Positions 1 through 64,000 of a stretch of DNA of 64,000 nt are shown piece after piece. Position 1 is the stretch's first letter; every line of letters starts with the position of its first letter. Both the position numbers and the translations under genes were made by a program. Below the pieces are notes generated by a model that made no database searches, had not been told where the DNA came from, and saw only the letters and a list, made by a program, of their open reading frames with translations. Source of the DNA: a virus. Location: positions 1-64,000 of IMG/VR virus record IMGVR_UViG_3300010399_000036; one strand, written 5' to 3'.

Positions 1-78
1 AAGAAGGTAGCGGGCCGAGTACTCGACGGCAAAGAGTGGAACGAATACCCGAAAGCAAAGGCATTTGCAGCAGCATGA
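1..78 (+). CDS. C-terminal end of a DUF5131 (phage Gp37/Gp68-like) protein, cut by the window edge
   Basis: Frame 1 is open from the first base and ends with TGA at 76-78. The tail reads like the conserved end of phage Gp37/Gp68 (DUF5131) proteins, with the element AGRVLDGKEWNEYP. The molecular function of that family is not settled. The stop overlaps the ATG of the next gene (ATGA at 75-78), as in a co-translated operon. Only 25 residues are visible, so the family call rests on this short motif. Confidence 0.5.
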   Translation, partial: KKVAGRVLDGKEWNEYPKAKAFAAA

Positions 79-518
79 GCAGCCACTATGAGACCGTGCC
101 CGGTGCGTTCTATGAAGCACTCGCCAACACTGCGGGATGGAGATCGCGTTGTGACAACTGCCACTGTCCAAAATGGGCGCACGCCTTCAAAAGTATTCGC
201 ACCGAGCAGCCGATCGTTGTCGGCACGTGCGCCTGCGGAGCGTGTCGCAACTATGTGCCCCGCCGTTCGGGGTTGAACGTCAAAGGTAACGAGCGCGACG
301 GCAACGGAACGATCAGACGGTTAAAGAAGCGCGACTCAAAGAGAATCGTCTGCGGATCGGCGGACTGTCGCGCACAAGCCGAATTCTGCAGGACGATTGA
401 GTGGAACACGGGAAACACAAAGGGAATTTCCTTCTTCTATCACTGCGGTCGCCATGCTGTGCCGCAAATCGATCAAATTCTTCGCCGTGCGCGTGTTAGT
501 CAGCAAAGGCAGTTATGA
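75..518 (+). CDS. Small Cys-rich putative zinc-binding phage protein
   Basis: 147 residues from the ATG at 75, chosen because it overlaps the preceding stop as ATGA; a GTG at 36 would extend it into the upstream gene. Cysteine groups lie near residues 27-60 (CDNCHC, then CACGAC) and again around 103-108, with further Cys/His near 132-137, suggesting two zinc ribbons. No catalytic motif is recognised and no family is named with confidence. It ends in an ATGA overlap with the next gene. Confidence 0.7.
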   Translation: MSSHYETVPGAFYEALANTAGWRSRCDNCHCPKWAHAFKSIRTEQPIVVGTCACGACRNYVPRRSGLNVKGNERDGNGTIRRLKKRDSKRIVCGSADCRAQAEFCRTIEWNTGNTKGISFFYHCGRHAVPQIDQILRRARVSQQRQL

Positions 519-757
519 GCTCTAAGCGCCATCTACGACGATCAAGATGCGAGCGGAAGATCAAATACCGCACGGCCGGCGAAGCACGATCAGCGGCAAG
601 GAAGTTTGTCGAAATGGGTGGCGATCAATTGTTCCCATATCGCTGTGAGTATGGTTCTCACTTTCATCTAGGCCACGCTCCGTACAGAGTTGAAGTAGCA
701 AAAGCAAGTAAGCAGGCAGCTTTCAAAATACGACAGAAGATCGATAACGCAGCATGA
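515..757 (+). CDS. Small basic phage protein with FHLGH zinc-like motif
   Basis: 80 residues, start fixed by the ATGA overlap at 515-518. It is rich in Arg and Lys and carries a C-x-Y-x5-LGH arrangement (YRCEYGSHFHLGH), which recurs in many small phage proteins and probably binds zinc. The role is unknown. It overlaps the following gene by 4 nt, so it belongs to the same translationally coupled run. Confidence 0.75.
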   Translation: MSSKRHLRRSRCERKIKYRTAGEARSAARKFVEMGGDQLFPYRCEYGSHFHLGHAPYRVEVAKASKQAAFKIRQKIDNAA

Positions 758-1134
758 GGGCAACAACGTCACAGCCGAAAAGGATTCAGCGTAAGCGGAC
801 GAAGGGTTCGAAGTTGCCGCCCAAAACACTCTGCGTTACACGTCCGAGCCTATTCAGCAACCCCTACACGCTTGAAGAGTTTGGGGGTCTGGCCTTGCCG
901 CTGTTTCGCAACACACTTTGTGGTATTTGGAATCCTTCATTGCTTGATGGGAAGCCGGACGCATATCGATGGCGTGCCTACGACTTGCATCATGCTTGGC
1001 TCAGAAGGTTCAAACAAGGGCATCCGCTTGATGTCTTGCGTACAACGTTGCCGCAGTATGACTTTATTGCATGCTGGTGTCCGTTGGACCATCCTTGCCA
1101 TGTTGACAGCATTCTGGAGTTGGCGAATCAGTAA
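754..1134 (+). CDS. DUF4326 domain protein
   Basis: 126 residues, ATGA overlap with the upstream gene. The C-terminal two thirds match the DUF4326 layout: an N-terminal RPS-x-FSNPY segment, a middle helix region, and the signature IACWCPLDHPCHVD followed by a leucine-rich end. DUF4326 proteins are common in phages and have no established function; the C-W-C-x6-C-H cluster suggests metal binding. The family match is strong, the role is open. Confidence 0.85.
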   Translation: MRATTSQPKRIQRKRTKGSKLPPKTLCVTRPSLFSNPYTLEEFGGLALPLFRNTLCGIWNPSLLDGKPDAYRWRAYDLHHAWLRRFKQGHPLDVLRTTLPQYDFIACWCPLDHPCHVDSILELANQ

Positions 1135-1136
1135 AC

Positions 1137-1451
1137 ATGGCCCAAGTCTTACCAGACATTTGCAGAAATAAACATCGAGGCAATGAAGCCTCAGAAGCTG
1201 CCAATGCTCTGGTCCATGATCACAAGGCGGTAGATCGCCAGCGAATTATTAGTTACGCAGAGTTCATGGGAAGCTACGGAATTACTTTCAAAGAAGTTTG
1301 TGCGGCTCTTGATATGAAGCCACAAACCGCATCTGCAAGACTAGCAGAGTTGAAAGCTGATAGTGAATTGGAGCCAAAGCCGAATACTGACAGACGTGAT
1401 GGATGCGGAGTGTTTATTAGACCAAGAGGTCAGTTGAGTCTGAACCTGTAA
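1137..1451 (+). CDS. Winged-helix-like DNA-binding phage protein
   Basis: 104 residues starting 3 nt after the DUF4326 stop. The central region reads as a helix-turn-helix: GITFKEVCAALDMKPQTAS followed by an ARLAELK recognition-type helix. The N-terminus is polar and the C-terminus ends in a short strand-like segment. It probably binds DNA or acts as a small regulator next to the excisionase and integrase, but no target can be read from the sequence. Confidence 0.65.
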   Translation: MAQVLPDICRNKHRGNEASEAANALVHDHKAVDRQRIISYAEFMGSYGITFKEVCAALDMKPQTASARLAELKADSELEPKPNTDRRDGCGVFIRPRGQLSLNL

Positions 1452-1476
1452 GGGGTTTGGTTGAAGTGAGGCGGGT

Positions 1477-1686
1477 ATGAGCAAGATAGAAGAAAAACGT
1501 TATTACACGGAGAAGGAGTTTTGCGAAATGATGGGAATCACCCGCAAGACGGCCCACAAGTGGCGCAAGGATAAGACGATCGGATTCATGAGAACGCCGA
1601 CAGGCTTAATACGCTACAGAGAAACCGACATCCAAGAATACGAACGGCGGACAGGTAATCGTCCCAGGGCGCAACGTGCAGCTTAA
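1477..1686 (+). CDS. Excisionase-like (Xis/MerR-type) HTH protein
   Basis: 69 residues. The whole protein is a MerR/excisionase-type winged helix: YYTEKEFCEMMGITRKTAH (helix-turn-helix), then a wing with TPTGLIRYRETDIQEY. Its 3' end overlaps the 3' end of the leftward integrase by 4 nt, an arrangement typical of recombination directionality factors beside their integrase. It could instead be a small transcriptional regulator; the position favours Xis. Confidence 0.7.
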   Translation: MSKIEEKRYYTEKEFCEMMGITRKTAHKWRKDKTIGFMRTPTGLIRYRETDIQEYERRTGNRPRAQRAA

Positions 1687-2816
1687 TCATCTTCTTCTAA
1701 AAGCTCAGCCGCTCGCTTTCGCGTCTGCTTGTCTGCGTGCATATAACGCCATGTGGTGCTAGGTTGAGTATGGCCCAAAAGTTTTCCAGTCTCACTCAGC
1801 GACAACCCTTTCTTAACCATCCTGGTTGCGGCCGTGTGGCGGGCGTCGTGCAGTCGAAAGTTAGCGTCAGCAAGGCCGGCCAATTTCTTCGCAGTATTGA
1901 AAGATCGTTTCACGGACTGAAACCCGAACAGCAGATCGCCGGGTTGTTTATCTTTGCAGAGGTTACGCAGTTCGTTAGCGAGCCGGAGGGTCATATCGAA
2001 TTGACGTTCGCGGCGCCGCTTTCCTTTGTAGGAAATTGCCGTGATGCAATTGTCTTCAAAGTTGATGTCAGCAACCCGCAAGCGGTACATCTCACTCCCG
2101 CGAAACCCGGTGTCGAACGCCAAGATCAAAAACGCCTTGAGATGTTCCCGTTGGCCGGTACAGGCAGCAAGCAAGCGCTCCCGCTCTTCTTTGGTGGCTA
2201 TTCGTTCCCGTGGCTGTTCTTCGGCAAGGTTGATGAGTGGATCTCCCTGACCGAACGGATTGCGGGTAATCCACTTGTTTTGAACAGCCACGGTGAAGAG
2301 TCGGCGCAGCAAGGAAAGCTCGCGGTTGACAGAAGCTATCGAACGCGGGCGCTGCTCCTCTCTATACTTCCCTTTCCCGATTCTCTTGTGAACCACAACC
2401 GGAGTGCTGAGCCGCAAACGTTTGAAGGCGGCAATATCGCCGTAGGATATTTCCCGTGCCCGACCGTGGAAATGATCACGAAGCGTTTTCAGTTTGCGCT
2501 TAACATCCTGGTAGCTTCTAAGCCCGGTTTTCTTGATGCCGTGCTTGTCATACTCAGCAGGTACGGCGTATTCCCTTTCGTAGTAGTCCGCGAGTTGCTT
2601 AAACGTGAGGCTGGCACCGTCGATGCTCCGCTCGTCTCCCTGATCTTCGAGCTCGTCAAGCATCTCTTTGATATGCCTGCGCGCTTCGCGAGACGTACCG
2701 GAAATCGCTTTACGTTTGCGCTCCCGTCGCTTACCCTGCGCATCAACCCATGTGACGCGGCCATACAAAGCCCCCGCTGCGTCTCTCCAGAACGATCCAG
2801 TTCGGTCCCGCCCCAT
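1683..2816 (-). CDS. int: Tyrosine recombinase / phage integrase
   Basis: Leftward gene. The catalytic half carries the expected residues: Arg I in FDTGFRGSEMYRL, the H-x-x-R box in LHDARHTAATRM, then LGHTQPSTTWRYMH with His and the nucleophile Tyr. An N-terminal arm-binding segment (GRDRTGSFWRDAAGALYGRV) and a SAM-like core-binding domain precede it. I chose the ATG at 2816, where homology-like sequence begins (377 aa); a TTG at 2855 or GTGs between would add up to 13 residues, and none has a good ribosome site. It lies about 150 nt from the tRNA-Lys-like attP core and should integrate the phage into that tRNA gene. Confidence 0.93.
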   Translation of the reverse strand: MGRDRTGSFWRDAAGALYGRVTWVDAQGKRRERKRKAISGTSREARRHIKEMLDELEDQGDERSIDGASLTFKQLADYYEREYAVPAEYDKHGIKKTGLRSYQDVKRKLKTLRDHFHGRAREISYGDIAAFKRLRLSTPVVVHKRIGKGKYREEQRPRSIASVNRELSLLRRLFTVAVQNKWITRNPFGQGDPLINLAEEQPRERIATKEERERLLAACTGQREHLKAFLILAFDTGFRGSEMYRLRVADINFEDNCITAISYKGKRRRERQFDMTLRLANELRNLCKDKQPGDLLFGFQSVKRSFNTAKKLAGLADANFRLHDARHTAATRMVKKGLSLSETGKLLGHTQPSTTWRYMHADKQTRKRAAELLEEDD

Positions 2817-2970
2817 AAAAACAGCCACATTCACAACCACGTATCGGAGGCGCAACAGGTTACACGACTACCCCAAGAGTTACAAGATTTCCCTATGATA
2901 AATCGCTCTAAGGGGCGTAAAATAAGGGTTAACGTGGGATTCCTTAATGATTCGAAAAGTACAGGACGCG

Positions 2971-3017
2971 GACTCTTAATCAGCGGGTCGCAGGTTCGAG
3001 CCCTGCTCGGCTCACCA
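2971..3017 (+). other. Putative attP core: 3' half of tRNA-Lys(CTT)
   Basis: The stretch reads as a tRNA from the anticodon loop onward: loop CTCTTAA with anticodon CTT, T-arm GCAGG-TTCGAGC-CCTGC at 2990-3006, acceptor strand TCGGCTC at 3007-3013, discriminator A and encoded CCA at 3015-3017. The matching 5' half is absent upstream, so this is not a working tRNA. Integrases that target tRNA genes carry exactly such a 3' fragment in attP. Direct repeats CTAAGT at 3024-3029 and 3045-3050 (21 bp apart) could be arm-type integrase sites. The rest of 2856-3127 holds no gene I can support. Confidence 0.8.
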
Positions 3018-3127
3018 GAATTCCTAAGTAAATCTCACAAATCTCTAAGTCAACAAAGTAGCAACCACCTATCGAAACCACCTTCGGCTTTGATGGGTGT
3101 ATTTGCATGCGCGGGAGGCGCTATTTG

Positions 3128-3688
3128 ATGCCTTATCTCTACGCCATACAAATGGTTATTCCGGACTACGCCTTCCCGCCACTAAAAGTCGGTTTTACTA
3201 CTAACCCTGAATCCAGACTCCGACATTACGGTAGTGGGCCGTTTCCTACTCGTTGGCTTGGCTGTTGGGAGGCCGTTGAGGGTGAAAGCGAGGGTGAGAT
3301 CCACGCCCGCTTTGCTAAGCATCGGCTCACCGGCGAATGGTTCTATCCCGATACCGATCTAGTCCAGTTTGTTGAGCAACGAATTGGAACGACAATTGAG
3401 GCCATTGTCGAACGAGAATCTGCGGGTCGTGAGAAGCGCTATTACGATCTCTTTGTCGGGCAGTTTGTGACAGCGACAAACAGTGAATTCAGTGGCCAGA
3501 CTGGCTACTGTGACGATATGGAACAGGATCATGCCGTAGTTTACTTCGAAGCTTTTAACGATGGCTACGATTTGGTTCCGGCTAAGTTTCTTGCCAGGGC
3601 TAATGAATCGGCGGCGAAAAGGTATCAAGCTGAATACATGAGAACTTTGCAGCGCTGGTATGCGCCCGCTGCACACTTATGCGCGTAG
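3128..3688 (+). CDS. GIY-YIG nuclease family protein
   Basis: 186 residues from the ATG at 3128, preceded by GGGAGG at 3113-3118. Family features are present: an N-terminal YLYAIQ strand (GIY-like), KVGFTT (YIG-like position), the Arg of the ESRLRHY segment, then GESEGEIHARFAKHRLTGEWFYP, the E-x3-H-x3-F/W pattern of the T5orf172/MUG113-like branch. The residues after about 95 are a poorly conserved tail. Likely a structure-specific or homing-type endonuclease. It is the first gene on the other side of attP from int. Confidence 0.75.
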   Translation: MPYLYAIQMVIPDYAFPPLKVGFTTNPESRLRHYGSGPFPTRWLGCWEAVEGESEGEIHARFAKHRLTGEWFYPDTDLVQFVEQRIGTTIEAIVERESAGREKRYYDLFVGQFVTATNSEFSGQTGYCDDMEQDHAVVYFEAFNDGYDLVPAKFLARANESAAKRYQAEYMRTLQRWYAPAAHLCA

Positions 3689-3698
3689 TTGATAGACC

Positions 3699-4445
3699 AT
3701 GACCGCCTATTACAACGAACTCGATCCGTTCGCAGCCGCATGGTTGAGAGAGCTGATCAAAGAAGATCTGATAGCACTAGGCGAAGTTGATGAGCGTAGC
3801 ATTGAAGAAGTTAAACCAGACGATCTCCGAGGATTCACACAATGCCACTTCTTCGCCGGCGGCGGCGGATGGTCGTTTGCCTTGCGACTCGCGGGAGTCT
3901 CTGACGCCGAGCCTGTTTGGACCGCATCATGTCACTGTCAACCGTGGAGCGTTGCAGGAGAAAAACAGGGCCATCAAGACGAACGCGACCTTTGGCCGTG
4001 TTTCTTTCGGCTCTTCGCAGAGCGCAAACCTGCAACGCTGTTTGGAGAACAAGTTACGGGAGCGATTCGTTGGGGATGGCTCGACAGAGCCTTCGATGAT
4101 CTTGAGAAAGCGGGTTACGCCTGCGGGGCGAAGATTATGCGAGCTAGTACCGTTGGCGCGGACCATGAACGCAAGCGGGTCTTCTTTGTGGCCGACGCCT
4201 GCGGCTCGCGATGGCAAGGATCTATCCCGAACAACCGCGTATCTAGCCGCGCGCACACGTCACTCTCCGTCGATGGCGACTCGTTTGTTAGGGCAGGGCG
4301 CGCCTTGGCGGGTGATTACAGGGATTTACTGCCTAGCGATGGGCTATCCGTCCAAATGGAACGAAACGCGCTTAAAGTCTACGGCAATGCAATCGTTCCA
4401 CAAGTCGCGCAAGCCTTCATCGAAAGCTACATGAGTTTAGTGTGA
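3699..4445 (+). CDS. DNA (cytosine-5)-methyltransferase
   Basis: 248 residues. SAM-binding motif I is FFAGGGGWSFAL near residue 50. The catalytic loop reads SCHCQPWSVAG, with the Cys nucleophile but His where most family members have Pro. A FGEQV segment takes the place of the usual ENV motif, and motif X is YGNAIVPQVAQAFI near the end. It should methylate cytosine at C5 and may protect phage DNA from host restriction or modify host DNA. No restriction endonuclease partner is adjacent. The protein is shorter than most C5 enzymes, with a small target-recognition region. Confidence 0.85.
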   Translation: MTAYYNELDPFAAAWLRELIKEDLIALGEVDERSIEEVKPDDLRGFTQCHFFAGGGGWSFALRLAGVSDAEPVWTASCHCQPWSVAGEKQGHQDERDLWPCFFRLFAERKPATLFGEQVTGAIRWGWLDRAFDDLEKAGYACGAKIMRASTVGADHERKRVFFVADACGSRWQGSIPNNRVSSRAHTSLSVDGDSFVRAGRALAGDYRDLLPSDGLSVQMERNALKVYGNAIVPQVAQAFIESYMSLV

Positions 4446-4489
4446 CTGGCGGGCCTTTGTGTGTCCCGCGGTGAAGAAAGGGAGAAGAG

Positions 4490-5011
4490 TTGGAATTAGA
4501 TCGGACGAGCACCGTGCTTCCGGGTTGGGCTGAAAACCTAAAGCGCCTGCGAAGCGTTGGCGCGCGTCGCGGCCGGCATTCCCCGGCGTATGCCGCTCTT
4601 AAGGGCAAACTGTCGCGCGGGAGCGTCTTGCTAGACATCGGCTGCGGTGACAGCAAAGACCGGATCATCGCCGCGTCGCGCGGCATTGTTGCCTACGGAG
4701 TGGATTTGTTTCCGCCGCTTAGTCGTTCGACCGAGCGTTTTGTGCGCGCTGATGCCCGACGATTGCCCTTTAGTGCCTCATCGGTTGATGCGGTGATTTG
4801 CCAAGCAATGATCTCTCTTATTCCGCCGGATGACCGCTATGGCTTTTACTGCGAGGTCGCACGGGTTCTGAAGATCGGTGGTTGGTTCTCGATAGTTTTT
4901 TACTCTCTTGTTGACGGTTGGCGAGTGACACCGGAACACGAGAACCAGCGAATTGCTGCGTCTGGGCTTAAATACGTTCATTCAGGTTTATACCAAAAGG
5001 AGATTTCATGA
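4490..5011 (+). CDS. Class I SAM-dependent methyltransferase
   Basis: 173 residues from a TTG start with a purine-rich site (GAAGAAAGGGAG) upstream. Motif I is LLDIGCGDSKD (about residues 47-57), an acidic YGVDLF strand follows, then ADARRLPF and DAVICQAM, and a post-catalytic segment with EVARVLKIGGWF. This is the UbiE/Methyltransf_11-type fold. The substrate cannot be read from the sequence. It ends in an ATGA overlap with the next gene. Confidence 0.8.
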   Translation: MELDRTSTVLPGWAENLKRLRSVGARRGRHSPAYAALKGKLSRGSVLLDIGCGDSKDRIIAASRGIVAYGVDLFPPLSRSTERFVRADARRLPFSASSVDAVICQAMISLIPPDDRYGFYCEVARVLKIGGWFSIVFYSLVDGWRVTPEHENQRIAASGLKYVHSGLYQKEIS

Positions 5012-5739
5012 CTGAAGCATTGACCGTTCAAAATGTCGGACCTGTTTCATCAGTTCACCTTGTGGCGCGCAATCCCGTTGAGATGCAGAACGCGCAAGCT
5101 GATTTAGCCGTCTGGCTCAAGAATAAGATCGTTGAAATCGAAATCGAAATTAACGACTTGGACGCCGCGCTTAATGAGGCGGCTGCGGCGGGGTGGAACA
5201 TGGACGCTCTGCGGCGGCAACTCAACAAAACAACTCGACAACAGGAGTTCTATCGCAAGCTGCTCGCAGCAGTGCAGGCCGGATACACGATCATTCCCGA
5301 CATTCCCGTCGAGGTCTTTGCGATTCGCGTTGAACGTGCTCGCCCACGTGGGGATCGTGTTAGCAGCGATTACGGCCCGCGCTACGCCGTTCCCAACGAT
5401 GAAAAGCCTGACAAGCTGCCAGCAGGAGAGGGCGAGTACGTCAGTCCAGTGCCGGAAGTTTGGCGCGGCACCGCAACGATGACCCGAAAAGATCAGACCA
5501 CGTACACGCGACACTATGCGGACCCAAGCGAGTTTCGCGATGTTGTGTTTCCACTAAGAGCCGCCCGCGTAGAGGTAATGAGCGCAACCAAAGACGCGAT
5601 GGCCCACAAGATTTTTGATCAGGTTGCAATTTGTCCCGCGAAGCGTAAAGCAGATCCCTTGATCATCGGGCAAGTGATCGGCCCTAAAGCAACGATAAGT
5701 TTCATCATCGCGTGGCACCTTAACCTAAACGAACTCTGA
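5008..5739 (+). CDS. Conserved phage/plasmid-type hypothetical protein
   Basis: 243 residues, start set by ATGA overlap. An N-terminal helical or coiled-coil region (residues about 25-85, ending QEFYRKLLAAVQAGY) precedes a conserved-looking core with IIPDIPVEVFAIRVERARP, LPAGEGEYVSP and an ending with DPLIIGQVIGP. I recognise this as a recurrent hypothetical family of phages and mobile elements but know no function for it. No catalytic motif is evident. Confidence 0.7.
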   Translation: MTEALTVQNVGPVSSVHLVARNPVEMQNAQADLAVWLKNKIVEIEIEINDLDAALNEAAAAGWNMDALRRQLNKTTRQQEFYRKLLAAVQAGYTIIPDIPVEVFAIRVERARPRGDRVSSDYGPRYAVPNDEKPDKLPAGEGEYVSPVPEVWRGTATMTRKDQTTYTRHYADPSEFRDVVFPLRAARVEVMSATKDAMAHKIFDQVAICPAKRKADPLIIGQVIGPKATISFIIAWHLNLNEL

Positions 5740-5761
5740 TTCATCTTTGCAAGGAGAATCG

Positions 5762-6124
5762 ATGATCTTATTACTTCCCTTACTTCTAATGCTCAGTTCA
5801 GATCGTTGTGCCACGGTAAATGTTAGACCAACGCCAACAGTTGTAACTGCGGGCTCAACCATGGGCTTTCAGGTCATAGTCACCAACTGCGGCGACAAGC
5901 CTGTGATGATTAAGACCTATGCCGAGCTGGAAACGGCTTGCGGAGGTGAAGTGGACTTACCCAAGAACTACTGGCGCTTACAACCCGGTCAGGCGTTCCA
6001 GCCTAACATGACTTATCCGATTCCATCCGATGCCTGTCCCGGTATCTACCGTGTGCTGGTGGAAGCATCCGTCGGTAACACGGTTATCGGTTCAGGGGAT
6101 GCGACTTTCGAGGTGGTGGAGTGA
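5762..6124 (+). CDS. Small exported Ig-like protein
   Basis: 120 residues from the ATG at 5762, chosen because AAGGAG precedes it by about 7 nt. The N-terminus (ILLLPLLLMLSSDRC) is a hydrophobic signal peptide with a Cys that could be a lipobox-like site. The remainder is strand-rich with four further Cys (C-x-D, C-G-G, C-P-G) and ends ATFEVVE, like a small beta-sandwich. Likely exported to or beyond the inner membrane; function unknown. Confidence 0.65.
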   Translation: MILLLPLLLMLSSDRCATVNVRPTPTVVTAGSTMGFQVIVTNCGDKPVMIKTYAELETACGGEVDLPKNYWRLQPGQAFQPNMTYPIPSDACPGIYRVLVEASVGNTVIGSGDATFEVVE

Positions 6125-6174
6125 TGGCAGAAGTACTAACTAGAGTTGACGAAGGAGATTCGCTCTAAAACGTA

Positions 6175-6732
6175 ATGGCTAGAGATTACCCTGATTCATT
6201 CGCGCCCGATCCAATTGACCGCGTTGCGGGTCGTGTGATTTCGCGTGGCTATCACCACGAGTTTAAGAAGGCGCAGAACAACCGGGAGGTGTGGGATGCG
6301 CCACCAGATACGGTGCCGACGTGTTACACGCCCGAGCCGATCAAGTCGCTTATGGGCCAACGTAAGGGCTGCCTTGTTGTGATCGGATACCTTGGCCGTC
6401 GGCACAGTCAGTTTGGGAAAAAGAGAGGGCAAATTCTCTTGGTACGCTGTGACTGTGGCAGACACGAAGAACGGGTGGCGCAGCGATGGCGCAAACGTGG
6501 AAATGAGATTTTCGAGATGTGCCAGTTTTGCAATCAGCGAGAAAGGTTGAAGACATCGCATTTGTCAAACGCCGAGCGTGATCGGTTAGAAAACTTAAAT
6601 AGAGCACGGCATGGACTCCCATCAAAGCACGATGAGATGTCAGAGAGACTAAAGAGAAAACTGGTGAATTTTTATTCAAGGGGTCGAGATCCTAATCAGT
6701 GGAAGAAGCATCGACATAAGCGACTACCGTAA
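6175..6732 (+). CDS. Hypothetical protein with one zinc-ribbon
   Basis: 185 residues. The centre has a CLVVIGYLGRR strand followed by VRCDCG and, 25 residues later, MCQFC, a Cys4 zinc-ribbon. This layout is common in small phage proteins related to nucleases that contain a G-x-L-x-V-IG element. The C-terminal 60 residues are basic and low-complexity. DNA or RNA binding is likely; nothing more specific can be said. Confidence 0.6.
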   Translation: MARDYPDSFAPDPIDRVAGRVISRGYHHEFKKAQNNREVWDAPPDTVPTCYTPEPIKSLMGQRKGCLVVIGYLGRRHSQFGKKRGQILLVRCDCGRHEERVAQRWRKRGNEIFEMCQFCNQRERLKTSHLSNAERDRLENLNRARHGLPSKHDEMSERLKRKLVNFYSRGRDPNQWKKHRHKRLP

Positions 6733-6838
6733 TTAACACCGTTGACGCTCTAATTGCCTTTGAAGCTGAACACAAGATCGGAGTTGAGTAGAAATCTCCA
6801 CCTTTAGGCAGTGGTTAATTCGGAGGCTTGGGGGAACC

Positions 6839-7027
6839 GTGAGAACGTGTCGCCACCGATGGCGAATTCTCATTGAGCATTACCCTACGTTCGCGTGGGA
6901 CAAGTGGCAGTGCAGGCGCTGCAATGTTTGCAAAGACTTTCCCCATAGCGAACCGCCAGAACCAATTCGCACGGAGATTTGCAGCCTTGGCGGTGTTCAT
7001 ACCGTTAACGGTCTAGGAGGCCGCTGA
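6839..7027 (+). CDS. Possible small Cys-rich protein
   Basis: 62 residues from a GTG start with GGAGGCTTGGGGG upstream. It has the pattern CRHRW, CRRCNVC, which could bind zinc. Its TGA (7025-7027) overlaps the candidate start of the next gene. Short and GTG-started, so coding status is only moderately supported by the operon-like overlaps on its 3' side. Confidence 0.45.
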   Translation: MRTCRHRWRILIEHYPTFAWDKWQCRRCNVCKDFPHSEPPEPIRTEICSLGGVHTVNGLGGR

Positions 7028-7230
7028 CTGAATGGGCAATTCCGCGCATTGATCCAAACGTCAAGTATCGCGGCGTAAGTGAATTGCGCAAATTGAATTC
7101 GGAGACATTGCGCGACTTACCTTCGGCACTTGTGATTACAGATAACGGAGAGCCCTTAGCAGTGATAGTGAGTTTCGAAATGTTTCTGCGGATGCAGAGT
7201 GAACGCGAACAACGAGACGGAGTTGATTAA
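7024..7230 (+). CDS. Phd/YefM-like antitoxin-type protein
   Basis: 68 codons ending TAA at 7228-7230. No ATG/GTG/TTG opens the frame upstream of the conserved part; the best start is CTG at 7024, just after AGGAGG (7015-7020) and overlapping the preceding stop as CTGA. The protein reads VKYRGVSELRKLN...SALVITDNGEPLAVIVS, the typical strand-helix layout of Phd/YefM DNA-binding antitoxins (self-repressing partners of RelE- or Doc-type toxins). No toxin gene follows. The start codon is uncertain. Confidence 0.55.
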   Translation: MTEWAIPRIDPNVKYRGVSELRKLNSETLRDLPSALVITDNGEPLAVIVSFEMFLRMQSEREQRDGVD

Positions 7231-7688
7231 TGGCATATCAAAACAACGGGCAATCAAAAACGAGCACGTACAGCGCGTGGCTCGCCATGAGGAGCAGATG
7301 TTATACGAAGAGTGATAAGAGTTACCGTCGTTAAGGGGGCCGAGGCATCCGAGTGTGTGAGCGCTGGTCGTCGTTCCTGAATTTCTATGCCGACATGGGA
7401 CCGCGACCCTCGCCTAATCACTCACTAGACCGCCTTAATAACGATGGAAACTATGAGCCTGATAATTGCCGTTGGGCCACGCAAGCAGAGCAGCAGAGAA
7501 ATCGCAGTACTACTGTCTTGATCACGATCAATGGTGTTACGAAGTGCGCCGCAGACTGGGCCGATGAAAAGGGCATATCGAGGGAAACGGTGTCGCAACG
7601 CATGAGACGCTCAGGCTGGACCGGCGAACGCGCGGCCTTAACTCCTATAGGCCCCTACAAAAGAAGAGCGGAAGTGAGATCTATATGA
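7230..7688 (+). pseudogene. HNH-like endonuclease interrupted by an in-frame TAA
   Basis: The frame opens with ATG at 7230 (TAATG with the upstream stop), runs TYSAWLAMRSRCY, then hits TAA at 7332-7334. In the same frame the sequence resumes immediately as GGRGIRVCERW...LDRLNNDGNYEPDNCRWAT. In this homing-nuclease-like family a Tyr normally sits directly before GGRGI, so the stop looks like a TAT/TAC-to-TAA change. The downstream part has a GTG at 7353 that could start a truncated 111-residue protein. It keeps the HNH-like core and a C-terminal HTH-like region (KGISRETVSQRM). Confidence 0.75.
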
Positions 7689-8110
7689 CTAATGCGGATG
7701 ATGAACTGTTGAGTGGAAGAGACCTGCGCGATGCGGTTGCGTTACGGGTAATGGGCTGGACGCTCGCAGATCGCCGCGCAATGGGATGGAGTCCCGGGCC
7801 AGACGTGTGGTTAACAGGCGATGTAGAGAACCCTACGGAGCAAGACTGGTGGCCCACCGAATCCATTGAGGCAGCATTCCAAGTAGTTCAGAAGATGCGG
7901 GAACGCGGCCTACGCTTTCAGTTGACGGATAGGTTTGCGGTTGATCACCGTCTGTGGTGGGTTGAGTTTGCTACACCGGACAATGAATACGGAGGTCAAC
8001 ACTTCGCGGCGACTGTTCCCGAAGCGATTTGTTTCGCCGCGCTTGAGGCAATGCGCCAATTAACTGAGCGGGACGCTGCCTTGGCCTGTCTTGAGGGGAG
8101 CAAAGGTTGA
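7685..8110 (+). CDS. Phage ABA sandwich domain protein
   Basis: 141 residues, ATGA overlap with the upstream frame. The order WWPTESIEAAFQVVQKMRERG, a central LWWVEFA strand, then TVPEAICFAALEAMRQL is the layout of the phage ABA sandwich family (PF18066), common in early regions of siphoviruses. No enzymatic role is known for the family. The good family match supports real coding despite the damaged neighbour. Confidence 0.75.
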   Translation: MTNADDELLSGRDLRDAVALRVMGWTLADRRAMGWSPGPDVWLTGDVENPTEQDWWPTESIEAAFQVVQKMRERGLRFQLTDRFAVDHRLWWVEFATPDNEYGGQHFAATVPEAICFAALEAMRQLTERDAALACLEGSKG

Positions 8111-8111
8111 A

Positions 8112-8501
8112 GTGAGCAAGACAGTAACAGCGATCGACTTCATGGTCCCGAACTGCAAGACCGTCTCTGAGATGAATCAAAGAGAACATTGGGGCTCCAA
8201 GAATCGGCGAAAAGATGATCAACAGGAAGCGGTAGCAATCGCGATGTACAGCGCCCTTCGCGGTAGAAAAGTCCAACTCCCGTGCACGGTGAAGTTGACC
8301 AGGATCGGACCAAAGAGACTTGATAACGACAACCTCGCGGGCGCGTTAAAGTTCTGTCAGGACCAAATTGCACGGCAGCTAGGCGTCGATGATGGCGATG
8401 AATCCAAGGTCAGGTTTTATCACTTTCAAATGCCAGTTGGATCACGAGATTACGCCGTGAAGGTTGAGATTTCCTCACAGTTGAAAACCTCACCGGAATG
8501 A
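8112..8501 (+). CDS. RusA-like Holliday-junction resolvase family protein
   Basis: 129 residues from the GTG at 8112, with GAGGGGAG upstream inside the preceding gene; a TTG at 8091 would add 7 residues. The core KRLDNDNLAGALKFCQDQI...LGVDDGD has the acidic D-x-D-N-L and D-D pattern of RusA-type endonucleases, which cut four-way junctions as dimers with Mg2+. Residues before it (SEMNQREHWGSKNRRKD) match the family's basic N-terminus. It would act in phage recombination or replication. Confidence 0.7.
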   Translation: MSKTVTAIDFMVPNCKTVSEMNQREHWGSKNRRKDDQQEAVAIAMYSALRGRKVQLPCTVKLTRIGPKRLDNDNLAGALKFCQDQIARQLGVDDGDESKVRFYHFQMPVGSRDYAVKVEISSQLKTSPE

Positions 8502-9559
8502 AACCTCTTTCGTGGGTAGAGGAGAATGATGACATCATGATGCAAGAATCTGACATTAAATCTAACGTGATTGCGATGCCATTGGCAGAACAGCCCCGGA
8601 ATCTGCTTGACATGCCCCGCTGCACGTTTACGACAGTTGGGCTAATCATCGATCGTGGAATGCCGATAGATGATTGGGTTGAACTGGGGAAGCGCCTGGT
8701 AAGGGCCAAGGATAGTCTTGGGATTTGGCGCGGGGATTGGATTGAGTACGGCAAGCACGAATATGGCAGAAAATACGCCGCCGCTCTTGAACTGACCGGG
8801 CTTAAAGCGGGCACACTACGAAACGATGTATGGGTAGCCAACGCGATTCCTTTGTCACTCCGGAATGACAAACTGACCTCAAAGCATTACAAGGAGTTAG
8901 CGCCGCTGAAGCGCAAGAATAAGATTCAAACGTGGCTTGAACGCGCCGTGCAGGGCGACGGACGGAAGGCATGGAGCGCGTCAAGACTCCGCAAAGAAAT
9001 CATTCGCGCACTGGCGCCAACAGCTAAGACTGAGACCAAAGGGGTGGGTGACTCAACATCCCAACCTAAGCAGCCCCCCGTCTTGTCAAAGATCGCGCGT
9101 GAATTTATTGATGACTATATCGGCGAATTGGCCCGGTGGTCTGAAAAGATACCGTTGGCCTTGCCTTCGTCGGAACATGCCGCCGTGCAGTCGATGATCC
9201 ACGCGCACGGCGCGCAGGCGCGTAATCTAAAGAATCGGACACTGAGCACCGATTGCGATGCGATTGTAAGGGTAGTTAAGGATACCGAAGACGCGAGCCA
9301 CACGGGGGAAATGGCGGCAGCAGATGTGTACGATTGGCTCACACGGCTCGGTTACTTCATTGACCTAGAAGAATTCCGACAGCGGCTTGAGTACATGAGT
9401 CGCGAAGACATAAGAAAAGCGTTACTCACAAACGCCGGCGAAGACGGCAAATTGGAAGACAGTCGCGGGATGCTTCCCGGAATAGTCTGCGTCCCATGGG
9501 TTAAGTTGCGAGTTAACAAGGAGAAGCGCAAGCGCGACGAAGATGATGAGGAGTTCTAG
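8498..9559 (+). CDS. Hypothetical protein, possible DNA-binding or replication-related
   Basis: 353 residues, ATGA overlap. The middle region (about 60-165) has a distinctive layout: a DDWVELGKRLVRAKDSLGIWRGDWIEYG helix pair, TGLKAGTLRNDVWVA, and KHYKELAPLK. I have seen similar helical blocks in phage and actinobacterial DNA-binding proteins of unknown role. The end is highly charged (KEKRKRDEDDEEF). Its place beside RusA suggests DNA metabolism; no nuclease or ATPase motif is visible. Confidence 0.6.
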   Translation: MKPLSWVEENDDIMMQESDIKSNVIAMPLAEQPRNLLDMPRCTFTTVGLIIDRGMPIDDWVELGKRLVRAKDSLGIWRGDWIEYGKHEYGRKYAAALELTGLKAGTLRNDVWVANAIPLSLRNDKLTSKHYKELAPLKRKNKIQTWLERAVQGDGRKAWSASRLRKEIIRALAPTAKTETKGVGDSTSQPKQPPVLSKIAREFIDDYIGELARWSEKIPLALPSSEHAAVQSMIHAHGAQARNLKNRTLSTDCDAIVRVVKDTEDASHTGEMAAADVYDWLTRLGYFIDLEEFRQRLEYMSREDIRKALLTNAGEDGKLEDSRGMLPGIVCVPWVKLRVNKEKRKRDEDDEEF

Positions 9560-9568
9560 CCTGGTTGA

Positions 9569-9597
9569 CTGACAAGTGAAGATCCTCTTGAGATAAT
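9569..9597 (+). promoter_or_regulatory. Sigma70-like promoter for a leaderless gene
   Basis: CTGACA at 9569-9574, a 17-nt spacer, and GATAAT at 9592-9597. Each hexamer is one base off consensus. The ATG at 9604 lies only 6 nt after the -10, so transcription should begin at or next to the start codon. Confidence 0.6.
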
Positions 9598-9603
9598 TAG
9601 GCC

Positions 9604-10018
9604 ATGCTTGAAACCAAAGACTTGTATTGGCTGGCGGGATTGCTGGAGGGCGAAGGCTCGTTCGGCGCAACCAAAGATGGGGCCTACCCGAATGTGTGTC
9701 TAAAGATGAATGACAAAGATGTGGTCTTCAAGGCCCACAAACTACTGCGACCAGCGATTTATCGGAAGAATGGGAACGACATAGCAGGGCCGATTTACGA
9801 TAAGACTCGTTTAAGCCCAACGGCCTACTACAAGGCGCGGGTTGGTGGCGCTTGCGCGGCATGCATCTGAGAAACTCGGTAAGATTAAAGCGATTCGGCT
9901 TGAACCGGGAGAGGGCAAAAAGATCGGCGCGGTAGAGATCCCGCAATGGCACCTCACGGTTGAGTTTGAGAATGATCACGATCCCGCTACTTGTCAGTGG
10001 TGCCAATCGGGCTATTAG
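9604..10018 (+). pseudogene. LAGLIDADG-like endonuclease, probably frameshifted
   Basis: The first frame (9604-9870, 88 aa) begins LYWLAGLLEGEGSFG, a clear LAGLIDADG motif, continues with LKMNDKDVVFKAHKLL as in small phage homing enzymes, and stops at 9870. The frame one base on is open from 9815 to 10018 and reads like protein (EKLGKIKAIRLEPGEGKK..., then CQWC). A one-base change between 9815 and 9867, for example in the GGGTTGG run near 9840, would join them. The second part may instead be a separate TTG-started ORF at 9842. There is no SD; a promoter abuts the ATG. Confidence 0.5.
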
Positions 10019-10021
10019 GAG

Positions 10022-10279
10022 ATGCCGTCACGAGGCCGACGATTCAAGGATAGTTTGCGGGCGGTTAAATTCTGTCCGTGGTGTGGATCGAACGACATCC
10101 AGCGCGACGATTTCAACCCTGCCGCCATTTCCAAGAAAGGCGAACAGCGCGATCACGGCTTGCGATGTTGGGTTTGCAACTCGTGCTTTCAGGGCTACTC
10201 CGTAAAGCTTTCACCACGAGCCGAATACGCCCGCTATCTGATTCGCCAAGAAGCCAAACAACGGCCCGCCAAAACTTAA
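10022..10279 (+). CDS. Zinc-ribbon protein
   Basis: 85 residues, 3 nt after the preceding stop. Two Cys pairs, FCPWCGS near residues 17-22 and CWVCNSC near 48-54, form one zinc ribbon of the kind found in DNA- or RNA-binding phage proteins. The C-terminal helix is basic. Function unknown. Confidence 0.65.
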   Translation: MPSRGRRFKDSLRAVKFCPWCGSNDIQRDDFNPAAISKKGEQRDHGLRCWVCNSCFQGYSVKLSPRAEYARYLIRQEAKQRPAKT

Positions 10280-10356
10280 ATCCCACCTTCCAATTACACT
10301 CTAACCGATAGCCTCCCAAGTCGATCCTTAATCCTGTGTGGAGTGAAAGTAAAGTT

Positions 10357-10638
10357 ATGCCAGAAACCAGAGTTGATACCGCAAACCTCTTTAAGGGAAT
10401 TATAGGCTCCCTGGTTCGCGCTACCTTAGGCGGTTTAACAGTCTGGCTTGCTACTCACGGACTTATCACTGAAAGCCAAGCAGGCGCGTTGTTAGAAGCT
10501 GCCGTTGTGGGCGCTATCACTGTGGCGTGGGCTATCTGGCGAAAATACAAGATTCAGCAACGTATTGCGGTGGCGCTGGAACTTCCAGCGGGCGCTACTC
10601 CTCAGCAATTAGATTCCGCAGTCAAATCGAGGGAGTAG
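10357..10638 (+). CDS. Putative holin (Pam3-gp28-like membrane protein)
   Basis: 93 residues from the ATG at 10357; a GTG at 10336 would add 7 residues. Two hydrophobic segments (about 10-30 and 40-60) flank an acidic-polar turn with LITESQAGALLEAA and end in a basic IWRKYK. This small two-helix layout resembles the Pam3-gp28 family of putative phage holins, which form membrane lesions at lysis. No endolysin is adjacent, so the role is inferred from topology only. Confidence 0.55.
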   Translation: MPETRVDTANLFKGIIGSLVRATLGGLTVWLATHGLITESQAGALLEAAVVGAITVAWAIWRKYKIQQRIAVALELPAGATPQQLDSAVKSRE

Positions 10639-10682
10639 AGGAACCGGAACGCAAAAGAAGAATTGAATAAGTAGGAGATTCT

Positions 10683-11306
10683 ATGAATTCACCCAAAGAC
10701 AGGCCACGCTATTGGCCGACAGATAACCCGCTGATGACTACTTTGAATCGAGTGCGATTCCATAAATCGACCGACGAAGTAGATATAGCCATTGACCTGT
10801 CTAAGCGAAACTTTCTTAAGGTGGGTGGCGCGGCCGGCATCGGCGCCTTGGCGTTGAGCGCAACCGCCTGCCCCTTTGACGGAAAGAAAGTCACATTCTA
10901 CTCGGCAACCCTATCAAACTTTCTGAATGAAATCGCGGGATTGCTACCGGCACAAGCTGCATTCATCGCGCGGATTGTGAAGGTGATCTCGGACTTTGAT
11001 GTGGCGTATCAGAAGGGCGACTTCGCCAATGCTTCAGCCTTCTTCAATACGATGGTCGCGAATGTAACACAACTAATCTCGGATGTTGGGAGAAACCTTA
11101 GCCCTCAATTAAAGATGCTCTTGGCGGTAGCAAGCGCAACGATACGTACGATCGCGGTGCTGCTACAGCAACAAGGCACGACTCAGCCATCGGCAGTGGC
11201 ACGTGCGCGTGCGGCATCTCCTGATGCCGACAGGGCTATCAGCACGATTGAAAAACTGGCGAGTCCTTCGGCAGTAGACGCGGCATTTGCGGCGACGAAG
11301 CTATGA
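10683..11306 (+). CDS. Putative exported lipoprotein with KR-type Tat-like signal
   Basis: 207 residues with RBS GTAGGAG. The signal is not at the extreme N-terminus: residues about 40-62 read SKRNFLKVGGAAGIGALALSATAC, a Tat-like S-K-R-x-F-L-K box with Lys for the first Arg, a hydrophobic core, and a lipobox-like ATAC. A 40-residue cytoplasmic-type leader precedes it. The mature part is helical and Ala-rich (IAGLLPAQAAFIARIVKVI). Possibly exported folded and lipid-anchored; function unknown. Overlaps the next gene by ATGA. Confidence 0.65.
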   Translation: MNSPKDRPRYWPTDNPLMTTLNRVRFHKSTDEVDIAIDLSKRNFLKVGGAAGIGALALSATACPFDGKKVTFYSATLSNFLNEIAGLLPAQAAFIARIVKVISDFDVAYQKGDFANASAFFNTMVANVTQLISDVGRNLSPQLKMLLAVASATIRTIAVLLQQQGTTQPSAVARARAASPDADRAISTIEKLASPSAVDAAFAATKL

Positions 11307-11503
11307 GCAACGAGCACTTCATCCGCAACCACCATCAGATCGTACGCTTAGCTGACGGTACGGAGAAGGACCTGGTAATCGGCGGTGACGGGAGGTTCAT
11401 CGGCTTGTTCCCACAGGATGAAGATGACAAAGAGATCCTAATGGGCTGGCATGACGAACAGTTTGAGCCTATCCCACGGGAGTTATGGAAGGTTGGGTAT
11501 TGA
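11303..11503 (+). CDS. Small hypothetical protein
   Basis: 66 residues, ATGA overlap with the Tat-type lipoprotein gene. The sequence is polar and acidic with a strand-like core (LVIGGDGRFIGLFPQ). No family recognised. Its tight coupling to both neighbours suggests it belongs to the same transcript and possibly the same function. Confidence 0.6.
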   Translation: MSNEHFIRNHHQIVRLADGTEKDLVIGGDGRFIGLFPQDEDDKEILMGWHDEQFEPIPRELWKVGY

Positions 11504-11676
11504 GCAAAATGAGCGAACCAATCATCGAAAAGGAAATGTTGGTGGTCCATCGAGACGAGGCTTACGCACTTCAATACAACGTGCTCACCCATGAGGTGAC
11601 TGAGGAACAGACTGCAGACGACGCCATTAAGATTTTATCAATCAGGCCAAAGGTGGTAGCAGAAGAAGAGTCATAG
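11500..11676 (+). CDS. Small hypothetical protein
   Basis: 58 residues from TTG at 11500 (TTGA overlap with the previous stop; GGAAGG 7 nt upstream). The ATG at 11509 is an alternative start. The protein is acidic with an alternating strand pattern (MLVVHRDEAYALQYNVL). No family recognised. Confidence 0.5.
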   Translation: MSKMSEPIIEKEMLVVHRDEAYALQYNVLTHEVTEEQTADDAIKILSIRPKVVAEEES

Positions 11677-11678
11677 CC

Positions 11679-11978
11679 ATGCACGACAAAGAAGAAGCTC
11701 AACAGCGTGAATATCGCAGGCGGACCAAGGATACCTCTGCCGACAGATTAATCCCTTACGAGCTTTTCTCTATCAGACTAGCAATTCAGGAACATTCCGC
11801 CAACGTGGGTAAGTGGGCGGCGATTCTCGACAGCACATTGAAAGAAGGATTTGCGGCATTGGGGCAGGTGGATGATGCGAAAGCACAAGAGAAGATCGAC
11901 GCGCTCGCGAGACGAGTGGAGACGCAAATCGCCTTTCTGCGGGCCGCTTCCGAACGTAACGAGGACTCAACAACTTAA
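11679..11978 (+). CDS. Hypothetical helical protein
   Basis: 99 residues directly after the preceding gene. Strongly charged N-terminus, then a predicted helical body (ELFSIRLAIQEHSANVGKWAAIL) and a C-terminal coiled-coil-like stretch with heptad-spaced Ala/Leu (KIDALARRVETQIAFLR). Likely a small structural or scaffold-type protein; no family recognised. Confidence 0.6.
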   Translation: MHDKEEAQQREYRRRTKDTSADRLIPYELFSIRLAIQEHSANVGKWAAILDSTLKEGFAALGQVDDAKAQEKIDALARRVETQIAFLRAASERNEDSTT

Positions 11979-11999
11979 CTAAAAAGGAGAAAGAATTTT

Positions 12000-12230
12000 A
12001 TGCCAGCAGATTTCACGCAGTTGGAAGCAGATGTAACAGTACTGGAGGGCGTGGTTCCCTCGGTAGTAGCCATTATCAACGGTATCGCGGATCAGATTGC
12101 GGCGGCGGTTGCGGCCGACAATCTCTCTGACAATACGGCATCAGGGGCTTTGGCGTCCCGAGTTCGTAGTCAGGCAGAGGCACTGGCAAACGCAGCGGCA
12201 GCGAACAATCCGCCGCCACCCGAAGGCTAA
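12000..12230 (+). CDS. Small Ala-rich coiled-coil phage protein
   Basis: 76 residues with a strong site (AAAAAGGAGAAAG) before the ATG. Helical, with TQLEADVTVLEGVVPSVVAII and an Ala/Asn-rich second half ending in NNPPPPEG. Similar short proteins occur in phage structural regions, but their function is unknown to me. Confidence 0.65.
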   Translation: MPADFTQLEADVTVLEGVVPSVVAIINGIADQIAAAVAADNLSDNTASGALASRVRSQAEALANAAAANNPPPPEG

Positions 12231-12364
12231 CTAAAAGTTCTGAGCGGTCTTAAAAACTCTTTCCGAGAGGCTCTAGCCATAGCAACCCGTGCTCGTCGGA
12301 AGCTTGGGGTTTTGAGGCCGCTGAGAAAATAGAAGTCGACGGTAAGGTTCCGTAGAAGGAGATA

Positions 12365-13105
12365 TTGTGCTTGGCCGGCAACAGCAAACAGGGGATCGGT
12401 TTAGGGGTGGACAAATACGGCGGGGCCGTAATCGATCCTACCAAGAACGTGCTGGATCTGACCGCTGCCGCAAATCGGAGACAGGACGATCTGCGCGAGA
12501 TGTACAACCGCTTTATGGGAGCGGAAATCAGACGACTGGAAGAAACAGTCAAGCGGGTCGAGCAGGTTTCGGAACTACACGCACAGCATATGCGGGAAGT
12601 CGCAATGATTCACCAGTCGCACGACATGGCGATTCACAAGATGGAGCAGGAGAAGCTGGCCGCTTTCCGGGCCAGTGATGAAGTGGCGCGATTGACAGAG
12701 GCGAATCGCAGCCTCGCAGCAATTCAGGTGGTCGAGCGCACTCTGAACTCCACTGCCACGGCCCTGGCCAGTCAGAACGCGGAGAATAATCTGGAGGTAA
12801 ATCGACGATTAGCGGCACTTGAAAAATCCAGCTATGAAGGAGCAGGCAAGCAGGCTGTGGCTGATCCCATGCAGGCGGAGATGTTGAACGAATTTAGGGC
12901 AATGCGGCTTTCTTTTGCGGAGGGCCAAGGTAAGGCGGTGGTAACAGACCCGTTGATTGCAAATATGATGGCTGAGCAAAAAAGAACCAACGAGATACTG
13001 GCGGAGAAAATGGGCGGCAGTAAAGGTATGGATAAGATGTGGGGATACGCGGTGGCAGCAGTGGGGTTACTTTACATCGTCTTAAAACTGGCAGGGAAAA
13101 TGTAA
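12365..13105 (+). CDS. Long coiled-coil protein with C-terminal membrane anchor
   Basis: 246 residues from TTG at 12365, with GAAGGAGA just upstream; TTG at 12371 is equally possible. Residues about 35-200 form long helices (RRLEETVKRVEQVSELHAQHMREV...), and the last 25 residues are a single membrane helix (GYAVAAVGLLYIVLKLAGKM). This is like an enlarged XhlA/spanin-style accessory protein: coiled coil anchored by one C-terminal helix. Its position after the holin candidate makes a lysis or membrane-attachment role plausible. Confidence 0.6.
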   Translation: MCLAGNSKQGIGLGVDKYGGAVIDPTKNVLDLTAAANRRQDDLREMYNRFMGAEIRRLEETVKRVEQVSELHAQHMREVAMIHQSHDMAIHKMEQEKLAAFRASDEVARLTEANRSLAAIQVVERTLNSTATALASQNAENNLEVNRRLAALEKSSYEGAGKQAVADPMQAEMLNEFRAMRLSFAEGQGKAVVTDPLIANMMAEQKRTNEILAEKMGGSKGMDKMWGYAVAAVGLLYIVLKLAGKM

Positions 13106-13147
13106 TCGGAGCCATTCGCCGGCGTTTCCCAACCGGAGAGGAAGTCA

Positions 13148-13984
13148 ATGAAACACCTGATCGTCATCGTAGCAGTTCTGTTGTTCGCTAATCCCCTGCT
13201 TGCTCAGGAACCCAGAGCGGCTGCCGCGCCTCCGGTGTCTGGAGAAGGTGCCAATATTGTTCCCGCACCAATGGCGATCCCTCACAAAGTTGCAACCGAG
13301 CTGTGGGGAGATCTTGCCAAGGATACATATGCGGCACAACTGGTGGTTAGTAATCTCGATAGCGCCCGCCAGTTTCAAATCAATGATGTGGTTTTATCTT
13401 TCAATCCAATTCAATGCGCGTTAGCGAAAGAGACTTATCCGAACTTCGATCAAGCTGAATGCGAAGCGTTGTTCAAGAAGCACTTCAGTAATCTTCCTAC
13501 AGCCTACTCAACGCTAACCCGAGCTCAGGTTCAAGGAATTAAGTCTATCCGGGATTTGCAAACCAAGCGTGCAAGATTCTTTCGCGCAACAAGGTTTCTG
13601 GTTGCCATTGCATCGGCTCTCACTCCCTACAACGTCATGGGACCGGATGGAAAGACCGCAATTGCGATCTTTTCAGGCATAGGACTGCCGGCAATAGCGG
13701 ACCTGATACCGAATCCAGTGCCCGAGCAGATGGATAGACTTAATGAAATGAGTTACGACGGGCGGGTTGTAGTTGGACCAAACCAAGCGGCCACCTTCGT
13801 TATCTTCATCCCCAACGATCTACTGTTCGATAGACATACCTGGAAGATGTACAAGGAAGACAAAGGCAGTCCTGAGAGTTTGGAGTTAAAGCGGGCAATG
13901 GGATTCTTCCTTACAGCGATCGTTACTGGAGCGCAGATTACAACTACTCCCCCACAATCGTTTCGTAGTAGTGCGGTGCGCTGA
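13148..13984 (+). CDS. Exported hypothetical protein
   Basis: 278 residues with AACCGGAGAGGAAG before the ATG. A Sec signal peptide (KHLIVIVAVLLFANPLLAQ, cleavage after LAQ) is followed by a low-complexity Ala/Pro segment and a body with strand-rich ends and a central helical part with a hydrophobic stretch near residues 158-190. No domain is recognised. It may be a secreted or periplasmic factor expressed from the prophage. Confidence 0.65.
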   Translation: MKHLIVIVAVLLFANPLLAQEPRAAAAPPVSGEGANIVPAPMAIPHKVATELWGDLAKDTYAAQLVVSNLDSARQFQINDVVLSFNPIQCALAKETYPNFDQAECEALFKKHFSNLPTAYSTLTRAQVQGIKSIRDLQTKRARFFRATRFLVAIASALTPYNVMGPDGKTAIAIFSGIGLPAIADLIPNPVPEQMDRLNEMSYDGRVVVGPNQAATFVIFIPNDLLFDRHTWKMYKEDKGSPESLELKRAMGFFLTAIVTGAQITTTPPQSFRSSAVR

Positions 13985-14141
13985 TATTGAGTGATTACTT
14001 TCCAGCACAAGGATAGATGAGATGAGTAATTGCGATCACATTGAGCACATTAGGTTCGGTCCATTACCAGAGCCGGAACCGACGAAGGCGCAAATAGATG
14101 CCATCGTTCGAGGTGTTCGCGACATATTAAAGGAGGAAGAG

Positions 14142-14372
14142 ATGCCAGTGCGATGCAAGTTTGTATGCAGCTTCAAGGAAGGTCAGAGCGTTCACTTTAG
14201 CCCGGTCTATAGCGGCAGCGAAGAAAATAAGAAGTTCTTCCAAGCCACCCCAGGTGGGCAGATCGCCTTTTATACGGTTAATCAATCAGCGCTCGATCAG
14301 TTTGAGCAGGGCAAAGAGTATTACGTCGACTTCACGCCCGCAGAAAAGGTGGCGCAAGGCGCTGGTGCGTAG
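14142..14372 (+). CDS. Small conserved-looking phage protein
   Basis: 76 residues from the ATG at 14142, picked because AAGGAGGAAGAG directly precedes it; an in-frame ATG at 14022 would give 116 residues. The body (VHFSPVYSGSEENKKFF... then FEQGKEYYVDFTPAE) matches a recurrent small family in siphovirus genomes with the same G-K-E-Y-Y-V-D-F ending. Function unknown. Confidence 0.7.
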   Translation: MPVRCKFVCSFKEGQSVHFSPVYSGSEENKKFFQATPGGQIAFYTVNQSALDQFEQGKEYYVDFTPAEKVAQGAGA

Positions 14373-14494
14373 CATGAACTAGAGGCGGCGGACGCCCGGA
14401 AGCGCCCGCCAACCGTCCCGCGTCGCCGCTCCGCAAAGAACAAGCGACGCAGGGCGCCAGAACTTTAACCCTCCCGGAATTGAGGAGCAAGTGA

Positions 14495-14644
14495 ATGAGA
14501 GACGACAAACGCAAAGATCAACCAGAGCGACCCGAACCGCCAGCGCCGAAGCCCGATGCCGAGCCGCAAGATGGCGGAACAGATCCTGGTGTGCCGGAAG
14601 ATCCCGGCAAAAAGCCGCTTCCGTCTCCACCCGTGAGGCCGTAA
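14495..14644 (+). CDS. 49-residue Pro-rich peptide
   Basis: ATG at 14495 after GAGGAG (14482-14487), TAA at 14642-14644 overlapping the next ATG as TAATG. The product is charged and proline-rich (PERPEPPAPKPDAEP, then PEDPGKKPLPSPP) and should be disordered. The strong ribosome site and the stop-start overlap support it as a real gene. The same DNA in another frame is the false N-terminal extension of the next gene. Confidence 0.6.
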   Translation: MRDDKRKDQPERPEPPAPKPDAEPQDGGTDPGVPEDPGKKPLPSPPVRP

Positions 14645-15102
14645 TGGAAGTGCGGAATTTCAGCTTAGTAACACAGCGAAAAACGCTGGAACAGGTAGAG
14701 CCTATCTGGCTGCTGCGCTGGCTACTACGCCATTACTTTAAGTGGCGCGGATTTGCTTGCCGTTCGCATTGTGGGAGTTGCGACGGGAAGTGCTATGCGT
14801 CGATCGAGTATCGCGGGGTCTTCGATGATGAAGGCATGGCGTATTACGCCGCCAGATGCGATGGCGGAGCGGTAAAGCCAATTCCGTTTAATGCGGCCTT
14901 GCCAGAAGAAACAGTGAGTTACGAAGTGGGAGACGTGCCACTGTCTGAAGCCTCGCCGTGGTATCGACGCGGAGTGCTATTGCCGTTTGAGGCCATCCCA
15001 AGAAGAACCATCAAGGACAACTTGGCAAGCCTTCGCTCACTTGAGGGGCGGTTGGACCAGTTGGATGACCATATCAAAGGGAAATGCGTAAGGGCATCAT
15101 GA
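14644..15102 (+). CDS. Hypothetical protein with CxxC motif
   Basis: 152 residues from the ATG at 14644, which overlaps the TAA of the Pro-rich gene; a longer frame from 14491 is excluded because its first 51 codons overlay that gene. Contains CRSHCGSCDGKC near residues 36-47, a possible zinc or disulphide cluster, then strand-rich sequence. No family recognised. Confidence 0.6.
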   Translation: MEVRNFSLVTQRKTLEQVEPIWLLRWLLRHYFKWRGFACRSHCGSCDGKCYASIEYRGVFDDEGMAYYAARCDGGAVKPIPFNAALPEETVSYEVGDVPLSEASPWYRRGVLLPFEAIPRRTIKDNLASLRSLEGRLDQLDDHIKGKCVRAS

Positions 15103-15103
15103 A

Positions 15104-15550
15104 ATGCAAAAAGGCTTTTATGATCCCTCACTTAGTTTACCCGGTCTTCTGTACCTCATGGTTGCAGGGTTTCTTGGATGGATTGGGAATCGCGCTTACA
15201 AATGGGTGCTGTTATGGCTCAACAGAAAGAAGCCAGCGGCAGAAATAGATGAATCTCAGGCTCGAACAGTAAAGACATTTGCAGAAGCGAGAAGGATCAA
15301 CGTAGAGGCCGACACAGAACTGAATGCGATTATTCAACGGCTACATTTAAGAATTGATCAGATGCAAGTGGGTATAGATGAAATCAGAGATGATCGTGAC
15401 GAATGGAGAATGAAAGCTGAGTCTGCGGAGTCACAACGAAAGATAGATGAGCACTACATCAAAAGATTAACAGCCGCTAACGAATTGAAAATCACGCTCA
15501 GCGAGCTGGATAGGGTGAAACCAGAAGCGAGCGAATCGAAGCCTGATTAA
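15104..15550 (+). CDS. Membrane-anchored coiled-coil protein, spanin-like
   Basis: 148 residues. One membrane helix near the N-terminus (LPGLLYLMVAGFLGWIG) is followed by a long charged helical region (residues about 45-135) with heptad character. This is the topology of an inner-membrane spanin, which joins the membranes in the last step of lysis in Gram-negative hosts, but other phage membrane proteins share it. No outer-membrane spanin lipoprotein is adjacent. Confidence 0.55.
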   Translation: MQKGFYDPSLSLPGLLYLMVAGFLGWIGNRAYKWVLLWLNRKKPAAEIDESQARTVKTFAEARRINVEADTELNAIIQRLHLRIDQMQVGIDEIRDDRDEWRMKAESAESQRKIDEHYIKRLTAANELKITLSELDRVKPEASESKPD

Positions 15551-15565
15551 AAGGGAGTCGCTCTC

Positions 15566-15691
15566 ATGCGAGGGCGGGAGTTGTTTAAGTGGTTTGCTTT
15601 TTGTCAGAGAAGGACCGGGAGACTGGGGGCATTCTTCCGGTCCAATTATAAAGAGGAGGCGTTGATCAGCGAAAGTCAGAATGGAAATTAA
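15566..15691 (+). CDS. Possible 41-residue basic peptide
   Basis: ATG at 15566, AAGGGAG 8 nt upstream, TAA at 15689-15691, overlapping the next gene by 11 nt. The product is basic and aromatic (FKWFAFCQRRTGRLGAFF). The ribosome site is good, but the product matches nothing I know. It could be a leader peptide for the large gene downstream, whose own site is weak. Confidence 0.35.
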   Translation: MRGRELFKWFAFCQRRTGRLGAFFRSNYKEEALISESQNGN

Positions 15692-17561
15692 AACCGACAC
15701 TGGAACCTATTTACCCAGCGCAGCACCTTCCCCTTTACCACCAGCCGGCAATTCATTCATAGATGGACTCTCAGGAATCAAGCTAACCCGTCTTACGGAT
15801 GAAAAGGACGGCCCTGGATTCGGCACTACCTATTCAATTTGGCCGGCCGCCAATCGTGATTGCACGAGGTTGTATGTCTTCGGTTCAGCTTCGAATAGCT
15901 ACTGGACCGTAGGGTTCGATCCTACAACCGGATCTCGAGTAGGCGCATTAAAGCCTGTCTCTCCGATACCTGCGCGAATGTATTCAAACTATGAATCCGC
16001 GTTGTGGTCAGGAATTGATCCGGATAAGCTCTTTGTGATAGCCGACGCGAAGCTTTACGCTTATCACCCGTCAACAGATCAATCCACTTTAGTTGTAGAT
16101 CTCACCGCGCGCTTAGGCGCTGATTATTCTTTCCGTCAATCACATAAGAGCAGAGACGACAAAAGGTTTGCTGGTTCTGGTCCTCAAGGTTTTGTTGTTT
16201 ACGATGTGGAGCTCGACAAGATCATGCTCGACGTGCGCACCACCGACATGAACGGCATCGCATTCGATCGAAGCGGCAAGTGGCTCTTGTACGTTCCTGA
16301 TGATGACAATACGGAATACATCTATAACGTCGAGACGGGTACAAGAGAGCAGATTCACTCCGATGTTACAACCGGGCTTCCAGACTTCACCATCGGGCAC
16401 TGTGACGTGGGAACGGACTTTATTGCAGGGAATGATCGCTGGCGTGGCGGAATCTCAGGGCGCCGAATGTCGGCGCCGCACGCGGTAGAAATCCCTTTTA
16501 CTTACTCGCCATCGTGGATCAACCATCACTTATCAATGACTGCGGATGATGAAAGATGGGCCTTGCTCTCCACTTACGGGGATATTGTTGGACCTGCCGA
16601 TCCGAACAGGTTTAAGAACGAATGCTTTATTGTTGGTGTACAGGGGGATGCGGTCGGCAAGATCAAGCGTCTCTTCCATCATCGCGCCAGCTTTAATAAT
16701 CCAGACTTCGCAAAACGCTATTGGGGCACACCAAAGGCAAATGTAAGCAGAGATGGAAGGTTCGTATTCTTCACTTCCGATATGGGCACAGGCCGAAATG
16801 ATTTATGGGTAGCTCAAATATCCGGGGATGTCTCAGCGCCACCACCGCCAGTGCCGGAGCCAGCGCCTGCTCCGAGTCCAACGCCTACGCCAAGCCCGAC
16901 ACCTACTCCTGCTCCAGCCCCGTCTCCATCTCCTCTCCCAACTGCGGCTGTTACTTCTCCGTTTGATGGTGCAACACTGTCTGGGACTGTGACAGTGACC
17001 GCGATCGCCAACAATGCCGTTACGGCCTATTTAATCGTTGATGATCAAGTGATTGCACAAGACTCAGAGGCTCCCTACAGCTACAGTCTCGACACACGGA
17101 AGCTAAACGAAGGTGAGCACGTTCTGTACGTGCGCGCGTGGGACGCGGCGGGTAACGCAGGAGATTCAGCAAAGGTGAAGTTCACGGTGAAGAACGTTGC
17201 GCCTGCACCAACACCGACCCCTGAGCCAGTGCCAACACCCACGCCTACTCCCACTCCAACCCCAACTCCGACTCCAACACCTGTGCCGCCTGCTCCATGT
17301 GCAATGACGATCAATGCGCCAACGATTCCAGCATGGGGCACGGGCAAGTTGGTGGTTACGCTTACTGGATTGACTGGGCCGGGAGTGGTGAAAGTTGTTT
17401 CCAACTCAGGCCAAATTACTGTTAGCCCTGCGTCTAAGTCAGTGAGCCCTGGTGCTACAAGCGTAATTGCAGAGTTTCAGTTGCAGGCAAAGAAGAAGTC
17501 AGGAAGCATTACTGTGAGTGGACCATGTGGGGTGCAAACTGTGCCGGTGAATGTGCGGTGA
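15681..17561 (+). CDS. Beta-propeller plus Ig-like protein with Pro-Thr linkers
   Basis: 626 residues. Residues about 30-380 form a WD40/TolB-like beta-propeller (repeated blades such as GKWLLYVPDDDNTEYIYNVE and DGRFVFFTSDMGTGRNDLWV). A first Pro/Thr/Ser linker (about 390-420) leads to an Ig-like domain (VTSPFDGATLSGTVTVTA ... LYVRAWDAAGNAGDSAKV), a second PTPT linker (about 507-537), and a C-terminal beta-sandwich with two Cys. No signal peptide. Likely a virion-attached or surface-binding protein; the propeller could recognise carbohydrate. Confidence 0.7.
   Translation: MEIKTDTGTYLPSAAPSPLPPAGNSFIDGLSGIKLTRLTDEKDGPGFGTTYSIWPAANRDCTRLYVFGSASNSYWTVGFDPTTGSRVGALKPVSPIPARMYSNYESALWSGIDPDKLFVIADAKLYAYHPSTDQSTLVVDLTARLGADYSFRQSHKSRDDKRFAGSGPQGFVVYDVELDKIMLDVRTTDMNGIAFDRSGKWLLYVPDDDNTEYIYNVETGTREQIHSDVTTGLPDFTIGHCDVGTDFIAGNDRWRGGISGRRMSAPHAVEIPFTYSPSWINHHLSMTADDERWALLSTYGDIVGPADPNRFKNECFIVGVQGDAVGKIKRLFHHRASFNNPDFAKRYWGTPKANVSRDGRFVFFTSDMGTGRNDLWVAQISGDVSAPPPPVPEPAPAPSPTPTPSPTPTPAPAPSPSPLPTAAVTSPFDGATLSGTVTVTAIANNAVTAYLIVDDQVIAQDSEAPYSYSLDTRKLNEGEHVLYVRAWDAAGNAGDSAKVKFTVKNVAPAPTPTPEPVPTPTPTPTPTPTPTPTPVPPAPCAMTINAPTIPAWGTGKLVVTLTGLTGPGVVKVVSNSGQITVSPASKSVSPGATSVIAEFQLQAKKKSGSITVSGPCGVQTVPVNVR
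16846..16938 (+). repeat. Pro-Thr/Ser-Ala linker coding repeat
   Basis: Degenerate hexamer-type repeat (CCAACG/CCTACG/CCGACA variants) encoding alternating Pro with Thr, Ala or Ser between the propeller and the Ig-like domain. It is in frame throughout, so it is a protein linker, not a DNA array. Confidence 0.75.
17206..17295 (+). repeat. Second Pro-Thr linker coding repeat
   Basis: A more regular PTPTPT-coding run (CCNACN units) between the Ig-like domain and the C-terminal domain of the same protein. Such tracts can change length by slippage. Confidence 0.75.
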
Positions 17562-17638
17562 GGACCGTTCGCAAATAAAGAAGACTTCTATGGCAGGATA
17601 TTAGACAAGCATCGTGAACAGGGCAACGGAGGAAGGCT

Positions 17639-17914
17639 ATGAAAATTGTTCCAAATCAAAGATTCATACATGACAAACAGGCATACGAACAGGGTCAGGA
17701 GTACGACGTGTCCGACGAGTTAGGCCAATACTTCGATAATGTGGGATGGGTTGGTGACGATGAGGAAAAGGCGCACCGAAACCACAATATGAGGGCTGTT
17801 GACCTTGGGTTGCCGGTCACTGAGCCTGACGAAGCGGAAGTGGTGGTGTCGGAATTGGAAAAAGCCATCAGAAACATTAGATCGCGCAAAGAAACGGGAG
17901 TAAAGCTTGGCTAA
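17639..17914 (+). CDS. Small phage protein of a recurrent tail-region family
   Basis: 91 residues, CGGAGGAAGGC before the ATG. The N-terminal half reads KIVPNQRFIHDKQAYEQGQEY...GQYFDNVGWV, a pattern (F-x-H-x4-Y-x-x-G-x-x-Y) seen in many short siphovirus proteins near structural genes. The C-terminal half is charged and helical. Function unknown. Confidence 0.65.
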   Translation: MKIVPNQRFIHDKQAYEQGQEYDVSDELGQYFDNVGWVGDDEEKAHRNHNMRAVDLGLPVTEPDEAEVVVSELEKAIRNIRSRKETGVKLG

Positions 17915-17959
17915 CATTGTTCTGACTAATCGACGCTGGAATAATCGGGAGGTGTAATT

Positions 17960-18328
17960 TTGGCGAAAATCGTACATGATGATGTCTTAGATGGCGCGTG
18001 GGATGTGCTGGACCAAGCGGACTTGATGACCGTTTGCGCCGGGCAGCCAACCACACGCACGGAGGCGGTGACGACTTTTAAGCTTGCAGACACCGCTATG
18101 ACGCCAAACACGGACTATACCAAAGCAAACGGGACTACCTCGGGGCGTAAGGTGACAACGGCGGCAAAGAGCGCTGTACCTGTTGACACGTCAGGCACGG
18201 CTGATCACGTTGCTTGGGTTGACGCTACCCGGTTGCTCTATGTGACGACTTGTACTTCACAAGTACTCACGGCGGGAAATAACGTGAACATTCCGGCCGT
18301 CTCGATGGAAATAGCAGATCCGACCTAA
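17960..18328 (+). CDS. Phage structural-type protein
   Basis: 122 residues from TTG at 17960, preceded by CGGGAGGTGTAAT. The body (DVLDGAWDVLDQADLMTVCAGQPT ... GTTSGRKVTTAAK ... LLYVTTCTSQVLTAGNNVNIPA) belongs to a recognisable family of virion-region proteins whose C-terminus ends in ADPT. Probably a small tail or capsid-associated protein just upstream of the adhesin genes. Confidence 0.65.
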   Translation: MAKIVHDDVLDGAWDVLDQADLMTVCAGQPTTRTEAVTTFKLADTAMTPNTDYTKANGTTSGRKVTTAAKSAVPVDTSGTADHVAWVDATRLLYVTTCTSQVLTAGNNVNIPAVSMEIADPT

Positions 18329-18368
18329 AAAGCGGCTGCCGAGAGTGCGATAATCACAACCTCGAATT

Positions 18369-18395
18369 AAGGCTCGGCGCACAGTCGAGCCTTTT
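18369..18395 (+). terminator. Intrinsic terminator-like hairpin
   Basis: AAGGCTCG (18369-18376), 9-nt loop, CGAGCCTT (18386-18393), continuing into a short T run. The 8-bp stem is perfect. It ends 11 nt before the ATG of the large adhesin gene, so it may limit read-through into that gene. Confidence 0.65.
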
Positions 18396-18406
18396 GTGTA
18401 CACATC

Positions 18407-21346
18407 ATGGCAGTCTCATTTCGTGTTACAGGTACATGGGCAGAGCTAATCGCCGATGGCTCTGTTGCGATTCCCGCGACTCCACAAGCAGGCGATCGGA
18501 TGTACCTGTTTGCGCGCTGGAAAGATTTCTCGATTACTGCGCAAGTTACCTCACCAGCAGGCTGGACTGAATTAGTAGAGTTTGCTGACGGCTCAACCAG
18601 TTCTGGCAATGGGACGGGCTCTGTGAAAGTTGCTTGTTGGTATCGAGACTGGCAATCCGGAGACACAGACCCGACCATCGACTTTTCTGCAAGCCCAACT
18701 ACAGCAAGCGCCGTAATCATGGTAATGGCGAAAGCTGCGTCTGATTCGTGGCTAACTCCTGTCGCCGTTACTGCGGCAATGACGAATTGGACCACCTCTT
18801 CACAAACTGTTTCAGCAAGTTCTACGGCTAACGTTCTTGGCGGCGGAGTCGTCATGGGGCTGATCGGCATCCGTGATGACACTGCGACGATGACGCGGCC
18901 CACTAACGGGATTGACGATTCAGCCGGGGCTATTACATGGAATGGAAACTATGTCGAATCTCCTGCAACACATCACTCGACTACTACGGGTGATGATGGC
19001 GCGGCAGACCTCGGTTATCGGTTGGTAAGCGCGGGAGCAACCGCAACCCTACGCATGACAGGAACGATCTCCGCGGCAGAAACAGGAGCAGCGTTGTGGG
19101 TAGTTCAGGGTGTGGAAGCGAATCTCACTGTTCAGAATTCCAGTCACGCACATGCCGCAGCCAATGTCTCACTGACTCAGGTTCATTCGCTTGTGGTTGC
19201 TAATGCTAGTCATGCGCAGGCTGTCGGCAACATAACTCTCACGCAGGTCCATGGCATTGTTGTGCAAAACGCTTCTCACGCACATACCGCAGGCAGTCCC
19301 ACGTTGACAGAGGTTTCTAATCTGACAGTTCAAAACAGTAGTCATGCTCACTCTGTTGAATCACTCACGCTTACTCAAGTTCATGCCCTGACAGTAGCGA
19401 ACGCGACACATTCACACATAGCGCAAAGTCCGAATGCGCGTACATTCCAAATCACCTGGCTCGACCCCGGTGGTGATGCGGTACAAGCAACAGGGTACTT
19501 CAACAATGTGATTACCGGGGCGGTGAGCTACGACGCCACGCACCAAGTTGCTGGAGTTGGTTCGTGGAAGTTTGACTCCGACACTGGGGCAGCGGCTTAT
19601 GTCGAAGTGCTGGGAGTGCTGGACGCTAACCGTCGCATTAGCTTCTACTGGCGCTATGACTCGGTGCCGGATCATACGGAGACGAAGACGGAGTTTGCGG
19701 ACACTAGCACCGTACAGGACTATTCGGGTGGTGGGTTTAGTCTCCCCGGCGGTAGTAATAGCTGGAATGTTGATAACGGGGTGTATCACACTGCAACCCC
19801 AGCGAAGAACTCCGGTCAGGGAAATATTTGTACGTTTGCTGCTCTTGATGGCGGTGTCCCACTCTCCGCCGTCATCGACTCGGTAAAGATCATCTATGAG
19901 CGCAAGTTCGATGTGAACACCTCTATCGGCATCTCGCGTGTAAAGACGCGCATTGATGGCGTGGAAGGCCCGAACTATGACAACACCGACATGCCGCTGG
20001 TGGATACAGTCGTCACCGTTGACATCACCGCTGAACGGGCGTGGACGCCGCCAGACTTTGCCGCTGACGTGTTTGAAGTGATCGCCGAAGCTCGCCGTGG
20101 TGACACTGACACCGCCCACACACAAAGTTGGGACTACGTGAAAGTGGAGGTTGTGTATCACTTGCCAGTGGGAATCATCACAGCAAATGATGGTCTAAGC
20201 GGCGACGAAGGGTGGCGTATTGCAGTCACTCCAAAGGGCGATGGCGTAGTGTTGAGACTTGTCGAAGGTGACTTTAACGCTGGACAGGGAGCGGGCTATG
20301 ACGGAATTACTGAACTACTTGCAAATACACCTTATAGAATCGGCATCGGCTATGTAGTCCACGGTGCTGATGACCTAGAAGTAAAGCTATACATCAACAG
20401 TGTTGAGGAACTCTCAATTGAGGGGGCTGCTACTGCTAGTAGTGACGGCACTCAGTTAACAGCTCTCCGCTACGGCTGGCTCGGCAACCCCGGTGCCGAC
20501 CACCTCACATGGTTCACCCACCTGTACGTTGACGACGGCGACGACCTCACTGACCCCGGCAACAAGCTGACCACGGCTAAACTTCCTGCCTCTGTCAACC
20601 AGAACAACTGGACCACGACAGGTGGGACTGGCGCGGTGGATGAGCGCCCGCTGAGTGAGACGAACTACAAGCGGCACTCAACCGCCATTGGCACCGTGCG
20701 TCAGACCTACACGCTACAGGATGCCGCTACTGGGGATGTGGACATCAGTGGCGAGACGATTGTCGGCTACATGGCATGGGCATGGGTTGAGGCTGACATC
20801 GGAGCGGACAGCGGCTACGTCTACTTAGTTGTTAACGGGGAGGACTATGGTAACGAACTTCTGGACAGTCAGTTTGACGAGGTAGTTTCACTGGTCCGTC
20901 GCGCTGTCACAACAACCGCGTATCCATCCGATGCCGACGGTATTGGGGCGGCCTTGATCGACGTGGAAGATTTCACTGTTGTCATCCTCTACGAATGCGG
21001 CATCGTCGTCTGCTACGAAGGCCCTGACACTGACGACCCGCTGTTCCCGTTGCAACTGCTTGCCTCATCGGCCAGCACCAGCGACGATATGGGTGGAACG
21101 CCCCCTGCTGAATACGAGTTGAAGAACACAGTGCTGCCAGCCGCTGGCGCGGTGATGACGACGACGATTAGTTCCCGGACCGCTGAAGGTGAGGTGCCGC
21201 AACAGCAGGCTATCATCGAGACGCAGGGCGGTGACGAGACAGGGATAGTTGTCATCAGTCCCGGCGTGGAGGTAAGCGTAGACATCGACGTATCCGGCAC
21301 CAACACCAGTGTGGAGTTGCGACGAGTGGACCAGACGGTAATCTAG
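18407..21346 (+). CDS. Large tail-fibre/adhesin-like protein with HxH repeats
   Basis: 979 residues. Residues about 1-235 form a strand-rich head domain; about 240-342 contain five 22-residue repeats (LTVQNSSHAHSVESLTLTQVH type). The rest (about 345-979) looks like several beta-sandwich domains with lectin-like segments (SYDATHQVAGVGSWKFDSDTGAAAYVE). There is no ribosome site; a terminator-like hairpin sits immediately upstream. The same repeats occur in the neighbour at 21640. Likely part of the virion's receptor-binding apparatus; the target is unknown. Confidence 0.75.
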   Translation: MAVSFRVTGTWAELIADGSVAIPATPQAGDRMYLFARWKDFSITAQVTSPAGWTELVEFADGSTSSGNGTGSVKVACWYRDWQSGDTDPTIDFSASPTTASAVIMVMAKAASDSWLTPVAVTAAMTNWTTSSQTVSASSTANVLGGGVVMGLIGIRDDTATMTRPTNGIDDSAGAITWNGNYVESPATHHSTTTGDDGAADLGYRLVSAGATATLRMTGTISAAETGAALWVVQGVEANLTVQNSSHAHAAANVSLTQVHSLVVANASHAQAVGNITLTQVHGIVVQNASHAHTAGSPTLTEVSNLTVQNSSHAHSVESLTLTQVHALTVANATHSHIAQSPNARTFQITWLDPGGDAVQATGYFNNVITGAVSYDATHQVAGVGSWKFDSDTGAAAYVEVLGVLDANRRISFYWRYDSVPDHTETKTEFADTSTVQDYSGGGFSLPGGSNSWNVDNGVYHTATPAKNSGQGNICTFAALDGGVPLSAVIDSVKIIYERKFDVNTSIGISRVKTRIDGVEGPNYDNTDMPLVDTVVTVDITAERAWTPPDFAADVFEVIAEARRGDTDTAHTQSWDYVKVEVVYHLPVGIITANDGLSGDEGWRIAVTPKGDGVVLRLVEGDFNAGQGAGYDGITELLANTPYRIGIGYVVHGADDLEVKLYINSVEELSIEGAATASSDGTQLTALRYGWLGNPGADHLTWFTHLYVDDGDDLTDPGNKLTTAKLPASVNQNNWTTTGGTGAVDERPLSETNYKRHSTAIGTVRQTYTLQDAATGDVDISGETIVGYMAWAWVEADIGADSGYVYLVVNGEDYGNELLDSQFDEVVSLVRRAVTTTAYPSDADGIGAALIDVEDFTVVILYECGIVVCYEGPDTDDPLFPLQLLASSASTSDDMGGTPPAEYELKNTVLPAAGAVMTTTISSRTAEGEVPQQQAIIETQGGDETGIVVISPGVEVSVDIDVSGTNTSVELRRVDQTVI
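19124..19434 (+). repeat. Five 66-bp units coding HxH repeats
   Basis: In-frame 22-codon units with consensus L-x-V-x-N-x-S-H-A-H-x-A-x-S-x-x-L-T-Q-V-H. Units have diverged at DNA level, so this is an old protein repeat rather than recent DNA amplification. Confidence 0.8.
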
Positions 21347-21356
21347 GAGAGTAACG

Positions 21357-21632
21357 ATGAGTACTTGGGAACAACGCATGGGCGGTAAAGTGAAGCAGAG
21401 GAAGCGTCAACGCGATAGGGCAAAGCGGTATCGATACGCCTTTGGGCTAGCCCGAATCTACGAACTCGGACCACCACCCCTACCGCCTGAATGTCCACCT
21501 TGTTGCTGGGGTTATCAGTGGTATCAGAATCACTGGGTACTGTTTACCACCTGCGGCTACGACTGGACTGATGACTATTGCTCTCACGAGCATCACCGGA
21601 GTGACTTGCCGCCTTTAGCAATGACGGCTTAG
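21357..21632 (+). CDS. Small aromatic Cys/His-rich protein
   Basis: 91 residues between the two HxH-repeat genes, with TAGGAGAG before the ATG. Basic N-terminus, a PPPLPPECPPCC segment, then a Trp/Tyr-rich region (WGYQWYQNHWVLF) and Cys/His near the end. No family recognised. Its location suggests co-assembly with or chaperoning of the fibre proteins. Confidence 0.55.
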   Translation: MSTWEQRMGGKVKQRKRQRDRAKRYRYAFGLARIYELGPPPLPPECPPCCWGYQWYQNHWVLFTTCGYDWTDDYCSHEHHRSDLPPLAMTA

Positions 21633-21639
21633 CACGAAT

Positions 21640-24450
21640 GTGGCAAACCCAACCGTCTTCAACGCCATAGCAACCAACCCCGGCGGTACGGGTTCCACTA
21701 TCACTGTCACGCTCTCCACCCACGCGGTCGGCGACCTGCTCATCATCTATGTCGCCAACACCGGCAACGTGCTGTGGACTGGCAACCCCACCGGCTGGTC
21801 CCGCATCGACCAGCGCACTGTCGGCACCTCCACCAACGGCATCGTCGGCACCTGGCTGTGGCGTAAGGTGGTGTCAGGCGACACTCTGCCACTCACCAAC
21901 CCACAGTGCACCCTCGGTGCCACCGTCACGCGCCTCGCTACTTGTCGCACCATTCGCGGCGCAGACCTCGAATCACCGTTCGTCACCCCCAACTACGGCC
22001 AGCGCGGCTTCAGCACCGGGACATCGAACCCTGCTCGTCCACCGACGGTGGTTACTTCAGCGCCAGAGATGCTCGCCCTGCACTGCTACGGCTCACGTGC
22101 AGCCACCAACGCGCCTGACCCGTCTGGCTACACCGCAGACGCAGAGGCGATAGCCAGCGGAACATTAGTAATTAACGCCGCCAGTCAGGTAATCGCCGAC
22201 CAGAACACCAGTCTCAGTAATCAGGATGCGTCACCCACCAGCGGCGCACGCTGGGCCTCAGGCATCATCTGCATTCCAAGCAAGGATTACCCCTACTCTC
22301 GTGCCGGGTCACAAGGCAGCCAGCTCAACGGCACCAGCGTGAACGTCACCTTGCCCACTGGAACCACCAGCAGCGATGTCAACGGCAATAAAGACTTGAT
22401 TATCGCCACAGTCGAGGCAGTCGGTACAGCCCCGTCACCCAACAGCCCCGGCGACTGGACTGAAGTTGGCGGCGCGTGGTCAGGAACCACCTCCGGCGGT
22501 GCAACCACCATCCGCAAATACTGGGCACTGTACGATGGCTCAATAGACGCTCGGTTCAACCGCACTGGGTCAGGGGAAATCAGCGCCTGCCTCACGACCT
22601 ACTACAACTGCCATCAGACTGCGCCGGTGGGATTGTCTGACGCCGATGCTCGCGCTTCATCAACCACTTCGACCTGGGACGCGGTATCACGGAGTTTTAC
22701 GCACAGTCTTGTGCAAGCCACTTGTGTTGCCGATGCTGTCCCAACCTTCACTGCCCCTGCTGGATGGACCGAGCGCATGGATGGATTAGGCATTGCCTGC
22801 GCTGATCAAACCTTCAACGCCACGGGTTCCACGGCGAGCGCGTCGTTCACGCTCTCGACTGCCAGTCCGACGCTGGTGGGTCTGGTGGAGATTAAGAGTC
22901 CAACCGGGGTTGGGTCGATCGATCTGATAATACAGAACGCGGCGCACTCACACACGGCTGCTAATGCAGTGCTCACCCAAGTCCATGCTTTAGTAATCGC
23001 TAACGCTGCTCACAGTCACTCAGCGGGGAATATCGCCTTAACTCAAGTTCACGAGCTCGCGGTTCAGAATAGTCTCCACTCGCACTCAGCAACCAGCCCA
23101 GTAGTCACACAAGTCCACGCACTTACGGTTCAAGGCGGCCCACATGCTCACACCGCTGAAAGTCCAACACTGACTCAAATCCATGTGTTGAGCGTGGCGA
23201 GCGGTGTTCATTCGCACTCCAGTGAGAATGCGGTGCTGGTGCAGGCTCATCAATTGACAGTGAGTAGCGCGACTCACGATCACACCGCTGAGAGCATCGC
23301 GCTTACGCAGACTTACAACTTAACTATCGCATCGGGAACTCATGCACACTCCAGCGAGAACGTAAGCATAGTCATTGTGTTGGGTGTAGACGCAGCGACT
23401 CACGGCCATCTTGCGCAGAATGTTGACCTAACGCAGGTCCACGAACTTGTCGTCGCAAACGGTGCCCATGCGCATATCGCCGAATCGCCTGCCTTAACAC
23501 AAACCCACGCGATACAGGTTGACGATACAAGTCATGCCCATGTGGCAGATTCCACGACCCTGACCCAGGTTCATATCCTGACGGTTGCGGACGCGGTTAA
23601 CGGTCACACGGCAGCCAGTTTAAGCCTTATCCAGGTCCACGAGCTCGCCGTCGCCGACAGTGCGCACAGTCACGCAGCCCAGTCGGTCGCGCTCGTTCAG
23701 GAACACGCGCTGCAACCTGCCGACGCGAGCCACGCGCAGACTGCGGACTCGCCAACACTCACACAGGTTCACGCCCTGTCAGTTGCCGATGCTACTCACG
23801 GACACTCTGCTGCGTCTCCATCTCTAACCCAGTCCCACGAACTGGTTGTCGCTTCGACTTTGCATGGACATAGCGCAGAGAATGCCGACGTGAATCAGGC
23901 TGCCGTTTTGGTTCTCCAGAATGCGACCCATGAGCATTCGGCTGAAACGGTAGGGTTAACACAGGCGCATCTGATCGCCATTGATGACGGAGCCCACGCC
24001 CACACAGCCGAACACCAGGTGCTCACTCAGATCCATAACCTTACGATACATAACAGTGCTCACGAGCATTTAACTTCGAGTGTTGTTCTTAGTGCTGCGA
24101 CTGACCTGATAGTAAGCGACGGTGCGCATAGTCATACGGCGGACGGTTTGTCGTTGACACAAACTCAGAACCTAAGCCTCCAATCAGCGGTACACTCACA
24201 TTCGGCTGATGATCTTGCTATTTCTCAGGCCCATGGCTTAGCTATTGAGAGCGCAAGCCACGGTCACGTAGCACAAAACGTAGTTTTAGGTTTAGCAAAC
24301 GCTCTTGTTATTTCCAATTCAGTTCATGGACACACGACAAGTGGTGTCTTATTGGTGTGGCCGATACCGATCGATATGTACGTGATACCCGAGAGTTCGC
24401 AGTTCATGACGATACCGACTTCAAGCCAGATTTTTCAGATTGATCGGTAG
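21640..24450 (+). CDS. Large tail-fibre/adhesin-like protein with about 22 HxH repeats
   Basis: 936 residues from GTG at 21640. Residues about 1-425 comprise two related beta-sandwich modules (each with GDWTEV/GWTER-type and PT-rich segments). Residues about 429-905 are some 22 tandem 22-residue units with an H-A-H, H-S-H or H-G-H core and L-T-Q-V-H end. A short tail (IPIDMYVIPESSQFMTI) closes the protein. The N-terminal half uses more C-ending codons than its neighbours, hinting at separate origin. Repeats should form an extended, possibly metal-bound, trimeric shaft. Confidence 0.75.
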   Translation: MANPTVFNAIATNPGGTGSTITVTLSTHAVGDLLIIYVANTGNVLWTGNPTGWSRIDQRTVGTSTNGIVGTWLWRKVVSGDTLPLTNPQCTLGATVTRLATCRTIRGADLESPFVTPNYGQRGFSTGTSNPARPPTVVTSAPEMLALHCYGSRAATNAPDPSGYTADAEAIASGTLVINAASQVIADQNTSLSNQDASPTSGARWASGIICIPSKDYPYSRAGSQGSQLNGTSVNVTLPTGTTSSDVNGNKDLIIATVEAVGTAPSPNSPGDWTEVGGAWSGTTSGGATTIRKYWALYDGSIDARFNRTGSGEISACLTTYYNCHQTAPVGLSDADARASSTTSTWDAVSRSFTHSLVQATCVADAVPTFTAPAGWTERMDGLGIACADQTFNATGSTASASFTLSTASPTLVGLVEIKSPTGVGSIDLIIQNAAHSHTAANAVLTQVHALVIANAAHSHSAGNIALTQVHELAVQNSLHSHSATSPVVTQVHALTVQGGPHAHTAESPTLTQIHVLSVASGVHSHSSENAVLVQAHQLTVSSATHDHTAESIALTQTYNLTIASGTHAHSSENVSIVIVLGVDAATHGHLAQNVDLTQVHELVVANGAHAHIAESPALTQTHAIQVDDTSHAHVADSTTLTQVHILTVADAVNGHTAASLSLIQVHELAVADSAHSHAAQSVALVQEHALQPADASHAQTADSPTLTQVHALSVADATHGHSAASPSLTQSHELVVASTLHGHSAENADVNQAAVLVLQNATHEHSAETVGLTQAHLIAIDDGAHAHTAEHQVLTQIHNLTIHNSAHEHLTSSVVLSAATDLIVSDGAHSHTADGLSLTQTQNLSLQSAVHSHSADDLAISQAHGLAIESASHGHVAQNVVLGLANALVISNSVHGHTTSGVLLVWPIPIDMYVIPESSQFMTIPTSSQIFQIDR
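22924..24354 (+). repeat. About 22 tandem 66-bp units coding HxH repeats
   Basis: Units are 22 codons with consensus L-x-V-x-[ND]-[AG]-x-H-x-H-[ST]-A-[ED]-[NS]-x-x-L-T-Q-V-H-x; unit 8 is 2 codons short. All keep the frame while the DNA has diverged. Confidence 0.85.
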
Positions 24451-24456
24451 ATTTAT

Positions 24457-24744
24457 ATGGCAGAAGGAACGAGAGTTGATCCCTATATTAAAGACCCGGA
24501 TTCAATACGGACTTTCGGCATAGATTGGGCGGCGTTTCTGGGTACGCTAACTTTCAACACTTCCCTATGGACGGTCACGACAGGGTCGGTGGCGATTGAC
24601 TCAAACACAACCAATACAACGTTTTCACTGGTGAAATTAAGTGGGGGCACGGTTGGTGAAAAGTGCGCACTACGAAATCGCGTAACCAGGTCAGACGGAG
24701 AGAGAGACGATCAAACCATCTACGTGAAGATAAAGGAAAAGTGA
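24457..24744 (+). CDS. Putative fibre-to-tail adaptor protein
   Basis: 95 residues. The layout DPDSIRTFGIDWAAFLG ... LWTVTTGSVAIDS ... SLVKLSGGTVGEKC ... NRVTRSDGERDDQT matches a small Ig-like family annotated in phages as fibre-tail adaptor. It directly follows the two adhesin genes, consistent with joining them to the tail. Family recall rather than a solved role, so moderate confidence. Confidence 0.65.
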   Translation: MAEGTRVDPYIKDPDSIRTFGIDWAAFLGTLTFNTSLWTVTTGSVAIDSNTTNTTFSLVKLSGGTVGEKCALRNRVTRSDGERDDQTIYVKIKEK

Positions 24745-24748
24745 GCGA

Positions 24749-24901
24749 GTGAATTGGGCTGGTTTCATACTAGGTTTTACGATTGGGAGCCTGGCAACGC
24801 TCTTAGTGGTCCGTGTAGTCGTCTTGTGGAAAGCATATATGAAGATAATGCGCGACACGATACTAAATTTAAGGAAAGCAGTGAGCGACCTTGAGAGCTA
24901 G
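24749..24901 (+). CDS. 50-residue single-span membrane protein
   Basis: GTG at 24749, TAG at 24899-24901, upstream AAGGAAAAG. One membrane helix (FILGFTIGSLATLLVVRVVVLW) followed by a basic/helical tail (KIMRDTILNLRKAVSDLES). It fits exactly between the adaptor and terminase genes. Function unknown. Confidence 0.55.
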   Translation: MNWAGFILGFTIGSLATLLVVRVVVLWKAYMKIMRDTILNLRKAVSDLES

Positions 24902-24904
24902 GAA

Positions 24905-25405
24905 GTGAAAAAGGCCAGCAAAAATGACAGGTCCGCACAGGCGGGAGACAGCAATAAGCGGACATCCCGCGTACAGCTTAAAAAGGCTGAAGAGTTTCTT
25001 GATGTGTTGCGTCAAACCGGGGGAAACGTAAGTCGGGCATGTGCTGCTATTTCGCTAACTCGCTCGCGGGCTTATGAATGGCGCACTGCTGACCCTCTAT
25101 TTGCGGCCGCGTGGGACGAAGCGGTGGAGTTGGGAACGGACGAACTCGAAGAAGAGGCCAGGCGACGAGCATTTAGTGGCGTTGATGAGCCCGTATTCTA
25201 TCAAGGTGAAGTTTGCGGCGAGGTTCGGAAATACTCAGACACGCTTCTAATCTTCTTGCTTAAGGGACGTCGGCCCGACAAGTACCGTGAGAGAGTTACG
25301 ATAGATGTCAACCAACTTGACTCCGATATTGAGCGGGAACTGGCGCTCATTGCCGCCGGAAGCAAAGCAGATCCTTCTGGAGAAGCTGAAGAAGCGATCC
25401 ACTAA
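24905..25405 (+). CDS. terS: Terminase small subunit
   Basis: 166 residues from GTG at 24905 with GAGCTAGGAA upstream. The N-terminal third holds an HTH (GGNVSRACAAISLTRSRAYEW), followed by the family's DPLFAAAWDEA helix, a central ELEEEARRRAF segment and the LLIFLLKGRRPDKYRER element typical of phage TerS. It recognises packaging-site DNA and recruits TerL. Its last 101 nt overlap terL in another frame. Confidence 0.88.
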   Translation: MKKASKNDRSAQAGDSNKRTSRVQLKKAEEFLDVLRQTGGNVSRACAAISLTRSRAYEWRTADPLFAAAWDEAVELGTDELEEEARRRAFSGVDEPVFYQGEVCGEVRKYSDTLLIFLLKGRRPDKYRERVTIDVNQLDSDIERELALIAAGSKADPSGEAEEAIH

Positions 25406-26723
25406 TTCCCTATCGCTCAGTGCTCCAGAGTTCCGTGGAGCAAACCTTGAAATACAGTCATACACCGGCACGGAGTACATGCTTGCCGGCCCTGCCGAAA
25501 CCGGAAAGACGTGGGCAACCTTATGGCGTCTTAATGGCCTGCTGAGCGCAACTCCCCACGCTTCCGGTGCTCTTGTTCGCAAGGTCGCCGCCGACATTAA
25601 CCCCACGGTCCTCGTCACATACAAAAAACTCGTTGTGGCAAGCGCTAGCCGATCCATTCCATACGGAGGCGAGAAGCCGGAATGGTTCGACTACCCGAAC
25701 GGGGCACGTCTTTACATTGGCGGCATGGACAGGCCCGGAAAAGTGCTATCTGGTGAGCGTGATTTTATATATGTCAATCAAGCGGAGGAGTTAACGCTTG
25801 ACGATTGGGAAGTTCTATCTACACGGTGTACAGGGCGAGGGGCCGTCACGTCTACACCAATGCTTTTCGGAGATTGTAACCCTGGTCCGGAGGATCACTG
25901 GATTTTAAAGCGTGTGCCGCTCAAGGTGTTCCATTCGAGGCACGAAGACAACCCGTCACTTTATGATAGTGAGGGTAATCTTACGGAGCAGGGCAAGCGC
26001 TCAATGAGCAAGCTCGACGCGCTCACTGGGGTCCGCCGCAGTCGCCTTCGGTTAGGGCTGTGGGTCGGCGCGGAAGGACTGTTTTTTGAGGAATGGGACG
26101 AGGACTTGCACGTCTGCGAGCCGTTCAGTATTCCGGGTGACTGGCCCGTCTGGGGATCGTTGGATTACGGTTTTGCGCATCCCACGGCATTCGGTCTATT
26201 CACCGAAGATAATGACGGTCGTATCTACTTAATCGGTGAACACGTTAGATCTGGATGGTTGCCGCCAGCGCATTGTAAGGCGATCCGGCGCTTAGCCGAG
26301 CGTTGCGGTATTGAGTGGCGGAGAGTAAGACAGATCGTAGCTGGGCACGATTGCTTTCAGCAACGCGGAGACCGCGAGGCTAAAACAATTGCCGACCAAT
26401 ACGCAGAGGCGCGCGATCCCGACACGGGAGAGGCAATCGGCCTAAGACTCGAAAAGGCTACTATTGATCGGATAACCGGCGCACAAGAACTATTAAGCCG
26501 GTTAGGTAACGCGGCCGTCGGAATTGCGTCGCGGCTAAAACTGTTCTCAACTTGCACACGTACCAGAGCGGCGATACCCCGCATGGTAAAAGATCCGCGT
26601 GACCCTGAAGATATTCGGAAAGTAAACGCCGACGCTAACGGAGAAGGCGGCGACGATGAAATCGACATGTTGAGGTACGGCGTAATGGTCACGAAACCCA
26701 ACGACCGCATCTTGTACGCCTAA
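25305..26723 (+). CDS. terL: Terminase large subunit
   Basis: 472 residues from the ATG at 25305, inside terS; the N-terminal LPPEAKQILLEKLKKRS looks like a genuine TerL start, so the long overlap is accepted. Walker A is AGPAETGKTWA (about residues 61-71), Walker B DFIYVNQAEEL (about 152-162), and the RNase H-like nuclease begins SLDYGFAHPTAFGL (about 285) with further acidic residues (AGHDCFQ, GDDEIDMLRY). It powers DNA translocation into the prohead and cuts the concatemer. Confidence 0.93.
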   Translation: MSTNLTPILSGNWRSLPPEAKQILLEKLKKRSTNSLSLSAPEFRGANLEIQSYTGTEYMLAGPAETGKTWATLWRLNGLLSATPHASGALVRKVAADINPTVLVTYKKLVVASASRSIPYGGEKPEWFDYPNGARLYIGGMDRPGKVLSGERDFIYVNQAEELTLDDWEVLSTRCTGRGAVTSTPMLFGDCNPGPEDHWILKRVPLKVFHSRHEDNPSLYDSEGNLTEQGKRSMSKLDALTGVRRSRLRLGLWVGAEGLFFEEWDEDLHVCEPFSIPGDWPVWGSLDYGFAHPTAFGLFTEDNDGRIYLIGEHVRSGWLPPAHCKAIRRLAERCGIEWRRVRQIVAGHDCFQQRGDREAKTIADQYAEARDPDTGEAIGLRLEKATIDRITGAQELLSRLGNAAVGIASRLKLFSTCTRTRAAIPRMVKDPRDPEDIRKVNADANGEGGDDEIDMLRYGVMVTKPNDRILYA

Positions 26724-26734
26724 AGTGTAGGATT

Positions 26735-26767
26735 CTAGTAGCGTAACCTCTACAGGTATCCTATAAT
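26735..26767 (+). promoter_or_regulatory. Promoter with TATAAT 6 nt before a start codon
   Basis: Perfect -10 TATAAT at 26762-26767; the ATG of the next gene is at 26774. The -35 is weak. Upstream lies CTAGTAGCGTAA (26735-26746), repeated exactly at 27537-27548, a candidate operator or activator site. Confidence 0.5.
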
Positions 26768-26773
26768 CTCTAC

Positions 26774-27031
26774 ATGCCAAAACGGGTTCCCGAAGAGGCG
26801 AAGCGAGTCGCGCTGAACTGCCTGGTGCTTCCAGAGACAAAGCGGTTTCTTGCAGAACAGGAGTGTTCGCAGGGCGAGGCCGTAGATCGCGCCGTTGCCG
26901 CACTGCGAACGCTGCCCAAGCCCTTTGTTGATGGAATGCTTAATCAGGGGCGCGGAAATCAAGATCCGAAAGTGCCAATGTGGAGACAGATCAAGCCTCC
27001 GATACTAAAGCCGAGCGAGAAGAAGAGATGA
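26774..27031 (+). CDS. Small hypothetical protein, possibly ribbon-helix-helix-like
   Basis: 85 residues, no ribosome site, TATAAT 6 nt before the ATG, so probably read from a leaderless mRNA. The N-terminus (RVALNCLVLPETKRFLAEQ) has the strand-then-helix look of a ribbon-helix-helix or related binding fold; the C-terminus is Pro/Lys-rich. It sits between terL and portal with its own promoter, so it could be a lysogenically expressed or regulatory gene. Confidence 0.55.
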   Translation: MPKRVPEEAKRVALNCLVLPETKRFLAEQECSQGEAVDRAVAALRTLPKPFVDGMLNQGRGNQDPKVPMWRQIKPPILKPSEKKR

Positions 27032-27540
27032 AAACACAACACGATTATCCACGCGACGAGCAAATCAAGGGTCTAAAGGCGATCATTGCCTTTCTCGAAG
27101 CCAACCCCGAGTTTGATATACCCGAAGGTATGGGCGAGTGCCTAGTGCGAACGCTACCGCGTCAGAATCGCGGCGAACTGAAGGACAAGCAGAGCATTGC
27201 TGAGTGGTTTCGGAAGCAAGTTGAAATCTTACAGCCAGACCAGATTTTCTCAGGAACGGACTTCGATGCCATTAAAGACTTTGGCGCTGGCACAAGGATC
27301 GTTGTCCATGTCAGCGCGTCTGCGGTTTGCGAGAAGACGGTGGAGACAAAAACAATCAATCAACCCGTGACTGTTGAGGAAGCCACATGGCACACTCCGG
27401 CGACATTGATCGAAATTGGGTTCGTTGCTGATCAAGAAGAGCTGCGCGAGCGAGAAGTCTCGTACAAACAGTTTATGTCTGGCACCGGGTATTCACCAAT
27501 CCGACCACCGAAGTCGGATAGACCAAATCCGGCAACCTAG
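27028..27540 (+). CDS. Hypothetical phage protein
   Basis: 170 residues from the ATG at 27028 (ATGA overlap, GAGAAGAAGAG upstream); an in-frame ATG at 26980 inside the previous gene is rejected. Helical N-terminus (IKGLKAIIAFLEANPEFDI), then a strand-rich part (RIVVHVSASAVCEKTVETKTINQPVTVEEATW). Similar layouts occur in short phage proteins of unknown role near terminase. No motif recognised. Confidence 0.6.
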   Translation: MKTQHDYPRDEQIKGLKAIIAFLEANPEFDIPEGMGECLVRTLPRQNRGELKDKQSIAEWFRKQVEILQPDQIFSGTDFDAIKDFGAGTRIVVHVSASAVCEKTVETKTINQPVTVEEATWHTPATLIEIGFVADQEELREREVSYKQFMSGTGYSPIRPPKSDRPNPAT

Positions 27541-27559
27541 TAGCGTAAGGGGTTATAAT
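27537..27559 (+). promoter_or_regulatory. Promoter with TATAAT 7 nt before a start codon, plus repeat
   Basis: CTAGTAGCGTAA (27537-27548) is identical to 26735-26746; TATAAT lies at 27554-27559 and the next ATG at 27567. Spacing between the repeat and -10 differs from the first copy (5 versus 15 nt), so the shared 12-mer is not a -35 element. Confidence 0.45.
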
Positions 27560-27566
27560 TCAGGGT

Positions 27567-27737
27567 ATGGAAACTATAGGCGCACTGGTTGGGTTGTTGA
27601 TAGTCGCATTTAACCTCGTAGATGCTCTGGTCTATCGACGGCGATTCTTGGGCGTGAGCATGCTACTCGCGGTCGGCTATCTATTAGCCAGTGCTGTTTA
27701 TGGTGCTTGGTGGATTAAGAACCACCTTTGTTATTAG
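27567..27737 (+). CDS. 56-residue two-span membrane protein
   Basis: ATG at 27567, TAG at 27735-27737. Two hydrophobic helices (GALVGLLIVAFNLVDALVY and GVSMLLAVGYLLASAVYGAWW) joined by a basic RRR turn. A TATAAT lies 7 nt upstream and there is no properly spaced ribosome site. Small inner-membrane protein of unknown function; with its own promoter it may be expressed separately from the packaging genes. Confidence 0.6.
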   Translation: METIGALVGLLIVAFNLVDALVYRRRFLGVSMLLAVGYLLASAVYGAWWIKNHLCY

Positions 27738-27778
27738 CCTACAAACGTAAACCTCACAAATAATCTAAATTCTCTTGC

Positions 27779-29278
27779 GTGACTCTTCGCGAGAGACTCA
27801 AATCAACATCTAGCGACGGCTATCTTTATAACGGCGAGCAGCGCGATCTACCTGATGAAGTGGTCCGGCGCGCGAACGATCGATCGGCGGCACCGGGGTT
27901 TCTGACTCGCATTAAAGCAGCCATCACCGCGTTTAAGTCCCTGCCTTTCCCTCAATATACCGGGAATGTGCCATCCTGGAATTCATGGCCGCAGTGGAGT
28001 CCAACGTTCACACAGAAGAATCCTGATCCCTCAACATCGTCTCTCGTAATGGCCGGCGTTCGCTGGCTTGGAAATCGATTGCCGGAAGCGCCGTTAACAG
28101 TTCAGCAGCCACTCAAAGATGACGATGAATCGGAATCGGTTCCGAATCACTCGCTATTAAAGTTATTCAAGCGCCCTAACCCTTTCATGTCCGCATCGAC
28201 CCTATGGAAGGCTTTTGGTTTCTCATGGATTCTTAAGGGCGATGTCTACTTCATTAAGTTTAGAAACGATCTTAATCAGGTAGGCCAAATCTGGTATGAA
28301 CCACACTGGAATGTCAAACCCCGCTGGGTAAATGACAATCAAGGGTCATACATTCGTGGTGCGAATGATGATCCGAACACGTTCATAACCTACTACGAAG
28401 TGATGCGCGAAGGGCAACCCGTGCGAGTTGAAGTGGAGGACGTAATCCATTTCCGCGACGGGATTGATCCGCGCAACACGCGATGCGGCCTTTCGGGGAT
28501 CGCTACGATACTCCGCGAGATCTTGAGCGATAGCCAAGTTGTAGATTTCTCCAGTAAGTTGTTGGGCAATAGTGGCGTGCCTCCGTATGTCCTCTCGATT
28601 GACAACAAGATCGGGAATCTGAAACAGGAAGACATCGCGGGGGTGAAGGCTTCACTGATTCAGCAAACCTCGGGGAGTAATTCAGGCAAGCCGCTTGTGG
28701 TTGCTTATGCCTCAGTCCACAAGCTCGGGTTCACCCCAGAAGAATTGGATCTCAGAGTCTCGCGATACTTAGGTGAGGAACGATTCTGCGCCGTGACCGG
28801 CATTCCTGCCGTGTGTCTGGAGTTAGGGTCAGGAGCAGAGCACGCGATCTACAACAACGTGCAGCAAGCAGAGCAGCGAGCTGCAAAAGGTTATCTTGTA
28901 CCTCTTTGGTGGCACATTGATGAAGAGTTAACGGTTCAACTTCTACGAGACTTTGACACTGATGAGTCACGGTTTGTCGAGCACGATCTTTCTGAGGTTG
29001 CTGCGCTTCAGGAAGATGAAACCGCCAAGCATGGTCGCGTAGTTTTGGATTTTCAAGGTGGATTGATTACCAGAGCGCAAGGGTTGGCACAATTAGATCT
29101 CCCGGCAGATACGAAGCCGGACAAGACGGGCCTTGACGATGTTTACTGCCTGAAGTCAGGATCGGCGTTCATTCCAGCGAACCTTCCAGCGAGCGTCCCT
29201 GCTCCTGCGCCGGAACCGGGACTTGATATGCCGTTAGATGATGTGCCAACGAACGGCGGAAAGGAATTGCCGGCGTGA
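27779..29278 (+). CDS. Portal protein, HK97 family
   Basis: 499 residues from GTG at 27779. HK97-type portal features: SLVMAGVRWLGNRLPEAPL, HSLLKLFKRPNPFMSASTLWKAF, GDVYFIKFRN, VEDVIHFRDGIDPRNTRCGLSGI, and AEHAIYNNVQQAEQRAAKGYLVPLWWHIDEEL. It forms the dodecameric DNA entry ring. There is no ribosome site; CGTAAACCTC at 27746 resembles sequences 30-35 nt before other starts. The C-terminal 50 residues are a Pro/Ala-rich tail. Confidence 0.92.
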   Translation: MTLRERLKSTSSDGYLYNGEQRDLPDEVVRRANDRSAAPGFLTRIKAAITAFKSLPFPQYTGNVPSWNSWPQWSPTFTQKNPDPSTSSLVMAGVRWLGNRLPEAPLTVQQPLKDDDESESVPNHSLLKLFKRPNPFMSASTLWKAFGFSWILKGDVYFIKFRNDLNQVGQIWYEPHWNVKPRWVNDNQGSYIRGANDDPNTFITYYEVMREGQPVRVEVEDVIHFRDGIDPRNTRCGLSGIATILREILSDSQVVDFSSKLLGNSGVPPYVLSIDNKIGNLKQEDIAGVKASLIQQTSGSNSGKPLVVAYASVHKLGFTPEELDLRVSRYLGEERFCAVTGIPAVCLELGSGAEHAIYNNVQQAEQRAAKGYLVPLWWHIDEELTVQLLRDFDTDESRFVEHDLSEVAALQEDETAKHGRVVLDFQGGLITRAQGLAQLDLPADTKPDKTGLDDVYCLKSGSAFIPANLPASVPAPAPEPGLDMPLDDVPTNGGKELPA

Positions 29279-29442
29279 GACAGCTAACGGTATTTGATGA
29301 AGTTGAAATCATCATGCGCGAACGACAGTGGTTGCCTTGGTATGAACGGTACGGCCCAGATTTCCGCTCAATCATGTTTCACTACCCGATTGATCGTGCT
29401 CTTCCGCCGGATAGTAACGAAGAACGCACTGAAACTAAATGA
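29275..29442 (+). CDS. Small acidic hypothetical protein
   Basis: 55 residues from GTG at 29275, overlapping the portal stop (GTGA). Sequence features: DEVEIIMRERQWLPWYERYG, an aromatic helix, and a charged end. The exact stop-start overlaps on both sides support coding. No family recognised. Confidence 0.6.
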   Translation: MRQLTVFDEVEIIMRERQWLPWYERYGPDFRSIMFHYPIDRALPPDSNEERTETK

Positions 29443-29600
29443 GCACAACGTCTCAACAAGTAGAGCGTAAACCGCCCGCGCAACCTAAAGAAAAGGAGCG
29501 TGCTACAATCCCGCACGGATCGAAAGACCAAGAGATTGAAAACCTCAAACGCCTGCTGGCAAATGTTAGCCAACGGCTTGATGCTTTGAAGACGCGGTGA
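29439..29600 (+). CDS. Small charged coiled-coil protein
   Basis: 53 residues, ATGA overlap with the preceding gene. A disordered Lys/Pro/Gln-rich N-terminus is followed by a helix with heptads (QEIENLKRLLANVSQRLDAL). Could be a scaffold-type or portal-associated peptide. The next 442 nt hold no confident gene. Confidence 0.6.
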   Translation: MSTTSQQVERKPPAQPKEKERATIPHGSKDQEIENLKRLLANVSQRLDALKTR

Positions 29601-29615
29601 GAAGATGGGATTGAA

Positions 29616-29743
29616 GCAAAGTGGACCTGCGCATTTCCAGCGCCATGTGGCTCAGGCGTTAGGATGGTTTCGCACGAGGGACTGAGCGACAAACAATGCC
29701 CTGAGCAGTGCGGTTAGCGGGTGCGACTCCCGCCCTACTTTGT
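29616..29743 (+). ncRNA. Possible structured RNA A with tRNA-like T-arm
   Basis: A 9-bp terminal stem (GCAAAGTGG 29616-29624 with CTACTTTGT 29735-29743, including two G-T pairs) encloses about 110 nt. Next to the 3' strand is a T-arm-like hairpin GCGGG-TGCGACT-CCCGC at 29717-29733. Inside, GCTCAG (29650-29655) can pair with CTGAGC at 29682-29687 or at 29701-29706, two alternative folds. It is too long for a tRNA and lacks a D-arm and anticodon arm. A 26-codon ORF (29605-29685) overlaps it. Folding by eye only. Confidence 0.25.
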
Positions 29744-29754
29744 TTATAAGTGAA

Positions 29755-29893
29755 GTCTTGAGAAGCGTGTGATTGCAAAGAGGCAGACATAGCCCGACTT
29801 GATGCCCGCAAGGGAACTGTACGGGGCAGGAGGTAATAAGCCGAAAGGGAATATCTCTACTGTAGGTTCGAGTCCTACCACGCAGATCAAGGT
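29755..29893 (+). ncRNA. Possible structured RNA B with tRNA-like T-arm and GNRA hairpins
   Basis: Terminal stem CTTGA (29757-29761) with TCAAG (29887-29891), a 3x3 internal loop, then GCGTG (29765-29769) with CACGC (29879-29883). A canonical-looking T-arm GTAGG-TTCGAGT-CCTAC lies at 29862-29878. Before it an arm GGAGGTA/TATCTCT (29829-29835/29852-29858) is capped by CC-GAAA-GG, and CCC-GCAA-GGG forms another GNRA hairpin near 29805-29814. No anticodon stem fits, so it is tRNA-like rather than a tRNA. Hand-folded; not assigned to a known RNA family. Confidence 0.3.
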
Positions 29894-29957
29894 ACAGTAA
29901 AGGTCTTTAGCAACTAGATAGCGAGTTAAGCACGGCGCACAACAACGACCGTGACCT

Positions 29958-29995
29958 GCCCGCCCGATTCCTTAACCGGAGTCGGCGGGCTTTTT
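29958..29995 (+). terminator. Intrinsic terminator
   Basis: GCCCGCC (29958-29964) pairs with GGCGGGC (29984-29990), extended by partly matching GATTCC/GGAGTC, and is followed by TTTTT at 29991-29995. It separates the terminase/portal transcript and the RNA-like region from the protease/capsid genes. Confidence 0.75.
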
Positions 29996-30042
29996 GTTTC
30001 TCAAAAACGTAAGTCTCGCAACCGTGATACAGAGATAAGCGC

Positions 30043-31458
30043 ATGACAGACACCCTCCTATGGTTTGGCGGCGAAGTCAAAGCCCTTGACGATAACGGCA
30101 AGGTGGGCGGCTACTTGGTTCGTTTCTCTGACTCGGATCACAAAGATCTCGTCGGCGACTACTTCACAAAAGACACTTACTACGGTCCAAGGTTCGGTGA
30201 TGGGTCCGAGACTCTGTTCGAGCACGGCTTTCCGCTCTACGATGGCGCTGATCTACCGGATGCCGTTAAGTCGGCGTTTGAAGAGTTGGCCGATCACACC
30301 TTCGCTCCGATTAAGACCAAGAAAGACACGATCGGTATTTGGGCAGAAACGGTTCTTAACATGGCCGACGAATACGAAAAGGCTGTCTTTGGGATCGTCA
30401 AGAAGGGAAAGTTAGGCTGGAGTTCTGGGGCGCCCGGCCATAGAGTAAAGCGCCAGAATGATGGACGGATCACAAGTTGGCCCATTGCAGAAGGATCTCT
30501 CACCCCGCGTCCCGCTGAACCGCTGAATCGCGCAATAGCATTTAAGTCGCTCGCGTCAGTCAAGTTCATTCCGATTGAGTGTGAGGACGTTACCGATACC
30601 ACTCCCGCAAGCCCCTCGTTGTTGGCGATCAATCTCAACCAGCACATTGATGATCTGGCTGATGACGGATTGACCCGCGAGCACTTGATCGAGCGCATGG
30701 CAAAAGAAGCGGGCGTGAAGGTTGATGAGATCACTAACACACTCGAGGGGAAGACAACCCCTACCAAAGCGCGATTGAAGGCGTATTCCCGTGCTCTGAA
30801 TATCTCTTACGATGTTTTGAAAGCTTCTGCTCGTCGTGATTACTCACAAACAGTCAAGGGAATGTATGAGGACGCGTTATCGGAACGTACCCCGTCACGT
30901 TGGGAAATGGAGTCAGCCTATTGCGACATCGTCACCAAGATGCTGGCGGCGGCATTAGCCGCGCGTATCGCCGGCATTGACTTTGACTGGGAAGCAAAAG
31001 TTAAGGAAGCAACCCGAGAGTACGCTGCGATGCTTGAGGATCACGCTTTGTCGCAGGGCCGCGCGTATCTCGACTCTGGTTCTGACGAACCTTTCTACCT
31101 AAAAGCAATTATCGATCTGCAAAACGATCTGCCGGTGTCCGGCAGTCTCGACCTAGACGATCACTCCCAATTGGTGGTGTCCGCCCTGCGGGAAGTAGCG
31201 AAGCGGTTTCGTAGCAATCACGAAGCCCGCGTGAAATCTGGCCGCATTCTCTCTGAAAAGAATCGGCGACGAATCAGCGAAGGCCTCAAGGATATTCAAT
31301 CAGTAGTTGAAGACCTTACAGCCTTGCTCGATGAGTCTCAGCCGATGGCGACTGACACGGAGAAGCGCGCCGCGCAAACCACCTTCCTGCGTCTTCAAAC
31401 ACGCATTAAACCGTTAGGAGTGACTGATGGCAAAGAAACTGCAAGAGCTGGCAACTGA
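30043..31458 (+). CDS. Prohead protease with an internal HTH-like segment
   Basis: 471 residues. Residues about 1-185 look like a phage prohead protease (GGYLVRFSDSDHKDLVGDYF, then KLGWSSGAPGHRVKR with the candidate Ser, and WPIAEGSLTPRPAEPLN). Residues about 208-262 read like an XRE-type helix-turn-helix (LIERMAKEAGVKVDEITNTL, then KARLKAYSRALNISYDVL). The C-terminal 200 residues are helical and end with the scaffold-like GRILSEKNRRRISEGLKDIQ. The protease matures the capsid; the HTH-like insert is unexplained. No ribosome site. The 3' end overlaps the capsid gene by 32 nt. Confidence 0.8.
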   Translation: MTDTLLWFGGEVKALDDNGKVGGYLVRFSDSDHKDLVGDYFTKDTYYGPRFGDGSETLFEHGFPLYDGADLPDAVKSAFEELADHTFAPIKTKKDTIGIWAETVLNMADEYEKAVFGIVKKGKLGWSSGAPGHRVKRQNDGRITSWPIAEGSLTPRPAEPLNRAIAFKSLASVKFIPIECEDVTDTTPASPSLLAINLNQHIDDLADDGLTREHLIERMAKEAGVKVDEITNTLEGKTTPTKARLKAYSRALNISYDVLKASARRDYSQTVKGMYEDALSERTPSRWEMESAYCDIVTKMLAAALAARIAGIDFDWEAKVKEATREYAAMLEDHALSQGRAYLDSGSDEPFYLKAIIDLQNDLPVSGSLDLDDHSQLVVSALREVAKRFRSNHEARVKSGRILSEKNRRRISEGLKDIQSVVEDLTALLDESQPMATDTEKRAAQTTFLRLQTRIKPLGVTDGKETARAGN

Positions 31459-32743
31459 AATTGCCACCAAGACCAACCAGGTAAACGAACTGTTTGATCT
31501 AGCTGACAAGAGAACAGGAGATCAGCAGGGCGTTAATACCAAAGAAGAGATCAAGCAGATAGTAGATCTGAATAAAGAACTCGAAGAACTCGAGGCTGCG
31601 GCGGCTGAGATCAAGACCGTTGAAGATATTCGCAGGGGCAACGGCGACCGTCTTACTAATCTTAACAATGTCAATCCGACGGTTCCGCATCCGAGGGGCG
31701 GTGATGGCGCACAACTGAAACCATTCAAATCGCTAGGCGAACTGATCGTCGGCGATGAGAACTTTAGCCAGTGGCTGAAACAGTGGGAGGGTGGCAGATT
31801 TCCGTCTGGCAAGTCGCAGATTCAATCGCCGCGCGTGGACATCGGGGCGTGTCTGCCTCCGCGTATGGAAGACGCATTGAAAACCCTCATAACCGGGGCG
31901 GGATCTACCAGTGCGGGACCGTTGGTTTTCCCGGACTTCAAGCCTCTTCAGGATGTTTTCTACGCTCGCCCGTTGACCGTGAGAGACATTATCACGGTTG
32001 GCGAGACGGGCAGCGACACGGTTGAATACGTGCGAATCACCGGTGTAACCAACGCCGCAGCCCCGACCGCGGAAGCGACCGCAACGACAGGCGCTTCGGG
32101 TGAAAAGCCCGAATCCGCGATGGCAATGGCGAGGATTACAGAATCCGTTAAAACCATCCCACATTGGATTCCTGCTACCAACCGCGCCTTGGCCGATGCT
32201 CCACAGCTCCGCACGATCATCGATAACTTTCTTCGTTATGGTATTGAGGAAGAGTTGGAAGATCAAATTCTGACGGGCAACGCAGCCGGCGAGAACTTTG
32301 ATGGCGTACTGCACGTCGCCGGAACTACCCCGCAAGCATTCGATACCAACATTTTCACTACCACTCGTAAGGGAAGAACCAAGGTTCGAACCGTGGGACG
32401 CGCTCGGCCGACAGCTTACGTGATGAATCCACTTGATTGGGAGAAAGTGGATCTCGCACAGGACAACGAGGCTCGTTACTACTACGGCGGCCCGATGAAT
32501 CCTGGTAATCCCAGGCTGTGGGGTCTTCCTGTAGTCGAGTCCGAGGGGATGACCGAGGGAACCTGCGTCGTTGCTGATTGGAAGTTGGCAATTCTTTGGG
32601 ATCGGATGCAGACCGCGATCTCGATGAGCAACTCGCACGCCGACTTTTTCATTCGCAACCTGATTGCCATTCTTGCTGAAATGCGTGCCGCGTTTGGCGT
32701 CATTCGCCCGGCCGCATTCGTTATTTGTGACTTGACCGCGTAA
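31427..32743 (+). CDS. Major capsid protein, HK97 fold
   Basis: 438 residues. An N-terminal charged coiled coil (residues about 1-70, the delta/scaffold-type region) precedes an HK97-type core: TSAGPLVFPDFKPLQDVFYARPLTVRDIITVGET, TVKTIPHWIPATNRALADAPQL-like region, EEELEDQILTGNAAGENFDGVLH, and a C-terminal LWGLPVVESEGMTEGTCVVADW. The upstream protease should remove the N-terminal region during maturation. RBS AACCGTTAGGAG lies inside the protease gene. Confidence 0.9.
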   Translation: MAKKLQELATEIATKTNQVNELFDLADKRTGDQQGVNTKEEIKQIVDLNKELEELEAAAAEIKTVEDIRRGNGDRLTNLNNVNPTVPHPRGGDGAQLKPFKSLGELIVGDENFSQWLKQWEGGRFPSGKSQIQSPRVDIGACLPPRMEDALKTLITGAGSTSAGPLVFPDFKPLQDVFYARPLTVRDIITVGETGSDTVEYVRITGVTNAAAPTAEATATTGASGEKPESAMAMARITESVKTIPHWIPATNRALADAPQLRTIIDNFLRYGIEEELEDQILTGNAAGENFDGVLHVAGTTPQAFDTNIFTTTRKGRTKVRTVGRARPTAYVMNPLDWEKVDLAQDNEARYYYGGPMNPGNPRLWGLPVVESEGMTEGTCVVADWKLAILWDRMQTAISMSNSHADFFIRNLIAILAEMRAAFGVIRPAAFVICDLTA

Positions 32744-32752
32744 GGAGGTCCA

Positions 32753-33292
32753 ATGGCTTATCTTAATCCAAGGGCAGGGCTGGCTAGGGAGTCAGCCTAT
32801 GGCCCACTAACAAATGCCGGAGCGCCGGGCGCGGGAACAGACGAGGTCCAGACCATAACGTTCGGCGGGACGCCTACCGGCGGGACATTCAAGTTAAAGT
32901 TTGGCCCATTTAAGACCGCGGCAATCTCATGGTCCGCAACCAACAACACGCTCAGAGATAATGTTGATGCGGCTTTGGAAGCGTTGCCAAACGTCGGGAC
33001 CGGAAACGTCACGGTCGCGGTAGGAACCATGACCGCCGGGGTTGGAACATTAACTGTCACAGGTGCGGGAACACTAGCGAAGAAGGCGTTAGCTCTGATC
33101 ACGGTTGCTAGCAACAATCTTACGGGTACAGCGCCAACGATCGAGATCGAAGAAACGACTCCGGGCGTGAGCGCGACTCATCGCGGAGCTCCTAAAGGCG
33201 CAAAGCTGGTTGATACCGACAACGGTGTTGACTACATCAACACCGGCACGGCAAGCGCGCCAACATGGACCAAGACAGGAACTCAGACGTAA
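32753..33292 (+). CDS. Putative capsid decoration protein
   Basis: 179 residues, GTAAGGAGGTCC before the ATG. Gly/Thr-rich and strand-rich, with TITFGGTPTGGTFKLKFG and an Ig-like repeat pattern, ending GVDYINTGTASAPTWTKTG, a common C-terminal motif of phage virion proteins. Position right after the capsid gene suggests a decoration or cement protein. Inferred from location and composition. Confidence 0.6.
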   Translation: MAYLNPRAGLARESAYGPLTNAGAPGAGTDEVQTITFGGTPTGGTFKLKFGPFKTAAISWSATNNTLRDNVDAALEALPNVGTGNVTVAVGTMTAGVGTLTVTGAGTLAKKALALITVASNNLTGTAPTIEIEETTPGVSATHRGAPKGAKLVDTDNGVDYINTGTASAPTWTKTGTQT

Positions 33293-33693
33293 AGTGTCCG
33301 GTCTGCGGGGCTGCTCACACAGCTTGTGGTGGTCCCGCCAAATTGAGATACCCGCCTGTCGGGTGGGAAGGCGAGTGGATCGCTACAGAGGAACCAGTGC
33401 TAGTAACGTCCTTAAGGAGAACAAACGTGAGCGCAGGAGACTTTATTGCCGAAGAAGACATCTTCATCGACCGCGATGGCAAGGTTGTCGAAAAGAAGGA
33501 CGCGCAAACGAAGCTGGCAAGTAAAGGTGCCCGCGTGTCCCCTGAAGATGTTGAGAAATATGGCCTTCGTTCTTCTGCCGCGGTATTGGAGACCAAGCCA
33601 AGTGAAGAGGCTGAAGCGGCGCCGCTCGTTAGAGACACACCACCACCCGCAGAGAAGAAACCCAGCGCAAAGAAGGGCAAAGAAACAGCGTGA
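33265..33693 (+). CDS. Head-region protein with N-terminal zinc-knuckle
   Basis: 142 residues; the ATG at 33265 lies within the end of the decoration gene. N-terminal CPVCGAAHTACGG probably binds zinc; the rest is acidic then Pro/Lys/Ala-rich (APLVRDTPPPAEKKPSAKKG), likely disordered. Short head proteins with this C-P-x-C-G start occur between capsid and connector genes in several siphoviruses. Role unknown. Confidence 0.6.
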   Translation: MDQDRNSDVKCPVCGAAHTACGGPAKLRYPPVGWEGEWIATEEPVLVTSLRRTNVSAGDFIAEEDIFIDRDGKVVEKKDAQTKLASKGARVSPEDVEKYGLRSSAAVLETKPSEEAEAAPLVRDTPPPAEKKPSAKKGKETA

Positions 33694-34154
33694 GCGACGT
33701 AACTGACAGAGAAGCCGCCTTTGAAGAGTTGGTTCGATTGGCCCAACCGGATGCCCTGCCGAAGCTGTCAGAGGATGAACTTGAGGCGATTCTTGATCGC
33801 AACCAGCGGGCTCAGAGATGGACCGCGATGACGGCATTAACAGTTGGCCAAACGCTAATGCCAACTGTTCGCATGGGTCGGGTCTTCCGAGTCACGCAGG
33901 AAGGAATTACCGGAAGCGCGGAGCCAACATGGCCTACCGGGAGCGAAGAAGCGGTTGTTGACGGGACCGCAATCCTCATTAATTCAGGAGTGGATTTTGA
34001 GAACGTTTATGACGTTAGAAGCGCAGCGGAAGACTGCTGGGCCTTGAAAGAGCGTAAGGCTGTCCAGCTTTCAGTGGCGGGCGAGAGCCTAGACCACGTG
34101 GCCCAACAATGCCGGGAGCAAAGAAAGTCTTTCGCGTCAGTGTTGATAGCATAG
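33690..34154 (+). CDS. Head-tail connector-type protein
   Basis: 154 residues from GTG, overlapping the previous stop (GTGA). Helical N-terminus (AAFEELVRLAQPDALPKLSEDELEAILD) and a C-terminal helical part ending VAQQCREQRKSFA match the general layout of phage head-tail adaptor proteins, with a central strand-rich TGSAEPTWPTG insert seen in virion proteins. Assigned from order in the operon. Confidence 0.6.
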   Translation: MSDVTDREAAFEELVRLAQPDALPKLSEDELEAILDRNQRAQRWTAMTALTVGQTLMPTVRMGRVFRVTQEGITGSAEPTWPTGSEEAVVDGTAILINSGVDFENVYDVRSAAEDCWALKERKAVQLSVAGESLDHVAQQCREQRKSFASVLIA

Positions 34155-34166
34155 GAGACCGTGTTA

Positions 34167-34517
34167 ATGAGAAGCGAAGTTGGTCAGGCATATGACGAAG
34201 TACGAACAGCGGTGGCGGAAATCGCCACAGATATTCTTGCCGACAACTGCCGTCTCATCGTTGGTGAAACGCAATATCGAAACGTGCCGTGTCAGTTCGG
34301 AGGAGGCTCTGGAAACATGGATGGAGCGCCTTATCGAATCAAGTTTGCATGGGGAAGTCCCGCAGTAATTGGCGCAACGGCGATAGTTGACGCAATACCA
34401 GGGCGCTCTCATCTTACGTTGCAGTTAGTCGAGCCAATTGATTCGTCTACGGGTATTTGGCAGGAGTGGCGTGCTACCTCTGGACCAGCTTTTGGAAGAG
34501 TAGATGTCGGGCTTTAA
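34167..34517 (+). CDS. Putative head-closure/neck protein
   Basis: 116 residues from the ATG at 34167, chosen because AGGAG lies 8 nt upstream; GTG at 34161 is too close to the site. Strand-rich C-terminal half (PYRIKFAWGSPAVIGATAI, then HLTLQLVEPIDSSTG) and small size fit a head-closure protein in this position. No strong motif. Confidence 0.5.
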   Translation: MRSEVGQAYDEVRTAVAEIATDILADNCRLIVGETQYRNVPCQFGGGSGNMDGAPYRIKFAWGSPAVIGATAIVDAIPGRSHLTLQLVEPIDSSTGIWQEWRATSGPAFGRVDVGL

Positions 34518-34977
34518 CGTCAAGGGTGAGAGAAGGCTCTTTGAAGCAATTGACCGACTCATTGAGGTCGTAAGCGATCAGCGAAAGCGGGGCTGGCAAA
34601 AGAACGTAGACGTCAGGCTCGACTTTCAGCGCCGCCACATGGATACGGAAGCGGCCGGCGGCTGGACACCTCTCAATGATGAGTATCGATTGCAAAAGGT
34701 TGAAGACGTTGGCGCGATTCCGATCCTTCAGTACACGACGCACATGTATCGCTCTTTGACTGAGGAACGAGCGCCAGATTACGTCCGTGAAGAAAGTGCA
34801 GATAGTTTGAAAGTCGGCACAAGTGATTTCAAGGCGCGACTGCACCATGAAGGGCGAGGACGGCTGCCGAGACGCGAAGTGATAGTAATAACCGACGCAG
34901 AAGGACGCCGGCACCTTGAGGTAATCGAAGAGAATTATGCAGGCATCGCGCGCAATCTTGGTTTCAGGGTGATTTGA
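34504..34977 (+). CDS. Phage virion morphogenesis protein (gpG-like/tail completion)
   Basis: 157 residues, overlapping the previous gene by 14 nt. Pattern RRLFEAIDRLIEVVSD, then GGWTPLNDEYRLQK and ILQYTTHMYRSLT, which matches the W-x-P-L-x4-Y-x3-K and tail-completion layout of PF05069 (phage virion morphogenesis). It should act at the head-tail joint. A good family match by motif. Confidence 0.75.
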   Translation: MSGFNVKGERRLFEAIDRLIEVVSDQRKRGWQKNVDVRLDFQRRHMDTEAAGGWTPLNDEYRLQKVEDVGAIPILQYTTHMYRSLTEERAPDYVREESADSLKVGTSDFKARLHHEGRGRLPRREVIVITDAEGRRHLEVIEENYAGIARNLGFRVI

Positions 34978-35330
34978 TGAACGACGCTGTTAACAGATTC
35001 ATTCATGAGATGGGCGCAACCTACGCCGAAGAAGGCGACCGTGACGTATCTCCTATTCTGTTTAAGGCTGATGACGATCCTGCGGGAATGCTCTTTGAGC
35101 TGACGCTGCCGAAAGGTGAGCCACATCCTTACTGGCGCGTCCGTGAGCGCGAGATGACAGCGGCAGAAATTAACGGGCTGGCGCAGATGAAGACAGAGCA
35201 ATCTCTAAGAGTTGAGCTCTTGTCGTTGAGCGCTGTTAAAAATGTGGGCTCGTTATTCAGCTTTAGGGGTTACGTTTACAACGCGCGGCTGCGCGATAGG
35301 TGGAATTTCAGCTTTGACAGGGTGGCCTGA
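34974..35330 (+). CDS. Hypothetical protein, paralogue of the broken gene at 45664
   Basis: 118 residues, ATGATG start overlapping the previous stop. The segment FELTLPKGEPHPYWRVRERE and the ending FRGYVYNARLRDRWNFSFDRV are echoed by the frameshifted gene at 45664-46057. No domain known. Its place among connector genes suggests a structural or assembly role, but a mobile accessory gene is possible. Confidence 0.6.
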   Translation: MMNDAVNRFIHEMGATYAEEGDRDVSPILFKADDDPAGMLFELTLPKGEPHPYWRVREREMTAAEINGLAQMKTEQSLRVELLSLSAVKNVGSLFSFRGYVYNARLRDRWNFSFDRVA

Positions 35331-35863
35331 TGGCAGAGAACGGGCCTTGGGATTCAGAGATCACACAGCAGTTCATTGAGCCATTACTTGACAACTTAAT
35401 AGCAGTCCTACAAGCGGGTGAAGCGGCGGTCCATACGGAAGTAAACGGTGGTGAGCCAATGCCCGCATATAAGCGCTGGCCCATTAGCCGCTGGGTACCG
35501 TTGGTGCTTCCGGGAGTTTCCCCGTATCCGTCCTGTAGCGTGATTCCGGGACGGACGCGAACACACAAGGACGAAGACGGTAAAAGCATCGATGAGGGAC
35601 ACGGAGTTGAAATTTTTATTGAAGACGTGGGCGGGAATCCAGATGTTCTGGCCCGCTCAGTGATAAGGCGAGTGCGAGCAGCGCACATAATCATTGAACG
35701 CGCGCCGTTATCGGCCCTATTCAATGGCTTTTCGAGGGACCTGAGTCAACTACCCTATTGGGATATTGATCACGATTACGCTCAGTTCATCATTGACAAG
35801 TCAATTTACAAGCAGAACGGAAGTTTAATCATTACGTTCACCGGACTGATGGAGAAAACCTAA
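35330..35863 (+). CDS. Putative tail terminator/completion protein
   Basis: 177 residues, stop-start overlap (TGATGG). N-terminal helix with FIEPLLDNLIAVLQAGEAAV, central strand-rich region with PYPSCSVIPGRTRTH and VEIFIEDVGGN, final DYAQFIIDKSIYKQNGSLIITFTGL. This layout and its place before the tail-tube genes fit a tail terminator; the family call is by position. Confidence 0.55.
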   Translation: MAENGPWDSEITQQFIEPLLDNLIAVLQAGEAAVHTEVNGGEPMPAYKRWPISRWVPLVLPGVSPYPSCSVIPGRTRTHKDEDGKSIDEGHGVEIFIEDVGGNPDVLARSVIRRVRAAHIIIERAPLSALFNGFSRDLSQLPYWDIDHDYAQFIIDKSIYKQNGSLIITFTGLMEKT

Positions 35864-36301
35864 ATGGCTACAGAAGAAAAGGCGATCACAGCAGCAGGCA
35901 TCACTGGCGCAAATCGCGCGGGTGAGGCCATGCTCAGGCGACACGGCGTTGATCCGGCGAAAGTGGGCGAGGAAGAGATCGAAAAACTTCGCAAGCTTGG
36001 AATTGACGCCGACACTTACGAGCGCAAAGCCCTGACGTGGGCTGGGGCTATTCAGGAGTTTGGCAAACCGATTGGCCCACGTTTGTATAACGAGGTTCAT
36101 GTCGCTGCCTTTGGCCCTGTTCCTCCCGGTAAGAATGACATCAACCTTATGTCCCTCGAAGACAAGTGGATGAGTCCGCGTAAGGATGACGAGACGGACG
36201 AGGACTTTGAGGCTCGAAAAAAGAAATTCAGCGCGCGCCGAAAGCGCGTTCATGATTTGATAGCTGCCGCAGAGCAAGAAGTCGCGAAGGGAGTCAAATA
36301 A
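35864..36301 (+). CDS. Hypothetical structural-region protein
   Basis: 145 residues starting directly after the preceding stop. Helical and charged (GANRAGEAMLRRHGVDPAKVGEE) with a C-terminal basic helix (EARKKKFSARRKRVHDLIAA). No family recognised; conserved gene order suggests a tail assembly role. Confidence 0.55.
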   Translation: MATEEKAITAAGITGANRAGEAMLRRHGVDPAKVGEEEIEKLRKLGIDADTYERKALTWAGAIQEFGKPIGPRLYNEVHVAAFGPVPPGKNDINLMSLEDKWMSPRKDDETDEDFEARKKKFSARRKRVHDLIAAAEQEVAKGVK

Positions 36302-36922
36302 ATGGCAGGACTAGCTGACGGCTGGGCAACCAGCGAACTTCATCGAGGGTTCGGTCAACTGTGGATCAATCTCGCCACGCTGGCCACAGACGCGGTGTTA
36401 ACGATTGATTTTGCGACTGGAAACCCGGACGCGACTGCCAACCCGAATGGCATAAGCGCGGGCTACACAAACGAGGGCTGGGAGTTTGCGACTTCGCCGA
36501 CATTCGATGAGATTCGCGTTGACGAAGAGGAAGACCCGGTGTCTGACTTCATCACGGCCAATGAGACAACTATCACTGGTCAGATGCGGCAGATCTTAAA
36601 TCTCTCACGTCTTCAAAAATTCCTCCCCGGTTCGGTGTATACAGCGCCTACGGGTACGCCGACGCAGATCACAAAGCTTACGGGCGGTGGACTCGCAACC
36701 TTCTCTTACTATACAGCAGCGCTTATATGGCCCGACCCCAACGATCCAGATGTGTTCTGGGCTGTGACTTTGTATCGCGTCCTCAACCGTGGCGGTTTGA
36801 CTTTTGGAGTAGGCCGCACAAAGGACTCCGCTGCCGGCGTTACCTTGACGGGACGCGCTGTTTCAGGCCGTACCGCAGGCGATCGCGTATACGCAATTGT
36901 GCGCTACGAGGATCTAAGCTAA
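36302..36922 (+). CDS. Putative major tail (tube) protein
   Basis: 206 residues. Strand-rich with GWEFATSPTFDEIRVDEEEDPVSDFITANETTITGQ, the usual tube-protein pattern where an antiparallel sheet (EIRVDE...) is followed by an E-T-T-I-T-G-Q strand, and ends VYAIVRYEDLS. It directly precedes the tail chaperone pair, the standard place for the tail-tube gene. Confidence 0.75.
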   Translation: MAGLADGWATSELHRGFGQLWINLATLATDAVLTIDFATGNPDATANPNGISAGYTNEGWEFATSPTFDEIRVDEEEDPVSDFITANETTITGQMRQILNLSRLQKFLPGSVYTAPTGTPTQITKLTGGGLATFSYYTAALIWPDPNDPDVFWAVTLYRVLNRGGLTFGVGRTKDSAAGVTLTGRAVSGRTAGDRVYAIVRYEDLS

Positions 36923-36945
36923 GCCCAACTACTTTTTAACAACCC

Positions 36946-36992
36946 GTGCCGTCGGCGTCCTGAAAAGGATTAGCTTGGCGGCACTTCTTTTT
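36946..36992 (+). terminator. Hairpin element 1 before the tail chaperone gene
   Basis: GTGCCG (36946-36951) pairs with CGGCAC (36979-36984), with an inner TCCT/AGGA stem, and is followed by a T-rich run into the ribosome site. The arms GTGCCGTCGGCG and TGGCGGCA recur at 45145-45185, so this is one of two related copies. It may act as a partial terminator or a leader structure. Confidence 0.6.
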
Positions 36993-37006
36993 AGGAGAGA
37001 GAAGAA

Positions 37007-37552
37007 ATGACAGAACAATTGAAAGTGACCCCAATCGAAGAGATCGCAGAGAAGACAAAGGCGGTCGCTGAGGCAGAAGCTACAGATCCGGGCGAGTTGG
37101 TGGAACTTCCGAAGACTAAAATTGTGGTCCGTCTGAGACGCACGGACATCCAAGGCGATGCACTCACCGGCGGCTTGCCGCTGTCCTTAGTTGCCGCTGC
37201 GATGGGCGATCAATCTGAGACTGAGGAGATGACGCCCGAACTAATCAAAGAAGCAACGCGCGGCATGGTCTTCATGCGGCAGACGGTTGTTGAGAACTGT
37301 CTTGAGCCTCGCATTGGATTCGACCTGGCCGGCCGTGTTTCGTTTCTTAACAACTCGGGGCACGCAATCGCTCGTGTCCACAAGGAAGACTTTCAGTTCA
37401 TGTTCGCGTTCATCACGGGGCAGGAGGCTCGAGCCGCGCTGAATAAATTTCGTAACCGAAAAGAAAGACGAACTGCTGCTGCTGGCGCAAACAGCAAGAA
37501 GCGGCGGAGTTCGCACCAGTCTCCTCTTGAGCGAGTTATCGCCAAGCCTTAG
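37007..37552 (+). CDS. Tail assembly chaperone (gpG-like)
   Basis: 181 residues, AGGAGAGAGAAGAA before the ATG. Acidic N-terminus, core with VRLRRTDIQGDALTGGLPLSL and VENCLEPRI, ending FITGQEARAALNKF before a basic low-complexity tail. Position between tail tube and tape measure is that of gpG. The frame one base on is open over the last 110 nt and encodes better protein sequence, indicating a +1 frameshift that makes a longer GT product (see the next entry). Confidence 0.75.
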   Translation: MTEQLKVTPIEEIAEKTKAVAEAEATDPGELVELPKTKIVVRLRRTDIQGDALTGGLPLSLVAAAMGDQSETEEMTPELIKEATRGMVFMRQTVVENCLEPRIGFDLAGRVSFLNNSGHAIARVHKEDFQFMFAFITGQEARAALNKFRNRKERRTAAAGANSKKRRSSHQSPLERVIAKP

Positions 37553-37784
37553 TTCTAACCTAGTCAAGAACAAAGCGTTGGCGGTTGAGCTCGATCTGGC
37601 TTGTCAGTTCCTGCTGAACCGTCACGACATGGAGATCGAAAAGATGCGCTTGTCTATATGGGGAGACCCTAAGAACGCTGAACCAGAAACCCAGAATGGC
37701 GGTAAGCCAGCGACGAATCCGAAATTGGCCCATGCACAACAGCAAAAGCTGACCGCTAAAGAAATTATGAAGCGATATAAGTAA
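37443..37784 (+). CDS. Frameshift extension of the tail chaperone (gpT-like part)
   Basis: Open frame without a convincing start (a TTG at 37527 is inside it). From 37452 it reads VTEKKDELLLLAQTARSGG and continues through KALAVELDLACQFLLNRHDMEIE to a TAA at 37782-37784. A +1 slip at TTT-C (37448-37451, TTT to TTC) would fuse 148 residues of gpG to 110 residues here. The stop overlaps the tape-measure ATG. G/GT frameshift pairs are near-universal in siphovirus tails; a one-base sequence error is the alternative. Confidence 0.65.
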   Translation: MNFVTEKKDELLLLAQTARSGGVRTSLLLSELSPSLSSNLVKNKALAVELDLACQFLLNRHDMEIEKMRLSIWGDPKNAEPETQNGGKPATNPKLAHAQQQKLTAKEIMKRYK

Positions 37785-40700
37785 TGGCTGATCCGCTTAG
37801 ATTATTGTTCGAGCTTGATGCCGAGGGAGAACCGGCTGTCAAAGAGTTCAAACGCGTCCGCGCAGCCTTTGCCTCGGAGATTGAAAGCTTTAGGAAACTC
37901 ACCGCCTCGGCTGTGAAAACAAGCGTCGAAGGACCAGGCCAAAAAACCAGACCTAACGAGGGCGCCGCGCAAGCGGCAATCGCTACCAGCAAAACGATTA
38001 TCGATTCGCAACGCGAAGTTAATCGCCAAATCGAGGCGATGTGGGCCAATCGTGAGAAGGAACAAGCAGCGTCGTTAAAGCGACAGTCGGATCTATGGAC
38101 CAAGCATGAAGCCGCAAAGCTCGCTACTACTCGCCAAGCAGAGAAGCAAAGCGAGGCAGTTGTAGCAGCGTCGCAGGCAGCAAAGGACAAGGCCGCGAAA
38201 GCGTCCGCCGATAACTTTCTCAGGATTCAGAAACAGATCAACGCAGATGTCGCGAAAGCTAACGCTCAGGTTGCTGCCGATCAGATCCGCGCAGCACTTA
38301 CTGCCGCAAAGGGCACAGCCGACATCAGCGGCGTCGCATCGAAAGGAATTCGGGATCTCGCAGACAACGTCAACGTATTTATAGGCCAGCGCATTCCGTT
38401 ATTCGGAGGCGCCTTTCTTCGCGTCACTGATAACCTCAGAAACTTCAACGTTCAAACCGGCAATGTAGAGGCATCGACACTAAGGTTAGGCAGGGCAATA
38501 AATACGCTCGCGGTTGGAAGCGGCAAAAGCGCCGATGAGATCAAAAAGTTTCTGTCTGGCTTCAAGGATCTTGGAACGCAAACAGAAAAGGATGCTGCGG
38601 CCATTGAGTTCTTCGGAGCCGCCACGGCTCAGAAACTGCTCCCCGCGCTCGGTACGGCTGAAGCAGAAATGGCTGGGCTGACAGCGGCAACCGCAGAGGC
38701 CGGCGCCGGGTTGGGTGGTCTCATTGCCGCCACGGGGCCAGTCGGCTTCGCGGTCGCGGCGGTTGCGTTCCAGGTAGCCACGCTTGTCGTCGGAATCAAA
38801 CTGCTGTCCGACGTCGGTATAGACATTACTAAGCGGTTTTTTGATCTGGCGAAGTCGGCGGCAGGATTTCGTGGCGAGATGGTTGACCTAAGTCAGCAAT
38901 TAGGTATTTCAACCGAGACACTCAGCGCATTCGAGATATTCGCAAAAACCACTGGCGGCAACATTGGCAGTATCACCGCGGCGTTGGGAATCTTTCAACG
39001 AAAATTGGAAGAGGCGCAAGATCCTACAACTAAAGCCGGCCAAACCTTCTCCGAGTTGTCAGTTGATATTGGAGATACCGAAACCGCACTAAGACAAACT
39101 CTCACCGCTCTTGAGGCGATGCCAGAAGGGTTTCATCAGACCGCGACGGCGTTGGAGCTTTTTGGACGCGGAGGAAAGTCAATCCTTGCCGTTTTGAAAG
39201 AAATGGGCGGCAACCTCGACGCCGCAATCGAGCGCTTCCGCAAGATGGGGTTGATCATCTCGAGAGAGGACGCAGAAGCAGCCGACAAATTTAATGATCA
39301 ACTCACAATCTTGGAGCTGAAATTCCGGTCACTGTTGGGCCGCGACGTGATTCCCGCCGCCACCGAAGCCGTAGAAGAGTTCTCAAAATTCATTGATGAA
39401 AACCGCGAAGAGATCCGCCTACTCAATGAGATTCTCGGCACACTCGCGGGCGCTGTTGGTAGCTTATTCAAGGTGCTGCTGAACGAATTTCGATTCTTTC
39501 AGCCTGGCTTAGAATTCCACATTGACCTGTGGCACAAACTCGCCGACGCCATGAAGGCCGTCGCTAATGTCACTCCTGTACTGCCAGCGCCTACAATTCC
39601 CGAAACATTTACCGGACTAACACCTACTCCTTTGCCGGGTACTTCAGACTTAGCCAAGGCAAAAGAAGAAGCGCGATTAATACGCGCAGAAATCGATGAA
39701 GCGGTCAGGTTTGCGAACGAACAGGTTGACGCCATCGATCGCCAGTTAAAAGCCCGTGAAATAGCTCCCGCCGCAGCACTTGAGGCCGTTATAGCCACGG
39801 AGAAGGAAAAGACGCGCCTCGTAGTCGAGGGTTTAAGGAAACAAGCTGAAGCGCTCGATAAAGAGTTTGCGCTCGAGGCAGAGAAACGAGCAAAGCAGCT
39901 TCCTGTTGATGAAGAGGCCCAACGAAAGCGATTTGAGGGTGTGCAGGAGATCAATAACAAGATCCGCACGGCTGAAGATGCCTTTAGAAAACTGGAGGCA
40001 GATAAACGAACTGAGTTCCAGGCGCAAGAGTTACAACGTGAGCAAGCGCATCGCCGGGCGCAATTGGAAATCTTCAATAGCGCCCTAACTGATCAAATCG
40101 CCTCACTTAACCGATCAGCGCAGTTAGGTCGGATACCGAAGTTGGCGGCTGTTGATGCGACTATCGGAATTATCGAACAGCAATTCAAAGCGCGTCGGGA
40201 ACTACTGGAACGCGAACAAAGAGAAGCTGGCGCAGATGTCCCGTTGCGCCAGCGCATTGCTGATCAACTGAAGGATCTGGAGCAGCAGAAAACTATCGTT
40301 CTAAGAGAACAGAGCAATCGACGGGAAGACATTCTCCGGGAAGAGGCTCAAAACTCAATTGACATTCAATTGGCAACAGCAGACCGCATTTTGCGAATCG
40401 GGCAGATAGTTGACTCCTCACGCATAGCGTCGCTCAGGTTTTTCGCCGATCAGAGGATAAAATCTGAGGAGTCAGTGGCCCGCGCAATTCTTAAGATCCA
40501 ACTTGATGCACTTGAGCGAGAGGACGACGCAATAAGAGCGCGACTCACAGCGGCCACAACTGTTACTGACCCGCAGCAAAGAGCGAAGACAGAGGCCGAT
40601 CTTAATAACCAGTTAAAGATCAGTCAGGCTGAGCGAGAAGCGATTCAAAACGAAGGTAATCGCAGGATCGATGAGGCGAGACAAAAAGATCTTTCGAATG

Positions 40701-41971
40701 TTCGCAAGTATGCAGATGAACTGAAACGGATCGGAGAGCAAATAGCGGGCATAGAGCGGGATATTGCTGAAGAAGTCATCGAGTTGATGCGGCTGCACTT
40801 CGCACGCGGCAAAGACATCATCCGAGCACAGCGCGATCTCGAGCTAGCTGATGAAGCCGCGCGACATCAAAGAGTTACTGACTCGATTAAGGCCCAACAA
40901 TCAGAAGTAGATGAACAGATTCGGATTCTTGAGCAGCATCTGAAGGCTTTACGGATTGGAACTGACATAGAAATTGCTGAATTCGAAAGGCTAAAAGCAG
41001 CGCTCGAATCGCTGAAACAAAAACGAGCACAGTTGAACGCGCAACAAGAGGCTGAAGATAAAAAAACCAAAACTAAGACTGAGGTAATAACAACTGGCGC
41101 CGATGCTGACTTGGAACGTGAAGATCCCTCGAGTGGACGTAGTTTGTTCGGCGATGTATTTGCCAGCACCGTAAAGGATACCGGCTCTACCTTGGCCGGC
41201 TTTTCTGCTATGGCTGGCAGTATTTTTGACAACCTTAGCAAGCAAGCGGGTAACTTCGGAACGATACTCACAAGTGTCTTCTCTCAGTTAGGTGATGCTG
41301 TAGGAACAGTCGTTGAGAATTTCGTTAAGTTTGGAACAGCTGGAATTAGTTTTAAAAAGTTTGCCGTCGAAGTGATAGCGTCCGTTGCCAAGATGGCGCT
41401 TGTCAAATCATTTTTTGAAATTGCAGAAGCCGCTGCTATGTATGCGCTCTTTTGGTTTACTGGCAACCCAAAATTTGCTAAGTCAGCCACTGAGCATTTA
41501 ATAGCGGCGGCGGCGTACGCGCTAGTCGGTGGTGCCGCCGCTGGGATTGGAAGAGTTGCCGCCGGCCGATCTTTCCGCGATAACCAAGGAACGGCCGCTG
41601 CGGCGGTGAGTGGCGGCCAAGCGGACCCTCGCAATAGAGAGTTTCAGAATACAGGAGCAGTGGTCGAGTCTTCAAGCTCTGCGGTGCGTGAAGGATCGAG
41701 CGGCGGAATCCTCGGGCGTGTCTTCGAGGAAATAAACCAAGTTCGGCGGGAGGTGGCGGAGCGAGATGGTCAGAGAGAACGCATACTCGTCGCCGCCTTG
41801 GAGCGCAATACGCAAACCTTCTCGCAGTTCGGAGTAGAGGGTCACGGCGTTGTCGTTAAAAAGGGCGCAGGCGAAGCGTCGGCAGAAATTGCGGGCGCGG
41901 TTGTGACGCATTCAAATTCGAGCGGAGACTTCAACGAGACATTGCAAAGGAACCTGGGATTTGCTCGTTAG
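37784..41971 (+). CDS. Tape measure protein
   Basis: 1395 residues starting at TAATG. Long charged coiled coils (residues about 40-170 and 620-1110), a hydrophobic segment near 305-345 (GGLIAATGPVGFAVAAVAFQVATLVVGIK is its core), and a second hydrophobic region near 1185-1260. This is the standard profile of a siphophage tape measure, which sets tail length and helps DNA entry. At about 0.15 nm per residue the tail would be close to 200 nm. The last 4 nt overlap a leftward gene. Confidence 0.9.
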   Translation: MADPLRLLFELDAEGEPAVKEFKRVRAAFASEIESFRKLTASAVKTSVEGPGQKTRPNEGAAQAAIATSKTIIDSQREVNRQIEAMWANREKEQAASLKRQSDLWTKHEAAKLATTRQAEKQSEAVVAASQAAKDKAAKASADNFLRIQKQINADVAKANAQVAADQIRAALTAAKGTADISGVASKGIRDLADNVNVFIGQRIPLFGGAFLRVTDNLRNFNVQTGNVEASTLRLGRAINTLAVGSGKSADEIKKFLSGFKDLGTQTEKDAAAIEFFGAATAQKLLPALGTAEAEMAGLTAATAEAGAGLGGLIAATGPVGFAVAAVAFQVATLVVGIKLLSDVGIDITKRFFDLAKSAAGFRGEMVDLSQQLGISTETLSAFEIFAKTTGGNIGSITAALGIFQRKLEEAQDPTTKAGQTFSELSVDIGDTETALRQTLTALEAMPEGFHQTATALELFGRGGKSILAVLKEMGGNLDAAIERFRKMGLIISREDAEAADKFNDQLTILELKFRSLLGRDVIPAATEAVEEFSKFIDENREEIRLLNEILGTLAGAVGSLFKVLLNEFRFFQPGLEFHIDLWHKLADAMKAVANVTPVLPAPTIPETFTGLTPTPLPGTSDLAKAKEEARLIRAEIDEAVRFANEQVDAIDRQLKAREIAPAAALEAVIATEKEKTRLVVEGLRKQAEALDKEFALEAEKRAKQLPVDEEAQRKRFEGVQEINNKIRTAEDAFRKLEADKRTEFQAQELQREQAHRRAQLEIFNSALTDQIASLNRSAQLGRIPKLAAVDATIGIIEQQFKARRELLEREQREAGADVPLRQRIADQLKDLEQQKTIVLREQSNRREDILREEAQNSIDIQLATADRILRIGQIVDSSRIASLRFFADQRIKSEESVARAILKIQLDALEREDDAIRARLTAATTVTDPQQRAKTEADLNNQLKISQAEREAIQNEGNRRIDEARQKDLSNVRKYADELKRIGEQIAGIERDIAEEVIELMRLHFARGKDIIRAQRDLELADEAARHQRVTDSIKAQQSEVDEQIRILEQHLKALRIGTDIEIAEFERLKAALESLKQKRAQLNAQQEAEDKKTKTKTEVITTGADADLEREDPSSGRSLFGDVFASTVKDTGSTLAGFSAMAGSIFDNLSKQAGNFGTILTSVFSQLGDAVGTVVENFVKFGTAGISFKKFAVEVIASVAKMALVKSFFEIAEAAAMYALFWFTGNPKFAKSATEHLIAAAAYALVGGAAAGIGRVAAGRSFRDNQGTAAAAVSGGQADPRNREFQNTGAVVESSSSAVREGSSGGILGRVFEEINQVRREVAERDGQRERILVAALERNTQTFSQFGVEGHGVVVKKGAGEASAEIAGAVVTHSNSSGDFNETLQRNLGFAR

Positions 41972-42189
41972 GGCTTCTCCCGCTTGAAATAAAAGCCGGT
42001 GAGATTGCTCGTACTGGCTTCCGGAGATGCGCCGACTAGCTCCCAACCTTCCGCGCCGAGTTGATTTAACTTTTTCTCGCTCGCGTTGTACTCAATCTTA
42101 TATTCCCACTTCTGAATCGAACGGACTTGAAAGCCCGTACTGACTACAGAAACGAGCAGTAACGCGGCGATTAGGATTTTCTTTTTCAT
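41968..42189 (-). CDS. Exported DUF4177-like protein
   Basis: 73 residues, leftward. Signal peptide (KKKILIAALLLVSVVSTGFQ) and a body IQKWEYKIEYNASEKKLNQL-GAEGWELVG ending FYFKREKP, the recognisable DUF4177 pattern. Last gene of a three-gene leftward set inserted between tape measure and tail-tip genes; a moron. Function unknown, likely envelope-located. Confidence 0.7.
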   Translation of the reverse strand: MKKKILIAALLLVSVVSTGFQVRSIQKWEYKIEYNASEKKLNQLGAEGWELVGASPEASTSNLTGFYFKREKP

Positions 42190-42192
42190 AAT

Positions 42193-42636
42193 CTAATTCC
42201 CCACTCGATTAAGATCGCAATCTTTAAGAAGCACGTTTCCAAACTTTCCATCACACCGACAGGTAATGACAACCGATCGTCCTTTTTGCAGACTCGACAA
42301 ATATGATTCCGCCGAGTTGTCGAAATAACACTGGACGTGTGTTATTCCGAACTCCTGGCCACTGTCTAAGGTGACATACATCGTATCGAGAATATCTTTG
42401 CCAATAGATTCGACAATTCCTGAGACTTGGACCATCTTACCTTTATATTTACGATCAGCCGCAATTTCATTGGCCTCATACTCAGCAACTAACATTGGCG
42501 CACTTATGGGAATCGCAGATTCGTTTGTGGGAGTTGGTGGCTTAACGGATCTGCCTCCGCCACAACAGAACAAAGCTAAGGTGAGCCAAAGCCCAATAAC
42601 CATGAAGAGAGAGATGATCGATGAAGACATGATCAA
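42193..42636 (-). CDS. OB-fold putative lipoprotein (tRNA_anti-like)
   Basis: 147 residues. N-terminal hydrophobic segment ends LALFCCGGG, a plausible lipobox. The body reads VAEYEANEIAADRKYKGKMVQVSG-IVESIGKD ... SLQKGRSVVITCRCDGK-like, the OB-fold tRNA_anti-like family of bacterial lipoproteins and membrane proteins. It overlaps the upstream membrane gene by ATGA. In a prophage such proteins are candidates for superinfection exclusion or envelope modification, which is inference. Confidence 0.65.
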   Translation of the reverse strand: MIMSSSIISLFMVIGLWLTLALFCCGGGRSVKPPTPTNESAIPISAPMLVAEYEANEIAADRKYKGKMVQVSGIVESIGKDILDTMYVTLDSGQEFGITHVQCYFDNSAESYLSSLQKGRSVVITCRCDGKFGNVLLKDCDLNRVGN

Positions 42637-42842
42637 ACTGGTGGGATAGACGGCACTTGAACGCCGCTTGTTAAAAACAGAAATGCAAAGATAGCGGCAA
42701 TAATAAACCCCGAGGCAAGAGATATTACGCCAACGATAATCGCGGAGGAGCGGGCTTCGGGGTTGGAATGGGCTATTTGAAAGATCTCGATACCTTTAAA
42801 GGCGAGATAAACGCAAAGCAAAAGTCCGATGAGAGGAATCAT
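42633..42842 (-). CDS. Two-span small membrane protein
   Basis: 69 residues. Two hydrophobic helices (PLIGLLLCVYLAFKGIEIF and a longer GVISLASGFIIAAIFAFLF). First gene of the leftward accessory set; no ribosome site is visible upstream of its ATG. Likely inner-membrane partner of the two exported products downstream. Confidence 0.6.
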   Translation of the reverse strand: MIPLIGLLLCVYLAFKGIEIFQIAHSNPEARSSAIIVGVISLASGFIIAAIFAFLFLTSGVQVPSIPPV

Positions 42843-43061
42843 GGCATCTTATTTGGAGGCAATGAACGTGCCGTGCAAGGTACTAAGGAAATGTCATCGA
42901 TTCTGAAATATAAAGACTGGATGACTGTGCGCTGGCGAGCAGTTGAGGCAAAATGAAGCGGCCACCCGAAAGAGTAGCCGTCCACATTGCGCGTGATTGT
43001 TTGCCGAATGCGACCGCCCCTCGGCAGCTATACAGGGTGTTCGGATTTGATCTTTCTGACC

Positions 43062-43385
43062 TTAATCTCCTTCACTTGGCATCACCTCCTTTCCGTTTGG
43101 CGCAGCCTTAAACCCGAAAGCCTCACACACGGCCTCCATCTTTGTCTCGAAGTCATGATCCCGACCCTCTCGGCGCGTTGACCAACGATAGCGAAAAAGA
43201 GGATGCGCTTCCACCCTCTCGACTAATCGGCGTTTGTAAAGATCCAACATGATCAGACGAATGGTAGTTGGCGCGACACCTGACACCATTTCGTACAAAT
43301 CGGGGTTTGTTACCCAACGTCCATTTGTTCCCTTTACAGCAAGATAGACCTTCGCATGATGCACAGAAATCTCTTTACCTGTCAT
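43062..43385 (-). CDS. Winged-helix DNA-binding protein
   Basis: 107 residues with GAGGTGAT before the ATG. HTH-type core: SVHHAKVYLAVKGTNGRWVT, DLYEMVSGVAPTTIRLIM, LDLYKRRLVERVE, i.e. helix, recognition helix and wing. A transcription regulator is likely. It lies inside the accessory island, leftward like the lipoprotein set, and could control it or the phage switch. Confidence 0.65.
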   Translation of the reverse strand: MTGKEISVHHAKVYLAVKGTNGRWVTNPDLYEMVSGVAPTTIRLIMLDLYKRRLVERVEAHPLFRYRWSTRREGRDHDFETKMEAVCEAFGFKAAPNGKEVMPSEGD

Positions 43386-43486
43386 ATATCACCTCGATAG
43401 CTTAACGTATCTCATCGTGTCACTGATGGGAGGACGCTCTCCCTTCTCGAAATGCTGGTTTCAAGTGGTTAAGCCTTGGGATACGC

Positions 43487-43753
43487 TTACTGACCGGCTT
43501 TGCTGCTGGATTGCTCCAGTTCGAGAATTAGGACCAGGACGCGGCGTCTATCAGACAGATCCACTACTGTCTCGTTGCCTGGGAAAGACCTCATAAAGAG
43601 TAGAAAGCCGTTTGACGCACTTGCAGCTTGCCGCACACACGAAGCCTTTGATTTTAAGATTGCGGGAGTTCTAAGGCTGGAGAAACCCATAAGAAAAATT
43701 GCGGCGCAGCCGATGTTGTGAATTGGGAAGCTGTGGAACGGTAGGTTCATCAC
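43487..43753 (-). CDS. Doubtful ORF
   Basis: 88 codons leftward. The first 35 residues are hydrophobic (IHNIGCAAIFLMGFSSL) and could be a signal or membrane segment; the rest is unremarkable. An equally long frame runs on the other strand (43500-43721) with no better signals. The stretch 43386-43821 otherwise holds only the hairpin at 43793-43813 and a short palindrome GGGAG-GACGCT-CTCCC near 43420-43442. Reported for completeness. Confidence 0.25.
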   Translation of the reverse strand: MMNLPFHSFPIHNIGCAAIFLMGFSSLRTPAILKSKASCVRQAASASNGFLLFMRSFPGNETVVDLSDRRRVLVLILELEQSSSKAGQ

Positions 43754-43792
43754 TTCTCAACTCGCTTCGAACAAAACTAGATTACATAAAAA

Positions 43793-43813
43793 GCCGCATT
43801 TATTTTTTGCGGC
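43793..43813 (-). terminator. Terminator-like hairpin for leftward transcription
   Basis: On the minus strand GCCGCA, a 9-nt A-rich loop, TGCGGC, then TTTTT (plus-strand positions 43813 down to 43788). It would end leftward transcripts from the 44393 gene before the next leftward ORFs. Confidence 0.55.
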
Positions 43814-43821
43814 GTGGTACA

Positions 43822-44070
43822 ATGCGTTCAATCGCTTCGCTAGCTGCTAGTCAACTCGATTCGAACGCACGGCGCCCCGGCAAGTTTGGAGAAACCCACC
43901 GGGGCGTTGGTGTCTTGGCTGTCTCACCGATTCATTACCAGATCATCAAGAGCGAGCCGAAGCTCGCCAAAAAATTGAGCGATCGCGTTCTCGAGATCGG
44001 CGCCGGCTTTAAGCCGTTTGTACAGACGCACCTTGCAATCCCGGATCGCGTCTCCGATTCGGTTGTGTAA
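43822..44070 (+). CDS. Hypothetical protein, weakly supported
   Basis: 82 residues from the ATG at 43822; an upstream frame to 43699 crosses a hairpin and is not credible. Middle section RGVGVLAVSPIHYQIIKSEPKLAKKLSDRVL has the look of real protein. No ribosome site. Alone on the plus strand between leftward genes. Confidence 0.4.
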   Translation: MRSIASLAASQLDSNARRPGKFGETHRGVGVLAVSPIHYQIIKSEPKLAKKLSDRVLEIGAGFKPFVQTHLAIPDRVSDSVV

Positions 44071-44081
44071 GTGAGGCTCGC

Positions 44082-44393
44082 TCATGCGGACCTCCGTTTC
44101 TGGACGCGGCCGGGATTGATCTCGTTTAGATAATCCTCAAGTGCTGTCTCGAAGCGTGGCGAGTGCGCGAAGGCGAGTTTTTGAACAGTCCATGTAGCGC
44201 CATCGCGATCAACGCGGTCAATGTTTTCGTTCGTGAGAATGTCGACCAAAAACATAAGACTTCTTACAGTCTCATCGTTGTATTGCCCGAGAATCTCACT
44301 AACACAATCTTTGATTGTTTGATCCATTTCTCGCCAAGTCTGCTGGTCACTAGCGAGTCTGAGTGTGGTTGGTTTAGAATTAACAGAAGGCAT
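44082..44393 (-). CDS. Hypothetical protein controlled by an operator-bearing promoter
   Basis: 103 residues, AAAGGAG before the ATG. Acidic helical protein (WREMDQTIKDCVSEILGQY, then RSLMFLVDILTNENIDRV). No family recognised. Its promoter (44486-44515) contains a near-perfect inverted repeat and faces away from the XRE gene, as a repressor-controlled early gene would. Confidence 0.6.
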   Translation of the reverse strand: MPSVNSKPTTLRLASDQQTWREMDQTIKDCVSEILGQYNDETVRSLMFLVDILTNENIDRVDRDGATWTVQKLAFAHSPRFETALEDYLNEINPGRVQKRRSA

Positions 44394-44483
44394 CGCTTAT
44401 CTCCTTTAACCGGGACTAAGTTGATGTTTAAGGCTCGTCCGATGGCGGAACCCATTTGGCGAGCCGCTTCTTCGTAATAGAAT

Positions 44484-44515
44484 AAATCATAAGCGTAGGA
44501 CTTACGATTTGTCAA
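44484..44515 (-). promoter_or_regulatory. Leftward promoter with embedded operator palindrome
   Basis: On the minus strand: TTGACA (plus 44510-44515), 18-nt spacer, TATGAT (plus 44486-44491). The spacer is filled by an inverted repeat, AAATCATAAG at 44484-44493 and CTTACGATTT at 44501-44510 (9 of 10 positions matched). A repressor dimer bound there would block RNA polymerase. Confidence 0.7.
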
Positions 44516-44539
44516 GCCCTTCCGTGTTGGTTATAAACC

Positions 44540-44568
44540 TTGATTATAAGCCTGAGGGTTAGTACTAT
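44540..44568 (+). promoter_or_regulatory. Rightward promoter of the XRE gene
   Basis: TTGATT at 44540-44545, 17-nt spacer, TACTAT at 44563-44568; the TTG start follows after 6 nt, predicting a leaderless mRNA. Direct repeats TTATAAACC (44531-44539) and TTATAAGCC (44544-44552) overlap it and may bind a regulator. Confidence 0.55.
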
Positions 44569-44574
44569 TCGCGG

Positions 44575-44859
44575 TTGGTGAGAGGCAAAGTTAAAGCGTT
44601 AAAGGAGCGTCGAGAGGCACTGGGCCTCGCTCAGCCGGAGATGGCTGAACGGCTTGGCGTTCATCCAATGACGTTATCAAAGTGGGAGCGTGGTGTCTTA
44701 TCAGTCCCTCCGTACGTACTTCTTGCCGTAGAAGCTCTTGAATATCGGCAAGCTAATGGAATAGATGCGCGGCCCGAACACATGCCCAAGCCAGGGCGAC
44801 CCAAGAAGGTTGCGACGAAGAAGAAAAGTAACCGGAGGTTGCGGCATGACGTTTCATGA
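44575..44859 (+). CDS. XRE-family repressor-like protein with AT-hook-like tail
   Basis: 94 residues from TTG at 44575 (GTG at 44578 possible). HTH: KALKERREALGLAQPEMAER, LGVHPMTLSKWERG, typical of Cro/CI-type XRE proteins. The C-terminus has PKPGRPKKVATKKK, an AT-hook-like basic element that may add minor-groove binding. It is divergent from the operator-bearing promoter of the 44393 gene, like a repressor facing its target. There is no dimerisation or autocleavage domain, so a LexA-style induction is not evident. Confidence 0.75.
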   Translation: MVRGKVKALKERREALGLAQPEMAERLGVHPMTLSKWERGVLSVPPYVLLAVEALEYRQANGIDARPEHMPKPGRPKKVATKKKSNRRLRHDVS

Positions 44860-45103
44860 AGCCGTGCTATGGTGCGCCAAGCATTCAGCCGTCATCAGGT
44901 TTACTTGGAATGAAAGTGGATCGTATGGGAAATTCACGCTTACACTGCCGAGCGGCGAGTGTTGGAGCGGCACCTACCACCCAAATAGCTTTGATTCCAT
45001 GTTTCCATACCAAGTCGAATGTTTTGTCGCCTATCTCGCAAAGGGAAGCTCCCTGGAAGTCTCGCTAAAATACATCGATCGCGCCCGCCGATTAGAAATG
45101 TAA
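44846..45103 (+). CDS. Hypothetical protein
   Basis: 85 residues from the ATG at 44846 with CCGGAGG upstream, overlapping the end of the XRE gene by 14 nt; a longer frame from 44765 overlays the XRE tail and is rejected. Strand-rich (VIRFTWNESGSYGKFTLTLPSGE). Translational coupling ties it to the repressor gene. Function unknown. Confidence 0.6.
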   Translation: MTFHEAVLWCAKHSAVIRFTWNESGSYGKFTLTLPSGECWSGTYHPNSFDSMFPYQVECFVAYLAKGSSLEVSLKYIDRARRLEM

Positions 45104-45116
45104 CTCAAGCGGGTTT

Positions 45117-45124
45117 GCTATAAT
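45117..45124 (+). promoter_or_regulatory. Extended -10 promoter
   Basis: TGC-TATAAT (TATAAT at 45119-45124), an extended -10 without a clear -35. Transcription would begin about 45131, just ahead of the hairpin at 45145, so that hairpin would be the leader of the mRNA. Confidence 0.45.
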
Positions 45125-45144
45125 CCGCTCCGTTCGAACAACAG

Positions 45145-45197
45145 GTGCCGTCGGCGAGTCTCACAAAAGACTTTTGCTGGCGGCATTTTTTCTTTTT
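45145..45197 (+). terminator. Hairpin element 2, copy of the 36946 element
   Basis: GTGCCGTCGGCG (45145-45156) faces TGGCGGCA (45178-45185), with inner AGTC/GACT pairing, then a 12-nt T-rich run ending at 45197. Arms match the element at 36946-36992 while the centre differs. It lies between the -10 at 45119 and the ATG at 45210, so it could attenuate that transcript. Confidence 0.6.
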
Positions 45198-45209
45198 AGA
45201 GAACAACTA

Positions 45210-45659
45210 ATGTCCTTACCTACTGATGACTTCGAGACCCTGCTTTATAGAGGTCACTTCCACGTAACAGAAGAACTTGATTACTCCGAAGCGATTCTGT
45301 CGGCAGGATACGGCGGCGGTTATCGTGTGGATGAGATCGTGTTTCCTGCTCTGCGCGCTTGTGCGCTGTCATATCCCACACTACACAAGGACGCACTGAT
45401 CGAAGTGGCTGAGGATGTCTTTGTCTCGCGCCACGATTATCTATGGGACTTCTACAAGGGGCGTAAAGACGCGGGCAATCAACCATTCCTAATGAAATCA
45501 GTTAAAGATGCTAAGTGGTTTTTATGGGTCTTCGCGGACAACAAACTCAGCTATCAGCTTTTGGATCTGTACATGGCGAGTTCGGGAGTGAAACTGCAAC
45601 AGGTAAACGTAAAAGGCGTAACCGCTGATAACGCAGATGGAAGCTTTGATGAGGAGTAA
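45210..45659 (+). CDS. Putative distal-tail-region protein (DUF2460-like, tentative)
   Basis: 149 residues from the ATG at 45210, 12 nt after the hairpin's T-run. The middle RHDYLWDFYKGRKDAGNQPF followed by KWFLWVFADNKLSYQLL resembles the arrangement in phage DUF2460/distal-tail proteins, where an aromatic FF/FY-x-A/G-R-x-G strand precedes an F-A-D strand. The C-terminal 20 residues are acidic. Position between tape measure and tail hub supports a tail-tip role. Confidence 0.5.
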   Translation: MSLPTDDFETLLYRGHFHVTEELDYSEAILSAGYGGGYRVDEIVFPALRACALSYPTLHKDALIEVAEDVFVSRHDYLWDFYKGRKDAGNQPFLMKSVKDAKWFLWVFADNKLSYQLLDLYMASSGVKLQQVNVKGVTADNADGSFDEE

Positions 45660-45663
45660 AACA

Positions 45664-46057
45664 ATGGAGCCAATAACGAATGAAACAGTCAAAACGCTAA
45701 TTGAAGAATCTGGCGAGATGTGGGAAGCGGTGCGAGATAGGGTAAATTCGCCCGTGTTGCTACAAGTTCCTAATCAGTGGGCAGGTTCTGTCTATGAGCT
45801 ATCACTTCCTGACAGAGAAAAGCATCCTTTCTGGCGCGTATCAGAGCGGGATTTGACGCCCGAAGAGGATGCGTCTTTGAGAGCATTCTTAAACCACGGC
45901 CCTTACATGGGAGATCTTACCTCAACGGATAGCGGTTCTTATTTTGCGTGTGCGTGCTTACGTATTTAACGGCAGAAGAGAAGGCGGTTGGGACATCAGC
46001 GTTGATAGGGTGAATATAGAAATCATCAATTCCGAGCCGCTTAGTTCAGCGTCATAG
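45664..46057 (+). pseudogene. Frameshifted paralogue of the 34974 gene
   Basis: The frame from ATG 45664 reads VYELSLPDREKHPFWRVSERD and later DSGSYF, then runs out at 45969. One base on, the same alignment continues with RVRAYVFNGRREGGWDISVDRV, matching FRGYVYNARLRDRWNFSFDRV of the intact 34974-35330 protein residue for residue, and stops at 46057. Removing one base in the TTTT run at 45942-45945 restores a single frame. Either a real mutation or a homopolymer sequencing error. Confidence 0.7.
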
Positions 46058-46355
46058 CGGGGTAAATGATTTCGTCTTGACTTGTTAGGCTGCGAATAAC
46101 GAAATCCTTAGAGCACTGTGGACACGTCGCAGGGGATAGACCCCGTGAAAAGAAATAGTCAAACCATCCGCAAGTGCATCGACAGACTACGATGGAGATG
46201 TCTTCTACGATTACGCCATCAGGACTCAGGCATTTGGGACATCCAACTTCGGTACTGACCTTATCGCCAATGCGAGGTACTCCGTTGACAAGGATCGGAT
46301 CGGAAAGTGAATAGATCGTATCGCACGAGTCGCAGCAAATTTGAGGGGTGTTCAT
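46041..46355 (-). CDS. Zinc-ribbon protein
   Basis: 104 residues, leftward. Cys pairs CCDSC (residues 7-11), CPKC (about 39-42), C-R-C-T-C (about 58-62) and CPQC (about 78-81) predict two zinc ribbons. Part of a two-gene leftward insert before the tail hub. Its stop lies inside the end of the frameshifted gene. Function unknown. Confidence 0.6.
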   Translation of the reverse strand: MNTPQICCDSCDTIYSLSDPILVNGVPRIGDKVSTEVGCPKCLSPDGVIVEDISIVVCRCTCGWFDYFFSRGLSPATCPQCSKDFVIRSLTSQDEIIYPAMTLN

Positions 46356-46359
46356 AGAG

Positions 46360-46557
46360 TTAATTCTTGTTTATTGGAGGGGAAATGAACGGTCCGTACG
46401 TCAAAGGCAAGTCAGGTGGTCCAATAGCAGCGTTGAGCCACGTTCTCAGGGCGTTCATTGATTCTTCGTCAATCTCTGCGTTGATTGGAATACCGCAAGC
46501 GCGTCGTATGGTCGGATCATTTAGCCAGTTGCGGAGAACTTCTACTAGATCAGCCAT
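46360..46557 (-). CDS. Small helical hypothetical protein
   Basis: 65 residues, leftward. TATAAT (plus 46564-46569, with TGC extension) lies 6 nt before its ATG and there is no ribosome site, so a leaderless transcript is expected. The product (VEVLRNWLNDPTIRRACGI, then MNALRTWLNAAIG) looks helical. Divergent from the tail-hub gene, only 16 nt away. Confidence 0.55.
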   Translation of the reverse strand: MADLVEVLRNWLNDPTIRRACGIPINAEIDEESMNALRTWLNAAIGPPDLPLTYGPFISPPINKN

Positions 46558-46563
46558 AGAACA

Positions 46564-46572
46564 ATTATAGCA
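46564..46572 (-). promoter_or_regulatory. Extended -10 promoter for a leaderless leftward gene
   Basis: Minus-strand TGCTATAAT; TATAAT occupies plus 46564-46569 and the start codon ends at 46557. The plus-strand reading of the same spot (TTATAG, 46565-46570) lies 3 nt before the rightward ATG 46574. Confidence 0.5.
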
Positions 46573-46573
46573 G

Positions 46574-49500
46574 ATGCCAACCTATCCCGGTGACATTCAA
46601 GACAAGCTAGATGCCTTACAGGCACTAACTGGTAAAGACCGGAAACCTGCGGAGCTCTGCGCGATATACTGGCCTTCCCCGACTGGCACGAAAGTCTATT
46701 CATCTGCGATGTACACAGAACTCCCTTTCTGGCCTGACCTCGCAGCCGCGATCGAAACGTACTTTGGCGATCCAATTCCGATTACACTCACACTCATACC
46801 AGACGGAACCCCCTTCATTGACCTACCCCGCGCCGCATCTATCTCCGACGATTCAATAAACCTTACCTTCTCAGACTTTGACGACCAGTTCTCCGATCTC
46901 CTCATGGCCTACGGTGAAGGGTTGAGAGCCGAAGTCTTCTGTTATTGGCCCGCCGTAGACCTTCTGCTTTCGATGTGGCGCGGGATGCTCCATCAGCCCA
47001 AGGAAATGAACCGGGATCAGGTCAAGATTACGGCTACATCGGGCTGGAGAGCGCCTCAGATGCTCGTTCCAAAGCGCCCCTTTGCCACGTCCTGCCCTTT
47101 CATCTTTGGCGCGTTCTACGCCACGCAGGCAGCAATAGACCAGGCTAAAGGATGTCCCTACAACGCTCATTTGACCGAACTGGAGCGCGGTGGTGCCCCG
47201 CTGATCGGCGTTCCCGGGTTCACTGACTGCCCGCGCCGGGTAAAAGCAGACTGCTCCGAACGCCTCACGGAGCCTGATACCGCAACCCCAACTGAAAAGT
47301 TTTGGCCTGGCTTTGAGACGCGCGCCGATCCGATCCCTAACAACCAGACCAAAGGACCAAACCTATTAGCGAAGGCAATCGGAAACGAATCCGCTCTATC
47401 AGATCCTATTCGCGTTATCTTCGGCGAACGCTATGTAAAAGCGCTTTACCTGCTCGCTTTCCGCAATGAACTCGACACGAACCATCCCGAAGACGGCTTT
47501 GGGGCGGCACTGTTTGCCGGGTCAGAAGGTCCAAATCAGGCCATCTGGGAGTTTCGGATCAACGATCAAATCGTCGGCACAGAACACTTTCAACTGCGAC
47601 TTGGGGAGTTAGGGCAGGAGCCGACAGACTGGTCTCCTGATGTCAATAGTTACTCTGGAACGGCAGTCGGTTACGGGCGCATTCAGGGAGACTTTACGAA
47701 TGCTACTGCGTCTGACTACTCGGGTTCGTGGCGCACGTTGGGGCTGAATGATGTACGAGTCTTTTCAGATCCGAATACGTACATCCAAGGCTACACGACT
47801 AATCGCGTGTGGTGCCTCTTGCACGTCTTAGCACATCTGCGTTGGGGCTACGGTCAAGACTATCCACGATTCAACATTCAAAGCTTTATTGATGCCGCTC
47901 AGTGGTGCGATGAATTCGTTACCTTGACGGATTCAAACGGCAACACATTCTCAGGTGTACGATCCACATTTAATGCCGAAGTAACAGCTCGAGCCATTCA
48001 GCAACAAGTAAAAGATATTTGCACTGCCGGCCGTTTAGGTATTCCATTCGAGTTCGAAGGCAAAGATGTTGTTGTGCCGCTGAAAGCAGAAGACCTTGAC
48101 GATCCCACTATCCCAAATTTCACCGACGAAGGTGCGAACCGAAATATCGTTTACGATGGCGCCAAGTCATCTCTCTCATGGTCCGTGATCAGCGACGAGG
48201 AGATGACAAACCAATGGACCGTGAACTTCGATGATGCATCTAATGCAGGAGTCGACACACAGTTCATCTTCGGGGATCAGGCCCAACAGTTAAGAGCCGG
48301 CAGGGCGTGGGGCGATCGTAGCAAGCGCGTTGTTAACAAAAGTCAGGCCGGCTATGGAATCAACTCCGCACAAGAGGCAGCGCGATTCGGCAATTCCCTT
48401 CTCTATCTTGGGCCACTCGATTCTGGCGGAATACTCAACCCCTTTTCAGTGAAGTTCACAACCTGGTACTCAGAAGCATTCAACGTTCAGAACTACAAAC
48501 TAATCCGAGTGACCAACGCGAAGCTGCAAAGTCGAATGAGCGCTTACTTCGCCGCTCGAGGTTTGGAGCCTTATCCCGATGCGGACTTCACCTATTTTCG
48601 CGTAATGAAGTACACCCGCAAAGGCGACTTGAAAGTCGAGATCGAAGCGCAGCAATACGCAACGCTGGACATTGTTCAATCTGAGCCTCCCGTTGAAGTG
48701 ACTGGTTATATCTATCTCGGAAACTTCTCCCCACCTTGGGTCACTCGCCTCGCTAAAGACTTCTCATCTCTTGAAACCATCGAGTTCACAAACGATGAAG
48801 ATAACTTTGGCGCAATGGCGAGCGATGATGACTACGTTTACATCGTCTCCGGGCATCCATCCGACATTACCCGATTCAGTAAAGCCGCTTGGGGCACATT
48901 TGACTCTATGCAAGTAGGCTCCCATGCCGAAGAAACCACAGACCCGAATCCTAATCATGGTGAGTCGGCATTAGTTGTTGATGACAATTACATATTTGTC
49001 GGATTCAATTGCGTTGGTTCAAGCCACTCGACAGTGCGCATTCACCGTGTACATAAGAGCGACTTTTCAACCAATGACGTACTTGAGATCCCCGGCATCA
49101 GCGATGGATGCTTTTCGATCGCACAAGACGATACTCACATTTACGCACTTACTGCGGGCAATTTTAGTCCAGCTACTACTGACAAGGTTTGGAAAATCAA
49201 CAAATCAACTTTCGCTATCGAAGGCTCTGCAATTGACCTGGGAGGACGGAATACAGCCGTCAACGCCCAAGCGTTGTGTGCAGATGAAACGACGGTTTAT
49301 TTATCGTTTGGCTTTAACCTCATCAAGATCGATACAGCAGCATGGACCAGCACATCTACTGCAATAGGAATCTTCTGTCGCTGCCTTATTTCTGATGGAG
49401 CATTCTTGTGGGCAGGAAGATCCACAACTCACTACATAACGAAGTTCAATAAGAGCGATTTATCTGTAATAGCGAATATAGATTTAACTGGGGCCGCGGT

Positions 49501-50041
49501 AAACCGCTTAGGCCAAGATGATGGCTTTGTTTACGCTCTACAATCGGAAAGCACTCCAGAGCCAGAAGTAACCAAAATAGACAAAACGGATCTCTCGATT
49601 ACGGACTGGCGGGAAGAGGTTAATCCAGATGATCCGCTTATCTATTCAATGTTCGTGGATGGCGGATCGCTCAGCCTTGATACCTTCTCGGCGCCGCGCG
49701 ACCTAACCGCTGTTGTAAACGCGGTAACAGGCGTGGTCCACTTCCACTGGTCTCCGCCATTAAGGCATCCCGAGCTCGTCACTGGCTACACACTCTATGA
49801 ATCAGATGGAGTGACAGTCGCCATGCCCACCGCGCTTGTTTACGACTTTGAACTAACGCTGGCGCCGGGAACTTATACTTACCGATTGAATGCTACTGAT
49901 GGCGTAACTGTATCAGCGTTTGTTTCAGTAACTTTCACTGTTGATGCACCACCGATCACTGGCGCGGACCTGTTTGTGATTGATGATTTAACCCTTGAAA
50001 ACGTCTTTGATGACCTGACCATTGAGCAGGTAACGGTATAA
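46574..50041 (+). CDS. Tail hub/tail-tip protein with beta-propeller and FN3 domains
   Basis: 1155 residues. Residues about 1-250 carry tail-hub-like sequence (FSDFDDQFSDLLMAYGEG, CPYNAHLTELERGG, PGFTDCPRRVKADCSERL), and 250-700 a long hub region with YFRVMKYTRKGDLKVEIEA near its end. Residues about 705-1020 form a beta-propeller (blades like DDDYVYIVSGHPSDITRFSK and DDTHIYALTAGN). An FN3-like domain (about 1040-1130) and a short acidic tail close it. Likely the central tail-tip protein, with the propeller exposed for receptor contact. Confidence 0.75.
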   Translation: MPTYPGDIQDKLDALQALTGKDRKPAELCAIYWPSPTGTKVYSSAMYTELPFWPDLAAAIETYFGDPIPITLTLIPDGTPFIDLPRAASISDDSINLTFSDFDDQFSDLLMAYGEGLRAEVFCYWPAVDLLLSMWRGMLHQPKEMNRDQVKITATSGWRAPQMLVPKRPFATSCPFIFGAFYATQAAIDQAKGCPYNAHLTELERGGAPLIGVPGFTDCPRRVKADCSERLTEPDTATPTEKFWPGFETRADPIPNNQTKGPNLLAKAIGNESALSDPIRVIFGERYVKALYLLAFRNELDTNHPEDGFGAALFAGSEGPNQAIWEFRINDQIVGTEHFQLRLGELGQEPTDWSPDVNSYSGTAVGYGRIQGDFTNATASDYSGSWRTLGLNDVRVFSDPNTYIQGYTTNRVWCLLHVLAHLRWGYGQDYPRFNIQSFIDAAQWCDEFVTLTDSNGNTFSGVRSTFNAEVTARAIQQQVKDICTAGRLGIPFEFEGKDVVVPLKAEDLDDPTIPNFTDEGANRNIVYDGAKSSLSWSVISDEEMTNQWTVNFDDASNAGVDTQFIFGDQAQQLRAGRAWGDRSKRVVNKSQAGYGINSAQEAARFGNSLLYLGPLDSGGILNPFSVKFTTWYSEAFNVQNYKLIRVTNAKLQSRMSAYFAARGLEPYPDADFTYFRVMKYTRKGDLKVEIEAQQYATLDIVQSEPPVEVTGYIYLGNFSPPWVTRLAKDFSSLETIEFTNDEDNFGAMASDDDYVYIVSGHPSDITRFSKAAWGTFDSMQVGSHAEETTDPNPNHGESALVVDDNYIFVGFNCVGSSHSTVRIHRVHKSDFSTNDVLEIPGISDGCFSIAQDDTHIYALTAGNFSPATTDKVWKINKSTFAIEGSAIDLGGRNTAVNAQALCADETTVYLSFGFNLIKIDTAAWTSTSTAIGIFCRCLISDGAFLWAGRSTTHYITKFNKSDLSVIANIDLTGAAVNRLGQDDGFVYALQSESTPEPEVTKIDKTDLSITDWREEVNPDDPLIYSMFVDGGSLSLDTFSAPRDLTAVVNAVTGVVHFHWSPPLRHPELVTGYTLYESDGVTVAMPTALVYDFELTLAPGTYTYRLNATDGVTVSAFVSVTFTVDAPPITGADLFVIDDLTLENVFDDLTIEQVTV

Positions 50042-50045
50042 GCCT

Positions 50046-50771
50046 ATGTCACAACTACACTCATTACTAACAGCCAACCACAGGCCATACGCGGGCGTGT
50101 ACGCGGACTCTACGGAGCGGCTCGCGGCGACTGGCTTCGTGCGGGCACTCGGAGGCGGCACGGTTCCTTTCGCAACGGAGGATCTATACAAGAAAGTCCT
50201 CCAACTTAACGACGCCTCAGAATGGATACTTACCGCAATTACGCCAACCTGGGTTCAGGTGTCTGGGGCAGGCTCACTCGCCAACGACAGCATCACAAAC
50301 GCTAAGATGGCAAACATGGCAAACGCCACCGTCAAAGGGCGCACGACTGCGGGCACGGGAGACCCTGAAGACCTCACGATGGCCCAACTCTATGCGTTAG
50401 TGAAGGGCCAAATTCCCGTGGCTGTTTCTGTGGCTGCGTCAGATGAATCGACCGCTCTTACCACAGGAACCGCGAAGCTCACGTTTCACATGCCTTATGC
50501 CATGACGCTCACGGAAGTCATAGGCGAGTTGGTAACTCCACAGACTTCCGGGTCTATTTTCACAATCGATGTTAATGAGGCAGGGACAACAATTCTTTCA
50601 ACAAAAGTCACAATCGATAATGGAGAGGAAACAAGTCTGGGCGGTGCCACGCCTCCAGTAATCAGCGATCCGAATCTCGCAAAGGGAGCGAAGATAACTG
50701 TGGACATTGATCAGATCGGAGACGGAACGGCGAAAGGGTTGAAGGTCCATTTGGTAGGTACACTTGCATGA
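50046..50771 (+). CDS. Tail fibre protein
   Basis: 241 residues. N-terminal attachment-like part with DSTERLAATGF and KKVLQLNDASEWILT, then the trimer-shaft signature ITNAKMANMANATVKGRTTAG-TGDPEDL typical of tail fibres, and a jelly-roll-like C-terminal domain (FTIDVNEAGTTILSTKVTID). It follows the tail-tip gene and overlaps the next by ATGA. Receptor specificity unknown. Confidence 0.75.
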   Translation: MSQLHSLLTANHRPYAGVYADSTERLAATGFVRALGGGTVPFATEDLYKKVLQLNDASEWILTAITPTWVQVSGAGSLANDSITNAKMANMANATVKGRTTAGTGDPEDLTMAQLYALVKGQIPVAVSVAASDESTALTTGTAKLTFHMPYAMTLTEVIGELVTPQTSGSIFTIDVNEAGTTILSTKVTIDNGEETSLGGATPPVISDPNLAKGAKITVDIDQIGDGTAKGLKVHLVGTLA

Positions 50772-51469
50772 GCTTCTTGATTAATCCTTATGTGTTTGCG
50801 GCAGCAGGCGGAGCCGTACTGCCAACGGATGATCTAATCCTACGCCTGGAAGCTGACTCGCTTTCACAATCAGATAACACCGATGCAGATCCGTGGACTG
50901 ACATCTCACCATCAGCAAATCACGCGCTGAAAGGTTCAGGTAGCAATGCTAAGTATCGATCCTCCGTTGATGGCTTACCCGCAATTGAACTGGACGGTAC
51001 GGATGACTATTTCGATCTAACATCCAGCATCACCGATGGTCTGTGGACCTTCTTCGCGGTTTATAAACCAACTGGAACGGGAATACGCAGCTTCTTTGGA
51101 GGTTCTGTTACCGCTGCCGCTCAAATGAGAATCGACAGCACCCCGAATGTGAGTTTCGTGAAATCAGGCGTGTCAATCATCGACTCCACTAGTACACCGA
51201 TCGCTAACAACGCATGGAATATTCTTGTTGTTAGTCGCTCCACATCGGTTGCGGGAGTCTTTTACACTAATGGCGTGGTCAACAACGGATTCGCGGCTCA
51301 GCCTGCGATGAACGCAATCACGCGTATTGGCTCGTCGTTTCAAGGCGCAATCAATAGTGAGTTCTGGAAAACCTATTTCCGTGCTATAGGGTTCTATAGT
51401 GTTTTTAAGGATGCTACCGAGTGCGCGGCAGTAACAAACGCTCTGAATGCAAAGTATGGGGTGTTTTAA
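50768..51469 (+). CDS. LamG/concanavalin-like lectin tail protein
   Basis: 233 residues, ATGA overlap. N-terminal short hydrophobic stretch (INPYVFAAAGG), then a LamG-type fold: LILRLEADSL, WTDISPSANHA, LPAIELDGTDDYFDL, WTFFAVYKPTG, IGFYSVFKDATE and the closing NALNAKYGVF. Likely a carbohydrate-binding tail-tip protein that works with the fibre. Last rightward gene before the leftward early block. Confidence 0.75.
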   Translation: MSFLINPYVFAAAGGAVLPTDDLILRLEADSLSQSDNTDADPWTDISPSANHALKGSGSNAKYRSSVDGLPAIELDGTDDYFDLTSSITDGLWTFFAVYKPTGTGIRSFFGGSVTAAAQMRIDSTPNVSFVKSGVSIIDSTSTPIANNAWNILVVSRSTSVAGVFYTNGVVNNGFAAQPAMNAITRIGSSFQGAINSEFWKTYFRAIGFYSVFKDATECAAVTNALNAKYGVF

Positions 51470-51612
51470 GGCGTAACTAATGTATACTGCGCCACTGCTG
51501 TGCTCACCTTGATTAAGCCCATGCAACCAATCCTGTGGGTAGAGAGACACAGAAGAAGCGTAGTGAGCAGTGGAAGTAGCTTCGGGTTGGGCGGCGGGGT
51601 TGTTGGTCGTCG

Positions 51613-51732
51613 TCATCGCAGTAATCCTCTGTAGATACCAATCAGCCAGGACACATGAGCCAGTAAGCCGCCAGCCAGCACGCCGATAATGAACCATGCG
51701 AACCGTGCCTGATTGCAATCATGCCCGCTCAT
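51613..51732 (-). CDS. 39-residue membrane protein
   Basis: ATG at 51732, CGGAGA 5-10 nt up, TGA at 51613-51615. Single membrane helix (AWFIIGVLAGGLLAHVSWLIG). The following leftward frame starts by ATGA overlap but then runs antisense to the LamG gene, so I did not call it. Likely the last gene of the leftward block. Confidence 0.5.
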   Translation of the reverse strand: MSGHDCNQARFAWFIIGVLAGGLLAHVSWLIGIYRGLLR

Positions 51733-51755
51733 CGTTGTCTCCGTCGTTCAGTCGT

Positions 51756-52157
51756 TCACACGGTGTCCTTCACTAGAAAGTACATGAAAACAGGACCGCC
51801 TCTTATATTGTTAGAGTCGGCAGAGCCGGAAAACGGGTCATGCAGCACGTTTGCTTGCATCCCTTGGTACGCCATAACAACCGCATGATTCCAGCCGAGT
51901 CCGGTATCGCACGACGCTATAAACGGCACGCCATCAGGAAACCAGACTTTACTCGCATAAGCGTCCGCCTGAATCATTAGCAGGACCATGCCGTGACTCT
52001 TGCGGAGCCATACGTTTAGCGGATAGAACCAATCATCGCCCTCTATGTCGTGGATGTTTGGTACTTGATCAATCTCGACTTCGAGTAACGATGCAAGACA
52101 CGCGGCAAAACAGTCACCGCGCGACGTGTTAAGAACTTTCTGCCTGATCGGTTTCAT
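51756..52157 (-). CDS. Papain-fold/C39-like cysteine protease-type protein
   Basis: 133 residues. RGDCFAACLASLLEV places a Cys at the start of a helix; GLGWNHAVVMAY supplies a His, and NVLHDPFSG an Asp, the Cys-His-Asp order of C39-like and NlpC-like folds. No signal peptide. It could cut peptides, act on peptidoglycan cross-bridges as a lysis enzyme, or be a catalytic relic. Family recognised by motif order only. Confidence 0.5.
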   Translation of the reverse strand: MKPIRQKVLNTSRGDCFAACLASLLEVEIDQVPNIHDIEGDDWFYPLNVWLRKSHGMVLLMIQADAYASKVWFPDGVPFIASCDTGLGWNHAVVMAYQGMQANVLHDPFSGSADSNNIRGGPVFMYFLVKDTV

Positions 52158-52205
52158 TTAGATTCAAAAGACTGTCCACCAATGATAGCGGTGTCTGTCT
52201 GCGGC

Positions 52206-52601
52206 TCAGCCATCCCCCTCACCTCCGTCCGGTTGCTGCGTGGTCCGCTGCTCGCTAGCCGCAGCATTCCACGCTACTCGTAGAATTCCGACTGCGCGCG
52301 GCAGTGCCTCAAGTGCTTCATCCATTTGAATGCTGTAAACTTGGAGTTCCACCCATCTATCGTGAACCTCTCCGGTTACAGTGAACTGCACTGAACGGAA
52401 CCGATGATCGCCACTGGTGACGTCCCAAGGAATGAACGCAACGTGTGGAGGTTTTTCATTGCTCGTGCAATCAGGAAACCCATCGAAAACCTTCCACGCC
52501 CACCAGCTAACACCTGTACGCTTCCATTCGTAGCCGTGTGTTTCAATGTGCCAGCCGTCTACCTTCAGCGTTTCGCGCAAACTGTCTGGCGTTATGCTCA
52601 T
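52206..52601 (-). CDS. Hypothetical protein
   Basis: 131 residues. Trp-rich strand-like N-terminal half (GWHIETHGYEWKRTGVSWWAW) and a helical C-terminal part with EALEALPRAVGILRVAWNAA, ending in a polar tail. No family recognised. ATGA overlap with the upstream gene. Confidence 0.55.
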   Translation of the reverse strand: MSITPDSLRETLKVDGWHIETHGYEWKRTGVSWWAWKVFDGFPDCTSNEKPPHVAFIPWDVTSGDHRFRSVQFTVTGEVHDRWVELQVYSIQMDEALEALPRAVGILRVAWNAAASEQRTTQQPDGGEGDG

Positions 52602-52900
52602 CGTTTCGTCTCCACGTCCACACCTTCAGCGATGAAGAGACGCATAACTGCTTGTCGAATCTCTGATTTCACGGCCCATCCCTTACGGTGTGACACGTCT
52701 CCTCGACTGTTATGTCGGACGGTTGTTGGCTCATCAATCGCAGCCAGCACCTTCTGCGCAAGGTCGCGCTTGGCGGCGATAATTGGATCCGTCTCGTTGC
52801 GGTCATAGCAAATATAGTCCAGTGTCACGCCTTCAGGCAGTCGATACGGCCCACACTGCGGACCGTTGAAATAGCTACCCCGTTTCTGTGTCTCGTCCAT
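52598..52900 (-). CDS. Hypothetical protein
   Basis: 100 residues, GGAGAGGGAGGGG before the ATG. Features: NGPQCGPYRLPEGVTLDYI, a helix AKRDLAQKVLAAID, and a basic part ending in KSEIRQAVMRLFIAEGV. No family recognised; early-region phage gene by context. Confidence 0.55.
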   Translation of the reverse strand: MDETQKRGSYFNGPQCGPYRLPEGVTLDYICYDRNETDPIIAAKRDLAQKVLAAIDEPTTVRHNSRGDVSHRKGWAVKSEIRQAVMRLFIAEGVDVETKR

Positions 52901-52924
52901 CCCCTCCCTCTCCTTTCACTACTA

Positions 52925-53059
52925 TCAGCCTTTCTTGCGATTACGTTTACGTCCATGTCGCTCCTCGGGAGGGGTCAGTCTCCACCACACCCACCCGACG
53001 CCGACGACCCAAACCGCCATTAGGCAAACCAGTACCAGTATCTCTCGGTAGGGAATCAT
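52925..53059 (-). CDS. 44-residue membrane protein
   Basis: ATG at 53059 (ATGA overlap with the upstream small gene), TGA at 52925-52927. One membrane helix (ILVLVCLMAVWVVGVGWVWW) and a basic C-terminus (RHGRKRNRKKG). Positive-inside rule puts the tail in the cytoplasm. Function unknown. Confidence 0.55.
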   Translation of the reverse strand: MIPYREILVLVCLMAVWVVGVGWVWWRLTPPEERHGRKRNRKKG

Positions 53060-53175
53060 TTTCGATTCTCCCGTTTAAGGTCACGGGTGCAGTACATAAT
53101 CCCCGCAGCCACCTCGATCGTAAACGCCGTAACCACAACGGTGGCGAACAACGTTAAGAATCGCAGAAGGTTCAT
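53056..53175 (-). CDS. 39-residue membrane protein
   Basis: ATG at 53175 overlapping the stop of the 573-residue gene as ATGA; TGA at 53056-53058. N-terminal hydrophobic helix (LLRFLTLFATVVVTAFTIEVAAG) and a charged end. Paired with the next small membrane protein through a second ATGA overlap. Confidence 0.55.
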   Translation of the reverse strand: MNLLRFLTLFATVVVTAFTIEVAAGIMYCTRDLKRENRK

Positions 53176-54893
53176 TTAATCCTTCCTTCTTCACCTTTCA
53201 CCAACCCTTCCAACTTCTCCAGCACTTCATCTCTACTGATATAAGGAACTCCATCAAAAGGAAGTACTGAAGCGGCGTTTACGATGTCTACGCAGGATTG
53301 GATGGCGGTGGAGTTGGCTTGCACCGCCCCTGATTCAGCAACGATCTCTATATCGTTGAGTATGTTTTCAAGTACGCCTAAAACACCATCAAGCCGGAGA
53401 GCGTCGCGATCAAAACCCGCCTTTTCTGCGCTCTCTTTCTCAGTTCGGGCAATCGTTATACGTTCTGTGATGTCCTTTTTCGCGGCTTCGACGCACTCCG
53501 CGATGGCGTCGGCACGGGCAGTGGTGAGTTCGGCGCGGAGCTGCGAGACAAGTAGATCCACGCAGTTCCGTCCGGCGTTTTCTGCCACGAGCTGCTGCAA
53601 GTCAATACCGCATTCTGTAGCCCATTTGAAGCACGGCAGAATATAGTTGCGTTCATATTCTTGCCACTTCTTCACGGCATGGGTCAACTCACGTTGAAGT
53701 CGGTCTGACCGGCTCGCGTCGGCAGGGGCGGCGCAATGTTTGGCGATAATCGCAGAGACGAGTTTTACAAGATCGTGGAATTCATCCGGCGCTGTGCCAT
53801 AAACACGCTGCACAACTTCCGTCGCCGCCGCTTCTACTGCTACTTGCGTGGCCTCAGATCTAAGCGAGTGCTCAGCGCAACGAATGACTATCCCGCCGTC
53901 AATATCCATCTCCCATGTTGTGCCGACGTTCCCACATTTATCGCACGGGAGATCTGCTCCCTGTTTGTGGAAGATGACCGTTCGCGGATCTAGCTGCATC
54001 TCCGCAGTGGCGGGACCGTCAACTAATTCCCCACGCAACATCTTGGCGTAAAGCGTTCCCAGTTCCTCTCGAAGTCTTTGGTTTTCATCGCACAGTAGTT
54101 CGTTGTCTTCTTCGGTGGCTGGTAGCGTAGGCTCAGTGGGTGGGAAGTGGCGGGAAAGAATTTCGACAACTCTTGCTCTCTCCTTTTTCGAGTCGTCACA
54201 GCCCCAACAGCTGTCGCGACTACAATCCTTGATGAAGCACGTTCGCGATAAACAATCGGGAACAATCTCCTGAGCCGCACTCGTTGCCCCTTCACCGGGA
54301 GCGATAGTGCTCGGCTTGTCTGCGTCTGGTCCAACGTTTACGCCTGTACCGCACCATGTGCAAAAATGCTTTGTTCCTTCTTGCTTCCATTTGTGGCCGT
54401 GAACTAAACAATCAAGCCCCGGCGATCCATCCTGTGCAGTTCCTCCTGCCGTTGCTGCGGTGGAAGCAGGTAACAACTTGCACGGATGTTCATTGCAGGC
54501 CAGGCAAAACGCATCGGGATTAGCGGCGTGTAATCCCCCTTCGGCTGCTGCTGCGGGTGGAGTGGTGGGTAGGTGGTCTTCGCACAAGTCACACTTCTCA
54601 CATTCATTAACTTCCCGCAGTGCCGCTTCGTAGCCCATTAGGACAGATACGCTCGCACTCGTGTCTCGCTGCCCTCCAGTGCTTGCGCCAGTGGTTGCAT
54701 CTAATCGCATGTTCATTAGGTCGCCAATTTCTTCGCCTTGTTTCTCTCTGTTCACGATTGGCTTAACCGTCCGCTGGGCCTTTTCCAGCAAGAGGCAGAT
54801 GTTCTCTGCTTTTACTTGGGCTAGTTCGACTTCAACTTCATCGAGTCGTGATGACCTCTGACGCAACCATTCAAACGTCTCAGCTTGGTCCAT
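53172..54893 (-). CDS. 573-residue multi-zinc-ribbon composite protein
   Basis: By far the largest gene of the leftward block. N-terminal coiled coil (RLDEVEVELAQVKAENICLL), then Cys groups: CEKCDLC (near 98), CLACNEHPC (near 130), CLVHGHKW...CTWCG (near 163-185), C-F-I-K-D-C-S-R-D-SCWGC (near 218-231), and PCDKCGN...CAEHS (near 315-340). The C-terminal half is helical with ARADAIAECVEAAKKDITER. It looks like several of the small early proteins joined in one frame. Function unknown. Confidence 0.6.
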   Translation of the reverse strand: MDQAETFEWLRQRSSRLDEVEVELAQVKAENICLLLEKAQRTVKPIVNREKQGEEIGDLMNMRLDATTGASTGGQRDTSASVSVLMGYEAALREVNECEKCDLCEDHLPTTPPAAAAEGGLHAANPDAFCLACNEHPCKLLPASTAATAGGTAQDGSPGLDCLVHGHKWKQEGTKHFCTWCGTGVNVGPDADKPSTIAPGEGATSAAQEIVPDCLSRTCFIKDCSRDSCWGCDDSKKERARVVEILSRHFPPTEPTLPATEEDNELLCDENQRLREELGTLYAKMLRGELVDGPATAEMQLDPRTVIFHKQGADLPCDKCGNVGTTWEMDIDGGIVIRCAEHSLRSEATQVAVEAAATEVVQRVYGTAPDEFHDLVKLVSAIIAKHCAAPADASRSDRLQRELTHAVKKWQEYERNYILPCFKWATECGIDLQQLVAENAGRNCVDLLVSQLRAELTTARADAIAECVEAAKKDITERITIARTEKESAEKAGFDRDALRLDGVLGVLENILNDIEIVAESGAVQANSTAIQSCVDIVNAASVLPFDGVPYISRDEVLEKLEGLVKGEEGRIK

Positions 54894-54895
54894 AC

Positions 54896-55492
54896 CTACT
54901 TCCTTTCAAGTTCTTGGATTAGGGCTGACAGCGCCCCGTCGTAGCCATCTGCGTTCCAAAGCGAACTCCGCCTCAGTGCTTTCAGCCGCTCGACATACTC
55001 CCCGCACCGCTCACTCACCACTGCCTGCTGGAGCAGTGACGCAAAGGTATCTTTAGCCTCTTCATGGTTCTGATAACCTTCGTAGCAGCGTTCAAGGTGG
55101 CTTACCGCATGGACCACCAGGATTGTCTCCCCACAGTTGATGCAGTTAGTTGACAGAGTTCGGCTCTCTGTCAGTTGCTGCTCGCTTACCACGGGTGGCT
55201 GGTGGACCAGAGCGGCGCGGATGTATTCGATCATGTCTCGCTCATTTCGCTCAAGATGATAAACGCCGCCCATGACATCGCTCGCGTAACGAGATCGAAT
55301 ATACAGCCGCTCGGGAATATCATTAGGGATGACAGCGGGTGGGCCTTTACGTAACAAATCAGCCCGCACGTATTCGGTGGTCCCGATGGCGTCTCCCGTA
55401 TCGTTCCAAAAGGACCGGTCCCTACCATCTGAATCGATCCAGATCCGCTCCGGTGCCACTCTCCGCCCCACTGGTTGATTGTCGTTAGTCAT
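54896..55492 (-). CDS. Early protein with duplicated PER-(I/L)-W/Y-I ... Y-(V/I)-RA-x-L module
   Basis: 198 residues from the ATG at 55492 (ATGA overlap with the upstream gene); a start at 55516 is less likely. Two tandem modules: PERIWIDSD...TTEYVRADLL and PERLYIRSR...IEYIRAALV, about 43 residues apart. CINCG and a following H/C pair suggest a zinc site near residue 115. The C-terminus is helical. The EYVRADL element recurs in phage early proteins of unknown role. Confidence 0.6.
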   Translation of the reverse strand: MTNDNQPVGRRVAPERIWIDSDGRDRSFWNDTGDAIGTTEYVRADLLRKGPPAVIPNDIPERLYIRSRYASDVMGGVYHLERNERDMIEYIRAALVHQPPVVSEQQLTESRTLSTNCINCGETILVVHAVSHLERCYEGYQNHEEAKDTFASLLQQAVVSERCGEYVERLKALRRSSLWNADGYDGALSALIQELERK

Positions 55493-55689
55493 GGTCGTTG
55501 CTTTTCCTCTTCCCACTCCGCAACCTCTTGCTCTGTCGCCACACGAAACGCTCCGTTGCCATACTCAATTATATGTTGCTGACAGGTAACACACTGGAAG
55601 ATGTCGCCTACAGCAATACCGCGCAGTCGCTCAGCCGCTCTCATGCAGCAAATGTAAAGGCCGGGTCTGTCTGGTTGATTGTTGCTCAC
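55489..55689 (-). CDS. Small zinc-motif protein
   Basis: 66 residues from GTG at 55689, GTGA overlap upstream and ATGA overlap downstream. Contains LYICCMRAAERLRG and FQCVTCQQHIIEYGNG, a likely zinc-binding pair. Function unknown. Confidence 0.6.
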   Translation of the reverse strand: MSNNQPDRPGLYICCMRAAERLRGIAVGDIFQCVTCQQHIIEYGNGAFRVATEQEVAEWEEEKQRP

Positions 55690-55850
55690 TGGTCGTTGCC
55701 TTCCCGTTCCTCACGAATCGCCTGTTGAACATCCTCACGGCGATAAACCTTTCCACAGCACGGACAGCGCAGCGAATCTCCCATGTCGATAACTTCGTAA
55801 TCCGCTAGTACGTCAATACCGCAACACTGCTGCTCACCCTTTTCACCCAT
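55686..55850 (-). CDS. 54-residue zinc-ribbon protein
   Basis: ATG at 55850, TGA at 55686-55688 overlapping the next GTG. Two Cys clusters, QQCCGIDVL and LRCPCCGKVY, then a charged helix. Clean overlap with its downstream neighbour supports coding. Confidence 0.6.
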   Translation of the reverse strand: MGEKGEQQCCGIDVLADYEVIDMGDSLRCPCCGKVYRREDVQQAIREEREGNDQ

Positions 55851-55856
55851 CACCCT

Positions 55857-56108
55857 TCACCGCCTTTCCAGCTTCGCGCTCGCTGCCCACTTGCGCACTT
55901 GGGCCATGCAATCGTCAAGTGATCTAAAACTCCTGAACTTCGGTTCTGACTCCAAGTAGCCAACCTTGATTGTCGTGACTGAGTTCACTTCTGGCCCATC
56001 TTGGCAGTCGGCAGGATAGAAAGAGTCCTCGCGACGAATCGTAATGGCCTTACCGGGAAACGCTTGTCGTAGTTCGGTTAGCGCGGATTTAATCTCACTG
56101 TTACTCAT
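55857..56108 (-). CDS. Hypothetical early protein
   Basis: 83 residues. Helix-strand-strand layout: IKSALTELRQAFPGKAITI, then VTTIKVGYLESEPKF and FRSLDDCMAQVRKWAASAK. No family recognised; overlaps the upstream gene by 8 nt. Confidence 0.55.
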   Translation of the reverse strand: MSNSEIKSALTELRQAFPGKAITIRREDSFYPADCQDGPEVNSVTTIKVGYLESEPKFRSFRSLDDCMAQVRKWAASAKLERR

Positions 56109-56283
56109 AATCGCACATTATTTCGGCGCTCATACCGACTATGTTTTCCAAGCACGGCGGACAGTACCGCTTGCCACAGCAGTTACCATCTGAGCAGTTG
56201 AACGTAATCCAACATCTCTCACTACGGAGACAACTGTCAGTCTTCGTTGATAGTTCACAGACATGTTTATGTGTCCCACTCAT
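56101..56283 (-). CDS. 60-residue Cys-rich protein
   Basis: From the ATG at 56283, with GGGAGGAG upstream; a longer frame to 56349 overlaps the neighbouring gene and is rejected. Nine Cys (CELSTK, CLRSERC, CSDGNCCGKRYCPPC) in 60 residues predict metal binding or disulphides. Function unknown. Confidence 0.6.
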   Translation of the reverse strand: MSGTHKHVCELSTKTDSCLRSERCWITFNCSDGNCCGKRYCPPCLENIVGMSAEIMCDYE

Positions 56284-56326
56284 TCCCCTACTCCTCCCGT
56301 TTCTTGCCGGTGTGCTGGCCCAAGGT

Positions 56327-56557
56327 CTATTCTGGCCCCATCGCCTCATACATCGCCGCTCTATAACGCGCCTCCTGTTCTTCTTTGCTTATCAGGTTAA
56401 CTGGCCCACACAGCACAGGAATTGGGCAGTTAGGCGAGCAGGTATAGCCATCGCAGTTCGGATGATGTTCTGAGCGCGTATGCCCGTCTGGTGGTACGTC
56501 AATCTCAACTATCTGATCACAGTGTTGACATTTACCTTTCGCCATGATGTTCGTCAC
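56327..56557 (-). CDS. Small zinc-finger-like protein
   Basis: 76 residues from GTG at 56557 (or 72 from ATG 56545); starts inside the end of the upstream gene. CQHCDQIVEID and HHPNCDGYTCSPNCP give a Cys/His-rich centre; the C-terminus is helical. Function unknown. Confidence 0.55.
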   Translation of the reverse strand: MTNIMAKGKCQHCDQIVEIDVPPDGHTRSEHHPNCDGYTCSPNCPIPVLCGPVNLISKEEQEARYRAAMYEAMGPE

Positions 56558-56897
56558 ATTCCTTCAGCGCGGATTCAAAGTCGTGGTTCACGTCTACCAC
56601 GTGCTGTTTCAACTCAGCAATCTCCCGCCCCTGTTGTTCAACGAGCGCGATAAGCGTGTCGATGTCGTCAGGCGCGTTGGTAATGAAGTCGATATTTGCG
56701 GCGGCTTGCTCTACGCTGATTCCGCGTCCTTTTGCTGCCTCTAGTGGCTGCGCGTACGCACGACACACTGCTACGTGCTTGTCATTGACTGCCCCGGCAA
56801 CGTCGGAACCGTTGAACTGAGTCCACGGTAGACCCGTCACTTTTGAGCGCCGCTCTTTAATCACCTTCATTCGTTCTGCAAGGTCGTGGTTGATCAT
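56532..56897 (-). CDS. Ead/Ea22-like early protein
   Basis: 121 residues. The order GLPWTQFNGSDVAGAV, a V-A-V-C strand, QAAANIDFITNAPDDIDTL, and a coiled coil IALVEQQGREIAELKQHV is the common layout of Ead/Ea22-like phage early proteins. These are accessory in known lambdoid phages and have no defined activity. ATGA overlap with the upstream gene. Confidence 0.65.
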   Translation of the reverse strand: MINHDLAERMKVIKERRSKVTGLPWTQFNGSDVAGAVNDKHVAVCRAYAQPLEAAKGRGISVEQAAANIDFITNAPDDIDTLIALVEQQGREIAELKQHVVDVNHDFESALKECDEHHGER

Positions 56898-57136
56898 GGT
56901 TGCAGCCTTTCGTAGAGTGCGCGGGCGCGTTGACAGCGTTCGCCGTGGTTAACATCGTCACAACTACCACCGAACACCCCGAAACATAACCCTTTGGAGC
57001 CCGAGAGCACCTCACAGCCGAATGACTCCAGCACTTCACGGACTTCTGCAAGCGCGTTGTCAACTACGTCTGGTACGTCTTCGTCACCGTCCAACCCAAC
57101 CAGCCTTGCGATATGCTCTGCTATTTCACTTGCCAT
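56894..57136 (-). CDS. Hypothetical early protein
   Basis: 80 residues. Acidic helical N-terminal half (EIAEHIARLVGLDGDEDV) and four Cys in the second half (FGCEVLSGSKGLCFGVFGGSC, RC). One-nt stop-start contact with the upstream gene. No family recognised. Confidence 0.55.
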   Translation of the reverse strand: MASEIAEHIARLVGLDGDEDVPDVVDNALAEVREVLESFGCEVLSGSKGLCFGVFGGSCDDVNHGERCQRARALYERLQP

Positions 57137-57351
57137 CAGTTACCTTCCTCTTCCTGCGTCTCAAGACTCCGCTGCACTTCTCGTACAGACTTAAACAACT
57201 CAGGCGCGAATCCCTTGCGACTCCCGTTTGGAAAGTAAGCAAACCCGCCTTCCGTGATCTTAATCGCGCCAACTACCTTGCCATCAAGCTTAACTTTTAC
57301 TTGCCACGATCCGCGCCGACCTTTTACGTGTTCGTATTCAATCATCGTCAC
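57136..57351 (-). CDS. Hypothetical early protein
   Basis: 71 residues. Strand-rich core WQVKVKLDGKVVGAIKITE, then FAYFPNGSRKGFAPELFKSV and a helical end VQRSLETQE. The pattern recurs in phage early regions without known role. ATGA-type overlap upstream. Confidence 0.6.
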   Translation of the reverse strand: MTMIEYEHVKGRRGSWQVKVKLDGKVVGAIKITEGGFAYFPNGSRKGFAPELFKSVREVQRSLETQEEEGN

Positions 57352-57698
57352 TCCTCTTCCTGCGCTGCGGAGTCGCGGCGAATGGCGGCTGCAATTTCCG
57401 TGCAGGCTCTCCGATGAATGGTTGAGCCGATTCTCCGTCGGTATTCAGTATCCGCGATCTTCGCCGCCCGCTCCCGTTCCTCAGCCCGCACTTCCTCTTC
57501 CCGCTGGCGGAGCGCGTCAAGTAGAATGTCGCGCACCGGCAATCGACTGTAGCCGCCAAGATAGCGAGCATTGGTAACTTGCGCTGCCCCGTTGTGATGT
57601 TCCTGAATTAGAAGCAAGCGATCTGCCTTTTGCTTAGCACTGCCTGTAAACAACTGGTCCAAGATTGTGTTAACTGTTTCGTCAATCGTGCTGTTCAT
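57348..57698 (-). CDS. Hypothetical early protein with helical repeat-like end
   Basis: 116 residues. Helical throughout: ILLDALRQREEEVRAEERER, AAKIADTEYRRRIGSTIHRRACTEIAAAIRRD. The ERERAAKIAD...IAAAIR layout is common in short phage proteins. ATGA overlaps on both sides. Function unknown. Confidence 0.6.
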   Translation of the reverse strand: MNSTIDETVNTILDQLFTGSAKQKADRLLLIQEHHNGAAQVTNARYLGGYSRLPVRDILLDALRQREEEVRAEERERAAKIADTEYRRRIGSTIHRRACTEIAAAIRRDSAAQEEE

Positions 57699-58039
57699 TT
57701 GCTTTCTCCCAGTGCTGCTAGTGCGCGGCGCTTAATCTCCTGTCCGTGCGGCGAATCATCTAACTGCCAGTCGAAGCCCTGGATAAGTTGCAGCGCTTCT
57801 CTCAGCGCATCTCTTTCCGCTTCCAGTGCGCGAACCGTGTCGAAGGAATCTACGGCGGCTGAGATGGCGACCGTCAACCTCTTCACTTCGGGAAAATACG
57901 TGTCGTCTTCGTCGCAGTAGTGATTAGCGATCCGTTCTGCCGATTCACAGATAGCTTCATGTGCTTTATCCGAACGCCACGACGGCTCCAGTTCCCGCCT
58001 CTCTGTTGCTGCTGTGTCAGGTTTAGATTGGGTGGTCAT
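57695..58039 (-). CDS. Hypothetical early protein
   Basis: 114 residues. Helix with HEAICESAERIANHYCDEDDTYFPEVKRL is its main feature, followed by a coiled coil (VRALEAERDALREALQLI). No motif. ATGA overlaps on both sides. Confidence 0.55.
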   Translation of the reverse strand: MTTQSKPDTAATERRELEPSWRSDKAHEAICESAERIANHYCDEDDTYFPEVKRLTVAISAAVDSFDTVRALEAERDALREALQLIQGFDWQLDDSPHGQEIKRRALAALGESK

Positions 58040-58257
58040 AACTTGATGTCTCCGCGCTTTACTTCTTCACGAATAAGATTCGCCCCACTCACCGCTGATT
58101 CCACCGGACGCGGCCAGTCTCTAACGTCTTCTCTGGCCCATTTAATTGCCTGCTCGACCTCCCACGCAACGCGCTTTGTTAGGTTGTCAGTGTCAGGAGA
58201 GTTAATAAGCCTTCGGAGTGCCCGTAATTCCTTTTTAACTGTTGATTCAGCTTTCAT
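58036..58257 (-). CDS. Hypothetical early protein
   Basis: 73 residues, basic and helical (VKKELRALRRLINSPDTDN, then VAWEVEQAIKWAREDV). No family recognised. ATGA overlap downstream. Confidence 0.55.
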   Translation of the reverse strand: MKAESTVKKELRALRRLINSPDTDNLTKRVAWEVEQAIKWAREDVRDWPRPVESAVSGANLIREEVKRGDIKL

Positions 58258-58282
58258 CCTTTCCCCTCTGCTTCAGTGTGGA

Positions 58283-58486
58283 TCATTTGGCCGCGCCGTC
58301 TTTTAATCCCTGCGCATAGGCATTTCGCAGCTCGTCAGCAACCCATGACCAATCACGAATGAAACTATTATCCTCCGGTTCGCCGCCATCCCAGTGATCG
58401 CGCTCACCTGAATCGTCAACAATCACGAGACGATTGCGATAGTTGTAATCGTTTTCGATTGGTTCAACTTTAACGCTGTAGCTCAT
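58283..58486 (-). CDS. Hypothetical early protein
   Basis: 67 residues with AGGAG upstream. Strands VKVEPIENDYNYRNRLVIVDD, then a SGERDHWDGGEPEDNSFIRD loop and a helix. Pattern familiar from phage early genes; role unknown. Confidence 0.55.
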   Translation of the reverse strand: MSYSVKVEPIENDYNYRNRLVIVDDSGERDHWDGGEPEDNSFIRDWSWVADELRNAYAQGLKDGAAK

Positions 58487-58522
58487 CCTGCTTCTCCTCT
58501 GGTAGCAATAGCAGCGTCTGCG

Positions 58523-58837
58523 TCACGCTGCTTTCTTGAACGGATCGGGAACGTAAAGCCTGTCGGTCCAGTCCATCTTCTTGAAGTTGGCGCGACAAGT
58601 CTTGCAGTTGTGCCCGATGACCACGCGTTGCTCTGCGATGGCATCACTGCCCATCAACTTGTCGGCTACCTGATCGCCACAACGTCCGCAGTACACGTAA
58701 CCAAAACACATGGTTGCGATACGACTATGACCGATAAGGGCGCAGACGATCTTGTTTCGCTGCTCTTTATCCTGTGGCTTCGCCGCCCGCACTTGGGCCA
58801 ACAATGCAGACCGCGTTATCTTCACTTCGTCAGCCAT
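58523..58837 (-). CDS. Zinc-finger-like early protein
   Basis: 104 residues. Two Cys pairs, YCGRCGDQ and HNCKTCRANF, about 27 residues apart form a zinc ribbon; the N-terminal helix (TRSALLAQVRAAKPQDK) is basic. Possibly nucleic-acid binding. Confidence 0.6.
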   Translation of the reverse strand: MADEVKITRSALLAQVRAAKPQDKEQRNKIVCALIGHSRIATMCFGYVYCGRCGDQVADKLMGSDAIAEQRVVIGHNCKTCRANFKKMDWTDRLYVPDPFKKAA

Positions 58838-58858
58838 TGCCTTATGCCGCCGCCTTTC

Positions 58859-59098
58859 TCAACACCAATGTTTCTTTAACGGCGCTTCGTCTTGAATTGC
58901 TATTCCATCTTTGAACGTACAGCCATACAACACGTAAGCGCGATCACCCCACATCCGATATGCCTCACGCTTCGCCTTGCCGTCGCTTGGCGCATCAAAG
59001 GTTTCGTAAACTGCGGCGTCGTCTGTGTCGCCATTGGCAGCACGTGGATCAAAGACAATGTAGACTCGCTTGCCGTCAGGTTCTTTCGATCTCTTCAT
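58859..59098 (-). CDS. Hypothetical early protein
   Basis: 79 residues. VYIVFDPRAANGDTDDAAVYE and RAYVLYGCTFKDG suggest an alternating strand/turn fold. Start overlaps the HNH-like gene's stop by ATGA. No family recognised. Confidence 0.5.
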   Translation of the reverse strand: MKRSKEPDGKRVYIVFDPRAANGDTDDAAVYETFDAPSDGKAKREAYRMWGDRAYVLYGCTFKDGIAIQDEAPLKKHWC

Positions 59099-59460
59099 GC
59101 CGCTTCTCTTTCCTCTGGTAGTATCGGACCACCGGCCCGCCTGATCGCTTTTAATACCGCTTTCTCCATCTGATCGTGCGACATCTTTTCATCTAGAATT
59201 GTATGAACCGTCAGACAGGCCCAAGCGACCATATAAATGTCATTGCCGTGCATCAGTCTTCGCTTCTTCGAATGTGCGGGCGTTCGTGACTTGTCACAGT
59301 CATGCGGTATAAATCCAAACTCGCATTTCTTTCTGCCGGCCGCTTCCATGCGTGGTCTTAACCAGGCCCATACATCACGCCATTGCTTTGTGCGTGGGCC
59401 AACCTTGTTCATTGGCTTGCGGCCTACTTTGAAGGTGCTGTTGTGGCGGTATTCGTTCAT
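59095..59460 (-). CDS. HNH-like nuclease
   Basis: 121 residues from the ATG at 59460; a longer frame to 59565 overlays the upstream gene. The order C-x7-C (KKCEFGFIPHDC), RTPAHSKKRRL, a long IYMVAWACLTVHTIL segment and a C-terminal helix follows the beta-beta-alpha HNH layout (AH...N/D...C...H). Likely a small homing or recombination nuclease of early phage regions. The family call rests on motif spacing. Confidence 0.6.
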   Translation of the reverse strand: MNEYRHNSTFKVGRKPMNKVGPRTKQWRDVWAWLRPRMEAAGRKKCEFGFIPHDCDKSRTPAHSKKRRLMHGNDIYMVAWACLTVHTILDEKMSHDQMEKAVLKAIRRAGGPILPEEREAA

Positions 59461-59461
59461 G

Positions 59462-59899
59462 TTACTTCTGCACAAATCCGTCGCAGTTCTCCAGCCACAC
59501 CGGATCGAAGTTCCAAGGCCAGTTGAACCAACCGCGTCGTATCCCCGTAGGGTTGCCGCGCACATTCAACTTCTCAGCCTTCTGGCTGATCATCGGCGGG
59601 ACGCGCCCGACAGACGCGAATGTCGCCATTATGTTGCCGAACGGATCATCATTCGCGCCGACGACCGGATGCGCACAGAAACTATGAGCACTGCCCGGCA
59701 CTTCACGCCGAAACTTGCAGCCGTAGCAGTTTGGTTTCTTCGTTTCCCCTGCTCCGCTTATTGGTGTTTCAACTTCTGTCTCTGGTTTCATGCCGTCTAA
59801 AGGCGATCCTCCTTTTGTGTTAAGTGGCCGTCTCTCCGGCCCGTCACGCCTAACATGTTTACCCGTTGGCTCAGCGGCGTTCCCGATACCGCGAGTCAA
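59462..59899 (-). CDS. Phage zinc-motif protein of a recurrent family
   Basis: 145 residues from TTG at 59899 (TTGA overlap); an ATG at 59790 would give 109 residues and contains all conserved parts. The pattern NCYGCKFRREVPGSAHSFCAH, NPTGIRRGWFNWPWNFDPVW, LENCDGF is one I recognise from many phage and metagenomic genomes. Metal binding likely; function unknown. Confidence 0.65.
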   Translation of the reverse strand: MTRGIGNAAEPTGKHVRRDGPERRPLNTKGGSPLDGMKPETEVETPISGAGETKKPNCYGCKFRREVPGSAHSFCAHPVVGANDDPFGNIMATFASVGRVPPMISQKAEKLNVRGNPTGIRRGWFNWPWNFDPVWLENCDGFVQK

Positions 59900-60090
59900 T
59901 AATGCGCCGAAATCAAAGCGACCATCTCACGCGCCTTCGTCTCAGAGTTTTCCTGCCCGATGATTGAATCCTTCGGATCAAGAATTCCTTTGCATTGAAC
60001 GTAAGTGATAAACCCGCGATGGTCTGCCACTATGTAATAAGTCTTCCGCTTGGCGTCTTTGTCTTTTCCGCAAAGTGTGCATATGTTCAT
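59896..60090 (-). CDS. Small zinc-motif protein
   Basis: 64 residues. CTLCGKDKDAKRKTYYI and a lone Cys near residue 33, then a helical end. Overlaps both neighbours by 4 nt. Function unknown. Confidence 0.55.
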   Translation of the reverse strand: MNICTLCGKDKDAKRKTYYIVADHRGFITYVQCKGILDPKDSIIGQENSETKAREMVALISAHY

Positions 60091-60135
60091 GGTTTCAATC
60101 CTCCACTATCTAATGTGATAACAGAGGCCGTTTGT

Positions 60136-60342
60136 TCACTCTGATTCGAGCGGCGTATAACAGTCAGGTGGCAATCCGGCGCACTTACACTTACTTGCCT
60201 GATTACACGCGCCATCGCATCCGTGATAGCCCTCATGGTGCCCGCAGGGGCACATCTTTGGCCCGTTCTTGTAGGCCCAGGTCGGACAGTATGGGGAACT
60301 ATCAGTTGGTCCGGGATTGCTGTCGCTAACAGGTCCGGGCAT
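60136..60342 (-). CDS. 68-residue Cys-rich protein
   Basis: From the ATG at 60342 with TGGAGG 8 nt upstream; a frame to 60378 overlays the previous gene. Nine Cys in a short span (KMCPCGHHEGYHGCDGAC, KCKCAG) with several His suggest two metal sites. Function unknown. Confidence 0.55.
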   Translation of the reverse strand: MPGPVSDSNPGPTDSSPYCPTWAYKNGPKMCPCGHHEGYHGCDGACNQASKCKCAGLPPDCYTPLESE

Positions 60343-60343
60343 C

Positions 60344-60529
60344 TCAATACCTCCAGTACTTTTGAAATGAAGCGTCAATAATTTTCCAGTCCACCTTTTT
60401 GCTGCCCTTCCGCATCACCTTGAGAAAATCCGCAGCGGCATCAACCGAAGCGAACGACATGGACTCGTTAACTCTAATACCCCTCAGCACGCCGCTTATG
60501 AACTGTTTTGTGAAATAAAGTGTGGTCAT
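60344..60529 (-). CDS. Hypothetical early protein
   Basis: 61 residues. FTKQFISGVLRGIRVNE, ASVDAAADFLKVMRKG and an aromatic end (FQKYWRY). The K-x-F-x-S-G-x-L-x-G start recurs in phage early genes. No known function. Confidence 0.55.
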   Translation of the reverse strand: MTTLYFTKQFISGVLRGIRVNESMSFASVDAAADFLKVMRKGSKKVDWKIIDASFQKYWRY

Positions 60530-60571
60530 CTTGCCCTCCTGCTGCTTAGTGTGATTCAGGAAGCGATTTGT

Positions 60572-60805
60572 TCACTTGCTTTCCAGAACGATTCGTGTTC
60601 GCGCCCTCTCTTCGTATTCCAGCGTCTTCCCGCTTTCAAGCCAGTCTGCTGCTGCTCTTAAATCAGCGATCGCAATGTCTTTAGTTGAAAAGCAGATCAG
60701 GTACTCCGATTCGAATCCAGTTAACCCGATCTCTACTTCACGGAAATGCTGGTCAGTGATAGCGGCTGAGATTTCGTTAAAGGCTGTGTTACTAAGAATC
60801 GCCAT
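60572..60805 (-). CDS. Hypothetical early protein
   Basis: 77 residues. Strands and helices alternate (FREVEIGLTGFESEYLICF, then IADLRAAADWLESGKTLEY). No family recognised. Overlaps the upstream gene by 14 nt. Confidence 0.5.
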   Translation of the reverse strand: MAILSNTAFNEISAAITDQHFREVEIGLTGFESEYLICFSTKDIAIADLRAAADWLESGKTLEYEERARTRIVLESK

Positions 60806-61169
60806 GAAGCCTCCCCGCTGATATTTCTTCGTCGGCCGTGATTACGTCTGGCCATTCGCGATGATCGTCGCCAGTTATCTTTTCCAGTTCTTGATCGACC
60901 AGCTCCTGGATCTCGTCATAACTGCGACAGCGAATGTATAGGTGCCACGTCCACCAGAGACGGTTACGCACGGTGCTCCACACGTCTGAAATTAGTTGAC
61001 GCAAAACGTAGCGGAGAATGCCGCCGTAACCGCCCAACGCTCGAAACATCACTGAGAAGCACATGTAAGTGACGAGGAAGGGCGGCATGATGTCGGCGTG
61101 CTCAAAACAATCCCGAGCAGCCTTACAGCGCTCCTTGTACAGCGTTTCATCCGGTGGTTTAATCAACAT
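60792..61169 (-). CDS. Hypothetical early protein with hydrophobic centre
   Basis: 125 residues. Hydrophobic helix-like region (MPPFLVTYMCFSVMFRALGG) and an aromatic, basic stretch (RNRLWWTWHLYIRCRSYDE), then an acidic C-terminus. It may be peripherally or integrally membrane-associated. No family recognised. Confidence 0.5.
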   Translation of the reverse strand: MLIKPPDETLYKERCKAARDCFEHADIMPPFLVTYMCFSVMFRALGGYGGILRYVLRQLISDVWSTVRNRLWWTWHLYIRCRSYDEIQELVDQELEKITGDDHREWPDVITADEEISAGRLHGDS

Positions 61170-61219
61170 CCCATTGCTATCAATTCCCTCCTACTACTAA
61201 GGGCGCAGAAAGTGATCGA

Positions 61220-61408
61220 TTACCGCCATACCTCTGAGACATTTTCTGCGTCCTGTTCCATCTCACTCGGCGCCAGCTTGCTAATGTTCTCTTCTGTATC
61301 CGTAATTGTTCCTGCCGTTGCCGCTTCGGGACATTGAAAGCGCCCTTGTGCGCAAGGCTCCGTTAGGCACTTATCGCAAACTGTTACTATCTTTTGTGAT
61401 GGAAACAT
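61220..61408 (-). CDS. Small Cys-rich protein
   Basis: 62 residues with TAGGAGAAATCAA before the ATG. VCDKCLTEPCAQGRFQCPEA gives a Cys4 pattern; the rest is acidic and polar. Function unknown. Confidence 0.55.
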   Translation of the reverse strand: MFPSQKIVTVCDKCLTEPCAQGRFQCPEAATAGTITDTEENISKLAPSEMEQDAENVSEVWR

Positions 61409-61418
61409 TTGATTTCTC

Positions 61419-61871
61419 CTACTCCAGCACCTTGCCTGTTTCGATTATTCTGTCGAGATAAGCAACCGCAATGCGGGCCTGTTCCTTAAGTTGTGTGATT
61501 TCAGGCAGAGTCTTGGAAGCGGACCAGTCTGAGGCATAAGGTTCGGGCCACGCTCTTACGTCGGTTTCTGCGCCATCGTCCCAATCGGGATTACCCGAAA
61601 ACAAAATGTCCGCCTCGTCAACGGTTAGGTTGAGCGCCTCGGCTGCAAGAAAAGGAATGTCGAGGTTTGATATATACCGCTGCCGCTGGAGGGTCAGCAG
61701 CGGCACCCGATCCGACAGAACGCAGGCCCAACCCGCGATACAGGCGGCAGTCCCACACGGCGCTTCTTCTTCGCGTCGCCCGTAGGTTTCCTGATCGTAC
61801 GCTTCCGGGGTGGCCGCGATCTTCTCCCGAATCTTCTTGAACAATTCGATATTCAATCTTTCTTTGCTCAT
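61419..61871 (-). CDS. Phage protein with CGTAACIAGWA motif
   Basis: 150 residues. EEAPCGTAACIAGWACVLS followed by LAAEALNLTVDEADILFSGN and a W/P-rich segment is a conserved early-region family I recognise by the C-G-T-A-A-C-I-A-G-W motif. Function unknown. ATGA overlap with the upstream gene. Confidence 0.65.
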   Translation of the reverse strand: MSKERLNIELFKKIREKIAATPEAYDQETYGRREEEAPCGTAACIAGWACVLSDRVPLLTLQRQRYISNLDIPFLAAEALNLTVDEADILFSGNPDWDDGAETDVRAWPEPYASDWSASKTLPEITQLKEQARIAVAYLDRIIETGKVLE

Positions 61872-62293
61872 GCCGCTGATTCCTCTCTATCAATTTCACA
61901 TTCAACTAAACTGCGAATTCCAGGATGCTCTGCTCTGAATTGAACCGCTGAATGGTGATTGCATTGACACCAGAGATAGTTGCAATCTTCGCAGCCTCCG
62001 TTTGTGCATTCATCGGAGATCGCGCTACCTACTGGAATGCAATCGACTACCTGAAACTCCCTTTCGTCATACGGCCAGCCTCTTGATGGAACATTACTAA
62101 GCGCAAGAGATACCGCTTCATCTCTTGATGGAGCACAAAGTTTGAATTCGTGACGTATGCGCTTAGATCCGAATATCCCAAGATTCTGCTTGAGCGTTAC
62201 CTTGATGCTGAATTCAAACCAGGGAGCTTGGCGGATTCGAGTGTCTGAGTGATCGAACTTGGCGTACGGTAACTTTGTTTCTTGATTGATCAT
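61868..62293 (-). CDS. Hypothetical protein with C-terminal zinc cluster
   Basis: 141 residues. Strand-rich N-terminal half (WFEFSIKVTLKQNLG, RHEFKLCAPSRDEAVSLAL), then DECTNGGCEDCNYLWCQCNHHS, a dense Cys/His cluster. Start overlaps the preceding small gene as ATGA. Function unknown. Confidence 0.6.
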   Translation of the reverse strand: MINQETKLPYAKFDHSDTRIRQAPWFEFSIKVTLKQNLGIFGSKRIRHEFKLCAPSRDEAVSLALSNVPSRGWPYDEREFQVVDCIPVGSAISDECTNGGCEDCNYLWCQCNHHSAVQFRAEHPGIRSLVECEIDREESAA

Positions 62294-62385
62294 GACTTAC
62301 CTCTAATAGCCGACGCGGATTCTGTGTGTAGCTTGGTGATCTGCTTTGCGAATTCATCTCCCGCCGTGGCCTCGTACTTCAACAC
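62290..62385 (-). CDS. 31-residue peptide
   Basis: GTG at 62385 immediately after the upstream TAG, TGA at 62290-62292 overlapping the next ATG. The short product is helical (GDEFAKQITKLHTESASA). Exact junctions on both sides support translation; it may serve as a coupling element. Confidence 0.4.
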   Translation of the reverse strand: MLKYEATAGDEFAKQITKLHTESASAIRGKS

Positions 62386-62535
62386 CTAACTCCCCGGGCA
62401 ACCCGGTTTGCGAAAGAATAAATACGCTTCCCAGTCGCCGATGCGATAGTGAGACAACAGCCCACGAACCTCATTCATCAAGCCATTGAGATCGTGATCG
62501 AACATTGCCATTGCTTGCTCTTTGCTGACCGTCAT
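62386..62535 (-). CDS. 49-residue hypothetical protein
   Basis: ATG at 62535, TAG at 62386-62388. Helical with AMAMFDHDLNGLMNEVRG and RIGDWEAYLFFRKPG. Upstream purine-rich stretch (GGGAATGAG). No family recognised. Confidence 0.5.
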   Translation of the reverse strand: MTVSKEQAMAMFDHDLNGLMNEVRGLLSHYRIGDWEAYLFFRKPGCPGS

Positions 62536-62562
62536 CACTCATTCCCTTCCTGTGGTGAAAAA

Positions 62563-62976
62563 CTAAATGTCAGTTCGCCCTACGTCCTCCAGAGCGGCCT
62601 TGCATTCCGCTTTGAGATCAAACAGGTCCCGGTCAGCGGGTATCTTGGCTTGACGTAGCGCCGCGAAGACGCAAACCGGACAACCATCTGCTTGCTTGCG
62701 CAGCACTGGCATAGCTTCCGTGAGCGCCGTGTACAGTGGCGACGGCTTGCCGTGCCACATCTCATCATTTGTGCGCGTGTCTGGCATGTTCGGATCGGGC
62801 AATAACGCTATCAACCGCTCAAGTGGCGTGTGGCGCGTTTCCAAGACCTCGCACATGCGACAGACGCGTCCGGGGTTATTCGTGCAGTGCTCCTCATGCT
62901 CCCTCATTGCCGCAGCGTGACAATTCGCCTTCTTGCAGAAATCGCAGTAGTAGCGCCAGACCCTCCGCTTTCTCAT
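62563..62976 (-). CDS. C2H2/Cys-type zinc-finger early protein
   Basis: 137 residues. YYCDFCKKANCHAAAMREHEEHC has the C-x2-C-x12-H-x4-C form of a zinc finger, followed by RVCRMC. The middle (LPDPNMPDTRTNDEMW) and the second Cys pair CPVC lead to a helical end. The opening motif is common among phage early proteins. DNA binding is plausible. Confidence 0.65.
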   Translation of the reverse strand: MRKRRVWRYYCDFCKKANCHAAAMREHEEHCTNNPGRVCRMCEVLETRHTPLERLIALLPDPNMPDTRTNDEMWHGKPSPLYTALTEAMPVLRKQADGCPVCVFAALRQAKIPADRDLFDLKAECKAALEDVGRTDI

Positions 62977-63101
62977 TGCTTTTCCGCTTTTCGATTACGC
63001 CTTATTTGTTGCCTGCATGCGTGCGATTCATCGCGTCTAATCCACGCAAAGCAATCAGCACATTGGACTTTCGTTTCCGGGACTTTCTCTTCTTCGCTCA
63101 T
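62973..63101 (-). CDS. 42-residue zinc-motif peptide
   Basis: ATG at 63101, TGA at 62973-62975 overlapping the next ATG as ATGA. VQCADCFAWIRRDESHACRQ has a C-x2-C ... H-x2-C pattern; the end is basic. Reliable stop-start overlap. Confidence 0.6.
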   Translation of the reverse strand: MSEEEKVPETKVQCADCFAWIRRDESHACRQQIRRNRKAEKQ

Positions 63102-63121
63102 TGTTTTGTTGTGTGCGGCAC

Positions 63122-63322
63122 TCATAACGGCATGTCTCTTTCGTTGATTCGCTCAATCAGCCGTAGCAGACCCGAGCAGACGTCGAGTACATCATCGAAA
63201 GTTCCGAAGTCACGTGCGGCGGCAATCTCCAACTCCAGCATAGCTATTGAACCAGCAATGCTCTCCGCGTCGTTCGGCGGGACAACGCTAACGCCACCGT
63301 CATCAATTGGTTCGTATCGCAT
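63122..63322 (-). CDS. Hypothetical early protein
   Basis: 66 residues. Acidic, helical (ESIAGSIAMLELEIAAARDF, then VLDVCSGLLRLIERINERD). No family recognised. It starts 3 nt after the preceding stop. Confidence 0.55.
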   Translation of the reverse strand: MRYEPIDDGGVSVVPPNDAESIAGSIAMLELEIAAARDFGTFDDVLDVCSGLLRLIERINERDMPL

Positions 63323-63325
63323 CGT

Positions 63326-63637
63326 TCAGATCCTCTCTGCATCGGGCGCTTCAAAGAATCCGTACACACATCGCGCAGCCGTGCGCTGAACGCCGCCCTC
63401 GGTGTAGATCGTCCACCACTGAGGATCGCCGGTGTCGTGGATTGCTCGTGCGGACGACTTGCCGCGCTTACGAGTTCCCGTGCGTTCCGATTGCGCCAAC
63501 GCATTGATCGCGTCATAAACTTCTTGATACGGCTTGCCAGTGGCGATAGCGATAGATCGCACCACGCAATCGCCTGCCTGGCCCTTGTAACCAGCGGCGG
63601 CACGTCCGCCATCGTCTCTTTGGAATTCCATTTTCAT
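63326..63637 (-). CDS. Phage protein with GDCVVR motif, papain-like fold possible
   Basis: 103 residues. FQRDDGGRAAAGYKGQAGDC-VVRSIAIATGKPYQEVYDAINALA is a strongly recurrent phage motif; the Cys at the start of a helix resembles the active-site helix of C39-like peptidases. Usually listed as hypothetical; the His partner is not certain here. ATGA overlap upstream. Confidence 0.65.
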   Translation of the reverse strand: MKMEFQRDDGGRAAAGYKGQAGDCVVRSIAIATGKPYQEVYDAINALAQSERTGTRKRGKSSARAIHDTGDPQWWTIYTEGGVQRTAARCVYGFFEAPDAERI

Positions 63638-63777
63638 ATCTTCACCGCCTGTACCACGCTAATCTTGTCAGCCGTCTTAGAAAACGACTCCGCAATAACT
63701 GGAATAATCGCGTTCTTGAACACCATCAGCACCACGATCAAGATCAAAGCTATAGCTATTAGTTCAAAACGTTTCAT
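63634..63777 (-). CDS. 47-residue membrane protein
   Basis: ATG at 63777, TGA at 63634-63636, ATGA overlaps on both sides. N-terminal membrane helix (FELIAIALILIVVLMVF) and an amphipathic end. Function unknown. Confidence 0.55.
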   Translation of the reverse strand: MKRFELIAIALILIVVLMVFKNAIIPVIAESFSKTADKISVVQAVKI

Positions 63778-64000
63778 GAGTCTTTATTCTCCGTGTCGGG
63801 ATTCGCCTTCGCTCCGCAGAACGGGCAGAAGGTGACAACGATTGTCGGCGGCTTCTTTCCGCGAATCTTCTTATCGGAATCTTTCCAGTGTGTACCGATG
63901 CTCAAAGTCACTGCCGTCAAGCTGAGGTTCTCGCCAAGCAGGAAGGATGTATCAAGCGCGAAGTTCTGCTCCGCAAGCTTCTCATCGATGCGTGTTATGC
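63774..64000 (-). CDS. Zinc-motif early protein, 5' end outside the window
   Basis: Leftward frame open from the right edge to TGA at 63774-63776. Visible part: a strand-rich segment (LGENLSLTAVTLSIGTHWK), KKPPTIVVTFCPFCGAKAN, and an acidic end. The single CPFCG pair near the C-terminus is typical of small phage early proteins. At least 75 residues long. It shows the leftward operon continues past 64000. Confidence 0.6.
   Translation of the reverse strand, partial: ITRIDEKLAEQNFALDTSFLLGENLSLTAVTLSIGTHWKDSDKKIRGKKPPTIVVTFCPFCGAKANPDTENKDS

Follow-up and report, generated by a model that had tools for sequence, protein, structure and literature searches.

A half tRNA gene, lying close to a divergently transcribed integrase gene in the record of an uncultivated virus, raises two questions: whether it is the attachment site (attP) of a temperate phage, and which host gene that phage would enter. 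The DNA analysed here, referred to as the window, corresponds to bases 1-64000 of the 81,118-bp virus record IMGVR_UViG_3300010399_000036. The 47 nt at 2971-3017, GACTCTTAATCAGCGGGTCGCAGGTTCGAGCCCTGCTCGGCTCACCA, can be read directly as the anticodon loop CTCTTAA, the 3′ side of the anticodon stem, the variable loop and the T-arm (GCAGG/CCTGC), followed by the acceptor strand TCGGCTC, then A and finally CCA. Around the 7-bp loop, CGCGGA (2967-2972) is an imperfect inverted repeat of TCAGCG (2980-2985), which reflects the symmetry of the anticodon stem. The core and its neighbouring genes are as follows.

2971-3017, plus strand: attP core, 3′ half of tRNA-Lys(CTT) from anticodon loop to CCA (sequence and genome matches)
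2973-2979, within the core: probable 7-bp crossover region CTCTTAA
2967-2972, no strand assigned: putative left core-type half-site CGCGGA (sequence read directly)
1683-2816, minus strand: tyrosine integrase, 377 aa (PF00589, E 6.5e-28; ATG at 2816)
1477-1686, plus strand: HTH_17 protein, excisionase-like (PF12728, E 4.3e-10), convergent with the integrase
3107-3688, plus strand: T5orf172/MUG113-domain protein beside the P′ arm, with a counterpart at the same place in the related locus L146

ARAGORN detected no intact tRNA gene within the 64-kb window or in the remaining 17 kb of the record, so that the full 81,118 bp did not contain the intact tRNA-Lys gene that, according to an earlier note on this DNA, would have spoken against an attP here. 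Rfam gave no match within the window, and the core occurs once in the whole record. We then ran the search of bacterial genomes that the earlier note had proposed. Among 84,980 species genomes, the exact 45-nt core was present at 18 loci in 12 MAG assemblies, all of them Acidobacteriota; the eight assemblies named to class were all Blastocatellia and the other four were named to phylum only. According to ARAGORN, 10 of these 18 loci are intact tRNA-Lys(CTT) genes. The remaining eight hold the half without an intact tRNA, and six of them lose similarity to the intact gene just left of the anticodon loop, the exceptions being one locus that retains a longer stretch (L008) and another that starts at a contig end (L017). 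An exact match of 45 nt at 18 loci, 10 of them intact tRNA-Lys(CTT) genes, means that the resemblance is not due to chance. The tRNA end fragment of the phage is thus identical to that of a host tRNA, and the proposal that the core is the 3′ half of tRNA-Lys(CTT), with attB in the corresponding host gene, was borne out. The acceptor start GAGCCGA predicted for that gene was one base off: all 10 intact genes start with GGGCCGA, position 2 pairing as a G-U wobble. The same core is also carried by three viral contigs.

Whether the record represents a phage circle or a chromosomal junction could be decided at its ends. A DUF5131 gene (PF07505, E 1.8e-79) reads in frame across them, its profile match reaching 243/243. 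The 81,118-bp record is circular by this completed reading frame, one of the forms that the earlier note had proposed, and the site is consequently an attP, neither attL nor attR. PHROGs matches to terminase, portal, major head and tape-measure proteins identify a tailed phage. Phage genes do lie on both sides of the core, the integrase on the left and T5orf172 and methyltransferase domains on the right. The cytosine methyltransferase at 3699-4445 has only 248 aa, its Pfam match spanning positions 67-168 of 324, and may be truncated or unusual. We are highly confident in the overall explanation, namely that this is a temperate tailed phage seen in its circular (non-integrated or circularly permuted) form.

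The core lies 157 nt from the start of the divergent integrase gene, for which a longer ORF extends to a TTG at 2855. Its product is a member of the tyrosine recombinase (phage integrase) family by its PF00589 match and by the full R-K-H-R-H/W-Y set: R239, K266, H323, R326, H349 and Y358, which we take to be the catalytic residues of this family, were invariant in an alignment of 20 sequences. The small HTH_17 protein also matched the excise profile TIGR01764, below cut-off (E 1.6e-5). An HTH_17-type gene lies at the same place in the two loci with the nearest integrases, L145 and L146, with an HTH_17 match below cut-off in L145. This protein is a candidate directionality factor that might direct excision.

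The surroundings of related integrases were then compared. In the class of genome G013 (the source of locus L016), represented by 162 genomes, 43 carry an integrase matching at E values up to 1e-35. Thirty family loci were fetched among the 70 matches listed (L025 included), and under a strict rule 22 of the 30 had, immediately 5′ of the integrase gene and in the opposite orientation, a tRNA 3′ half. Among the eight that this rule missed, three have the half by eye (L025, L055 and L078), two have a half that runs into the contig edge (L072 and L077) and three have no divergent half (L056, L058 and L070). Halves named from their anticodons by eye derive from Val, Thr, Arg, Ala, Glu, Phe, Leu, Asn, Met and Lys tRNAs in the genomes, and from Lys, Gly, Thr, Arg and His tRNAs in viral contigs. 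A single-sequence search of the viral contigs found no relative of the integrase; an alignment search did, at 80 loci, 23 of which were examined. Nine of these 23 have a divergent half 5′ of the integrase, two (L149 and L165) a half 5′ on the same strand and two (L158 and L166, from the same records as L003 and L002) a half 3′ on the same strand; the other 10 showed none in the vicinity of the integrase. The nearest integrases (54 and 53%), L145 from IMGVR_UViG_3300018429_000003 and L146 from 3300019487_000005, have a tRNA-Lys(TTT) core and form the sister group of the window sequence with 100/100 support. In this tree, built on 58 rows from chosen loci (L057, with a broken frame, being left out), the family rows show at least 18 changes of target amino acid. 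The earlier note had named a different core in related prophages as a sign against its proposal. Different cores were indeed found, literally as described, but they do not contradict an attP because they are again tRNA 3′ halves at the same place.

Outside this family the arrangement differed. In 16 of 19 loci of another integrase group (counted with L026, L027, L034, L038 and L049 left out), the integrase gene sits at the CCA end and is transcribed towards the tRNA. Phage records gave, for the integrase region, only methyltransferase genes among the matches listed; the best tblastn match of the integrase itself reached 33.5% (L049), and there the strict rule returned only a doubtful same-strand half without CCA. 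Capsid relatives were found at eight loci in viral contigs, with an integrase domain in two of those eight records; one showed no tRNA half in its surroundings (L116) and the integrase of the other did not match the query (L115).

These comparisons bear on two other explanations of the half gene. Some phages carry tRNA genes, one example being given in PMC11924767. A translation-supporting tRNA gene that had decayed by losing its 5′ half would leave what the window contains, only half of a tRNA. We regard this origin as extremely improbable, since the remaining half is identical to host genes over 45 nt, breaks exactly at the anticodon loop and adjoins an integrase gene, since related loci are cut at the same point in other tRNAs, and since the rest of the record holds no tRNA. 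The second explanation, which we consider very unlikely, replaces the free circular phage by a junction, either of tandem integrated copies or of phage and chromosome. The sequence of a tandem junction equals that of attP, and an array and a circle look alike by sequence. Phage genes on both sides, a single core in 81,118 bp and a DUF5131 gene completed across the record ends exclude the chromosomal attL or attR reading, which was rejected outright on the closed circle. We retain, with strong confidence, the interpretation of the 2971-3017 region as the attP of a temperate tailed phage that would target a tRNA-Lys(CTT) gene of a Blastocatellia host.

Where the integrase would bind outside the core was addressed by comparing the flanks of the window with those of the related loci. 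Three sets of repeats had to be placed.

2821-2844, plus strand: P-arm tandem pair, arm-type-like, ACAGCCACATTC/ACAACCACGTAT, 12-bp pitch (comparison with L145 and L146)
3062-3086, plus strand: P′-arm tandem pair, CAACCACCTATCG/AAACCACCTTCGG, 13-bp pitch (repeats and relatives)
3024-3050, plus strand: CTAAGT direct repeats at 3024 and 3045, 21 bp apart

The P-arm pair lies directly against the integrase start codon, in exactly the position seen in L145 and L146, and holds the sole plus-strand CCA[CG]ATTCA of the 64-kb window, a motif present in both of these loci. The first unit of the P′-arm pair matches 2834-2846 at 12 of 13 positions, the 13-mer common to both arms reading CAACCACGTATCG at 2834 and CAACCACCTATCG at 3062. 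This match was reached in 2 of 200 shuffles, or in 2 of 40 in a second comparison, and the window pairs are imperfect, the left units being alike at 8 of 12 positions by eye. For both reasons the assignments in the window rest on the relatives. In 18 of 31 family loci, two direct copies alike at 9 or more of 10 bases lie near the integrase start with a pitch of exactly 12 bp; the 31 include the window, whose pair is too imperfect to count among the 18. No other pitch between 6 and 30 reaches more than two family loci, spacings of 20-22 bp are rare, and pitch 12 occurs in none of the 19 loci of the other integrase group. On both arms, the relatives carry tandem pairs of ~10-bp repeats at a pitch of 12-13 bp. 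In all 12 attP with both arms readable (L156 was dropped at a contig end), a 13-mer of the left arm recurs on the right with 11-13 of 13 positions alike; it lies 118-177 nt to the left of the core and 11-64 nt beyond CCA. For eight of these sites, no more than 2 of 40 shuffles attain such a match.

The earlier note had instead assigned the arm role to the CTAAGT repeats. These are real, and their 21-bp distance corresponds to two helical turns; GTTACA repeats spaced by 20 bp at 2859-2898 are real as well, and CTAAGG is also present at 2908. However, CTAAGT occurs nine times in the window, and the ~60 nt that follow the tRNA half in L145 and L146 contain no such pair. Pitch 12, not 20-22 bp, dominates in the relatives, and the pairs of the nearest ones lie elsewhere, at places where the window likewise has CCACATTCA and ACCAC units. 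That either the CTAAGT or the GTTACA repeats are the true arm sites is thus unlikely; they are probably not arm sites and rank second to the tandem pairs. The predicted arm-type sites are one tandem pair on each side, at 2821-2844 and 3062-3086. An integrase bound at the left pair, which reaches the start codon of its gene, might limit its own expression.

Taken together, the family loci make us lean towards an integrase family that is common in phages and in the genomic islands of Blastocatellia, combining a rigid geometry with tRNA targets of about a dozen amino acids and an arm motif that differs between lineages, changing along with the integrase. The same leaning covers the geometry itself: integrase start, tandem arm pair, ~110-150 nt, tRNA half cut at the anticodon loop, ~10-65 nt, and a second tandem arm pair. 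If true, the family would provide a natural series in which target change by an integrase could be studied.

Host prediction was then pursued within the class. With a 52-nt version of the core, 11 of the 162 class genomes matched with up to three mismatches, MAG8 (G011) alone matching all 52. The probable host of this particular phage, as far as its attachment site can tell, is a Blastocatellia (Acidobacteriota) group, with no species named. A single site would in this way assign a probable host class to an uncultivated phage, in a class known largely from metagenomes. We found no integrated copy of the window phage and no attL/attR pair of its own in these searches; portal relatives occurred in just two of the 162 class genomes, which indicates that no close provirus is present there.

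Integrated relatives were found as islands. Three genomes (G042, G046 and G104) were chosen because their halves share tRNA-Asn; in a fourth, G152, the tRNA and the half are on different contigs. In all three islands with both ends on one contig, an intact tRNA-Asn stands at one end and the integrase with the fragment at the other, the half lying 65.5 kb (G042), 85.8 kb (G046) and 47.7 kb (G104) from the intact gene. This is the layout predicted for the window provirus, with the restored tRNA opposite the integrase and the displaced fragment. None of the 10 proteins scanned from these elements (five, three and two, respectively) was a phage structural protein, and the elements look like genomic islands, which suggests that phages and islands have the module in common.

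Several observations concern these elements themselves. The 65.5-kb island (G042:C2:476815-542364, L133-L136) carries an AcrB-type efflux protein, a P-type ATPase and an OLD-like nuclease, and the 85.8-kb island (G046:C2:1078760-1164633, L140-L141) two very large RHS-repeat proteins of 2166 and 1734 aa. The 47.7-kb island (G104:C1:306407-354156, L137-L139) combines a family integrase with type I-E CRISPR-Cas (Cas3, Cse1) and a long repeat array of 90 and 11 repeats at two adjacent loci, apparently a case of CRISPR immunity carried by a mobile, integrative island. Its spacers (89 plus 10) share no 18-mer with the phage and thus lend no support to the host prediction. The Blastocatellia genome G064 (loci L113, L118, L119, L121 and L123-L132) has a high load of tyrosine recombinases, with 28 matches versus 4 in G157.

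The mechanism that we propose is conditional in its binding and exchange steps. The divergent tyrosine integrase would link the core to the tandem arm-type sites that flank it on either side, and strand exchange would take place within the 7-bp anticodon loop. The target would be the tRNA-Lys(CTT) gene of a Blastocatellia host. Integration would leave at one junction a restored tRNA-Lys with a phage-derived 3′ half, and the original 3′ half of the host gene would end up next to the integrase gene, at the other junction. That integration would restore the host tRNA, as stated in the earlier note, is supported by a fragment running from the anticodon loop to CCA. As read from sequence, the case is built on the core, its host counterpart, the integrase with its conserved residues, the circularity and the recurrence of the same geometry in relatives, including integrated ones.

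The analysis confirms the site as a real attP of a well-known kind, with a textbook mechanism; what the analysis adds is a predicted host, a revised placement of the arm sites and a conserved integrase module whose tRNA target switches. Its value lies in the predicted host group, in arm and core sites whose predicted positions can be tested, and in a comparative series of integrases with common geometry and differing targets. Lambda-type heterobivalent tyrosine integrases use core-type sites and arm-type sites, the latter on both flanks and bound by an N-terminal domain, a 7-bp overlap and an excisionase. The window phage resembles the lambda type in its catalytic residues, probable 7-bp overlap, putative arm sites on both flanks and small excisionase-like gene nearby. 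It differs in that its target is a tRNA gene, in having one tandem pair per arm at a 12-13 bp pitch, and in a pair motif that varies between lineages.

A search of titles and abstracts (Blastocatellia/Acidobacteria, integrase and phage literature) found no paper describing this site, and the available part of PMC11924767 contains no attachment site. As set out in the Islander paper (PMC4383910), attP fragments restore the tRNA gene on integration, and 2083 islands were counted at anticodon-centred sites and 1836 at T-stem-region sites; PMC8371274 notes that the anticodon loop and stem resemble a 7-bp overlap and core sites. The window site is like Islander class A (crossover in the anticodon loop; PMC4383910) in that attP has the tRNA 3′ end, the gene is restored and the old fragment is displaced. 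It is unlike that class in belonging to a new phage and to a host group for which few described cases were found, with the integrase divergent and on the fragment side.

Closest to the window are L145 and L146, with the same divergent half, arm pair abutting the integrase start and HTH_17 gene; they differ in their core, tRNA-Lys(TTT), the other lysine isoacceptor. Halves of the tRNA-Lys(CTT) gene were seen in many contexts (L002, L003, L004, L008, L010, L013, L019, L020, L021 and L022). As an integration hot spot, this gene serves integrases in at least three arrangements: 5′ and divergent, 3′ on the same strand, or 3′ and convergent. An 8-kb element at the tRNA-Lys(CTT) gene of MAG8 (L040, L014/L020) shares its attB with the window phage, but its integrase belongs to the other group (35% identity) and lies convergent on the CCA side of the intact tRNA.
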